A stretch of DNA of 64,000 bases from Bolinopsis microptera (lineage: Eukaryota; Ctenophora; Tentaculata; Lobata; Bolinopsidae): positions 4,171,675-4,235,674 of the forward strand of contig NC_087078.1 in the NCBI RefSeq assembly GCF_026151205.1, given 5' to 3'. This document shows, piece by piece, positions 1-64,000 of this stretch (position 1 is its first letter; each line of letters starts with the position of its first letter). Below the pieces are notes generated by a model. It saw nothing but the letters and a program-made list of their open reading frames with translations. It did not search any database and had not been told where the DNA came from. Both the position numbers and the translations under genes were made by a program.

Positions 1-2719
1 GTTATTACAAAATTATTGAACAATAAACATTAGTAAACGTTATTAGATATGGCGCCCATTATCATGGTAATTACTTATTATATCCGATTATTAATTATAT
101 TTTTATTCATAAATTATAAAGAAAAGATTATATTTGATCTTATCATCTAGAATTAAATAAAATTATTCGTATCATGGAGCCAGGGTGTGAACTGGCTACA
201 CCTTCTAAAAAAGTACCGCCCTTATGTCCTATGCCCCTATTTGAAATGGAAACTAATCGTGTTTCACTCTGCTACTAGTAAGTTGAAACCTGTGCCAGGC
301 CCCAGGTCACGTGAAATTGACAGTGTCGAAATAGACATGCTCCAGGCTCCTCCGCCATGGCCAGGAATCCGTGAGATAACCTATAGCAACAACCCTGCAA
401 GAATTGATTTTGCAAAGTGTTTGTTTTAAATTCACGAGGTTAAGAATAAAAACGAAGAAAGTAGTTATTAACTTTCAAAGGCTAAACTGATCTTAAATTT
501 GGCCTTGCTGTTGAATTAACTATTCAAGCTATGCAGGTAATTTCAGCGTATTAGATTAGACTGACTATGGAATGTTATCAGATTGAAGTAATAGTATGAG
601 TAGTGATAGTTCAATAAGTTTAGATGGCTGTGAAAATAACCTCCTCTTCACCGTACATTACGCGGATATAAGTAATGTGCAGCGTAAAAGACACAAGTAG
701 AAGCTCGAAAGAATCAAAGGAATGTACAGTTAAATACCAAAGCGTGATTTTAAATCTTTGAACGTCATACTAAACACTGAGCCATGAACTAAAATAGTGT
801 ACTACAATACAGTTTTAACCGAACTTTCCAATTCATTACAACTGTACTATTTAACTTTCTCCAAACTTTATCACACGAAACGTTAAATAAATAAATAAAA
901 TAATATATGTCATATTATAAATAATGACATATAATAACGTCAGGTCAGTGAGCCGTTATAAGATAAGAAAAATTAAACCAACTGATAAAGTAAAATTGGC
1001 CAACAAAACACGTCAATCATGCTCTAAAATTACCAACAAACAGCATACAGTTAAAAGAGAAGAACGCAACACATGCTTATGTTATTCCTTATCAGTTAAA
1101 AAATAGTACTGAATAAATAAGACCATATCTTTGTTAAAATTATTGCAGCCTTTGAATTATAATTGACTGGAAATCCGCTTAGAAATAGAGATGCAAGCTT
1201 TATTCGAGAAAAATTAATTCATTCGTTCAAATCTCTTTTAGCATCTAGCTTCCGTATTGTAGAAAGTATGGATTTTATTTGACAATAACGACAAAGTTTT
1301 AAAGTTTCCCCAAATCAAAATTCTACGAATGCTATGATAGCTGCATTTCTTTTTATGCAACCCTGCACGAACCAATCCTTATCAAACCCAATATCATTGG
1401 GCCCTGTCATAGGGCCCTGTCATAGGATGCTGTTGCCAACGATCGGAGAAACAACTGTTCAATGACTTCATTATACGTTTAATATCTTTACTTACCCAGC
1501 CTAATCGAATTTAGTACATCAAGATAATCACAAAATTAATAAAACATAACATGGTCATATTAATACCTTTATCTCTTTAAAAATCATAAATTCTTAGAAA
1601 TAAAGTCAGATATTTCGAAAAAAATTTTACGCAAATTTTGAAGAAGAATTCGGGGAAAGGAATTACCCACAGTAAATCAAGGTTTGTGGTAAATGGGAGC
1701 GGGGTATTTAATCAATGTTTTACTGTAATATTATGTAGTAGATAAATTTAAACAATTATAAAATTGTGACTAATTATAATAAGTAAATTATGAGGAAAGA
1801 ATGATAGTAGAAATTAAAGGGCAGATTATCTCGCCGGCAATTTGGAGGGGGAAAAAAACCTCAATAAAGCTGAACAATTCGCCAAATTTGTAGCCTTTAA
1901 GTACCCTGGCCACCCGCCACAGGTTGGGGTTGGGGGGTGGGGGTCCGAGGGCAAGATATGTTGTAGAGCTCAGTTTACATTTTCAAATGCCTTTTTTCTT
2001 ACCGATTTTCAGCTAAATGAAACAGTTCTGTTGACGTGGAATGGCCAATTGACACTTGACCGTAGGACATGGCCTGCCCACCGCCAAAAAAGTTTATTTA
2101 TTCGACCTCGGATCCCCTGTGGCCTTATCGTAGTACGACTTACGAGGGGTCCTTGCGTCCTAATATAATGGAATTTCTTTTGTTAAACATAATATAAGCT
2201 TACTGTCTGAGCGTGGGATTCCTGACAATTCAAGTATAAATCTATAGCATTGCCCTCATATTGATTGAAAGACCCGAAGGCCACCCAAATGAGCAATATA
2301 CACAATTTATTTTAGACAAAATAAAGTTGCTATCCCTAGAAATGAAACGACCTGCACCTACTTATAAATTAAGCCAGACCCGCCTTGCAAGGACTTTCAG
2401 TCCTGCGAGCTCAACGAATCATGGCTGACCTAAATATAGTATTATGCCTTGACCTAAATATAATAAAATATGAGCCACAGTTCTTTCTTCTACCTAAATC
2501 CCCACACAAAATCCTGCATCGTAAAAAACTTGTTGAAAACAACTTACTTTAAATACATACTATGTAAAACAAACTAAACAGTATCGGCACGTAGATAAAG
2601 AATGTGAACATAACATATAAAAGTTCATAAATTCTGATAACAAGTATAGATGAGGCCCTAGCTCTCACTAACGCAATTAACTTTATTGTCTCTAATAAAA
2701 TAACGCTTGCTATTGTCTT
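1..2719. other. AT-rich flank without recognised genes
   Basis: The short open frames at 187-429, 924-1106 and 1842-2168 show no family resemblance, coding-like composition or convincing splice sites. A short direct duplication of GGGCCCTGTCATA lies near 1400-1425. Nothing else is supported here. Confidence 0.5.
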
Positions 2720-2743
2720 GCTTTATAGGTTATACTAGTTCTT

Positions 2744-3115
2744 TCATCTGTTTGACAAGTCCACTGTGTAACCTTCTCTGCTCTTTTGTCTTATCCTATA
2801 GGTTTGTGTGCATTCCTTAGTATAATGTCCACACCACATCGCTAGAGCTTTCAAACTGAACTTTGATTGGTCGCGTTTTCTCAGGATCTTTGTTCCCAAT
2901 CCTGCATACCTCCAGCGGGTCAGGAAAGTCACAGCCGGCTTCATCAAAAACTGAACTGATAAAGGGCGGAAGAATGTCAACGTTTAATAGTCCTCCCACT
3001 CCCCTTCTTTCGTCTCCTTAACACCGTAGATATTCAAGTTTCTCCATCTTTCTTCTTCCTCATTCACTGATCTCACGGCTTCTTCACGGCTTTCATATAA
3101 GGTTTTACAATCAGA
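2744..3115 (-). pseudogene. Relic LINE ORF1 fragment
   Basis: Read on the minus strand, about 3115-3010 gives an Arg/Glu-rich stretch followed by WRNLNIYGVKE. A second frame at 2999-2817 gives EVCRIGNKDPEKTRPIKV. The order 'RRNNL-I-G--E' then 'RIGKK...RPIKV.F' is typical of the ORF1 proteins of CR1/L2-like non-LTR retrotransposons, which bind the element's RNA. Stops and frame shifts separate the blocks, so it is not functional. No polymerase domain lies beside it. The assignment is from remembered family sequence and is moderate only. Confidence 0.5.
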
Positions 3116-3389
3116 TGGGTAGGATGACTGGGACAGATTATTCAACATTATAACTTTACAATATAAATAAACATTTACATTATGTTATGATTATGTAAAC
3201 TTAGACTATATGATCCATTCAGAAGCCTTTTATTGAGAGATGAGATCACGTTTCCATCAGATCTTATACTTTTGTCGAAAAGGGGCTGCATCTACAGTGC
3301 AAATGTTCGAACTTTCTTTCTGTACAGAAATATAATAATAAAGCATTTTAAAAACAAGTTTTTATTTATTTGACATGAAACTTCTTTAG

Positions 3390-8788
<5,399 letters not shown>

Positions 8789-8933
8789 AACACTTTCTGT
8801 TTTTTAGATTTTATCAAATGATAATTGAGATACTTTCTATTTTCTAGATTGTATCACTAAATATTACTTAATTCTACAAATTCGTCAATTTAATTGTAAA
8901 TTATCAGTGAGACCCTCGTCAATTAGTTAATAC

Positions 8934-8939
8934 AATAAA
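8934..8939 (+). terminator. Poly(A) signal of HELLS
   Basis: AATAAA lies 146 bases after the HELLS stop codon in AT-rich DNA. It is the first canonical signal seen downstream. Confidence 0.6.
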
Positions 8940-11011
8940 TTGGGATTACATTTTATTACAACCGACCCTATTTATAATCTGTTGATATTATAAAATTTGC
9001 CTGTGTGACCCTACAGGATTTTAACTTTATTTCTGTTAAATTATAATCGCAATTTTCTTAATTCCATTTTGCAATTCTGCACGCATATTACAGAATGTAG
9101 GGCTAACTAGAGTCAATAATTGGAGTCATGAAAGTGTCCCCTAAACTTAGTCGAACATATTGTTTAATTTGATAATTTGTTGCACATAATACTCCACTAT
9201 ATTAGAGTAGGCGGTCTCTGTAGTTTGGATCCTGTTATTATGCCTTAATAGGTATTATGTTTAGTAAGCTTGGTTAAGCTATTTATCTAAAACCATGTGA
9301 GTTGGCAGATTTTTGTTTAAGTTTGATTTCAACAGTTTTCAACCTTGGAGTGGTATAAAATTGGTTACGCTCAAATTTTCAATCGGGCCAAATTTGTGAT
9401 TCAGTCAAAAGCTACTTTGGTTAAGATAGCAAATCATTGCAGCGTAACCAATTGTTAATTTGGAGAGTATTATACAATTTATTGCTTGTCATTTTGTAAA
9501 TTATACATTTTCATTTCTAATCTAACACTTTTCCCAATAAAAGGTGTGTGATTATTTGTCCAGATAAGGCGGGAAAATTTACAAAACAGGAAAGCGCGGC
9601 ACCGAATGGAATAAGTATAATTAAAGTTACCTACTGTGAATGCACCGTGGCGGGACTGCAAATAATATAATGTAATTAACCACGCACGTTTACGGCGCGT
9701 GAACATGGACCAATTTGAGGACCGTACTTGTTTGATCTGTTTACATAACAGTTTTGAGTTTAGTCCAACGCTAGCAAGAGGAAAAATTATGAGGCATACT
9801 CTACCGGTCTTACTCTCGGGTTTGTACTGGGTATTTATTTATTTAATTTCAACTTAAGTTCGTATATTCCGTAACATCAAATTCCGTGTTACGTCTGATA
9901 TAATTATAAATATGTAATCTAAGATAGGAGCTGTGATGAAAATGTTACCTAGATGGGACGTGTTTGGTGGATCAATGAAACAAAGGCGTGGATTATTGAT
10001 CTGAGAAGTTCTCGCACGGGCATCATCCTGCACTCTCTGGATGCTGGAGTAAACCGCTAGTTTGTAGTTCTAGTTGTCGCAGAGTGGGCGAATATGTGAC
10101 ACCATTAATATAACGTAAATCATAAATGTAGAAACTTATATTGTTATATCTTTATATGTAATTCGCGGTTTGTAGTTATTAATTTGGTCAACACCACTGT
10201 TACTGCACACATGAGACTTCCATCGTCTTCATCCTTTTTCTCAATCCAAAATACACTTAAATTTTGCAGCTTATGCCTTATGTTATAGCTGATAATGTAC
10301 CTTTTTCCCCCTCAAAATTTTATAAAGTGAACGTACTTTGTATTTTAATTGGTATGGAATTACGTTTCAGCAAACAACAAAGGATACAATTTAATAATTG
10401 TTAAAACATCCAATTAATTAAACAAGCAATTTGGTGAAGATCAAATTAAATAGAGTTGATTTAAATATCTTTCCTATCAGAAACATAAATAGAGAAGTAC
10501 TTAATGTTTATATCTTCCGGTTTATTTCAAGCTTTTAAAGAATAACATGCAAAAGGTTGAAAGCTAAATCCTAAAACCTAAAATCAATAATAGATAAATT
10601 AGTAAATCAACAAATCGACAAAGACGCGCATTCCAAGATAAGTTTTCGCCAAAGTACCAAAGCTACCAAGGTTACCAAGTTAGGCACTCTTACAAGAGTT
10701 CCTAGCAGTAAGATTAAAATATGGAACTCAAACGTAAATGTCACGCAAACAATATTCGCCTATAACCGCAAAGAAATTGTCCTTAATCTTTCTCAAAACA
10801 AAAGCAAACAATACTCAAAGCTTCAAAGTTAGACGTTTTAATGGCAGTTCGTGACTTATATTAAACAAGAATTTAAGAATTGTCTCCAACTCTCAATGGT
10901 AATTTGAGTGGTTAAATTTCCCACTGTACTCTTGGCTTGATGGTAACCGGGAAAAGTTCCGTAGATGATGATTTATCAGACATTTAACAAACACAAGGAA
11001 ATGTTTTGCAG
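8940..11011. other. Convergent intergenic region between HELLS and PLEKHH
   Basis: No open frame here has support. It should hold the 3' ends of both convergent genes. Possible minus-strand poly(A) signals for PLEKHH are ATTAAA at 10837-10842 and AATAAA at 10521-10526. The short minus-strand frame at 9479-9706 has no recognisable features. Confidence 0.5.
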
Positions 11012-14000
11012 TTAGACTGAGTTGTCACGTGTAACCACGTGGGTAAGTCTGCAGTATGATGCCAGCAGTTCTGTTAGCAGGTAACACTGGAAAATTAAAT
11101 ATTAAAGCAAATATTTAAATACCACGCATCGCAAATCAGATTTTTGATCACAGCAAAACATCATTATATATTGGAAAAATTATTATTTTGCAGTACGGTA
11201 GTATTAAATCTTAAAAAGCAAAATACCCAGAAACGAACCTTGTGTTTGTCCACCAGCATTATACTGATGTTCTTGTTGTTTATTCTAAGAGTTATAGAAA
11301 AGGGATATCCTCCGAAGTTTGTTATTTTATCTAAATCCACCGCGTCCATTATCACCTGATATTACAGTCAGTTAAACTTTCGTTCAATTTGCATAATATT
11401 TCGATAGAAAATAAAATGCGAAAGTTGTTGCAGTAACCTTTGATGTTGACGGATTTGCTATTTCACAGTTTCACAACTCACCAAAGTATCTGCATTGATG
11501 ACGGTGAGCCTGGTTTCAGTGACATTTAAACAGACTGCTACTTTCAGTCCGTCCTTAGGGTGACTGTAAAGTCCTCTGAACAGCGTACTTTTGTTGTACT
11601 TCCAGCTGCAGAGGTTCATTGTAAACTTTTTATCAACAAAAGGTTAAAAAGAGAATCAAGAACATGTTGTTTAATTATTCGCGGCAGGTATTAATATATT
11701 CTTAAGCCTAGCCTTAGATAACAACCTACCGTTCTACAGCAGAGTAATATTTCTGAAACAGAAATTGGTTGGAGACATCTTTGAATTTGGACCAAATCTC
11801 GGCGAAATCTTTGACCAGTCGAAGTTTCGAATTGGGATCTTTACATCTGTCAGTTATGTTCGGAGGAATGTACTTCTCAATAAAATCAGAAAGTTGGTTG
11901 ACGGTATCGTTGTTGGGTTTCGTCGGCGAAAACTCAGGACAGTTTCCTTCTATAGCCTGAAATCATCGAATGAGTTAATAAATTAGATTTAATTCAATCA
12001 ATGCCGAGACACCTCGATATCAGAAAAACGTCGATGCGCGTACTGCGCCGCATGGCACATTATCGTGCTATAAATGAAAATTTAAGCATAGAAATAATGT
12101 TCGCGCGTTCCAGTAAGAACAAAGATTTTGCGGTATAACCAGTTTTGCGGTATTACCAGTTTAAATTCATGTTGACGTTATTGGTTATGCCGAATGCAGT
12201 GGTCGCTCAGACATTTCAGAATTGGCTGCGAGACTAACTGGATGGTAACGCCGAGTATTTCAATACCCCAAGCGATACGTATTAATGCAAGATTTCATGA
12301 GGCCGCCAGCATTGTTGCAGACAGAAAAACAAAGTTATGTGGGCCCACAGTGATGTAATCACAATAACTTTAACATCTTGTAGTTTCAATACGGAAGTCG
12401 ATGCAAGAATAAACGTCAGAGTAAAATGTACAGGCTTCAAAAAATTATATACTAGGAGCGGTCACTTTAATCAGTAGAGCAATGAATTGTGATCAAACTC
12501 CAAGGACATATTATCGTAAATTCTAAAACCTAGTAAAAATGAATCTTCATTAAATCACGTTAATAACATACCTGCGCCATTACAGCACCGAGGCAAGTAG
12601 CAAGCTCCATTTCCATACCATGCACCCCCTGCATAGCTTGAGTATGGAGATGCAGTGCTGACAATTTGTACTCTACTTGAGAAACACAGTCGTGCTGAGC
12701 AGTCAGGTGCAGAAACTTCTGATATGTCAGACCGATCACTTGTGGTATCTGAAATATATCGGATTAGCTACAATTTTAAGAGATTTCTTATGTTTTTTAT
12801 TTAGCATCGAGCGCGCTGATTTGTTAACATATTCTAACATCATGTGTACTGCAGATCATTCATCTGAACCACTGCCAGGTAAAGGACGAGACATTTGGAC
12901 TACAATAGTTTCATTACAAAGCACTGTTAGCTATGATAACCGCCACTATATCCAGACTAACGACACTGAACTGTGCCAAGTAAACGGTGCCAGCCCCCCC
13001 CCCCTCCTCCTCCCTTCCCTCCCTCTGTAATATGCTGCAATTATGTGTGGAATGTGGGGCCTAGTGTGGGGCTCAAGATCTGGAGGAGGAGGAGTTATTA
13101 AAGAAGTGCCCTCTGGTGCTTCACACCGTTCAGTGTTATTGTGGCGGAGGGTGCTAGTTCAGTGTTATTTTATTGTGCTAGATAACAATTAGTAAAGAGG
13201 ATGGTAGGTGCATTGTTATGACCAAGCTATGAATAGTCAAAATAGGGCAGGACGCCTATTACCAGGGGTCTGAACCCTAAATTATACATCTTACAATCCA
13301 CCACTCACAAACCAGCAGGCAGCGTGTGCAGTACACTGCTTTAAAGCTAGGACAATTCCCACAAGCTCCAGGAGGCTGGTTACTACATTTAAATACACTG
13401 GTTACTATGGGTCTAGTTGTTACCAGGTAACACTAAAAAGGAATATAACAACTATCTGGTAACTATGATATTTAATAAATTAAGTTTAATTAATTACCTG
13501 GTTGTTGTTAGGTTTAACATTTCCCTCCCACTTAGCAATAACGTCACATATCTTGGAGGAGTGGTTTATAGGGACCTTGACTCCTGGGTTTATAGGATCG
13601 TCCATAAATAGCGTGTAACCACTCCATCTGAGAGGAAATAGTGTTTAAATAACCAACATATGGAGCACAGCTGGATATTTGGGATATTTTAGATTTTCCA
13701 GAACCGGCTGTAATGTTTCCAAGAAAACTTAAGTTAATTTAGAACCTCAACGCTAGAATAATGTGAACTGATTTGCTATGTTTTCTAGAACAATATGAGT
13801 TAATTTGGTATGTTAAGATGATACCAGCAGCTGTAGAGACTGGACTCTGTGTAAATGTAAGTTCTAATTGTGTGCGCTAATAGTGGGCAGGTGGTGGAGG
13901 AATGGTAACAGTTACAGTCTCACATACGGATCACCAAGGTATTCTAATTATATATGCTATTATTTAGAATAGGGCAAGATGCCAGAAATAGCCCCGTAAT

Positions 14001-17000
14001 GGATTGGTTGAAAGGTTCGTGGGTTATTCATTTACAATTCACGTTTGTTTAAATATCCGGTTCCCCAAAATAAGTTGTCAGATTGTAGCCTGTATAAAAT
14101 GTGGATTTAAACCGGTGGAAAATAACAAAGTTTGGAACTATAAATCAAGGAGCGTGTTAAATTTTAACGTTATGATAATATGAGACATGTTTATTAAGTT
14201 ATTTAATAAAGTGATTGATTGGGGGACTGGTCCGTAGTACCAGCCAATGTTTACTCAAAAGTAATATATAATTGAAATAAGTTAAATATTCATCCCCGAG
14301 GGGCACGCAGATTATAATTGTGATGTTATCTATTAAAACTATTCGATTAAAATTTTATTGGTCGAGTCGACTGGCCCTGATCTGCAAACATATTTGATAT
14401 TGGTAACTTTATGATGCTGCCTCACCGCAATTAGGTGTGTTATCAGTGTAGATATGCGCTATGTGGCAGTGAAATAAGGAATGTGCTGTTAGAATGGCAG
14501 GTGGTTTGAAATGTTGTCCTGATTCAGATTGTTTAATTTGAGCTGTATGAGTTTGGTTTTGAGTGATTATTGACTATGTTCTTTGTGATTTACGTAATCC
14601 AGGTAGGTTGTGGAGTAAAAATGGTGGCCATTCGTCGTTGCAGCCAGCACTTTGCAAGTCTAGTAGTACTTTTTTTGACGAATTCTTATATATGTTGATA
14701 GAAAATATACTGGATGGGCATGTAATGCGAGTGTTATGCTCTGAAATAGCGAGCATTGGGCCTTTATAAAAGATGCTAGATCTCAGGTCAGTCTGTGAGT
14801 AAATTGATAACCAGTCTAAGTTTTGTTCGTGTGTCGTTCCTTGTTTGGGTGTGTTAGGAGGGAAAAGTTCTGAAATCGATTTAGGTAACAAACTAGACAT
14901 ATTTCGAACTTTGTGCAGTAAAATAAGTGCGTTTTTAACGATAACCCCTTGAACGGTTAAGACCTCGTGTTCTTTAAATGCTAGTTTTGTGTGCTCTGGC
15001 AGTTTTCCGTCCTTGTAGTAGTAGTTCACATTTCCGGCCATAACTGCCCTCATACCTTGTTTTTGTTTAGCAAAAAGAGATTCTATAAGAGATTTTGAAG
15101 CAAATTTCCAGACAAGTGAGCAGAAGTTTAAATGGGACTGAACAAAACTTTGGAAAATCTGTAAACGGGCCTTCATTGGCAATTTATGTTTAATCCTGTA
15201 CATCACCCCAATAAATCTTGACATCTTAATTGACAAGTAATTTAATGTCATGCTAATGATAAGAATGCTATTTAAAATTATACTTTACAGAATTCAAGTT
15301 ATACTTTATAGAATGCTAATTAATACTATACTTTATATCTACACTATGTGTAAAGTAAACTGGAGATGTTTTGTTGGCTGCAGGGAGTGGCGAACACACC
15401 AATTACTAAAGTAGTCAATAGTATAATAACATTAGTAACAACCGTCATTAGCTCATAAGCACGGTTACTATAGTTACACTTGGTGGGTTCCATAGTTTCA
15501 CTTAGTAGACCAGGTCGGATAAATATACTCTGATCTCTGTACCAGCCTCGTAGCAGAACTAAATCATAGTTTAATAGAATATGTCATTATTGGGCTATTT
15601 TAAAATGAATGGGGTGCTTTGTCGGCTCTCCGCTTTTACAGGTCTGGTTATAGAGTCAATATAGTAAACTACGTGAGAGTCAAGTAGAGTATATATTATG
15701 TAGTGTGTCATGTCAAACCAGGGTTTATATTCTGTAACATTCAGCACTCCCCCACTGTCTGTATTGTGAGTTAGTGTCCAGAGTCTAGTTTCCAGCTGGT
15801 TTCAGCTGCTATCACGTGACATTGTTTCAGCTGCTATCACGTGACATTGTTTCAGCTGCTATCACGTGACATTGTTTCAGCTGCTATCACGTGACATTGT
15901 TTCAGCTGCTATCACGTGACATTGTTTCAGCTGCTATCACGTGACATTGTTTCAGCTGTTATCACGTGACATTGTTTCAGCTGCTGTTACACACAGTGGA
16001 ATAACAGTGCAGGTCTAGTTTCAGCTGTTTACAGTAGAATACAGCAGGTGTGTTCTGTATCTTAGCAGATCTGTTATTTTATTTATAGTTAAGAGTAGTC
16101 AATATTGCAGACTGCGACTTTGGAGAGTAATGTATTGATGGTCATGGGAAGGATCGAGCAGGCGTTTTATGTAAGTTAAAGAAATATTGGTTACTGATAA
16201 TATATAAGATGGTGATATCTATTAAAAATATAACAGCTCAGAACCAGTTGCAGTATTCTACATTTTCAAATGGGAACTACAAATTAGATAACACTACACA
16301 AGTTAGATTACATGCCACTATATCACGAACAGAGAGTAACAACATATTGGGTAATATAACATTAATAATATTAATGCTTGCTAACAACCCCCACACACTC
16401 TCTTTTTGTGTGACATTACACACCAAAGTCACTACATTAATCACATACCAGTAACATTTACATCCTCCTTCATCACGCTATGTAAACTAATCTATTTTGT
16501 TAGAAGATAATCGCAGTGAATTACAAGTTTTTACCGTTTTACACACTACGTCATGATATCCTTATATTAGTGTTGTAACGTCAGGTTCCTCCAAGAAAAC
16601 CCCACTTTACACTTAGCCAACTTTACCCATTGTTACTCAGCGTTACCCATGTGATAAACCCTATAATTACTTAATCTAGTTATAAAGCCCACGTGCGGGT
16701 TTTATGAGATTAGCCTCCTGTAATTCTAATTATACTTTACTTTAGGGCATGTTCCGGAGCATGCTGTGATGACGTCATCAAGTTACTGCCCGGAGCGTGC
16801 TGTGATGACGTCATCAAGTTGCCCCGGAGTTAGGGTACTCCGGAATCAGTTATCTTAGGGGGAGTATTGTGGAGGAGCGCAATCTTTGTTGACGGGCGCC
16901 ACCATGACCAGACAGATCATATTTCGTGATAAATTAGGAAAAGAAGCTTGGTTTACTTCTTTTAATTGGGCATACAATTAATACATCCCTACTCCAGTTT

Positions 17001-20000
17001 CAGTGGACTTCAGGAGGCTTGGCTGAGTACTAAATAACCAATAGCAAATAGATAACCAATTACTGCTCTTCTTTTACAGAGCATTCAGCATCATCATACA
17101 GTGTGTAAACGTGAGTAGTAGCCTACTCGCATGGACATGATTCGCCGTGCACGTGATACAAATTAGCCAATCACTGAGACCCATGGCGAACGAGAACTCA
17201 GTGTCTGGAACCTGATTGGGCCCAGACACTGGGCTCTTCTTCACCACCCAATCTATCTTACTCAGCATTCCCCGATCAATCAAAACCTAGCATTTATTTA
17301 ACACCGACTCAAGGTTCAGACTTTCACCAGGAAACCGAAGAATAAGAAACCTGAGACCCATAATAATAGGACCCATATTGAGGACCATATTGATTTATTG
17401 AGACCCATAATATTGAGGGTGAGTAGATCCTGTCTCAGACAATTTCCCGTGTAGACTGTCTGGGTTAAAACAATTTCCATTTCTTATCGATAATTTTTAG
17501 GATATTTCTATAGAGCGATAAGTAACTTACTTATGCTCTGTCCCTCACGGAATATTGATAATAAGATATTTATGAGTATTACAAAACCCTCATCATACTC
17601 TACAGCTCCATAATATGTTAAGATGACGTTAGCAATAAGGGGGAGGGGCGGACAAAAAGGCGGGAAACATTACGAACATGGCAAATGATAGGAGATGAGC
17701 AGAAGTGAGTAATGCAAATGGTGAAAATTCTAGTGAGTAATGCGTGATCTTTCGTGAATTTCTGTGAAAATAAATTAAATTTTAATTAGAAATAATATTA
17801 ATTCCCAGATCATGATAAAGCTTGTATTTAAAAGCTTTAAAAGAAGATATTATGCAGACATAATCTAATATTGAAGTAATCGTGTAAATATCTGACCTGC
17901 AACTTCGGAGACCAAGCTGAGACTCTACGTCCCTTATCACTTCTGCTACGCTGCTAACTGTATCAAAACCTAAGAGGAATTGATAATTAGAAATTTAGAA
18001 AATTCAAACATTGATTATAAAGCTATTTGAGCTGCTTAAACAAGTTTAATATTTGTAAAAGAGATTGTGAGAGTTATATATTAGGATTAAAGTTATAGAG
18101 CTAGTGTCTACAGTACCATTACGTAACCTTAATATTGTGTTCCAGCAGTGTGATTATTACAGGCCTGATAAGCTACGTTTAACGAACTTAACATTACACA
18201 GATGGCATGATTATTACTACTATTATTACGATTATTACGATTAATATTACATATTAAACATTAGCATTATTGCAGCTGTAACTTTGCGCACTTTCAAATT
18301 ACAGACTACAATTTGTATCCTCCGGGAACTCACTATTTAAAAACTGCTAATCCCAATTTTAGGTATGATATTACACTCTAACATCTCACAGAGTCAGGTA
18401 ATGGTGTGAAGTTCCCGATCTCGTATTTTAATGTATTTAGAAGGTTAGAAACTTCCACATGAGGAGAGATGTGAGAACTACAGTTCCCTGAATCAGTCAC
18501 AACTGTGTATCTCATCAAGGAGAGCACTAAACACTGCCCCTTTTGTCGGCCCACCCTGCTCCCTGAGTTGTAGAGTCAGAGGTGGGCAAGGTACTCCTAG
18601 ACTCTACTCTCACTTGTCACTTGTTATTAATTTAACAGAACTCGGCCAGTCCTGTCTCTTGTTGTGCAGGGTATATTTACCCAGTCCTGTCTCTTGTTGT
18701 GCAGGGTATATTTACTCGTCCGGAAGTGGGTTTTACTATGACATAACACATTGGCAAGTGGCAGGGGTTATACTCTGTGTAGCACGTGGGGTAGCACGTG
18801 GGGTAGCACGTGGGGTAGCACGTGGGGTAGCACGTGGTGTAGCACGTGGTGTAGCACGTGGGGTAGCACGTGGGGTTTATTAAATTAATTATATTCAGAG
18901 TGACTTACTTCAAGTGCGTTTTAAAGCTTTGTGTAAACTGTAATGTTTTAAGCATTTGCAGAGTCTAAAAATAACTTGAGAAAAGTTATTTTAGTTTTAA
19001 AACTGGTCAAATACATTTAAACTTATTGAGATTAGCCCGTTATTTGTTATTTACGGTGTAATCCAGCTCTGTCCGTAGTGCTCACAATTTATTTACCATT
19101 TTTCTTCCAGCAAAACACCGCCCAGTGCTACCAAATAATTACCAAATCGCCGACATTTCCGTTGATAATTTTAAGAATTTGAAGCCGGAAATGATTTTAC
19201 AGACGATTCTCTCACCGTCAGATGAGCAATTAGTCGACATTCAAAACACGTGTCAGCGGACTAGTACCACGTGACAGCGGACTAGTTTAGACTTGTGATG
19301 TTCGTATGAACTATACACTCGTATTTCCGGTGTAATATTATACACTCTCACACACACACGTGTTGTTTAATGTTATTGAGATGTTTACCGTTATAGCTCT
19401 GTGTGGTAACATACAGTAACACTACGCGTAGTAGCTACTAGTGTAGTCACTAGTGGTAATTACACTACTTTATGACGTGTAGTCTCATGTTATTATGCGG
19501 GATAAGTATTCCGTTAAATATCCCGTTAACAATGGTTTATCAGACCGTGTTTAAAGGTTTAATACCTTGTTGTATGCGTTCAGGACACATTATTGTATCT
19601 AGGAGGTGAAACAGATAGTAAGAAATAATCTAAAACAACATTGACCATATTAGTAGCAAATTGATCATAATAATAAAATGTTTGCTGTGTAAAACTAACT
19701 AATTGTGGCTGTGTAGTGTGTAAATTCTAAACTAACTAATTGTGGCTGTGTGTAAACTGTAAAACTAACTAATTGTGGCTGTGTGTAAACTGTAAAACTA
19801 ACTAATTGTGGCTGTGTGTAAACTGTAAAACTAACTAATTGTGGCTGTGTGTAAACTGTAAAACTAACTAATGGTGGCTGTGTGTAAACTGTAAAACTAA
19901 CTAATTGTGGCTGTGTGTAAACTGTAAAACTAACTAATTGTGGCTGTGTGTAAACTGTAAAACTAACTAATTGTGGCTGTGTGTAAACTGTAAAACTAAC

Positions 20001-20792
20001 TAATTGTGGCTGTGTAGTGTGTAAACTGTAAAACTAACTAACTGTGGCTGTGTGTAAACTGTAAAACTAACTAATTGTGGCTGTGTGTAAACTGTAAAAC
20101 TAACTAATTGTGGCTGTGTGTAAACTGTAAAACTAACTAATGGTGGCTGTGTGTAAACTGTAAAACTAACTAATTGTGGCTGTGTGTAAACTGTAAAACT
20201 AACTAATTGTGGCTGTGTGTAAACTGTAAAACTAACTAATTGTGGCTGTGTGTAAACTGTAAAACTAACTAATGGTGGCTGTGTGTAAACTGTAAAACTA
20301 ACTAATTGTGGCTGTGTGTAAACTGTAAAACTAACTAATTGTGGCTGTGTGTAAACTGTAAAACTAACTAATTGTGGCTGTGTGTAAACTGTAAAACTAA
20401 CTAATTGTGGCTGTGTGTAAACTGTAAAACTAACTAATGGTGGCTGTGTGTAAACTGTAAAACTAACTAATTGTGGCTGTGTGTAAACTGTAAAACTAAC
20501 TAATTGTGGCTGTGTGTAAACTGTAAAACTAACTAACTGTGGCTGTGTGTAAACTGTAAAACTAACTAATTGTGGCTGTGTGTAAACTGTAAAACTAACT
20601 AATGGTGGCTGTGTGTAAACTGTAAGACTAACTAACTGGTGGCTGTGTGTAAACTGTAAAACTAACCAGTAACTTGGTAGTCTCCCCCAGGTAAGTGTAT
20701 AGGAATACTCATAGGTTTGCTGTGGAGGTAGGGTTTACCACAGGTAGCTTCTATCTCTAACCTACAGGGGTGGTGCTGTCTCTTACCAAACG
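11012..20792 (-). CDS. PLEKHH1/2-like: PLEKHH FERM domain exons and C-terminus
   Basis: Small exons rebuild F1: 20762-20792, 20667-20719 (MSIPIHLPGGDYQVT), 17897-17957 (SSVAEVIRDVESQLGLRSC), 17305-17350 (FLILRFPGESLNLES) and, less surely, 17137-17211. F2 spans 12572-12748 (GLTYQKFLHL...MEMELATCLGAVMAQ) and 11730-11956 (IEKYIPPNI...IWSKFKDVSNQF). F3 spans 11482-11605 (TLFRGLYSHPKDGLKVAVCL), 11239-11355 (LDKITNFGGYPFSITL) and 11012-11086 (CYLLTELLASY...stop TAA). The order and phase fit a PLEKHH/myosin-type MyTH4-FERM module. Exon 11730 ends CG and takes C from the next exon to give Arg-Trp. Confidence 0.82.
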
Positions 20793-23700
20793 CTGAGGGA
20801 GGAGGGTGGGGTTACCAGAGGTAGTAACAACAATATTAACAACAGTATTAACAACAATATTAATAATGTAGTGTTAACAAAACTTCTTCTCATAACATTT
20901 CCAGCATTCACAACAAACTAAATGTCAACGTGGTAAAAAGTTTGGGTATTAACCCTATAGTTTTCGATTGCTTAAAATTTGATGCAGTACGTTTTTTGAT
21001 TTTACATTTTTACAGTTCAATTTAAGCACATTATAATTCATTATTACTTTAACTTATCATGTTTAGGCATCTTATAGATCTGTTTAATTCATATAATCTG
21101 TTTCAATTTAAACTATTATTGATATGTTTAATTCAAATAATATGTTTCAATTTAAGCTATTACTATAGATCTGTTTAATTTATATAATCTGTTTCAATTT
21201 AAGCGTAATATTGATCTGTTTAATTCATAGAATATCTTTCAATTTAAGCTATTATAGATCTGTTTAATTCATATAATATGTTTCAATTTAAGCGTATTAT
21301 TGATCTGTTTAATTCATAGAATATGTTTCAATTTAAGGTATTATGTATCTGTTTAATTCATAGAATATCTTTCAATTTAAGCTATTATAGATCTGTTTAA
21401 TTCATATAATATGTTTCAATTTAAGCGTAATATTGATCTGTTTAATTCATAGAATATGTTTCAATTTAAGCTATTATAGATCTGTTTAATTCATATAATC
21501 TGTTTCAATTTAAGCGTATCATTGATCTGTTTAATTCATATAATCTGTTTCAATTTAAGCGTATTATTGATCTGTTTAATTCATATAATATGTTCCAATT
21601 TAAGCTATTATTGATCTGTTTAATTCATATAATACGTTTCACCGGTTACCCGGTTTCTCTCGAACTACTTCAATTTAACTAGTAGTGAAGTTCCTATTTA
21701 TGTATACAGTTCACATAAGTACATTAGATAATTAATAGGTAATTAATTGACGTATCAGAGTTAAATCAACAGTTTCATAATTGGGACAATTGGTATGTGG
21801 CTTTGAAGCTATTTTTAAGTTATCGTCTGATTTTGACAGTAAATTCGAAATTACGTAGAAACCCACACGAATTTCAGCTAATTCAGACCACAAGCAATAT
21901 TATAAAAACAGACTGTGTAATTTTTATTTTTTGGTGGAATTTTAACCACACTAAAATGAGATGTTAGTTACCCACAGTTACAATGAAACTACAATACCCC
22001 GCTACAACAATTAATTTTACTTAACTAAATACCCCAAATATAGTTTACTTACTAAACCCACCTAGACATCTCTTGAGCACTTTAATACAGTACCCAGCGA
22101 ATCTTCCAGCGTTAGTTTTCTGTTCAGAGTACCTCTCCAGGTGCGCTTTTAAATACGACATCACCCGACCTGATAGTAAAGTTATTAGAGGAGGTTTTAT
22201 TAGTTATTAGAGGAGGTTTTATTAATAAAACACCAGGATGTGATGAAATCACAAGATTTAAGGGACAATTTTAAAGGAATAAGTTTGCCAAAATTATAAC
22301 TTTTAACGATCCATGATTATATCAATTCCACCTAACTTAAACAATAAACAGTACACACTATAGTTACTATACTACAGTTATATATACTATAGTAACGACA
22401 CTAGTAACAGTACCTTTAGGAGTGATAAAAGGGATGACAGTAGCCAGTACATGCCAGTAAGCAAGGTGTTCACGAGATTGTCTGTGTGTTTGTTTCAGTA
22501 GCTGACAGTACAGTTCGTTAACCAGTTCTACGCTGGTCAGGGTGAGGAGGGTTCGTGATGCGTTGTACAGGTCCCGTGGCTGGAGGGATGGGGTTTGTAA
22601 GGAACTGAGCTATTTATAGATTATATTAGCAGTAAAGAGTTGTAGTGTAAGTTATTTTGATATTTCCAAATAAAATCGGGTATGATATTTTTTATATTCA
22701 TGCAATATGCAGGATGCAACTGTGGTAGGCACTAGGCGTGTTTAATTATTAAATGACAGACAGCATGTATATTGTATGTTGCCAATTAATTGATTAATTA
22801 AACAGTTTCTTCCAGGAAATAACAACTTTAATATAATAACACCCTCATGACTGGATCGCTTGTCTCAGTAATTAACAAATAGGGGTATAGACAAGAATAA
22901 TCACTACACAATTATACAATTAACTCGCATAATTACCATATTTAAGTAATTTACTCACGTTCTCAGCGTACTCGTGAAGAGTCTTGTTGATGCGTATAGC
23001 AATGGAGGTATGGTAAGGAGAGGAGAGGTTAGTTAGTGGGTTAGAGAGAGGTTTGGAGCTATGAGACAGGGTCGGGGAGCTCAGCACTTGCTTTACCTGG
23101 CTCTGAAACACAAGGAAATATTTTAATACGGATATTAAACATAAAAATATTATGTTCATACGTGGGTTCCGATCAAGATATTCTCCTGTGACAACATTCA
23201 GTATCAATTCATTCAGATAGTCACTGATTAAATAAATTCGCTCATTTAGACCGGGTCTCATACAAAAGGGTATATCATTCAAAGAAAATGTTGACAATTT
23301 AAAAACTTTTGTTGTCAAGTATTCACAATTTGGAGCTCAGCGTAAATTTTGTTATTTGTTTGCTTTGTTGTCAACGGATTTGTGCAAAAGTTTATTATAT
23401 TTTAGCGAATTTGCAACTGAAATTTGAAATTCCTCGCTTGAAACATTCTATTTCTAGATATATTTAATAGTTAAATCATGCAAGTTAAAATTATCTTTGT
23501 CTATAAGAATTCACAGCGAGGGAGAATTAGTGAGCACCTCGCAGAGAAGCCTTGGCAGTAGCGCTATTTTTAAACAGGCCCTGTCTGCGTAATTACTTAT
23601 TTATTACTTGCAACAAAACTGCATTCATAAGCGTGCAGGAGTTTTTGTGGCTTTAACATTGCATCATGTCAGATGCAGTGTGGGTCTTATCGTCATACTG

Positions 23701-26700
23701 TCATACCATAACTATCTCATAACATAACTATCTCATAATAATACTAACTCTCGTAAGTAAAGAGTACAAATTCCCACACAAACATTGGTGTGTATAATGT
23801 TTATACTTTATCTGTTGGGTTACATTACTGGTCTAAATAAAGGCTAACATGCAATAATCAGGATCAATATAACTCAGAGTTGCGCGCTTGCACGTGCACG
23901 TGCATAACTTGCACGTGCTTACTTACATCAGATCCGGCACGTGCCAGTTTACACATGATTGCTCTACAGCAAGAACAGGGGACCTCAAATTCCCCTGATG
24001 AACTTCCCTTGATAGAAGTCAATTAAATAACTAATTGACCAATTTATTTTTAAAACTTCAGTTTGTAAAAATAAAATATAGCTTAACGATGATCACATTC
24101 TTCACGCGGATAATTCCCCGAGCTGCAATCAAGCAATCAATTATAACTACAATTAACCGTGTTGAGAAGGGTAATTTAACACGCCCTAATGAGGGGTGTG
24201 ATCGGTAATTGAGCTTGTGCAGATAAGCCAAGCTAGTAGCTAGGCGTGCTATTAGATAAGCTATGCTATTAGATGTTCTAATTGTGAACACGTGCACTCT
24301 TCACACGAAGATGCTGTTAAGATCATGATGAGAAATAGCTAAATAGCAAGTTTTAGGTCGCTCCGTGGAATCCTCACATTCTATTTTTAACATAACTTAA
24401 ACCTAACATAGTTTTATCAATAGAATTCGTTAAATGCAGCTTGCTAAATAGTTGCGATGCGCGGTCATTTATTGAGTTCGACAACTAAATGATCCGCTGA
24501 TGTGCTGTGATCTAATCAAAATATCATATTAAAATATTGGCAATGTAATTATGTAAAGTGTCATATTGAAATGTTGCTGCTCTCCGGACGTAGTAACACT
24601 GCCAAACTACTCATGGTACCCGAGTATATTTGTGGGGGCAGTTAATATTATCCGCATATTATATCTAAAGTCAAACACAAGGAAAGTATTTAAAAGGAAC
24701 TCACCTCGCCCATATACTTCATCTTTTCGAGAAGTCTCTCAAACTCTGTCTCAGCTTCAGGCTGAGTTAACGGAGACAACTGAAAATAAAACGGTGAGCC
24801 TCTTAAAATGGTGCCACACAGATATATATTTTATTTTGTCACACAGATATATATTTTATTTTGAATACATTTCTTAGTACTGTCTGGTTGAAAGCTACAT
24901 TTCCAAGTTGTAAATTTGAGTAATAATAGCGTGTTAATGCGGGATAGAGAAACTCCAAGCTAGTTACTGTGTGTAGTATTCCCTTGAGATTACTTGCTAA
25001 AGTTATACTAAATTCTTTAATTACATTCTAGTCATGTTCCCAGGAATAATATTTAGAGCACAACAAGTAAAAAAGTCCAAAAATTAAAATAATATCGCAC
25101 ATAATCTTCGTTATGTAACATTATGGTAGACATACAGACGGCCGAACCCAGGAAAAGAAAGGAGAATTAATAGATCACATAGATAGATAATAAATGAGGT
25201 AATTGGTTAATTAAAAAGCGATAATGCTAATTATAGTTTGATAGTTGGTGACGAAGTGAGTCTCCACTCAGTGTTTCAAAACAATTAGTTGTCGACGTTT
25301 CGGCAACACGCCTTTGTCATAGACAGGACGTAACGTTACAACAACTTACATAGCTCAATAAATGTAATAGATTTATAGTGTTGTACACTGATCGACCCAC
25401 TCTTAAGAGCGAAGAAAGATTACCGATAATGCTAATTACTAATTAGTTAATTACAAATTAGTTAATTACCTGAGAATCCTCGTCCTCGCCAGGTGGCAGC
25501 TCATAAGGGTGGTCGGTAAAGGATACTTGTTCTGTAACCGTGTAGGTGGGTAGTTTACCTATACTGCTCTTCACACCTGACAAATAACACAGGGTTAATT
25601 ATACTTTTATAGGGTTTAGGGGGACATCTCTATTTGTTAAGTCATAATTAGTTAGTTCTTTAGCAGAAATAACCTATTTGATGTTAAAATAATATTAATA
25701 ACGGCGGATCATTCATAAAACGGATATAATACAAATATTCTGGCAATCTATTTTTGGCTGGAACATTCTGACACAGGAATCTGTAAATGCGCTGACTCGA
25801 TTTTACACCATTTACTGAAAGATCTGGATAGCTATTTCTGGAACGTTGCTATTTTTGGACAATATTAATCAAATATGTGCTCTTTACAACCCCTAAGAGT
25901 TTATTAAGAGGGTTAAATCGGAGTTATGGAACTTTACTGAGTATTTAAATATGTTTAAAATTTCATTTAACATTTGTGGCAGCAATGCTACACACAAAAT
26001 AGGAGAGAACATTAATTGAACGGTATTTACAGAGAATAAAGATATAGTCCTAAACAGTAAGTATGAAGTACACCCTTCTTCTTTACATTAACTAGGTTTG
26101 TTTCTTACTAGAGCTGGGTTACTTAATATTAATTTGACAGAACCGCTCATGTAGCACAACCGAGAAACTTATATTTGGGTAAAACTGACTTTGTGGGGAT
26201 ACGACAATGAACTCGTTATAAAGGAAGATACAATTCAGTGTTCATTCGTCGGCAGAGATCAGATGATAATTATATGTATTGAAATGTGCTCTTGGATTGG
26301 TAATTAATAGTCACGTGTGAGGGCTAGGAGTTTGTCATTGGTAGATGTTAGGGCTCTGGCCCAGTGCCAACATGCCACTTTTGTTCAGACGGCATTGATA
26401 ACTCAGTATCTTGATATTAAATTAAGCCGATAAACAGCACAGTAAATGTTAGTAAATACTAAATATTCGCAAACAATGCTACGATATCCGGGTTTTTACC
26501 AGTTTTACGGCCGGTAACATACTTGAGTCGCTGCCAAATTAAATTGACAAGAGTTCTTCCATTCTACTTCTCAAAGTTTACTGGAAGCAGCGTCTCAAAT
26601 ATGTGTCTAGCTGCACTGAGGCTAGTGCGACCCAGTACAGACCCAGCACAGACCAGTTCAACACGCACTCCTGTCTGCCGATACACTTCAATGATTTTAA

Positions 26701-29700
26701 AAATAAACTTAGCGGAATATTAACGGACACCAGTCTGGCTAAGAGATGACAATAACAAAACAGCCATTCAAGCGCTATCAGAGATATTTCGCCGGGACAA
26801 ATTGTAACTCTCCAGAAAGATCTCAAGGAATTTAAAACATGTGCCATGATCGGGATGAGTATCTTCTTCAGAATTAATAAGTTTTTACTTCATGATAGTG
26901 CAGTTAAAGGTCAGAGATACGTATTATTATTAAGATATTGTGTTCTCATTTCATTTTCATTTCATTTTGATTTCTCAGGATATCTTGTTATCAGGATATT
27001 GTGTTCTCAGGATATTGTGTTCTCAGGATATCTTGTTCTCAGGATATTGTGTTCTCAGGATATCTTGTTCTCAGGATATATCTTGTTCTCAGGATATCTT
27101 GCCTTACATCTCAATTTGGTTAAGGTATATCTTATATTACAGGCAGTTTTTAAAAAGTACATAATATTATAAGGTTGGTTAAGGTTGTTGAACTGAAACC
27201 TTTCAACAGCTCTAGAACCAGCCCTCCGTAAACCCTACTATACCAAACCTTCCCTCAACACGTCTACGCTATAACACGACAAAACAGAGACACTACATTC
27301 ACTGTAGGGCTACTTCATTGTTCTGGAGTGTTCTCTTGAAGAAGGGTCGGATTTGACCACAATGTGATCATCATTCTACAACATCTGTACATGTATAAAA
27401 TATCTAGCCAGTGAGAGTGAAAGTGAGAGTGAAAGTGATGATGGATGTGGGGTGGTTTGTTAGAGCCTGTTTATCAATTACTAGAGCATCTTGTGATGAA
27501 CCTTTAGCTTTGACGTGTGATGACATCCAATAATCGGGTGAGTAGTACACCAACAAAATATACAAGTTAGATCACGTGACTATAAAATAGGGGAGAGTTG
27601 TATCACACCAATTGGTTTGGTGTCCAAACTGCAAAGTCGACACTAACCCAGACTACGTAATCGTTAATAGTCCTGTGAACAGTCCCCTCCTATACCCCCT
27701 ATACCCCTATATGTCCCATATTATACCCGGCCCCTAAACCCCCTCTATAGGTGTTGATAGATTACTATAACTAGTAGCCCCGTTACCGTGGGACAATGTA
27801 GCAGAGTTTATCTGGTGGTATGTAATATAAAGGGGATATTATTTCTAATGATCTCCGGTTAGATTAAATTTTAAAGAACCTGATAGTATAGTGGTAAAAG
27901 TTGAGTTGTAAAAAGCTGTACTTCTGTTATTCGCAAGTACAAGAAGAGAATGATAAGGGAATTGAGGATGTACATGACTTTGAGGATGTACGTGACCTTG
28001 AGGATGAATGTGACTCTTAATTGTTGATTCGTTGTAAAACCCTTCAACTGTGGGGATTGATTCGGATCAGCGACTTCCTTACTCAGTGAACTGAGAGGTA
28101 CATGGCCTCCTGGCTGGGTGAACAAGGATGTAAGTTGTCTTATCAGAGATCCCACTATCTTTGATATTAGAAACCCGTGGTGAAAACCCCTCTAACAGGC
28201 AGGACTCTCCAACTTCAGTTCCCCGGAGCAGTGAGTCTCAGTACATACAAAATGTAATTTAGCCACTAATAAGCTATGTTATTGTAGGTTTAATAGAGCC
28301 AAATGGCGGTAATGGTATAGCTGGTTAGGCAATAAGCTACAGTTTATTGATTTCCTGTTCCAGTGTGTTGTGTTTTGTGCAACTCTACCCCACAGTACAA
28401 ATGGTACTAACTACTGGTATTCACAGTTCTGGTTCTCACTGAGAAATGTCTCACACTTTCTCATAGTCCGAAGATTCACGTACGTCATACTCTAGTTCGA
28501 CAACTTCGGTACTTGTCGAACTAGAGTCCAGGTAGCGTACCATAGATCGACAGTCCAAGTTCTTTAGTCGAGCTAGAGTCTAGGTAGGGCACTCGACAGA
28601 ATGGAACTTTAGGGTTTGTTGTGTCGAAACATAAAGTAGTACGTGTCGAGAACCCATAAAGCCCACATTATCTGTGAAACCGGCTAACTTCATGCAGTAT
28701 ATCCTTACAATGCCGAGGTTTATGGGTAGTTCCTGGCTCCTACCACTTCCAGTTCTATAGACATACCACGTATTGTAGGTCACGTATTGTAGGTCACGTA
28801 TTGTAGGTCACGTATTGTAAAGTCCCACATCTAGTCCACTACACGACTAGGTCACTCAGTACTTCACATTCTACTTCACTGACTACTCCACTCTACTTCA
28901 CTCTACTGACTACTTCACTGACTACTTCACTGACTACTCCACTCTACTGACTACTTCACTGTCCACCCCACACTCTACCTGACTTCAGAGTTAGCAGGTT
29001 CTAGAGGACCCTGGCGGGAGTAGGAACCGACTAGACCCAGTAAGTAAAACCCTACACAGACATCTTGTGGAGTTCTGGGGAAATGTTAGATCCTGCCAGA
29101 CGCTTAGTCAGTGTTACGTGCCGGCGCCAACACACTCAGCATCTATAATACTAGTACTACACACTAATACTACAAGTTCAAATATTTCATTTAAAGTTTT
29201 CTTAAAATATTAATTTAAAATGCTAATAGATTGACATCTTTAGTACTACTACTACAATATTACTTGCTACTCTTCAATGTCTCCAAATATACAATGTCTC
29301 CAAATATACAAATATGTATATTCCCACTCAAAACATCCCACTCCGTTACGTTTTACTTAAAAGATGAGAGTAACTCTTCAGTTTAACTGTATCAAACTTG
29401 TGTACATTGTTTAATTGTGTTTAAAGTGTAATTAAGGTAGGAGTAGTGTCTCAATTCAGTCTAATTAACTCTTCTTTTATCTCTTTATATCTGTGTGTCA
29501 CACTCTGTATCATATTCTGTAAACACGTTTATCACATCTTGATACGGAGTGCAGACAGTTCATCTAAAAACTAATGGGTATTATTTTACGAAGTCGTTGT
29601 TTAAAGTTAACTTAAGAAGACATAGTTAATATTGTTGGTTTAAGCCATGATCATATTTTGATATATGACAGCAGGGGTTTTAAGGGTTTGTGATAAATTT

Positions 29701-32700
29701 AAGCTGGGCGCTAGTAAGTAGGAGAACACATGTGCAGTTGCTAAGATACCATCTGCAGTTGCTAAGATACCATCTGGATAGATACGGTATATATGCTCCA
29801 CTAATATCTAGTGGTAGTGACACTACCACTTATATCTAAACACACATATCTAGACACGGTTCATGGTCCAGGAACGCAGTGTACGTGACCAAGAAGAAAC
29901 ACTAGTAAACTGAGAGACAGTCACTACCACTACCACTAGACTACAGTATCACTACCAGTGTGCAGGTTTCACACGGTACTAGTTGCTCTCCAGCTAAATC
30001 TACCGTATCTCTCACAAACTCCTACAATATAGGAGTCCTATATTATAGGAGTCCTGTATTATAGGAGTCCTGTATTATAGGAGTCCTGTATTATAGGAGT
30101 CCTGTTTTATAGGAGTCCTGTATTATAGGAGTCCTGTATTGTAGGAGTCCTGTATTGTAGGAGTCCTGTAATATTACTGTTCTCATAATATCTATACCAA
30201 ACACGACTATAAAGTGGGAGATTTGAGTATTCTTATACTTATTGTGGTGAGTCATAACAGCTTAGCTTCAACCAGACTCATCTTTACAGGGTGGTGAGAT
30301 TCTAACTACAATTCTAGCTCTAACTCTAACGAGGTGGTGTTAGTCACGACTGATAAACACGGTGTTAATTTGTGACTAACACCACCTGTTTAGACTTCTA
30401 GCAGGGAAATCATTAGAGTTACTGCTAGAATTGTACATAGTTAGAATCTCACCACCCTCCAGTGGTCTACTGCAGGGCGATGTTAGATCACCTGAAGTGG
30501 GGTCAGAAGAGTTGGAGTTACAATCACTAGCACTCAGAGCCAGCATATAAGTGTTGCCTCTCACTCACTGGTTATCACCACTTTATCTTCCAGTCAGTGA
30601 CGAGTTTTCAAACTCAGCGGCCAATCAGGACTCACAGTTTCGAGCGTTTCGCCAATAAGAAGCCGGGAGAGTGGACAGTAACAGTTGCAACTTACCACGC
30701 TTCTTTGACATTATAACCAACTTTTCCGCATCAGATCCACTTTCCCATCTGTTTTCATGTCGCCAGTACTGCACACCACCAATCAGAGACAGAGTTAAGC
30801 CTCCTCCTCCAATCACAGTCGAGCATGGCAGTCACGTGACAAAAACAAGGACCATTGTTCTAAAGAACGGTTAAAGAAGCTTCTTTTAGTGACAGAACAC
30901 TGGAGAGACATGAGCATCTGGCACTCTGGCAGTCAGCCCGTCTTCTATTCTGTAAACACAGTGAAGGTAAACACGGTCTTCATCTCGCATCCGCTCTACA
31001 ACCCTCTACAAGCAGTGAGGTAGCCAAGAGAAGCAACCAGAAGAAGGAGTGAGAGGGATCATCCAGTTATGTTGGAGAATCACGGTCATGTGACTGAAAA
31101 GACTTCTTACGGCTAGTAATATATTAAAATAATAATAGTACTGGCCGACAACCTGTCTTCATATACTTTGTAAATACTTGGAGTTTAAGTCGTAAACCGG
31201 AAAATAGGAGATGGAGAATTTTAAATTGTATTTAGAATAAAATATAAATATAAGTATGATATTATAGAATATAGTCATTAATGTTTAATTCTTGGAGCTG
31301 TGGCACAAAGGGAGAAAACCTGGTGGCGGCCCTGATTTTTTGCAAAGCAGGAAAAATTAGCAGCGAACTTTAAATATTTAGAAATATTTTGCAGAAAAAT
31401 ATTGTCAGCCGGGAAATTTCAGGTATTTGATTAAGAATGATTAGTACGTCAGGAATTTCGGTAACCTAATTTCGGGGAAGATAACTTTTTCTCAGAGAAA
31501 TCCGTTGTAAAAATACGCTTAATCTACAACAATTTTGTTTCTGTAATTTTAACAATTTAGTGGTCTGCAAGTAAGAGCTGAGCTGAGCAGTCAGGCACCA
31601 TTGAGTCGTATATTCTGAAGACTAGTTAGTCATTTTATTGGAGCATTTTATAAAAGAATATAAATTTAAATTGCGGAACTCAGTAGTCAGTAATAAACAA
31701 TTTATTCGACGACTTTTGCACCACGGTTTTTAGACATCTACTAGACACTACGTTCTAGTTCTACTCTACAGTTTACACTCTAGTTCTACTTATAATATTA
31801 TAATCTTACAGATATGTATCATTAACACTGTCATGTAACACTGTCATGTAACATATTAAAGTGACATAATGACGAGTGTTAATTAACATAAAATGAGGAT
31901 ATTATGACGATATTATTTAAAGTGATTTCTCAGAGGTCTACTGGAGATATGACAAGAGTACAGTTAGTTATGAGACTTAAGTCCTACAGTTCACCCTTGC
32001 TGCAGCTAGTTCTTTACCTAGTTGCAGTTAATTCTATAACTAGATTCAGTAACAATCTGTTCACGCCTCAGTAGGTTAACAGGCTAATCCTTTGTTCTGC
32101 AAATTATTAAACAACAACAATAATTCTATAAGGGAGAAGTATTATATTTAATAGGTCTGATAACTGTAGATAATTTACTTTAACTTATAGCAACAAGGGT
32201 GTTTAATATTATTGGCTAGCTGTAATTTGACCTCTTATAGAGGTATAACTATAGATATAAATAAATCTATAATTATAACGTTTTCCTGAGTAGCAGGAGT
32301 ATTAGTAATTCTGTATATTATTCCTTCAACTAACTGAATACTCTGCGGTGAGTCTAGTACTGTCATCTGTGCGGTGCCCCTGCAGACACGGCCATACACT
32401 GTCTGTCTCCACGATAGGGTAGGATAATATCATTTTACTAAATTACGGAACTTTAATGTCTTATAGAGACATTATTCTTGTCCAAATGGCCAGTAAATGT
32501 CTTAGTTCATAGATATTTTCCCATCAAAGTTACTCCCGCCAAGATCGAGAAGTCTCAACTGCGTGCCCAATCACGTTTTATCGTTTTAAATTCTAATTTC
32601 TGGATGAATCTAATGATAAATATTTCCGATAAGAACGTCATGATCAAGCTATCTAATAATTTATAATATGATCACTGAAACAATTGAATAGCTGATAAAG

Positions 32701-35700
32701 CTCGCATGATAACCACGTGTCACGTGGTGACCGTGTGTTATTATGATTACTTTACCTACAGTTCCCACCAACTTCACAGCAACTTCACACCTGTAGTTAC
32801 ATGCAATCAGACTCCGCACGAGGCAGAGCCAATTGTAAACATACGATCAATTAAAACTCACAGAATGAGCGCTCAATTGCAATTGTTCATTGACACAATA
32901 GGATTCCCGATTATTCTCAATCATTGATCTCGTGGTTATCTAATATGATTGGATCATGACTCTCAACTCGGCTGCTGATTGGATAATGACTCTCAACTCG
33001 GCTGCTGATTGGCCAGTGACTCTCAACTCGGCTGCTGATTGGCTATCAGCATATGATTCTTAAGGGATGTGGGCTAGTTCCCTATAACGTGACCGCCTTG
33101 TTTAAATAATGATTTAAAAAGAAGAAGCTGTATCAGCCCGACATTTGTTGCAACTTTTACAAACTGTATCATGAAGGAGCATATTATCACTATTTTAAAA
33201 GTTTATTCTCACAATTTACCGCTCCACTTATATCCACGTTCCACAGACTCCGCATTACTAGTAATAGTTAATACTAGCACATGTAAAACTACCTCTACTT
33301 GCTTGATCGTTTGACTACCCAAGTGGTACAACAAGTCTGACACAATGTCTGAAGATTACCTGTTAGAATCACTCCTCACTCTAGATACATATTACATATC
33401 CTGAAAACGTGATTGTTTGACTACCCAAGTGCAATGTCTGGACAGTATCTCTTACAAAGAGCAGAATTTACAGTCACATCTCAAGATACATATCCCGAAA
33501 ACGTGATATCTAGCTCGGGGTTTTAGAGGGAGTTAATGTGAAACTAATGAAGCGTTGAGAGGTGTAGACCCTCCAGACACTGTGATACCTTGTTGTGGGT
33601 ATCACTGTGAATATATCCAAACACTGTGGTATTTCAGAGGGGTTTCATGTTTGATTTCATGACTAACTGGCGGCACGAGCCTAACAAAGAGGGAGGACAG
33701 CTGAAGTAAATGTGATCCTGTTGTGAGGTGTTCTACAAGGTGAGGTGTTGTACCAGTGTCTACAGAGTAGCTAAAATTAGGATCCCTTTGTAACCAGTTC
33801 TGTCAGAGGTTCACAGTAGAGACTAAAGACCATCACTAAAACTGAGATCTGTCACCGTGTTCTTGTTCACGGCTACTTCTATAATAACAGTGCTGAGTTT
33901 GAGAGAGCACAGTAGAGTTAGGTAGAACTGTGTTCATTATTGTTAGCTAGGCAGACTGTTAGCTAGGCGAACTCCTGGTCAAAAAGAAGCCGTTTCAGCA
34001 AACTTAGAATCTGTTTTATAAAACTACAAATATTTAATAGTTTTTACAGAGGTCTACCAAAAGTTTTATCAACAACAATTGACTTATTTACACCCTTGTA
34101 AATAGCACTTTCTAATTATTGTTCACTCTAAACAACCTGCAGAAAACCTCCCTAAAGTTGTCCTACACAGATTAAAATATTGTAAACAGCTGGTTTGTCG
34201 TTAGACAGTGTCACCAGCTAACTTGGTAACCTAGCTGACCGTTACCTGGTAACTTGTTTCTTGATTACCTGGTAAGTGGTAACTTGTTTCCTGATTACCT
34301 GGTAACCTGTTACCTGATTACCTGGTAACCTGTTACCTGGCAGAATATTAGAGACAGTTAACAATACACCTTTACTCAGCACACAGCTAGACAATACATC
34401 ATACATAACCCTCGCAGACTCTAACTCGTGTCAAATCTCTGAGTCAACTGTCAAAGCTATCATGTACACATTAGTCATCTTCTATTGCATTATAATAGAA
34501 TATGTGCTATATTTAGTGCGCCTCTCCCCGTTTAAAAGCAGTAATGACGTTATGCACTACAATTTGAAAGAGTTCTGAAGACTTGGTAAGAAGCAGTCTA
34601 AGTGGACCTCCAGTTAAGAAGCCTCCAGTTAAGAAGCCTCCAGTTAAGATTTCAGAAGCCTCAACTTTAGAGAATATTACTGCGCAGTTTTTGTAAACTA
34701 GTAGGTTCACTAATTGAGTCTACGGATGGTAAGTTTTTACTGTCTATACAGAAGATAATATTTGTTCTATGCTTGGTCAAACCTAGACCAGTAAAGCCGA
34801 AGAAAGAAAATTGGAGAAGTAAATACCTTTTATTTAATACGATCTTACGAATTCTTATTACAGTAAGAGAGACCAAAACTATTCAGTTCAGTGTATGGTC
34901 TATAATATTCTGTATTAATATTTCAGACCATGTAGGCATGTAGCCTCCAAATTTAAGTTCAATATAATTGGAACAATTTAGCAGTGGTACGTGTTTTATG
35001 TTACTCTAATAATAATACAATATATATAAAGACATGACTTGAGACCACAGGAATGGGGAACAACTTGTATCTTAGATGAATAAGCTCAGAATACAGTTAA
35101 TACGTACGTGTTAGTTGATAAGTAGGGATTAGCTTACTTTGTTAATCGTTAACAAATACCAAATTTATGTTATCAACGAATAAATTAGCAATATTTGAAG
35201 CGTAAAAGCGTAATCTTTGTATTCAAACGTCATACCCTATTGGTCTATAATTTAGCTACTAAAGGCTGTAAGACGGTAACATCAACTCAGTAACAACAGA
35301 TAATATACCCGGAAGAAGGATTTACAAAGGAGCAAAGGAGTGTTATTAATTTACTTATGCTAAGAAGCATTAGTAAAGTTACCACAATAGTCAAGGATAA
35401 TATCCTTGACTATTGTGGTAACTTTACTTTTATCCTTAGGATATGTATGACTGGTTTATAACTCACGTACCTAAGATTTACAGAATTAACTAACTATTAC
35501 TCACATTTCTGGTTAGGAAGTGCATCAGTGAATCCCACAAGAGCGAGGCTGTCTATAAGAGTTTCCCAGCTCCGTTTGCCGTGTTTAGAAGGAGATTGGA
35601 GTAGTGGGTTAGAGCGGGAGGGTTCACGTTTACATCCAGGGGAGAGTGGGTCACGTGTTAACATCTGGAGGGGGAGTTTAGTTGTCAGTCGTGATAAGAC

Positions 35701-38700
35701 GGAACTAGAACAATGTTCCCTTGTTTGGATTAACTGTTAAAATCAAGTGTGTCCTCAAATGTCTAGAGAGTTTGCAACTGAAACACTAAAACACTGATAC
35801 TATTTAATATAAGTAATAATTAATTTATCAGTGAAACTATAATATTACCTTGCTGTCGTGAATACGAGGGTTATTCTGAAAGTTGTGTGCAAGTAAAGGG
35901 GTCCCCGCAGTAGGGGTAGCGGGTAATGTGGATGCACTTCCAAAGTTAGAGGGAGGCGAGGTGTTGGAGCCGTTTCTCACAATCCCGCCGCGCAACGATT
36001 TATCGTTTTTGCTGTTGGAGCGCAGTCGGACCTGAAGGAGATAACGGTCAACACTCTCACGTGTTGAATTATAGGCCAGCACAAGTCTCCCGGACTGTTC
36101 ATCCTCTTTTAGTCGTAATTCTATTTTCAGAGTGTACATATGGAGTGCTGGCCAGTGCGAGGGGGAGATTGGGAAATAACAAAGCAGGGTGCTGACATTG
36201 CAAGCTGCTAGGATAAGGGTTTAAGTTATCAGTCAGATCCTTTTGAGGGTAGCGGTGCGAGTGCAGCTAATTGACTTACTGACATGTCCAAACGGGACGA
36301 CATACACATGAACCAGTCATATAATTAATTGTTAATTTCCTGGTAGTTTTATGACGACACAGATTGAATTAGCTGTAAGAGTGACGTTTAATTAAATTCA
36401 ATTATCACGAGTGAACATGTTCTTTACGTCTAAGAGAAAACAATCAAGAAATTCAATAATGAATAATCAGGTTGTCTACTTCACATCACGAGCTTTTTAT
36501 TATGAATTATCAGAATTTGTAGAAAATACGGTGTCTGGCACACCAGCTCTCAAAGTGTGAGTTTACAGACAAACAACTGTGTACACCATGTACAAACTAT
36601 AGTATACACTACACCCGATACGGAATAACACAAATACGATTAGTGCTGTCATGACTCAAGCTGTCTGATGAAAATAATCAATACGTGGTAACATTGTGTA
36701 GGTATATATATCGCTTCCCCAAGTCCCGGCATAAGCTCTATCATCAACTGGTACTTTAATGGAGGAAAGCCTCCTATTTTTACTTTTTTTTCATGTAAAA
36801 TTGTAAAAACACTCACGCTAGGAGGAGCAGGATCACTCTGCATTCTAGAATACCCGTACATCTCACTAACCCCCTCACAGGGTATCTCATCGTAGTCGTT
36901 ACTAACACTCCCATCTCCTGCTTCTCTTAGAGACATTGGTGGAGGAGAGCTGGTGGAGGAGTTACTGTTGTACTGGACTTCGTAGTGGGAACTACTGGGG
37001 GGACGGAGTGTCAAGGAGCCCAGGAAATGGGAAATTTGTAGTAAATCAGGACATTTCCTCCTATGAACGATGAACAAAGTTAAGTTGATAGAAAGTTGAT
37101 AGTAAGTTGATCGTAAGTTGACTTACTTGGAAGGGCAGCAGGACTGAGGGCAACACATATTAGCTCCAGTAGGCGTCTTCTTTTTCCTCTCGTCTGTACT
37201 GCACTTGGAGGCACTGGTACGTCGGGGAGGAAGGGGAGGCGACTCATTGTGGGACCGGTGCAGCGGGGATAGAGGAATCTGGTTCTGCAGGGGTTACTAG
37301 GGTTACTAACGTGGTAACTGAGGTTAATACTGACGTGGTTACTAGGGTTATTTATGTGGTTACTGGGGCTTCTAATTCTCCAAGAGAATGTTTTCGCCAA
37401 ATGAAAGTCACCAAAACTTAAATTTAATAAGAAATTTGCGTACGTAAAAAGAGGGATGATATTAAATATGGTGACACCTCCCCACAAGAGGGGACATTGT
37501 GTCCTGGTCCCCGCTGTGTTTATCAGTGGGCTCCTCTCCCCACCACCCTACCTCACTCCCCAATACCCCAACACAGCACTGATAACACTGATTAAATTAC
37601 AGACCACTCACTTGTATTATTAAACAGACAAACTCTTTCGACCCAGACGATATTACGCAGAGTTTCAAAATGTTTGGAAACTGTTTAAAAGTGGTGTCAC
37701 GTTTTGGTAACAGCTGGTAAGTGAAATGGCAGGTTTTCTCTAACAATGTCAGGTGTTTCTCTAACAATGTCAGGTGTTTCTGCAGAAATTTCTCAAGAAA
37801 TATGGCCGATAAGGTTGAGTCTGGGCACTATAAATGGTTTTGTAACTTTGTAAGAGGTTTTAAGATATGAGAAGAATCTAAGGAAGTCTATTTTCATGAA
37901 ATTGCGTAATTGTGTATATCTGACATTTAGATAAGAATAAAATAGCCTGAAGTTGGCTAATCTTACCTTACCTACCTACACAGAATACAAGAGGGTGGAA
38001 GAAGAGGGTGGAGGAGGGGTTGAACTGTCACAAGATGACATATATATGACCACTACAACCTCTCACATAAACTTACATGCTATCATCTACCTGTCTGTAG
38101 TGTTTCCTAACAGGCACAGCCTGGATTCTTAATGTAGATATTATAATGTAAACCTCGTTGTTCACAATTTAGAGTTAATGTAAACCTAGTTGGTCACTAT
38201 TCCCAGTTATTGAGGGTAATGATCCCTGTAACACTAACTTAGATTAACCTCTGTAAGAGTAATATAACTTAGATTAATGATCCAGACTATCTTTTGGCAC
38301 TAACTCACTAGTACAGAGCGCAGACTGTGGATATAAATAACATTGCATAACTCTGGAGTAAGTTACGAACTTTTCTTTAAAATACGTTTAAATATATTAA
38401 ACTTTTTAAATATATTTAATTTTACTCTTTTATTCAGCGATGTTTGGACCATCTTTTAAAGAGTTTGGCGCGCAAACTGCAGAGCTGGTAAAGTTTTAAG
38501 TGTTGAGTGTTGAGGGTGTGGGGAAGTCGGTCCCACCCTCCTTACAGTCAAACACACTTTAGCAACCACCACTAGTTTAAAACTCATTCCCACGTACCAC
38601 AAAACCCAAACCCTACAACCCATAATTTAGTGTGGTAATTAAGGAGCATAACTGACTGGAAGCTTCTTACTGAACACTGTACTGGGGGGTTTTGAGAATT

Positions 38701-41700
38701 ATTAAACTTTCGAGGTAGGTATCCCAGATATTTGTCATGACCCCCCTTAACATTGGTGCACAAATCACATTTGGAAACGTGCCATCTAGTTAACATCCCG
38801 GTGATAATTTGATTACTAAGATCGAATTAACGGTTCCCACTCAGTGTGATTACTTTGATTGCAGGTATTGAAGTGCGTTTCCAGTTCTCTGAAACGCGGG
38901 AATAGTTGACGTAATCTTACGTAACATAATGTAAGGATTGTGACATTTAAACAAGCCGAACTATAACATAACCATTATGATTTAAAATCATCTAAATTAG
39001 TCCGAAAGAAAAGAAAAGGCTCTTCTTTGTTAACAGATGGTTCCGGATGTTAAAAAAGGACTAAGAACTATGTTTACACTATGATATTTATATACATCCT
39101 ATATGACTCAACAAGTCTTAATTGATAAGAGTTTTAATTGATGTGAGAATCAATTAATGTCAAAGATAACTTAATCGATAGTTAATTTGTAGCTTGGGAA
39201 GTCATTAGTTTACAGTAATGAACTTGGAGATGCACTTACCAAAATCTGATTGAAATGGTTGCCAGGGGAAGCTGGTACATGTTGTGGGGATGACACATGT
39301 GGTGACGTCAAGTGGTGTTGTGGTGACGTCACGCGGTGTTGTGGTGACGTCACGCGTTGTTGTGGTGACTTCACGTTATTATCGTCAGGACTAATTGACG
39401 TGTAGAGTGGGTCTTGGGAACTTACAGACTGCAAAAGTAAAATTAGTTGATTGTATATAACCGTAACATAAAATTTAAACAGTCTGTTAAAATTATCCGC
39501 ATTTCATACAAATCTATGTTGTAAATTAGTCAGTAGAATTAGAAAGGTGTGCGGAGGTGAATTAATAAATAAAGTAACCAATTAGCGTGACTTACAGATG
39601 TGTGCTGGTAGATAGGTGAGAAGGGTTGAGCAAGGTTGCTGTTGCTATGGTTACCATTATTATTACTCATCTTGGGTGAGCCCAGGTTGAAATCTCTGCA
39701 GCACTTTTTGTAAGCCTCCTCAAAAATAGCTATTCTATTGCAAGCCTGGACTCTGTTTATCTGTAATAAGGTTTACCTTATAGACTATACCATCTGTCTA
39801 AAGATGAATTTAATCTATCTCGTTGTGGTATTCTAATACAATTATCTTAGTTTTAACATTTTAATGATATACTGTTAGTTCAGTAATTAAACTAAACTTC
39901 GACGTAAAAGTTGGAGAATTTTACGAAAATTAAATTTTCTTTTCACTTTGACGTCACACTTGCGTCCTTGATCCTTATTCTCAGCCTATCCTTTTAAAAA
40001 TGAAACATTCTGTAGATTCCTTCTGTTATTGGACCTAATTTTAAGATAAATATAAATATAAATAATAAAGTCCAATTTCTAATAAAGTAATTTATCGGTA
40101 AATATTTGTGTCCGTTATATAAGGAACTATAGATGATGCAGCAAATCCGATCGATTAGTTTAATTAGTAATTGACGTATCCTACATTTAGTTGGACTGAA
40201 TATTTAAAGCCGGATATAAAGAGGGTATAGAATATTATAGAGTATAAAGTGGTAAAACAACAAACCTCCTTCAGTCTCTCAATCTCAGTGTTCAACTCCG
40301 CAATCTTCCCATTCTCAACTTGCTCTACTTGGCGTTTTAACCGAATATTCTCAATCTCTAAACTCCTTATAGATTTGTGTATGTGCTCCTTTATCAACTT
40401 CACTTTCTGGCTCACAGAATCTTCGTCCCGTTTTCGTTGTATCCGCTGAAATATTCGAAATATTCACCAAATTGGGTTTAGGATGAGCTATTTTTAGAGA
40501 TGAGTTTTAGGGCTACATCAGTCGTCATCTAGGCAGTTCCGTAATGAGAATTTAATTGGTACTTAAAATAGTAAAAGAAGGCTGATTTTAATGAAGTACA
40601 TTGAAAAGAAGAAGACCACTAAGTATTCCTAAGTCCTAACACACTGTCAGTTCAACTAAGTAGGTTTATTAAATCACACATTAACCAAAGTAATCCCCCT
40701 CACAGACCACACCCCACCCCTACACAGCACTACCACACCCCGCCCCATGAAGACGAACTCGTTAGTCAGGGAGTTTAAAACGTGTTATTTTAGCGAAACT
40801 GGGAGTCAGAGGGGTCCGTTATAATACTATCAATAAAGGGGCAGACTAATGCAGTGCAGTTCCAGTGCCCTCCTGACAGGTGGAACGTGTTTAAATACCT
40901 GTGTGAGTCATATTCCCACAACAATACCCATACTAAACCCCAGTCTATTAATAGATATATCTCAAAACAGATAAGTGAGCTACAACTGAGTAAGAAGTCA
41001 GTAAAAAATTCTCCACTTACCAGAGCCTGGAAAGAGCCAGAATAACATTAAAACTCCACTTACCAGAGCCTCTATCTCCTCCTCTAAAGCCAGAATAACA
41101 TTAAAACTCCACTTACCAGAGCCTCTATCTCCTCCTCTAAAGCCAGAATAACATTAAAACTCCACTTACCAGAGCCTCTATCTCCTCCTCTAAAGCCAGA
41201 ATAACATTAAAACTCCACTTACCAGAGCCTCTATATCCTCCTCTAGAGCTAGAATAACATTAAAACTCCACTTACCAGAGCCTCTATCTCCTCCTCTAAA
41301 GCCAGAATAACATTAAAACTTCACTTACCAGAGCCTCTATCTCCTCCTCTAAAGCCAGAATAACATTAAAACTCCACTTACCAGAGCCTCTATCTCCTCC
41401 TCTAAAGCCAGAATAACATTAAAACTCCACTTACCAGAGCTTCTATCTCCTCCTCTAAAGCCAGAATAACATTATTCTTCTCCGTCAGCTCTTCTCTGAG
41501 TTGTGTGTTTTGTGCACGTAATTTAGCCGTGATAACGTCGTGACGGTCCAGCGCTTCGTGGTGCAACGCTAGGTTGTCATTCATCTAGCGGAGGGAGGGG
41601 TTATGGGTGGCAATGAAATATTAATGTTAGATCGAAATTATGTTATATGTGTGTGTGTGTGTACAGAGTGCTTTAAACTAATTACTACAAATCCATACAT

Positions 41701-44700
41701 TTTAAGGGTGAATATTATGTAATGGAATGGGAAATGTGTACGTTTTAGTCAACCCTGGCTAGTGGCTACTAGATAGCTTATTAAGTTTCAGTGCGAAGAG
41801 AACAAATGGAACAGTTTCAAATATACAGATTACAGTCCCAATAAAAAAAAACAACTTTCAGTCCAGACAATATAATTAGAAACAGACTGTAGAAACAAGA
41901 GGAGAGGGCGGAGTTACAACTACAAAGCGAAAGAAGAACTCATACAAAAACCTGCGATCAGGATGACATAACTATATAACCACACGGTAACGGCGACACA
42001 GAAAAATAACAATGTTAGGAGTGAAGAGAGAGGCTACTCATCCCACACCTTCGGTTTCTCTAACACACCACGTGCAAACCTCAACCGCGCACGTGTGTTA
42101 TTTGCAACGCACGTACAATTATTGATCTGCTGTAGCCACCGACTATTTTGGTAGAATTTTTATCGCCAAATTCCGGCGGAGGATATTTATTAGCAGACCA
42201 AAACACAGCAGTATTATTTCTTGATATTATTCCGTACAGTCTTTGTCGCACGAGTAACAAGGCGTATGATATTTACCTTAGCCGTGTTAATTAGACAAGG
42301 AATCAATATTCACTTTTGGCGATCTTAACGGTAAAAATTCCTGGCTAAATAATGAATAGATCAATACAGGCGATGAAATTCAGCTGCAATTTTCAGGAAT
42401 GACGTGCGACTAACTGATATAAAACAATGAAAATAAGAAAATCAGGTTAGAAATAAGTCCTATACTGGGGATCTCAGTAATTAAATTTGAACGATATCTC
42501 CCGAAATCCCCTGGCAAATTGGAGCTTACATAAATTATGAACTGTAAAATTTAGTGTGTTTATAGCTGACCCGGTAAAATAGCGTAAAGAGGTAAATGTT
42601 AACAAACAAGCTCAGAACCGGCTGTTTTTAACTATTTTAACTATTTGTAACTATTTCAACTATTTTTACAACTTGTTTTACATTGCCGTTCCTTTCTCCG
42701 ACACTGAGTAACCACCGAGATTGACAAACATGTAACTGTATAAATAGCAACTCAAACATAATAGCACAATAAAACAACTCATTGACATGGGACCTCGCGA
42801 AAAAGTGTCCACCACTCGTGGCAACCGTTGTAGCAGTCATAATGGAGGAGCTTTATATAGGGAAGATAAGGACTCAGGAGCAAATGTATGACTTACTAAC
42901 ACAAAATGTACATATTATTTTCTTCTTCAATTCTCTTAATAAAGGTGGTGAGTATAAACAGTAAGTGTATTTAAATCAATAATGTGGATTGTAAAAACAC
43001 GCTATATTTCTGTTTCTAGTGGATACGCGCGAGGAAATAATATATGGCGTGACATTTGAACAGTTTATTTAAAATCAAACAAACAAAAAGTAGAAGCAAG
43101 AATGCAAAAACTGGATAGAAAGAAAGCGAAAACTGGATAGAAAGAAAGCGAAAACTGGATAACACCGAATAAAACTGTTAACGAGATATAGGATAGCACC
43201 GAACTGTTAACAAGGGATAGAAACAGCGTAAACGAAAATATGCGGCACGATAACAATAATAGCGATGTGATGAGAATAGCAAAACATTTTCATCGACTAA
43301 TGATAAAATTAACATTGTTTGAAGGCGAGTTTACCATCACCCCAGGTATTTTGTTACAGAATTTATTAGAACGATTTAATTATCTATTATTAAAGATATT
43401 GTATCTGTTATAAGACTTTATTGTATCAAGTTTCATGTAAAAATAGAATTGTCGCCACGGCCACGGGGAATTTTTGAATGGTATTTTCTTGTATCATTAT
43501 AAATATAATATTTCAAAAAGTTTACACAACTGACCGGTTGTGGATATTGTTTTGTAAATATAAACAGCAATGTGTATTGTAAACAAAACAAGGCGTGGTT
43601 TGTTTACCATAAACATCACAAAACAACTCAGATTAACTCAATGTAGTGTTAGAGCGCGTTTGAAACTACCCTTTTTCCCGGCATACAAACCCGAGAGCAG
43701 GTCCAGCTGCAGGCGGTAGGGAGGCGGTACAAGACCCGCCGCAGTTAGGTCACAGAACACTGTACTCCGCCTTGTCATCAAGTAGTTAGCCGCTTGTTTA
43801 TGTGACGAGCTGAATATGTATGGGAGAAAGGGAGCGCGCGAGGGTACTTAGCAACTATCACCTAGCAACCTGAGGGTAATTAGCAACTATCACCTAGCAA
43901 CCTGAGGGTACTTAGCAACTATCACCTAGCAACCTGAGGGTACTTAGCAACTATCACTTAGCAACCTAAGGGTACTTAGCAACTATCACCTAGCAACCTG
44001 AGGGTACTTAGCAACTATCACCTAGCAACCTGAGGGTACTTAGCAACTATCACCTAGCAACCTGAGGGTACTTAGCAACTATCACTTAGCAACCTGGTGG
44101 TACTTAGCAACTATCACCTAGCATCACCTAGCAACCTGAGGGTAATTAGCAACTATCACCTAGCAACCTGAGGGTACTTAGCAACTATCACCTAGCAACC
44201 TGAGGGTACTTAGCAACTATCACATAGCATCACCTAGCAACCTGAGGGTAATTAGCAACTATCACCTAGCAACCTGAGGGTACTTAGCAACTACCACCTA
44301 GCAACCTGAGGGTACTTAGCAACTATCACTTAGCAACTTGAGGGTAATTAGCAACTACCACCTAGCATCACCTAGCAACCTGAGGGTACTTAGTAACTAT
44401 CACCTAGCGAACTAAAGCTTAAGGGTACTTAAATTTGAAAAACTTTCGCCTACCAATCTAAGGGTAATTTGCGTCTATCACCTATCAAGATGATCAATAA
44501 CTGAACAATAAACCGGTGCAGTAAAAAGAGTACGTAACTATGACAATATACCAGCTCTATTTTCCGAAACAAGACAACAACAAAAAGTGATAGCTCCCCA
44601 GGGATCAGTGCTAGGATAGCGTCGACAGAGGAAGCCTCAGCAAGCTACCACCACACGAGACAGCATCCCCTCACAGTCCTGGTAGAAGAGGGTGACACGT

Positions 44701-47486
44701 GGACATCAGTAGACAAGCAGTACACTACCCGTTATATCACACCTCTACAGCTCACTACCGTTCACTTCTATCACACCTCTACAGCTCACTACCGTTCACT
44801 TCTATCACACCTCTACAGCTCACTACCGTTCACTTCTATCACACCTCTACAGCTCACTACCGTTCACTTCTATCACACCTCACCTGTATTTCAGCTTACT
44901 TCTATCACACATTAGCTGTATTTCAGCTTACTTCTATCACACATTAGCTGTATTTCAGCTTACTTCTATCACACCTCCGCAGTCCGCAGTAATTCAGCTT
45001 ACTTCATCTTCTATATCGGGTGGTGTTCAGACAGGGACGAGGGTGGCTGAGCACTATAACAGTGACACTCAGACACTGTCACAGACAGTCACTCACCACT
45101 GTCACACTACTGTCACACTACTGTCATACTTGTCACACTAATTGGCAAGGTTCACAAATACAGTATTAGGGTTTCTAGAGTAAGACAAGCGGTCTCGAGA
45201 TATGGCGTGATGATCACCGTTTAATCTTAAGATTCTACACTGGATTATCCTGGGGCATGGGCAACTGCGGCTTAACAAAATCACCACTGACTCGTCAATG
45301 TCAAACAGTTTCATAAAAGAGCATGGGAAAAGCTGTAGTTGTACACTTCACAGGATATTTTATAGAACATGGTTATAAAGGAAGATAAGACGGCTGAAAT
45401 CCGGAATACAGCCATGTTAAAAAGCAAACTATGCAAAAAGGAGGAAGTAAGCAGAATAACCGAGTGGAGGAAAACCAAAACTGCAGCTGAAGTATTTACA
45501 GAGCTGGCAAAATATCCGGCTAAAGGAACACTTCCTTGATTAAACACCTCAATATTGTGCTCCAAATTGGAAGCAGTAATAAGTCCTCAAACATAACGTA
45601 GTGAGGTTACGTAGCTCCTAATTCTAACTAGATATATAGAGGTAACACCAAACCCAGCTAAGGGTCAGGACAACAGTAGAGCAACTAGTAGCAGTAGTGG
45701 AGAAACTAAGAGAGGAGTTTAACAGCACGGCACTGCAATTTTCACTGTCGCAGTTCAACCAACTTTAAACAACTAATCAGCTGGGTTAGTTCTGGTCACG
45801 TGACCAGAGTTCTGATCTCTGATTGGTAGACGTATAGTAATACAAGTATTCCTCCTCTCGGAGCCTGAGGGCCATAATAAACTGCGCCACTGTAGTTCCA
45901 TGAGATTTTAACCGGTGTTCCTTAAATTCGGGGCTTAATAGTCGATACATGATATAAATTATGAGACGGAAATCGTTACATCGGTCAAATCGGTCACATG
46001 GCCCTAGTTTGATGCATTTAACAACCTTAAAAGCTTAAACATATCAGAAAACCAAATCATCGATCGTCAAAAATAGAGATGGTCGCATTGTAAAAACACA
46101 GTAAATTGCATTATTTAAAGTAGATAAAAGCCAGAACCAACAAGGTGGTAAAATATCAGTACTGATAACAGAGAAAGAGAGAAAACAGAGAGATAAGAGA
46201 GCAATTAAGGAAAAGTTAAACTTGCTCGGAAGAGATAAACAACAAAAGGAGCCTTACATTCCATCATCTGTCAACATCACACACACACACACAGAGGTAC
46301 AACTGTGAGCTGCCCAGGAGCTGTTGTGATACATCTCCACAAGAGGGCCAGACAGAGCCCTCACCCAATCGTAGAACAGAGGCTCAGTCACGTGATCCCA
46401 ATAGGATGGGTCACGTGATCAGAGCTGTGACAATATTGGAACACATGGAATCCGGACTGTGGATATCTAGCTCATTAGCGAGCAAATTGTACACCAGTTC
46501 AGACTTCTCCCTCATTATGCCGGCTGGTTTATACTCTGTGTAATGACCCATCTCATTATAGGGTCATGCTATCAGATAAGTCACAACCAACTGTAACAAA
46601 TGATTATCATATTATCTTATCATTTATGTGTACATATTGTTAGAAGGAGGAGGAGCTAGCAATCTTAGATCACTTAAAGCACATACAGAGATAAATTAGG
46701 GATGTTAAATGAGAGCTAGAGATATCGCTCTCAGATAGTCCATATTACCATTGAGGACTGTATTTTGCGTTTCAATCACCAAAAGAAATAAAAGAAAGGT
46801 TCTTTACAAAATCACACCGATACAAAGACAGTAGGTACACACTTTGACTAGGTACAGACATTAATCGAGAGACAAAAACCACCATTAACCGGTAAACATG
46901 ACTTACTCTCTCGTATTTAGGTGATTGGCAAAATTGCTAACAATAGCCCTACAAAATCACGTGTAAGTGTGTGTGCTCAGTGAGTTTATAAACAGATTAC
47001 AGGATTGTTGTATAATGTATATCCATTAGTGGTTTAGAAACCACAATGTTGTTTAATAATATGGTATTACTGATAATATAGTATAATATGATATTACTGA
47101 TAATATAGTAATAATACATGATATTACTGATAAATAAGACTCGTTTATAAACAAACCTGCTGCTTTATAACTCGACTGTTCTTCTCCTCTACCTCTAGCT
47201 TCTGTTGAGCAATCTCAACCTGCTCTTCAAGCTCTCTTATCTGTAATAAACGTATTGCTATAACTGTATATCACCTGTTTACATTTTTCTAATAGTTAGT
47301 CTAAATCGTTCAATTGAAAAAGAATGCAGTCTATCATATTTGATGTTCCCCTTATAGGTAGGAGCTTTTGAAAAATACGACTTGACAAACCTTTTGGGGC
47401 ACAATTCGGCTTATTTTAGTAGCTTGCATGCGGTAGTGATCGAGTTGTCTTTCAGCATTGTTATATTTCTCCATCCATTCTCCCAT
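11012..47486 (-). CDS. PLEKHH1/2-like: PLEKHH/MAX-1-like coiled-coil, PH, MyTH4, FERM protein
   Basis: Likely cytoplasmic, membrane-associated adaptor; MAX-1/PLEKHH proteins act in axon guidance and actin-rich protrusions. Exons in transcript order: 47391-47486, 47157-47240, 41435-41584, 40266-40445, 39596-39760, 39240-39428, 37127-37284, 36817-36994, 35849-36031, 35505-35664, (34681-34782), (32280-32402), 30696-30768, 25470-25576, 24705-24779, 22959-23102, 22414-22579, 22062-22169, 20762-20792, 20667-20719, 17897-17957, 17305-17350, (17137-17211), 12572-12748, 11730-11956, 11482-11605, 11239-11355, 11012-11086. Bracketed exons are tentative. Elsewhere phases agree at each junction, except that joining 34681-34782 to 32280-32402 needs an exon not found. 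The model gives about 1140 residues; human paralogues, from memory, have about 1360-1490. The first half of the first PH domain was not located. Confidence 0.8.
12560..12571 (-). other. 5' splice site, PLEKHH FERM F2 exon
   Basis: The exon ends GCGCAG followed by GTATGTTA on the minus strand. This consensus donor fixes the exon end and the reading frame AVMAQ|AIEGN. Confidence 0.7.
14574..15251 (-). mobile_element. 5'-truncated non-LTR retrotransposon, reverse transcriptase C-terminal part
   Basis: An open frame of 225 residues resembles the thumb/C-terminal part of jockey/CR1-type LINE reverse transcriptases: SRFIGVMYRIKHKLPMKAR, then QSFVQSHLNFCSLVW and AKQKQGMRAVMAG, the usual 'L...LP.....IY.SL...HL.Y...VW......I..LQKKAIR.I' pattern. 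The catalytic palm (YADD) and endonuclease are absent, so the copy is truncated and dead, although this piece is still uninterrupted. It lies within a PLEKHH intron in the same orientation as the gene. Confidence 0.75.
15801..15990 (+). repeat. 25-bp E-box minisatellite, seven units
   Basis: Seven head-to-tail 25-base units. Each carries a CAGCTG palindrome (CAGCTGCTAT) followed by TCACGTGA and ATTGTTT. CACGTG starts at about 15814 and recurs every 25 bases to about 15964. Partial CAGCTG copies flank both ends. It lies in a PLEKHH intron. The motifs match binding sites of bHLH and bHLH-ZIP factors; use in vivo is unknown. Confidence 0.9.
16743..16830 (+). promoter_or_regulatory. Tandem pair of CRE-like palindromes
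   Basis: Two copies of a block of about 42 bases (CCGGAGCxTGCTGTG followed by ATGACGTCATCAAGTT) each contain TGACGTCA, the full CREB/ATF palindrome. The surroundings are more GC-rich than the rest of the intron. About 75 bases further on, GCCACCATGACC resembles a start context but opens only a 25-codon frame (16902-16979). This could be an internal promoter or enhancer of either strand. Confidence 0.4.
18777..18877 (+). repeat. 12-bp minisatellite (GTAGCACGTGGG)n
   Basis: Eight to nine copies of GTAGCACGTGGG or the variant GTAGCACGTGGT. Every unit contains CACGTG. The array produces a Val-Ala-Arg-Gly open frame on the plus strand with no sign of being a gene. Confidence 0.9.
19111..19274 (+). 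CDS. Orphan plus-strand terminal exon candidate
   Basis: A good acceptor (ATTTTTCTTCCAG) is followed by 54 open codons and a TGA. In phase 1 it reads KHRPVLPNNYQIADI, then NLKPEMILQTILSP and SDEQLVDIQNT. It lies in a PLEKHH intron on the opposite strand. The phase would accept the donor of HELLS exon 9 (8016), and both this exon and HELLS exon 10 begin with AACACCGCCCAG coding HRP. It could be an alternative last exon of HELLS, a nested gene's last exon, or a relic. No upstream partner exon was found between 9 and 19 kb. Confidence 0.35.
19686..20666 (+). repeat. 33-bp minisatellite, about 30 units
   Basis: Unit: CTAACTAATTGTGGCTGTG then TGTAAACTGTAAAA. Copies differ mainly at one site (AATT, AATG or AACT before GTGGC). 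Two units carry an extra TAGTG. On the minus strand each unit holds GTTAGTTTTACAG, like a donor fused to an acceptor. The array ends precisely at the 5' splice site of PLEKHH exon 20667-20719, and the first intron bases of that donor belong to the repeat. Confidence 0.95.
21060..21645 (+). repeat. 44-bp AT-rich minisatellite
   Basis: About 13 diverged copies built from GATCTGTTTAATTCATATAA and TATGTTTCAATTTAAGC followed by a variable TATTATA/GTATTATT tail. It lies in a PLEKHH intron. Higher-order pairs alternate between the two tail types. Confidence 0.85.
22062..24779 (-). CDS. PLEKHH1/2-like: PLEKHH MyTH4 domain exons
   Basis: Exons 24705-24779, 22959-23102, 22414-22579 and 22062-22169. 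The MyTH4 core reads LVNELYCQLLKQTHRQSREH, then AYWHVLATVIPF and a separate exon with SYLKAHLERYS...FAGYCIKVLKRCL. This matches the family signature 'L..EI.CQLIKQT......GW.LLAL...F.P......YL..HL......YA.YC...L.R'. MyTH4 domains bind microtubules or partner tails together with FERM. The start of exon 22414-22579 was set at CCATCCCTCCAG|CCACGG because only that acceptor keeps phase 0. Confidence 0.85.
25225..25345 (+). mobile_element. Possible short retroelement fragment
   Basis: The string GTCGACGTTTCGGC, then GCCTTTGTCAT, resembles a motif common near the 3' ends of many invertebrate LINE/SINE copies ('GACGTTTCG..TTCATCA'). No coding part or clear boundaries are visible, so this is weak. Confidence 0.25.
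25470..34782 (-). CDS. PLEKHH1/2-like: PLEKHH PH-domain region exons (partly tentative)
   Basis: Four pieces were assembled. 34681-34782 is phase-compatible with the exon before it (KHRTNIIFCIDSKNLP). 32280-32402 contains SPQSIQLVEGIIYRITNTP, resembling the 'QTVQL....YYLTADSP' strand of PLEKHH PH1. 30696-30768 (YWRHENRWES...EKLVIMSKKR) has a strong GTAAGT donor and joins by a split Gly codon to 25470-25576 (VKSSIGKLPTYTVTEQ...), matching 'TLYYFRSQED..LGQIKL' of PH2. The last two are well supported by phase. The first two are inference and the chain between them is incomplete. Confidence 0.5.
26995..27105 (+). repeat. 15-17 bp tandem repeat (TCAGGATATTGTGTTC)n
   Basis: Seven or eight units of TCAGGATATYKTGTTC, with one insertion of TATA. 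It lies in a PLEKHH intron. It creates two overlapping plus-strand open frames that are not genes. Confidence 0.85.
28489..28527. repeat. Hairpin with 15-bp perfect arms
   Basis: The arms ACTCTAGTTCGACAA (28489-28503) and their exact reverse complement (28513-28527) flank a 9-base loop. Related CTAGAGT/GTCGAACTAG pieces recur up to 28585. It is intronic. Confidence 0.85.
28755..28985 (+). repeat. Two short tandem arrays
   Basis: Four copies of CACGTATTGTAGGT (28767-28818) are followed by a degenerate array of ACTACTTCACTG/ACTACTCCACTCT units (about 28865-28970). Both lie in a PLEKHH intron. No exon is evident. Confidence 0.8.
30024..30172 (+). repeat. 16-bp minisatellite (TATTATAGGAGTCCTG)n
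   Basis: Nine units of TATTATAGGAGTCCTG with small changes (TTTTATAGG, TATTGTAGG). Each contains the near palindrome AGGAGTCCT. It is intronic in PLEKHH. Confidence 0.9.
30287..30458. repeat. Imperfect foldback (inverted repeat)
   Basis: The left arm begins AGGGTGGTGAGATTCTAACT (30288) and ends GGTGGTGTTAGTCAC. The right arm is its reverse complement, ending at 30457-30458, with about 25 extra bases inside. The two ends match strongly and the central loop is short, as in a foldback or MITE-like insertion with one internal deletion. Confidence 0.8.
32945..33050 (+). repeat. 30-bp tandem repeat, three units
   Basis: Three units of TGACTCTCAACTCGGCTGCTG preceded by ATTGGATCA, ATTGGATAA or ATTGGCCAG. 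Each has a GATTGG (inverted CCAAT) box. It is intronic. Confidence 0.85.
34245..34340 (+). repeat. GTTACCTGGTAAC-type repeat
   Basis: Repeated TTACCTGGTAAC and CTGATTACCTGGTAACTTG units. Each unit is itself palindromic (GTTACC/GGTAAC). It is intronic in PLEKHH. Confidence 0.75.
35372..35428. repeat. Near-perfect palindrome, 28-bp arms
   Basis: The arms at 35372-35399 and 35401-35428 are exact reverse complements separated by one base (A35400). The left arm begins AGTAAAGTTACCACAATAG. No mismatch was found. Such sequence would extrude a cruciform or fold into a microRNA-length hairpin if transcribed. It is intronic in PLEKHH. Confidence 0.92.
35505..37284 (-). CDS. PLEKHH1/2-like: PLEKHH Ser/Pro-rich linker exons
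   Basis: Four exons encode a low-complexity linker rich in Ser, Pro and Asn. It includes SPPLPPRRTSAS (a possible SH3 ligand and basophilic kinase site), a cysteine cluster MCCPQSCCPSK in the first exon, and NDYDEIPCEG (a phosphotyrosine-like motif) in the second. The junction 37127/36994 is split AA|T (Asn), which shows that the donor is GTAAGT at 37126. The last exon ends with KRSWETLIDSLALVGFTDALPN, the segment just ahead of the PH region. Confidence 0.75.
39240..47486 (-). CDS. PLEKHH1/2-like: PLEKHH N-terminal coiled-coil exons
   Basis: Six phase-0 exons. The first opens MGEWMEKYNNAERQL and continues YRMQATKISRI, the same pattern as the start of vertebrate PLEKHH proteins (a short helix, then RxQATKIRELL). 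The following exons are rich in Glu, Gln, Leu and Lys with heptad spacing (LEEQVEIAQQKLE, EELTEKNNVILALEEEIEAL, IARL-type repeats). The fifth ends in a polar Asn/Ser linker. The sixth (39240-39428) contains a 21-base tandem repeat coding VTSPQHR about three times, with many Ser-Pro sites that could be phosphorylated. The exon at 41435 ends in a sequence copied tandemly in the next intron. Confidence 0.85.
41000..41470 (-). repeat. 53-bp tandem repeat copying an exon end and its 5' splice site
   Basis: About nine units. On the minus strand each repeats the last roughly 35 bases of PLEKHH exon 41435-41584 (coding VILALEEEIEAL), the donor GTAAGTGGAG, and TTTTAAT. The real exon end is the upstream-most copy in the transcript; the others lie in the following intron. 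Units differ by single bases; the copy near 41235 reads TATATCC and TAGAGCTAG. The 53-base length is not a multiple of three. Confidence 0.92.
41643..41665 (+). repeat. (GT)n microsatellite
   Basis: ATGTGTGTGTGTGTGTGT, a short dinucleotide run in a PLEKHH intron. Confidence 0.8.
43845..44415 (+). repeat. 32-bp minisatellite, about 18 units
   Basis: Unit: AACTATCACCTAGCAACC followed by TGAGGGTACTTAGC. Several units carry an extra ACCTAGCATC duplication. Degenerate copies continue to about 44490. It lies in the largest PLEKHH intron. Confidence 0.93.
44735..44995 (+). repeat. 34-bp and 30-bp tandem arrays
   Basis: Four or five units of CACACCTCTACAGCTCACTA plus CCGTTCACTTCTAT are followed by three units of CACATTAGCTGTATTTCAGC plus TTACTTCTAT. 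The second family looks derived from the first. It is intronic. Confidence 0.88.
45369..45539 (+). other. Short plus-strand open frame, 56 codons
   Basis: ATG to TGA, reading MVIKEDKTAEIRNTAMLK and then KKEEVSRITEWRKTKTAAEV. The composition (Lys, Glu, Thr, Ala) is unusually protein-like for an intron of the opposite-strand gene. There is no splice signal, family match or upstream regulatory element. It may be a fragment of a mobile-element protein. Confidence 0.2.
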
Positions 47487-47687
47487 GCTATAACCTAATA
47501 TATTGTATCAGTTTAGATATTGTAATTATCAAACAATATTATACTTAGATGCAGCATAATGTTGACAATCATTAAGTTTCTTTAGATTGAAATTTAAATA
47601 AGATAATGTAGAAATTGCTATGCTCATCAAGATTTTGAACAAAAGTATGATAGATTAATATAGTGCTAAGTGCATGCAAAAATGATA
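47487..47687 (-). other. Compact intercistronic region HSPBAP1-PLEKHH
   Basis: Only 201 bp separate the HSPBAP1 stop from the PLEKHH ATG on the minus strand. No AATAAA or ATTAAA is seen in the sense orientation. The region ends in a pyrimidine-poor but acceptor-like TTAGGTTATAG directly before CATGG. This spacing suits an operon or an alternative promoter; an ordinary promoter would have to fit within it or within HSPBAP1. Confidence 0.5.
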
Positions 47688-48833
47688 TTATCTAAGACTA
47701 GAATTCAAAAGTTTATCACTAAGTTTGTTCATTATATCACGATCACATACAATTAGATTGATAAGAGTGTCAACAACAGATTTATCTGGTTGTTCCTGGC
47801 TACTCTTTTTGTAGCTAGAAGGATGTTTTGGTAAAGGAATACGCTGAATGAAGCTATCAGATGTGGCTGCAGCTTTGTCAACTATAAAATAACACTGTTC
47901 ACTTTCGCCATCTTTTCTTGACATGTTTGGGGACCCAGAAGCTTGATTACTTTGATTGATAGCCTGCCTCAAAAACATCTCATTTTCATGAGGTTTTGAA
48001 ATTTCTTCTCCTGGATTTACCCAATCTTGTGAAGACTCATATCCTTTTAGACTACAAACTAATAATCGAGTTATTGCTTCTTGAATTCTATCAACAGAGT
48101 CAGTGGATAGTTCAATCCAAGTGTTTATACTAACAGAAGTCTCTAAATTGCGTGCAAGGTGCCACCAATGTTTAGGAATAAAAATAACCTCTCCAGGAGA
48201 CACAACAATTCGTAATGCAGATTTTGCATAATTTTTGTCTAAAACATCAACAGAGCTAAAAGTACTGCTCTCCTCATATGGCAAACGCGTTGCTCCCAAA
48301 TCATAGTCTGGGGGCCACAGCAGCCACTCTTTACATCCAATAATCTGAGCGTGAAGATTACAACCATATGAATCCTGGTGACAAGGTGTGAAACTGCCAG
48401 TAGATCCTGCCCACAATGTAGACTTGGAGGAACCTACATCCTTCAACCCAGCCCAACTCCAATCAAAAGTATGAAATTGTTGGGTAGTGCTATTAAGAGT
48501 TGCAAAATGGGTATATCCAGCATAATGAAAAGTTTTAGTATCACGATTAGTTGCAAGAAATCTAAAGAATTCTCCCAGATCTTGTGGTTTAAAGCTGCAG
48601 TCAGATTCTTTCGGAACCTGGTCACCTGTGTATGGCTTACCCATTTTCACAGTGACTGTTTGACCAACAGTGCATTTGGCAAGAAAGTCAAGATCCCACG
48701 AACTGGGATACCAATCAGCAACAAAATTTTTCATCAAGGTAACACAGTTCTTTTGCATCAGGAAGGTGCTAAATATATCATTTTCGATTTCACAACGGTT
48801 TTTATTTACTGCACAGCGACTTGTCATATCCAC
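47688..48833 (-). CDS. HSPBAP1: HSPBAP1-like JmjC-domain protein
   Basis: JmjC (cupin) oxygenase-like protein. The vertebrate relative binds the small heat-shock protein HSPB1 and modulates stress responses; its enzymatic substrate is not settled. The single exon codes 381 residues; human HSPBAP1, from memory, has 488. The block STLWAGSTGSFTPCHQDSYGC and then RLPYEESSTFS matches the human protein closely. The Fe(II) triad is present: His152 and Asp154 (CHQD) and His225 (KHWWH). VSINTWIEL, EAITRLLVCSLK and a diverged acidic C-terminal tail follow. The first ATG is used; a possible acceptor (ATTTATAG) lies 7 bases before that ATG's leader. The gene has no introns while its neighbours have many. 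Its stop is 201 bp upstream of the PLEKHH start on the same strand. Confidence 0.9.
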   Translation of the reverse strand: MDMTSRCAVNKNRCEIENDIFSTFLMQKNCVTLMKNFVADWYPSSWDLDFLAKCTVGQTVTVKMGKPYTGDQVPKESDCSFKPQDLGEFFRFLATNRDTKTFHYAGYTHFATLNSTTQQFHTFDWSWAGLKDVGSSKSTLWAGSTGSFTPCHQDSYGCNLHAQIIGCKEWLLWPPDYDLGATRLPYEESSTFSSVDVLDKNYAKSALRIVVSPGEVIFIPKHWWHLARNLETSVSINTWIELSTDSVDRIQEAITRLLVCSLKGYESSQDWVNPGEEISKPHENEMFLRQAINQSNQASGSPNMSRKDGESEQCYFIVDKAAATSDSFIQRIPLPKHPSSYKKSSQEQPDKSVVDTLINLIVCDRDIMNKLSDKLLNSSLR

Positions 48834-49372
48834 TTAAAGCTATAAATAATTATATTGGAGTTAGTTAGTCAATCGCTAATTGTATATGAATATGAAATTT
48901 TACAGTACAAAATAAATAATAGACATTTTTCCTATAAATGGGTGCCGAAGAAAAATTAAATTCCGTCGTTGACACAAATAAGGATAACACATTCTTCAGT
49001 ATCTAAACAGAGGACTGAACATAATTGACACAATCAGTTAGTTACCGCAATGATGAACATTGAACATAAGGTTCATCGATAAGCTATTGAAGCCAATCCG
49101 ATCATCAACCGTTTAAAACAATTTACGCAATTTGAAAAACATCAGACAGCTTATAAAACAAAGTTTCAGAGTTTATCATGAGAAAATAAGAAAAGATAAT
49201 TTACAAAGGACACAAACTACAAAATATTTTTTAGTATCCCTCCTTTCCTTAGTCACTTAGTATAGGAAACACAATGGTTACACAATATTTGAACGGTGCC
49301 AAAGACAAATTAACAAAAAAAGCATAGAACAGAGTATTTAGAATGACTGTATAATGCAACTGAGCCAGTATA

Positions 49373-49886
49373 ATGCAGACTGAGCCAGTTCTTCTTCCAG
49401 TTGATGGTCTAGAGTTACCAAAGGGAACAGTCCTAGGAGACCAAGCTAGGCTGGACATTTCTGCAAGATCGATTTGGAATGCTTCAGAGAGGGCATTTTT
49501 TGATGTAAGGGTATTTCATGCCCCAGCCCCCTCCAATGCAAGCAAATCGATCCCAGCGATGTACCAGTCCCATGAAAATGAGAAAAAAGCGATGTTACAA
49601 CGCAAGAGTTCTTGGAGTGGAGAAAGAAAGCTTCACACCTTTAGTTTTCTCGACTTCTGGTGGAATGGGTGGTGAAGCTGAAAGACTGGTTAAGAAGCTG
49701 GCCAGTAAGATGGAGTACCACACTGGCCAGAGGTACTCGGATGATGTAGGATACATTAGAAAGCGCCTTCGCTTTGAAATCCTAAGAACAACAGTGATTT
49801 CTCTCCGTGGAGACAGAGGTGCAAGAAAAAACATTGTTGATATAAACAGTATAGATCTTAACTTGGAGCCACAAGGCCAAGGGTAA
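49373..49886 (+). pseudogene. Frameshifted 3' ORF of a retrotransposon (nuclease-like domain)
   Basis: Two overlapping frames make one protein. The first (from 49373) reads ARLDISARSIW and then FFDVRVFHAPAPSN. The second (to 49886) continues VEKESFTPLVFSTSGGMG and IRKRLRFEILRTTVISLRG. I recall this order from mobile-element proteins abundant in cnidarians and other invertebrates; D...DVRV resembles a PD-(D/E)XK nuclease core. The frame changes at the A-run 49583-49588. A-rich runs at 49985-50008, about 100 bases after the stop, look like a LINE-type tail. No upstream polymerase remains. The copy is truncated and dead. Confidence 0.55.
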
Positions 49887-50084
49887 TTTTTGATTGTTTA
49901 GGAAACTTTTTTAATTTTTAAAGGGTAGATTTTATATAGGGTCATTGCTATATTATGTGTATATTGTTTGAATAATTTTATTAAATCAAAAAAAAACAAA
50001 AAAAAATAATGCAACTGAAATGATTATATCGAATTCGCAACATAGATAACGATATTTTTGAGCCAGCTATGATCGAAGCTTACT

Positions 50085-50595
50085 TGGGGACCCCAGGCTA
50101 TAATATTCATAGATGATAGATTGATAGAAAAGAGTATAGAGGTTTTGCGGAATGACAAGCTGAGCGCTGCACAGTAAATTATTATGGAAAATATGAAGTT
50201 TAAAAATTTATTTATGAGGTTAAGATCAAGTTTTTTATTTGACAACCCCATATTATAAATTTATAATTACAGCCCCTTCTTGAAATTAAAATTTAATTTC
50301 ATTGGTGCCAAATTATGCGTTGTCAATAAGTGAAAGTATTTAAAATGAAAGCGAAAGTATTCAAAATGCGCATAGGTTTCACATTTGATTCACGATGTCA
50401 ATCCTTCGCAGCTCTGCGAGGCCCAGTGTTGATTGATGATGTCAACCCATAGAGATCGTCGATGCAAAGCAAGAATGCTAGTTTGCGCGGCGCGTCGAAG
50501 TCGATGCATTACTGGGCAGCGCTCAGCCTGTCATTCCGCCGAATCTCTATTGCTTATGAACATAATAGCCTGAGGTCCCCAGGTAAAGTGGTGCA
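50085..50595. repeat. Foldback element with about 90-bp inverted arms
   Basis: The left arm at about 50085-50178 (GGGGACCCCAGGCTATAATA ... GACAAGCTGAGCGCTGCACAGTAA) is the reverse complement of about 50499-50584 (TTACTGGGCAGCGCTCAGCC ... GCCTGAGGTCCCCAG), with some mismatches. The spacer is about 320 bases. This is a MITE-like or foldback insertion. Confidence 0.75.
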
Positions 50596-50799
50596 TTTCG
50601 CCGATCTAGCGAAGATTGCGAAAAGCATTATTAGATGCGCGGCGCGGTTCAGGAGTGCATCACACTACAAGTTTCACATAACATTGTAACGCAATGCACT
50701 ACTGTACCGCACTGCGTAGCCACTAATTCTTCTGATCTCACAACCTTCTTCAGTTGATCAGCAATATGCACCACTGGGCCTCGCACATCGCAGAGTTGT

Positions 50800-52260
50800 A
50801 GGTTTACAACATACCAGGACGCGCGCCGAGCTAGTTGGACTCGTCGACAGATATTATACGAGTATCACCCGTTAACTCGCAAAGCTTTGACGGATGTTAC
50901 TCGTCTAAATTTCTTCGAAGTAGCGCGCGCCGCTTTCTTCTCGAAATGGCCCGATGGCACGTGCTACGAAGTAGCGCGCGCCGGGCCAGATCATTAACAA
51001 TGGTCAAGCAGAGCTGCGAAGGATCGACATTGCGAATCAACACATATAGCCTTGTCATACGTTGTATGACCCGCCGATCACGAGTGCGCGGCTCCCCCTG
51101 TATCGTAGAAACTCGATATAGTGAAGCGACAGTGGGGGTCACCACGTGATACAAATATAGCCATGAATTTTATCTACGCAAACTACGTAACGCGCTTGTT
51201 TCAAAGTAAAATAGCGTGCTACAGCATGCAAAATGACGTTGGTTAGACTTAGAGTAAGAGGTGCACGATAAAAATAAACTTGCTTGGATTTTGAAAATTT
51301 TTGTACCATTGCTTTCTAGAGTGTGAGCTTTTTCACAATACCAAATTTGTTATACCTTTTTGGAATAATTAATTAATTTCGGCTATATGTGCCATATTTA
51401 ATGATGCCATGCGCAGCCTTTGGAACCTCAGTAAGTGCAGTGTAAAAGTTGTAGGTTTATAACCTACCAAGACGCGCGCCGAGTTTTTTACGAGTATCAC
51501 CCGTTAAGTGTAAAAGTCGCGTAATTTGACGAAATTCGTTGATTTTTGATATTTCTTAATGCTCGTGCTTTATTTCCTTGCTTTACATCTTGATGAAAAT
51601 TTCTTAGCACATTCTTTAGGGAACATTCTAAATGGCCCCAAAAATCTAGGAAAAAATTGAAAAAACTGCCGAGTTATGGGAAAAAAAAACTACGTAAATT
51701 CAAACATGAAACAGAGAACTTTTCAATTTTTTAGTAATTTCTCATGCAATGAAGCTAAAACAATAATTTTTTGCAGTCATCATTATAGACTAATAAACTC
51801 ACAGATTCTTAAATTTCAGGCTGATTGCTTACAATATGTATTTTTTTTGTAGGTTTACAACTTGTGGCGCTATGCACTACTGGGCCGCGCCGCGCATCTT
51901 CTCGCAACCACAGATGCAGATCGTCGAGATGCGAAGGATTGACATCGTGAATCAAGTTTACAACCTACCAGGACGCGCGCCGAGTTTGACTCGACGACGG
52001 TCCTAATATATGGAACAAATATTTTACGAGTATCACCTGTTAAGTATTTTTCCGAGCAATAAAGCTACATTTAACAAAATACTGCGAAATATTTCGTCGA
52101 AAAAGCACAAAAGCGCAGCATTTGAATTTCGCGCCTCATAGTGCACTTCCTACTTAGAGCAACGAGTAGGTTATTTCATATTTGACGGATGTTACTCGTC
52201 TAAATTTCTTCGAAGTAGCGCGCGCCGGGCCAGATCATTAACAATGGTCGAGTAGGTTAT
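50800..52260 (+). repeat. Scattered copies of a GC-rich repeat family
   Basis: Modules recur in altered order. ACCAGGACGCGCGCCGAG is at about 50812 and 51966 (variant at 51470). TACGAGTATCACCCGTTAA follows it at 50856, 51488 and 52029. ACGGATGTTACTCGTC with AAATTTCTTCGAAGTAGCGC is at 50890 and 52181. The local composition is much richer in CpG than the window, which suggests imported mobile DNA. The open frames at 50462-51154 are by-products. Confidence 0.75.
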
Positions 52261-53095
52261 TGAAAATAAGTCAAATCTGTAAAATTTCGGTTCTTGAAAT
52301 TTCATTTTCATAAACTGAAAATTGGACCGAGACTGGGAGAATATGATTTTGCAATTTTATTTGGGATTTTGACTCCCAGTGCAGTACCTCAATTAATTGG
52401 TTTCATACCATCATCAATTAACTGACTAATTTGTAATATAATTGGTAATATAATTTGTAATATAATTTGTAATATAATTGGTTTCTGGGCAAATATTTCA
52501 TCCAATCTGTCAAATTTGTGTTCAGAAAATTTCATATTTGAAAATGGGAAAGACTTTTAAAAATACAACTTTTCGTTTTGTTAAGCTTTCTGCTGTGGGC
52601 TTCCTCCGACCGAAATCAAACTTCCAGCACCTCAATCGTGTCATATGCCATCTATAGTTGACTTACTAATTGGTAACAGGTGAAAAAACCAGTCAAAACT
52701 GTAAAATTTCGGTCCTGGAAATTTCATCTTCAAAAACTGAAAATGGGACAGAGATTGGGAGAATATGATTTTGCAATTTTATTCGGGATTTTGTCTTTGA
52801 CTCCCAGTACCTCAATTTTTGGTTTCATACCATCATCAATTAACTGACTAACTGGTTTCTGGGCAAATATTTCATCCAATCTGTCAAATTTGTGTTCAGA
52901 AAATGTCATATTTGAAAATGGGACATTTTCGGTCCTGGAAATTTCATCTCAAAAAAACTGAAAATGGGACAGAGATTGGGAGAATATGATTTTGCAATTT
53001 TATTTGGGATTTTGACTTCCAGTACCTCAATTTGGTTTCATACCATCTTTTAAAAATACAACTTTTCGTTTTGTTAAGCTTTCTGCTAGGTAAGC
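52260..53095 (+). repeat. Segmental tandem duplication, three partial copies
   Basis: A unit containing AAATTTCGGTCCTGGAAATT, then GGGAGAATATGATTTTGCAA, CAGTACCTCAATT and TTTCATACCATCATCAATTA occurs at about 52276, 52706 and 52928. A second module (TACAACTTTTCGTTTTGTTA) occurs at 52562 and 53057. No coding potential is seen. Confidence 0.75.
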
Positions 53096-54622
53096 TCAGG
53101 GGTGTTTGTCGGGTGAATGGCGTGCACTGCTCGGTATCGTTTTGTGTTTGGGCACAGCAATCTATTAATAGATACCAGTGGCCACGTACTTTATAAGTAA
53201 TCTTTTAACGTTTTTGGTTTTGTAATTACTGTATTGACATTGTATACGTGTTGTATTATGTATTAGCTCCACCTGTTGCTTGACTCATGTTGCATATTTT
53301 ACTATGAGTATGACATTGGACATTCTGGTTACTATACTGTTCCTCTGACATCGTTTCAGTTTTATTTTGGTCATTATAGTTATACGTAGTGCCCAATCTG
53401 GAATTTTAAGGAAGAATCTCATACGTAAAAAGCAATAAAACATGCCGGATTTAAAAGCTGCACAATTACTGTGCAAGTGTTATTTACAAGTACAACTCCA
53501 TATTCACCAAAAATGAGTCATGCTCCCTCCGTAGAAGTTAAACATTATTTTTGTATTTCACCAAATAAAAGAATGCATGAGGTGTACATATTTTATTTCA
53601 TCCCTCGATTCAAAATATAAAATTTGTCAAGTCAATGACACAAGGCAACAAAATAACTTCAGCATTAACCAGATATTATTACATTATTGTGGCTATAAAA
53701 ATGACAAATAGATTAAAACAAATATTGCAACTTAGGTCTTAGACCTACGAAAGTTCAGGCACGTTCAGAAGAACACTGACAGTGACAACGGACACATTTC
53801 ATGAAATTGAAAAATAGGCGACAGTTATTCAATTTTAATTTCATCCCAATATATCTTTCGGCCCACTTCACTTCTTAATGACCCATGATATTTGTACCAA
53901 CGAATTTAAAATTGGCACCAAAACTTAACATTAAAATATTTCTTTATATTCAAACGTTAATAATATCAATCTTTAAGGCGAAACGATTTAAACCACAACT
54001 TAAGGAATAAACATTCTTGTTTTACAACAAAATAAGACATTAGTCGTCAAACATTCTTATTTATTCATTTATTCAGTTCTCTACGTTCATCTGTACATAT
54101 TTTCGCTAAAGTTACAGTGCATTTCGTTATTTAAAAAAACGAAATTCATATGTACAAATATATAGGTCACCAAAATCTGCATTCCTAAATATTGGTATTT
54201 ACTTCAAATAATCGATTTGAACTTCCCTAATTTAACAAATATTTCTCAAACTGAAATTATCTTCACTCGAAAACGTAAATTTAAACACCCAATATCGAAT
54301 GGGTGATTTGTCCGAAATATGAGGAATGATGTTAAAATCCTAACAGTAACATATTGTAATAGTCTAGTAAGTACAAGCACTTCGAATGGTCCCACTAGTT
54401 AGGTCACCTTGAATCAAAATCGAGCCCGTCAGCCTCTCAAAAAGTTCTGTGGTAGAAATTAAGCGGCTCAATTTTCCAAACACCCGCATAATCTCTGTAT
54501 CCAAATGTTGACACGAGTCTTCAATCGACAGCATTGCGTATATAAAACAAAATGAAAACAAAGTTAACCTAAAACTAAATGTTAAATAAGTTGGGTGATA
54601 AGTTCCTAAGAAAATGGTTTTT
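53096..54622. other. AT-rich region including the probable 3' UTR of the repeat-protein gene
   Basis: No supported exon. Two minus-strand AATAAA signals (54060-54065 and 54068-54073) lie about 550 bases after the repeat-protein stop at 54623 and could end its mRNA. The open frame at 54364-54735 in another frame has no features. Confidence 0.45.
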
Positions 54623-56158
54623 CTAACTCCCTTGTTCGACACATTGAGATTCTGAAAGAGGTGCTTCTGTTTTGACTTCAGTACTGACTGGTTCCGGTAC
54701 GACTGACGGCGAAGATTCGGCTGTGACAGGTTCAACTGGGGCAGCTTCTTCTACTGGGGCAGCTGCAACTGGGGCAGCTTCTTCTACTGGGGCAGCTGCA
54801 ACTGGGGCAGCTGCAACTGGGGCAGCTTCAACTGGGGCAGCTGCAACTGGGGCTGCTTCTTCTACTGGGGCAGCTGCAACTGGGGCAGCTTCAACTGGGG
54901 CAGCTTCAACTGGAGCAGCTGCAACTGGGGCAGCTTCTTCTACTGGGGCAGCTGCAACTGGGGCAGCTGCAACTGGGGCAGCTTCGACTGGAGCAGCTTC
55001 AACTGGGGCAGCTGCAACTGGGGCTGCTTCTTCTACTGGGGCAGCTTCAACTGGGGCAGCTTCGACTGGGGCAGCTTCTTCTACTGGGGCAGCTGCAACT
55101 GGGGCAGCTGCAACTGGGGCTGCTTCTTCTACTGGGGCGGCTGCAACTGGGGCAGCTTCAACTGGGGCAGCTTCAACTGGGGCAGCTGCAACTGGGGCAG
55201 CTTCTTCTACTGGGGCAGCTTCGACTGGAGCAGCTTCAACTGGGGCAGCTGCAACTGGGGCTGCTTCTTCTACTGGGGCAGCTTCAACTGGGGCAGCTGC
55301 AACTGGGGCAGCTTCAACTGGGGCTGCTTCTTCTACTGGGGCAGCTGCAACTGGGGCAGCTTCAACTGGGGCAGCTTCAACTGGGGCAGCTGCAACTGGA
55401 GCAGCTTCTTCTAATGGGGCAGCTGCAACTGGGGCAGCTGCAACTGGGGCGGCTTCGACTGGAGCAGCTTCAACTGGGGCAGCTGCAACTGGGGCTGCTT
55501 CTTCTACTGGGGCAGCTGCAACTGGGGCTGCTTCTTCTACTGGGGCAGCTGCAACTGGGGCAGCTTCTTCTAATGGGGCAGCTGCAACTGGGGCAGCTGC
55601 AACTGGGGCAGCTTCGACTGGAGCAGCTTCAACTGGGGCAGCTGCAACTGGGGCTGCTTCTTCTACTGGGGCAGCTTCAACTGGGGCAGCTTCGACTGGG
55701 GCAGCTTCTTCGACTGGAGCAGCTTCGACTGGGGCAGCTTCGACTGGAGCAGCTACAACTGGAGCAGCTTCAACTGGGGCAGCTTCGACTGGGGCAGCTT
55801 CAACTGGGGCTGCTTCTTCTACTGGGGCAGCTTCAACTGGGGCAGCTTCGACTGGGGCAGCTTCGACTGGGGCAGCTTCGACTGGGGCAGCTTCTTCTAC
55901 TGGGGCAGCTTCTTCTACTGGGGCAGCTTCAATTGGGGCAGCTTGTTCAGGAACAGTAGTGGCAGCATCACTCTCAACAGCCGCGACCTCCGCAGCCGCC
56001 TCCGAAATTACTGCCAACTCCTCGTGGGTTGCATCTCCATTAATTTTGACTGGTTCCTCCTCCGGCCTCATCTGGTTTTCTGGCGAGTGGGATGGACTTA
56101 CCGTGGACTGAGAGTCTCCCATCAAACGAGGGTCCACTTGTACCTTCTTCATGTTTTG
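54623..56158 (-). CDS. Ala-Pro-Val-Glu repeat protein
   Basis: Function not recognised. The exon starts after a clear acceptor (GTTATTTCAG) at 56158 and the first ATG is at 56152, so a 5' UTR exon or a trans-spliced leader probably precedes it. The predicted protein has 509 residues: a unique acidic start of about 60 residues (MKKVQVDPRLMGDSQSTVSP...), about 410 residues of AAPVE, AAPVEE and AAPVA units in irregular order, and a short tail ending SESQCVEQGS. There is no signal peptide or membrane span. The repeat should be extended or disordered, like a spacer or PEVK-type spring. It might also be a last exon of the gene to its right, since exon phase cannot exclude this. Repeat length is likely variable between alleles. 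Confidence 0.65.
   Translation of the reverse strand, partial: QNMKKVQVDPRLMGDSQSTVSPSHSPENQMRPEEEPVKINGDATHEELAVISEAAAEVAAVESDAATTVPEQAAPIEAAPVEEAAPVEEAAPVEAAPVEAAPVEAAPVEAAPVEEAAPVEAAPVEAAPVEAAPVVAAPVEAAPVEAAPVEEAAPVEAAPVEAAPVEEAAPVAAAPVEAAPVEAAPVAAAPVAAAPLEEAAPVAAAPVEEAAPVAAAPVEEAAPVAAAPVEAAPVEAAPVAAAPVAAAPLEEAAPVAAAPVEAAPVEAAPVAAAPVEEAAPVEAAPVAAAPVEAAPVEEAAPVAAAPVEAAPVEAAPVEEAAPVAAAPVEAAPVEAAPVAAAPVEEAAPVAAAPVAAAPVEEAAPVEAAPVEAAPVEEAAPVAAAPVEAAPVEAAPVAAAPVAAAPVEEAAPVAAAPVEAAPVEAAPVAAAPVEEAAPVAAAPVEAAPVAAAPVAAAPVEEAAPVAAAPVEEAAPVEPVTAESSPSVVPEPVSTEVKTEAPLSESQCVEQGS
54725..55960 (-). repeat. Coding 15/18-bp minisatellite
   Basis: On the plus strand the units are ACTGGGGCAGCTGCA, ACTGGGGCAGCTTCG or ACTGGGGCAGCTTCTTCT. 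The 15-base unit gives AAPV(E/A) and the 18-base unit gives AAPVEE on the minus strand. Because both lengths are multiples of three and no unit holds a stop in several frames, long open frames also run antisense (54672-56111) and in a third frame (55414-55959). Confidence 0.95.
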
Positions 56159-57263
56159 CTGAAATAACATCGGTTAAGATTTATGTCAAGTTTCCCATGG
56201 CAGAATGTCTCAGTGTGGGTCTCCTTTCTGTCATTTTTAGTTCATCAGTTTTTCTGTCCTATTTTTATGAAGTCGGTGACAGGGATGAAGTGGAGTTGGG
56301 TACATGATGCATGGGGATGTGGAGACACAGAGAGGAATTAAGAGGTATGATTAATGATGACATATGAATCCATGAGGTGATGAACGATGATACCCTCCTG
56401 AATGAAGACGAAATGTTCCTGAGTAGTGAACGAATAGTGAATCATTGCTGTCATAGGTCAGAAGTAAATATTTTGGGGTGTCTTGAGCCAGTCGCTAGTG
56501 AGAAAATATTCTCATTACATATATATTTCATTTAGAACTGTCAGACACATTATTTCTTCTCACGCTGGTTTAATTTGATCATGAAAATGAGACAGAGTAC
56601 TTTCAAAAGCAATAATATAGACACAGAATCACAAGCAATCAAAATTTGCCAGTATGCTTCATGTCCTTCACAAAAACTTATCAAAATTTTAACATGAAAT
56701 ATAAAACAGATTGTGCCGAACAAGAAAATAATTAATTCAGGTATTTTCTTATACAGTAAATCAGTCTGGGGGTAAATTTTGTAAGGTCGAGTTCATTTTG
56801 ATTTAATGACCGCCTGTTTATGTTCATTTTAAATCTTTAGAGTTCAGAGTTAAGTCAGATTGTACGGCGTCAGCTCCGTCAACTGGCCCCAGCAGATTCC
56901 TCTGAGTGGATATATAAAACATATCAGTTTACTTGTCTGTTTTGTGTTAAATTACTTGATAATATTACGAAATTTACATCGGTGGAATGAAAACTATTTC
57001 GTGAGAAAGACATGTATGATTCTGGAAATAATAACCAATAAATCTATGCTACTTCCATCTACACTCAGTATAGTACCTACTACCTAACTCAAACAAATAA
57101 CTTCACCCGTGCCGACTATAATACAATAACTCCCCGCGCACACATACAGGATATAAACCCCAAAAACTAAGATTTGTCTCAGTAGCACAGACTGTGACAG
57201 GAAAGGTAAAACACCATAGAAATCAAAGGCCTCTCTACTCGCTGTTTTCTCGCCGTCGTACAG
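56159..57263. other. Gap between the two right-hand minus-strand genes
   Basis: No coding exon is supported. It should contain the 3' UTR of the coiled-coil gene and the promoter or leader exon of the repeat-protein gene. ATTAAA in the minus sense occurs near 56803. The open frame at 56860-57087 has no features. Confidence 0.4.
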
Positions 57264-60200
57264 TCACAAAGCGTCGTTTTCAGAACCACTACGAGAGTCC
57301 GAACTGGAGGAATCTAAAGAATGTCCGTTTCCGCTCTCATTTTCTTCCGTCCTCTCAAACTCCGGGAACTCCTCCAGGACTGCCGCCCTGTCTATGAGCG
57401 GCATGCTGATCGACCCGAACCCCTGATCCTCTGTAGTCAGGTTAGTGTCGGTGAAGGTGTCCCTGGTACAGGTCTCATCCTCCAAGTTATACAACTCTAC
57501 TGAGGTTCTCTTTCTGAGGAGGTCTGGTAGAGGTTCAGACCTCTCCAGCTCTTCGGCTGCTGCAATCTCCTCTTCTCTGTTCAGGACGTACTGCAGTGCT
57601 ATATCACTCACACTCACCCTCCTTCTCACAACATCTGGGCTGTTAAAACTTTCAGCAGGCTCCTCCCAGGAGACTCCTTGAGGTGTGGTGGGTCTGATCT
57701 TCAGTTGATCCTCCTCCTCTTCTGTAGAGTTGTAGAGAGGGACTGGTTGAGGAGTGGGAGCATCAAGGAGAGGAGCGCACTTCATTTTCATCTCATACTC
57801 CTTGTCTTCAGACTCTCTTCTCTCCACATACCACTTAGCTCGGTCAGTGACTCTCATCTTCCGTTCTGCATCTGAAGAGTCCTCCTCCGACTCACTGTAC
57901 AGAGGCACTGGCGTAGGGTCCTTAAGTGCTGGTTCCACTTCCATACCCTCCTCCCATCTGAGCACTATGTTGCTGATACTCGACCTGCGATTCAGGGCTG
58001 TATCTGAGTCCTCGTCACTGATCCCTTATCACATCCTTTTCATTCTCTTCTGAGTCATTGGGTTTTTCGAAATCGTTAGCCATTCGTTCGATGCTAAGGC
58101 TTCCTGTCAGTTTCTTTGCGTCAGAGCCTGATTTTATTCGAGAGCGTTGATTCTTCTTCTTGTACTTTTCTACCATTACTGGTGATAGAGTTGAGTTGCG
58201 GAGACTGATAGTGTTTTCTTCGCTCTCCTCTAGGTCAAGTGAATCAGGAGTTTCCTTTTCGTTCTCATCCTTTTCTTCGTGCCTCTCCTCTTCCACATCT
58301 TCTTTGTAAGATCTGAAGCGCCGTTTCATCTCATCTAAACTGTTGTTTTGTCTTCTAAGCATTTCCATATCATCCTCTGAACCGGTGAAATTTCTCTCTT
58401 CAACATCTTTAAACCTAACTCTCATATCATTGACACTGTGTCTTCTTTGCTTACGAGTCGGAGTGTTAGAAGGTCGGTATCCTAATCTTTCGTCATCCTG
58501 GTAGATTAAGCTGAGATCTTTGACCTTGTTTCGGCGAGTTTGGTAGAGTGGGTACTCAAAGAAACCGTTATCAACTTCATATTTAACCAGCTCCCTTCTT
58601 GCTCGCGGATCACACTCTACGGTTCTCTCCAGTTTGTTACGATGTGCAACTGAGTCGAAAGAGTTGGCCATCTTGGATACACTTCCTCGACGTTTGTTCA
58701 ACTCCTCAGGTGTCTCTATTGGCGTCTCTTGGTCGAGCATCTCTTCCTCCCTATCAATTCCCATCTTCTGCTTCAGCTCGTTCTCGCTGTAATACCGATA
58801 TCTGGGGTCGTATCGAGAGGTAGGATCCTGCTTGTACCCCCGGGAGGATCCTGGTCTTTCATGAATTTGCATCTCAAGCTTGTTAGCAAGTTCCACAGTT
58901 TCAAATGAACTTGCTAGATTGGACACACTTCCACAGCGCTGTCTCAGTTCCTTGTGGTCAGTGATAATCTGGTCCTGGTCTGCCTCAGAGTGCTCCTTGT
59001 TTATCAATGACAGCTCCCTCAGCTCCTTCACTGTAGATCTCAAGATCTCCTCTTCAGTCTGGTCTTCCAGCCCAGCTCTGCTCGGATGATCGTAGTAGAA
59101 GGGATGGTCGAAGTAGTAAAATCCGGGATAACTTGGTTCGTACAGAGCTGGGTCCTCTATTTTCACACGTCTAAAGTTCTTGTGAGGTTTGACAGGAGGA
59201 ACCCCGGGAGCTTGCTCAACAGCAGCTTCCTTCGCTTCGTACTGTTCCCTCAGATTAACAACAGAACCTCTAGCTCTCCTGAAGGCAGGAGATAACCGTG
59301 GTTCCGCGTTTTCATTTTTGGTTTCTTTTTGTTCCGCAACCTTATCCGGGTAGCAGACCTCGTAGGTTCCTTCAGAGAACAATTTTCTGTAGTGCGACTC
59401 TTCAAGAGTATAACCGTATAGCAGAGCCCGGAAACTGAGGAGGAACTCTTCAACCTCCAACGTGAACAGTTGGACTATGTTCCCGTGTTCATCTCTCTTA
59501 CTCCATCTGGGACGGATCGTGTCCTCTTCTGTAACGTAGTCCAGGACGATGTACTCCTCGCACTTTGCTTTGTCGTAATCTATGAGGCGCAGGTAATCCT
59601 GCAGATGGAGAATCCGAAACATGTTCTGGTTCTCCATCAGCTGCTCAGTACGACTTTTAATGTCGGTTGGTGTGGGTGAGCGGAACAAGGTGACCTTGTT
59701 TTCTTCTCCTGGATCTAGTGGTTGAGGAACTGGTCTATTATCAGCCACTGGTTTATGTATGACTTCGCCGCGATCTTGTGACGCGAGTTGTGAATTGTAA
59801 TCGTCCAAAAATGTCAACTCTGATTTGTTACTGGTCTGTTTTGTTTTATTCGGTCTGTCTTTCTAAGATTAAGATACATTAATTTTAGTATGATTTAGAG
59901 GCCCAATTTATTTAAACATGATGGAATTTATTGTAAATGCATCCCAAAATGAATTTAAAACTTCATCTTACCCTAGCAGCCAAAAAGTCAGGATTATGTT
60001 TCGACGTTCGTTTCTCGTAATCCTTCCTTGCCCTGACTGCATCTTCCATGAGCAAATGTTTCTTGGCTTGGTGTTCAGCTTCAGCTACAGCATCCTCGAA
60101 GAAAGCTGAGAAAGAATGCGTCGGATTATTCGACCAGCTAGTAGAAGAATGAATATTATTTCAAAAATCCTTAGAGTTGGTAGCGTCGGTTTTATTGTGG

Positions 60201-62181
60201 ACTAACTCGGGGCCGTCAGTCTAATTTGTTAATTAGACAAGGGCTATGGATGACGGATCCAGAGGCTGTCTATAAATAACTCCTGGAACTTTGTATGAAT
60301 TCACGACTGATGCGCTAAGTAAGAAAGGAATGTAGGGATACTAAAAGCGCAATCATCACTACGACTATTAGGCTGTTAGAGCATAGTCATAGTGATGATT
60401 GCAACCCAGCCCTTATCGGGTGTAACTAATTAGCAGAAACGATCCAGGGTGTTGAACTGTAAATGTTCTCTAACCCTCAACGTAATTGTTCAATAATTCG
60501 AAACTAAGCCTTGACATTAGAGAGATCTTACATTTCAGTGTGCCAACATCTGCTTCAATATCGATAGAAACATTAAGTCCGGAATCTCTGAGCGCATGAT
60601 CCAGTCGTTTGAGAGAATCTTCAGCTAATCTTAGTCGTTTCTCCAGCCTCTTCCTTTCTTTCGTTTCAATCTGTGAGCATGTGGTTTTAACTAAGATTCT
60701 AAAAGTCTAAGAATGAGAAAGCAGTAGCAAGTTAGAGCAAGATGAGCCACTCTGATAACACAATAAAACTCCGGTCACGTGATTACCTCCAAAACGCCAG
60801 CAGTTCTACCCAGCTCGAGCTCAGTCTCCATCTTTTTAGCGTGTACTTCCTGTAAAATCATCAGCTTCATAGCAAAGCGCATAGCATGCTTTCTAAAATT
60901 GATATAGCCAAACACTCATTAAACTCAAAAACAAGACATAAAACCAAATTTAATTGACATAAATGGGCAAAACTTAAAAAAATAAAGTGTTATCGCGTTG
61001 AATTTGGCTTAGTCTAACTAGGGTTTCTATTTCAATATGCATTCTTGGGATTCTTAAAGGTTCAAAATGATTGTTCCATGGGAATATCCGGAAACGGTGT
61101 AGGATATTTAACAGGCGAGATTTCATTCTGGATAAGAGCAGTTATTGTAAGATGCAGTGTTTTGAATTTATTACAATGCGCCCGAAGCGTATACACACAT
61201 ATGTGGCTTAGGTTAAAAAATTATACCCAGACCCCGGGCGTCCAATCTATGATCCCATCAGAGATATGTAACGATCCTGATATTACATCATACATATTAT
61301 GCCTTACACTGTGCTTTCAGCAATACTCATAAGATCATATCGATCGATTGCGAATCACGATATAATATCGCATGCAACATGCGCGCGCGCCATATTGGCA
61401 TGGCCGGCCGGCCATCCCGCGTTCTTATTTTGCGTCGACTTATTCTTATCAATGACTTGGCGCGTTACCTTAGGTCGAATCCAGATTTTCAAAATTTCCG
61501 CCAGAATTTTCGACTTTCGACTATGTCGTCATATCAGCATAAAACAATTACCTCGAGATTTATCTGAGCCTCAGTGGCGGATCGCAGCAACTTCTTCTTC
61601 TCCTCTTCAAAAACTTGAGCCTTCTTTTCTTCCTCCTGTAGCCTGAATTGTAATCTGTTGCCTGTTACTGAATAGGCTCACACAAAAACAATATTCCTAT
61701 CTTCTTAAAAGTGTAAAGATAAGAAATATTCTAACTGAATACAACTTCTTGTTAAGACAAACTAGAAATATATGTATGAATGTATTATGTGCATAAGTAC
61801 GTTCAATCACAGTATAATCCATATAGATTGATGGGTAGAAACGTCTCTGAATAAATAAATAAACATCAAAGTTGTGCATAACAAGCATGATCTAATAGTT
61901 TTAGAATGATAGAATTGAGTATAAAAAAAACTTTTAAGCAAAGTGCACGCGATTTAGAACTAAAAGGAATGTGACAGCCAATTGTCGTGGCAATGGCTTT
62001 AGTGTGTTATTAAACCTGTGATCGAGAATTATCTTGACGACATACATTCAAACAGACACACAAACACACAAACAAACATACTGCTGCTCAGTTTTTTGTT
62101 TTTCTGCCACCAATTTCTTCGATTCCTCCTCGACAGTCATCAGATGAGACTTAAGCTCGTTGCTAGTAGCTGCTAGTTTCT
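57264..62181 (-). CDS. Coiled-coil protein with repeated basic-Ser motifs (5' end outside window or not found)
   Basis: Not recognised. Exons in order: 62082-62181, 61552-61642, 60787-60849, 60532-60670, 59972-60105, then one long exon 57264-59862. All junction phases agree (for example CA|G at 62082/61642 and T|CT giving Ser at 60532/60105). The first five exons encode a highly charged coiled coil (EEESKKLVAEKQKTEQQ, RKRLEKRLRLAEDSLKRLD). The long exon encodes a Tyr/acid-rich region and about nine copies of a motif R-R-x-S-[VI]-x-x-[ML]-x-x-x-[FYW]. The frame breaks at about 58015: the first part stops (…DVIRDQ), and the same motif family continues in the +1 frame (RRSSISNIVLRW) to the stop at 57264. 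A cytoskeletal or scaffold role is only a guess. Confidence 0.7.
58010..58030 (-). other. Apparent +1 frameshift in the coiled-coil gene
   Basis: The upstream frame reads ATA AGG GAT CAG TGA. Skipping one base after GAT gives AGT GAC GAG GAC and 250 further open codons containing the same motifs. No GT-AG pair nearby joins the frames in the right phase; the only candidate donors lie at GAT|GTGATAAG and give stops or the wrong phase. It may be an assembly error, an allele or recoding. Confidence 0.6.
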
Positions 62182-63519
62182 CTGAAATAATGACAGTTAA
62201 CAAAGTGTGAACATTCTGCCATTGTTCATTGTTCATTGTCTGCCAACATTCCACTCACATTATATAGACGACTACAGGATTTACCATCAGTACCCGATTT
62301 AATTATTCAAATAATGTTCGAGAACAATTTGTCGGCAAGTATTTAATATAATACAGCTGTTAAATTGATTTAATGTAACATAAGTCATAACATGTCAACA
62401 GATGTAAAGAACTCCTTCAAATAAAGTTACCAGCCTCAGTTGTAACATTGATATTGTAACATTGAGGATCCTTGGACAAAATCCTAATTTCTGATAAAAT
62501 GTACAATATTGTGTTACCAATCTTACACGGCATTAGTTGATTAATATCTATAAATAACTGCAGAGTAACAAGTATAATAACCCGAGAGTAACGAGTATAA
62601 TTGCCCAGTTACTGAGTAAAGTTACTCCTATACAGTGATAAAAGGCGTGCCAATGTGCTTTACTCATTAAAGAGTTATCAGAGCACATTTATTTCAATTA
62701 ATACAATCAGGATACGATCACGATAATATCTAGATATCCACTAAACTATCATCACTTAACTCATAAATACCTAATTGGATCTTACTGCCTAAACAGGGAA
62801 CTGTACATTTAAGTACTGGATGTAATATATCGGGACAAATTGTACCCTCCAATCTCCATTACCAGGCTACGTTTACTGACCTATGATTTGGGGGGGACCA
62901 ATAGTGTAAGTTTTGATGAAGGAGCAGGGGGTAGTACTTTAAACCCTTTAAAGACCGTTAATGGCAGCAGTACACTATTTAAACCGGGAGTCAGCTAATT
63001 CCAGGGTTGTACAGAACAAGAGGCATGCCCAGTCCCTGTATGTATACTGTATAGCTATAAGTACAGTAGTGAGCAGTGCAGTAGCGGTGTGCAATTATGA
63101 TGATTAGCTGTTAAACAAGGTGTCGGAACACACGTGATTAGTTAGCCTTGTATCATGGTTTATACTGCTCCAGGGTTATGAGGTTCGGTGTAACACGTGA
63201 TAGCGTTAAACCAATCAGGAGACAGAATGAGCCAGACTGTCACGTGACATTACATCTTCTTATATGGGCATCACGTGTAATTACTGTCCTGCCTCCCCAA
63301 CAGTAGGTAAGTATATTACCCTTACATGTAATACATGCAATAATTCCCAGTGCATAACATTTTCTCGCTAGAAAACACCGCCTTTCTGAAGCAGTGTGTC
63401 AACAATCGTGTCAACACCATGTCAAATCCTACATTTAACCCAGCTCCCCAGTGACATGTAGTTAACTTTACAAAAAACATATCCCGGTTCCTGACGCTGT
63501 TACCACGCAAAATTACACT
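62182..63519. other. Unassigned region right of the last visible exon
   Basis: Probably an intron or 5' flank of the coiled-coil gene: the exon at 62082-62181 begins mid-codon (AG) after ATTATTTCAG, so at least one more exon lies further right. TCACGTGA (63239), CACGTGT and CCAATCA boxes cluster at 63130-63290, as in a promoter, but no start codon with support was found. Confidence 0.35.
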
Positions 63520-64000
63520 GCCGTTACTAAGCAACATTACACTACTTTAACCACGCAACATTGCACTGCCGTTACTAAGCAACATTACAGTACTTTAACC
63601 ACGCAACATTACACTGCCGTTACTAAGCAACATTACACTACTTTAACCACGCAACATTACACTGCCGTTACTAAGCAACATTACACTACTTTAACCACGC
63701 AACATTACACTGCCGTTACTAAGCAACATTACACTACTTTAACCACGCAACATTACACTGCCGTTACTAAGCAACATTACACTACTTTAACCACGCAACA
63801 TTACACTGCCGTTACTAAGCAACATTACAATACTTTAACCACGCAACATTACACTGCCGTTACTAAGCAACATTACACTACTTTAACCACGCAACATTAC
63901 ACTGCCGTTACTAAGCAACATTACACTACTTTAACCACGCAACATTACACTGCCGTTACTAAGCAACATTACACTACTTTAACCACGCAACATTACACTG
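63520..64000 (+). repeat. 48-bp minisatellite running off the window
   Basis: About ten near-identical units of ACGCAACATTACACTGCC plus GTTACTAAGCAACATTACAC plus TACTTTAACC. Each unit is itself made of two related halves around GCAACATTACA. Variation is nearly absent (single changes near 63590 and 63830), so the array is young or homogenised. Its right end is not seen. Confidence 0.95.

Follow-up and report, generated by a model that had tools for sequence, protein, structure and literature searches.

Spliced-leader RNA genes and leader-tagged retrocopies indicate trans-splicing in a ctenophore-like genome with a closely spaced HSPBAP1-PLEKHH gene pair

Gene content of the HSPBAP1-PLEKHH locus

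The minus strand of the window (the whole 64-kb stretch of DNA that was analysed) carried an HSPBAP1-like JmjC/cupin gene at 47688..48827, which comprised a single-exon ORF of 379 aa. Its predicted product matched Pfam Cupin_8 (E = 1e-22) and JmjC (E = 3.4e-06), and the nearest solved chains were those of JMJD5; we take this JmjC/cupin protein to be HSPBAP1. The gene was present once in the genome, where a search for a second copy found none and the next matches were 26% and 30% identical. The first coding part of a PLEKHH-like gene (47391..47486), obtained by exon scan, lay on the same strand; it began MGEWMEKYNN..., with its ATG at 47486, and ended at the donor AAG|GTTTGT. A MyTH4 domain was also encoded on this strand, in the stretch 22370-22609 (Pfam E = 2.4e-07), and we infer that this stretch and the 47391..47486 exon belong to one gene, a PLEKHH.

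The initial annotation had described the two genes as lying on one strand, 201 bp apart and with no sense AATAAA between them, and this was confirmed. The gap from the HSPBAP1 stop codon to the PLEKHH ATG (47487..47687, minus strand) contained neither AATAAA nor ATTAAA, and a single AATATA, 18 nt upstream of the PLEKHH ATG. Lack of a poly(A) signal here is a weak argument, however, because 201 bp will often be without AATAAA by chance; downstream of the HSPBAP1 stop codon there was no AATAAA in the first 790 nt and the first ATTAAA occurred at 633 nt.

Candidate acceptors ahead of start codons

Four genes in the window had been said to carry an AG shortly before the ATG, and all four were present as written. 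For HSPBAP1 the AG was at 48840..48841 on the minus strand (ATTTATAG|CTTTAAGTGGATATG), 12 nt before the ATG and with CTAAC approximately 29 nt upstream. For PLEKHH it was at 47488..47489 on the minus strand (GGTTATAG|CATGG), such that the first base past the AG was 47487; a TTAG lying 7 nt farther upstream would compete with it. For HELLS it was at 3388..3389 on the plus strand (CTTCTTTAG|ATG), directly before the ATG at 3390, and for the EAAPV repeat protein at 56159..56160 on the minus strand (TTATTTCAG|CAAAACATG), 6 nt before the ATG at 56152.

These sites were scored with a matrix built from 19 cis acceptors, which is rough, 10 of the 19 being PLEKHH-region exons from a scan that already favours good acceptors. 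Background was provided by 4380 ATGs sampled across the window plus 200 kb of flanking DNA. An AG occurred within 5 nt upstream in 35% of sampled ATGs and within 20 nt in 74%; by itself, an AG close to an ATG is nearly uninformative. The HELLS and repeat-protein sites scored well, at 4.65 and 7.46 bits, with 2.7% and 1.6% of random ATGs, respectively, doing as well, but PLEKHH and HSPBAP1 did not rise above chance. Both scored 1.2 bits, which was matched within 5 nt by 10% of random ATGs in the case of PLEKHH, and within 20 nt by 31% in the case of HSPBAP1; all such percentages are lenient towards the original idea, because the cut-off of 5 or 20 nt was fixed by each site's own distance. On this rough matrix, the four lowest of the 19 cis acceptors scored 1.3 bits or less, and three further AGs in the 201-bp gap scored 0.7-1.8 bits, so that the PLEKHH AG was no better than these. 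Splicing directly before the HELLS ATG had also been expected to remove an upstream ATG. This ATG does exist, and starts a four-codon ORF whose stop codon, TAG, includes the 3388..3389 AG, but a better-scoring AG 62 nt upstream of the HELLS ATG (6.1 bits) would, if used, retain the small ORF.

Two classes of spliced-leader RNA gene

A genome search located tandem SL RNA genes of a first class, SL1, in the spacers of 5S rDNA and in a 591-bp array. The SL1 exon was about 41 nt long (TTTTAATACTTTCAACACTACTATATAACAAATAATTTGAG), with the 3' end TTTGAG, and ran into GTAAG, past which an Sm-like site lay between two hairpins. The 16-mer at its 3' end had 794 + 864 exact copies (1658 in total; reversed control 0 and 0), while the 3' end with the donor occurred 73 times (16 + 57; control 0 and 0). 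Donor-bearing copies were found on contigs C3 (36), C13 (23), C5 (12), C1 (1) and C2 (1); those on C3, C5 and C13 formed arrays, with a period of mostly 591 on C3, and the 5S repeats on C5 and C13 contained SL1 genes. Among 13 distinct units, all but one from C5, 98.3% of the 119 SL RNA columns were invariant, against 81% and 38% of the 300 flanking columns on either side. The predicted fold of SL1 RNA had an energy of -33.3 kcal/mol (z = -3.24), and none of 200 shuffles folded equally well. By sequence, these loci have the leader exon, GT donor, Sm-like site and hairpins predicted of multicopy SL RNA genes. The order of Sm site and hairpins was judged against what we take to be the usual layout of SL RNAs, the site being Sm-like by its letters alone.

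The second class, SL2, had an exon unlike that of SL1 and an intron homologous to it, and occurred in a 434-bp array. The 3' part of its exon (...TAAACTAATTACAACACTACAAATCTATTACATTTATTGAG) led into GTAAGATTAAG, hairpin II, a CTTTTGG Sm-like site and hairpin III, as did the SL1 exon. The genome search returned 271 + 353 SL2 copies (control 0 and 0), and one array supplied 77 of the first 100 matches listed. Hairpin II of the SL2 unit showed a compensatory change from T-A to A-T relative to SL1; counting against a shared structure, one pair of this hairpin was broken and stem I of SL1 did not align with SL2.

Rfam named only 5S, and no SL RNA, at ten 5S loci, and gave no match inside the 64-kb window at the gathering cut-off; nor did the window contain the SL1 end with up to two mismatches. 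Apparent hammerhead-like motifs behind some leaders were not supported by Rfam, its six matches all being below the gathering score and mostly on the palindrome of one leader locus.

SL splicing has previously been published for ctenophores, and the ctenophore leader was reportedly also treated by Derelle et al. 2010. SL1 could be aligned over its length with the leader of Hormiphora californensis given in the available text of PMC8527503, ending AATTTGAG; the alignment score was 60, where the maximum of 2000 shuffles was 43.5. This match points to a ctenophore rather than a sponge and, together with genome size and a set of about 13 large contigs, is the basis for calling the genome ctenophore-like. 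Hundreds of genomic leader copies are common to this genome, Hormiphora (718) and Mnemiopsis (491). Unlike that account, in the part available, which did not separate two kinds of leader locus, we distinguish array genes with a donor from donor-less, retroposed copies, and add a second leader, SL2.

Leader-tagged retrocopies

The sampled SL1 copies without a donor stood at the head of retrotransposed RNAs. Across 47 leader copies the 5' edge was sharp, agreement falling from 0.81 at -40 to 0.66, 0.47, 0.45 and 0.19 at -41 to -44, and downstream there were 38 distinct 12-mers; LINE proteins were encoded behind three of the 47. An intron-bearing gene on C3 had the acceptor TTGTTCTAG|CTAAATT, and two retrocopies without the intron bore SL1 exactly at this junction. 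These differed from the C3 gene by 1-2 bases in a 28-nt pattern, and may in fact descend from one of its paralogues. Within a single 13-copy retroelement family, 11 copies carried SL1 at one junction, one carried SL1 two nt upstream and one carried SL2; with 12 SL1 and one SL2 in one family, the leader must therefore have been added to RNA. Thus, through genomic fossils, one leader was seen on different transcripts at an AG acceptor.

That the 41-nt repeat is instead the end of a mobile element, whose insertions would include the 5S-linked units, is very improbable: the 1658 copies are dispersed and some form head-to-head pairs about 70 bp apart, but the arrays have a donor and conserved RNA structure, the intronless retrocopies of one gene carry the repeat exactly at the splice acceptor, one element family bears two different leaders, and a homologous leader is present on 56% of Hormiphora Iso-Seq reads, according to the available text of PMC8527503.

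SL RNA genes, sharp-edged leader exons on many sequences and exact joining at a relative's acceptor are directly visible in the DNA. Together, the SL RNA genes, the acceptor-matching tagged retrocopies and the likeness to a published ctenophore leader support SL trans-splicing, and the genome very probably has an active system with two leaders and leader-tagged retrocopies. Tandem SL RNA genes would yield SL1 and SL2, the spliceosome would attach a leader at an AG acceptor close to where each target pre-mRNA begins, LINE RNAs included, and reverse transcription of the leader-bearing RNAs would disperse tagged retrocopies genome-wide. Genomic searches for tagged retrocopies of PLEKHH and HELLS found none and HSPBAP1 is single-copy; leader addition at the window genes is therefore something we infer, being suggested by good acceptors for HELLS and the repeat protein and only possible, given weak acceptors, for HSPBAP1 and PLEKHH.

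Ctenophore SL trans-splicing was known from RNA, and is revealed here by the genome alone, in two leader classes. Because retrocopies keep the leader, genomic DNA can reveal trans-splice sites even where no RNA is at hand. The findings also suggest that, where hundreds of leader copies have been reported from other ctenophore genomes, many may have arisen by retroposition instead of being genes for SL RNA. Ctenophore retrocopies that carry a leader seem not to have been described in the literature searched. In Hydra, the leader is likewise spliced onto transposon RNAs (about 30% of TE Iso-Seq reads; PMC12220107), whereas the evidence here is genomic, the inserted copies having the leader fixed at their 5' ends. 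As with DinoSL-tagged retrogenes of dinoflagellates, in the available text of PMC12014239 and PMC6050394, a 5' leader marks retroposed genes; unlike them, the present case concerns an animal genome, two leaders and, in the sample, LINE families as the main carriers.

Transcription of the HSPBAP1-PLEKHH pair

The initial annotation had joined trans-splicing to an operon; the former is upheld by the SL RNA genes, tagged retrocopies and Hormiphora likeness, but the latter is without direct support. The reading that fares best, though it falls somewhat short of even odds, is that the genes are merely close and have separate promoters, PLEKHH starting within the gap or the 3' end of HSPBAP1, whether or not a leader is then added. 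Genes can lie this near each other without being cotranscribed, and the acceptor ahead of PLEKHH is weak.

Rather less probably, about one chance in three, the pair is a dicistronic operon with a promoter upstream of HSPBAP1, a cut of the pre-mRNA in the 201-bp gap and a leader added at 47487 to yield the PLEKHH mRNA. The shared strand, tight spacing, missing AATAAA/ATTAAA and SL machinery of the genome agree with this, and, in the available texts, 201 bp is below both the 250-bp cut-off for chaetognath operons (PMC12460157) and the 417 nt of a tested Hydra operon (PMC3273482). The latter, RFC140-flp, likewise comes from an animal with SL splicing and pairs genes on one strand over a distance of a few hundred bp, but there, as far as the available text goes, transgenes served to test the acceptor, the T-rich element and the lack of a promoter in the gap, whereas our case has sequence and a weak acceptor. 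Three other AGs in the gap rival the PLEKHH acceptor, a T-rich element was not evident by eye, a single close pair proves nothing, and the literature searched, in the parts available, yielded no ctenophore operon. That HSPBAP1-PLEKHH is an SL-resolved operon, in a ctenophore that has two leader classes to draw on, is accordingly a tentative proposal; if true, operons would occur in a lineage that ranks among the earliest branches of the animals and, if proven, it would bear on the origin of SL splicing and operons in animals.

It is unlikely that HSPBAP1 lies within a 5' intron of PLEKHH as a nested gene, with the first PLEKHH exon upstream of HSPBAP1 and the AG at 47488 a cis acceptor, since the first coding exon of PLEKHH presumably lines up with the vertebrate N-terminus, making an upstream coding exon unnecessary, and no upstream PLEKHH exon was identified. 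HSPBAP1 is nonetheless single-exon and single-copy, and Hormiphora, in the available text of PMC8527503, has 2357 genes nested within the introns of 1654 hosts, many of them parallel to the host.

Spliced-leader RNA genes

Judged from genomic sequence, Bolinopsis microptera evidently encodes spliced-leader (SL) RNAs, and its RNAs have received the leaders. The genome searched comprised 264.65 Mb in 232 contigs, the numbered large contigs seen being 15–26 Mb in length. SL RNA genes often adjoin 5S genes, of which at least 47 matches were found. The 5S repeats of contig C5 contain, in the same orientation as the 5S gene, a unit made up of exon...TTTGAG/GTAAGATTAAG, a hairpin, ATCTTTTGG and a second hairpin; this unit (SL1) was also present in two 5S repeats of C13, which were 87–88% identical to those of C5 over their whole length. 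Among 13 distinct units (12 from C5 and one from C13), the 119 columns of the SL RNA were 98.3% invariant, compared with 81% upstream and 38% downstream. Its predicted fold (-33.3 kcal/mol, z = -3.24) was equalled by none of 200 shuffles. The GAGGTAAG core was absent from all nine solitary 5S loci read (L029–L036 and L048). Solitary 5S genes without the SL unit also formed inverted pairs about 3.2 kb apart on C3 (20269999/20273132 and 2780523/2783742).

SL splicing in ctenophores was reportedly described by Derelle in 2010. It is also documented for Hormiphora californensis (PMC8527503), whose leader aligned with SL1 at a score of 60; the maximum of 2000 shuffles was 43.5. For genome size, published values are 13 scaffolds and an estimated 254 Mb for B. 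microptera (PMC10232365), and 248 Mb and 13 chromosomes for Mnemiopsis leidyi.

Leader copies across the genome

The last 16 nt of the SL1 exon had 794 + 864 exact matches genome-wide, while the reversed control had 0 and 0. The SL1 end was followed by its donor in 73 places (36 on C3, 23 on C13, 12 on C5 and one each on C1 and C2), and about 1585 exact copies lacked that donor. The edges of leader copies were defined in a sample of 47, comprising 42 of the 46 first-listed places on C1 plus copies at loci L019, L021, L023 and L071; the four C1 places left out were two head-to-head pairs. Agreement with the SL gene was 0.81–0.85 at positions -40 to -38 and then dropped to 0.66, 0.47, 0.45 and 0.19 at -41 to -44; therefore, the 5' edge is sharp. 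The 3' edge was exact, with 38 distinct 12-mers downstream. Head-to-head pairs about 60–77 bp apart, each forming a palindrome, occurred on C1 (e.g., L070, 3731100–3731300), with seven among the first 100 matches listed.

The element at L021 and both elements at L023, all lying behind SL1, have two ORFs: ORF1 resembles 2OG-Fe(II) oxygenases and GDSL proteins, and ORF2 was identified as an endonuclease-reverse transcriptase (RVT_1, E = 4e-37 to 2.9e-36). Since LINE proteins are encoded behind these SL1 copies, the leader was present on LINE RNAs when these were copied. At L019, a PHD-like ORF (E = 2.5e-4) fell below the cut-off. The two L023 copies (L023:1200–6900 and L023:7290–L022:3000) were near-identical, in the same orientation and 6094 bp apart.

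Another SL1-tagged copy, L056, ran into an ORF starting MKLFILLALF, and the first 28 nt after its leader occurred at three genomic places within 3 mismatches. At C3:14105323 there was no leader; ...TTTCAATCTTGTTCTAG immediately preceded the 28 nt, and GCAG/GTTAG lay farther downstream. The other two places carried SL1 exactly at this junction and continued beyond the donor, which is the pattern expected after retrotransposition of an mRNA that had been both cis- and trans-spliced. Because the retrocopies differ by a base or two, their true parent may be a paralogue. Transposon RNAs of Hydra are trans-spliced (PMC12220107) and leader-tagged retrogenes are known from dinoflagellates (PMC12014239, PMC6050394); neither a ctenophore operon nor ctenophore leader-tagged retrocopies were found in the titles, abstract openings and passages searched, a set in which subscription papers were mostly missing.

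A second leader

All 13 places matching the L091 family within 3 mismatches were read. SL1 stood at one junction in 11 of them; at L094 it was followed by AG, i.e., a neighbouring AG had been used, and at L100 a different leader, SL2, occupied the junction shared by the eleven. This switch within one family shows that leaders are not passed on with the element but are added to RNA. SL2 had 271 + 353 matches genome-wide (control 0 and 0), and 77 of the first 100 listed belonged to a single C1 array whose units repeat every 434 bp. The array unit contained the SL2 exon followed by an SL1-type intron with the same GTAAGATTAAGTTCCAATGTGTAAC. Relative to SL1, one pair in hairpin II of SL2 was broken and another had undergone a double change from T-A to A-T. 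Hairpin III kept its stem and differed in its loop, and the SL2 unit did not align with SL1 at stem I. Upstream flanks differed in all five other SL2 copies read.

Acceptors and the HSPBAP1-PLEKHH pair

The initial annotation had cited an AG before four start codons in support of trans-splicing. All four AGs were present, but their nearness is a weak argument, as AG occurred within 5 nt upstream of 35% of sampled ATGs, and within 20 nt of 74% (n = 4380). On a matrix built from 19 cis acceptors (leave-one-out scores -0.4 to 10.4 bits), the EAAPV repeat protein scored 7.46, HELLS 4.65, and PLEKHH and HSPBAP1 1.2 each; the acceptor deduced from SL1-tagged retrocopies scored 6.6. Therefore, two of the four look like real acceptors, neither belonging to the proposed operon. 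SL addition is likely for HELLS and the repeat protein; HSPBAP1 and PLEKHH may also be targets, their AGs being weak yet inside the cis-acceptor range. Genome searches with PLEKHH and HELLS patterns, allowing up to 3 mismatches, found no SL-tagged retrocopy of either gene. The repeat protein (54623–56170, minus strand) is long and of low complexity, and its antisense strand is likewise open over long stretches.

The HSPBAP1-like gene is a single minus-strand exon (48827..47688; Cupin_8, E = 1e-22), single-copy in the genome search, with two further matches at 26% and 30% identity. An exon scan ended the PLEKHH-like first exon, with a donor, at 47391 on the minus strand, and a MyTH4 domain matched at 22370–22609 on that strand. 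The two genes thus lie as had been claimed, on one strand and 201 bp apart, and the gap (47487–47687) indeed lacks AATAAA, and ATTAAA too. Separate promoters for the two genes are a reasonable if tentative reading of this arrangement; that they form an operon resolved by trans-splicing is rather doubtful. It is unlikely that HSPBAP1 is nested within a PLEKHH 5' intron, even though the many nested genes of Hormiphora (PMC8527503) speak in favour of it.

Upstream of HSPBAP1, a 5'-truncated LINE-like fragment with a terminal A-rich tail was inserted (49352–50018, plus strand); its two flanks, at 49352 and 50007, carry the direct repeat TAATGCAACTGA (12 bp). In the PLEKHH region (41064–41401, minus strand), a 73-nt exon-like unit occurred three times in tandem, each with an acceptor and donor; these are possible alternative or duplicated exons.
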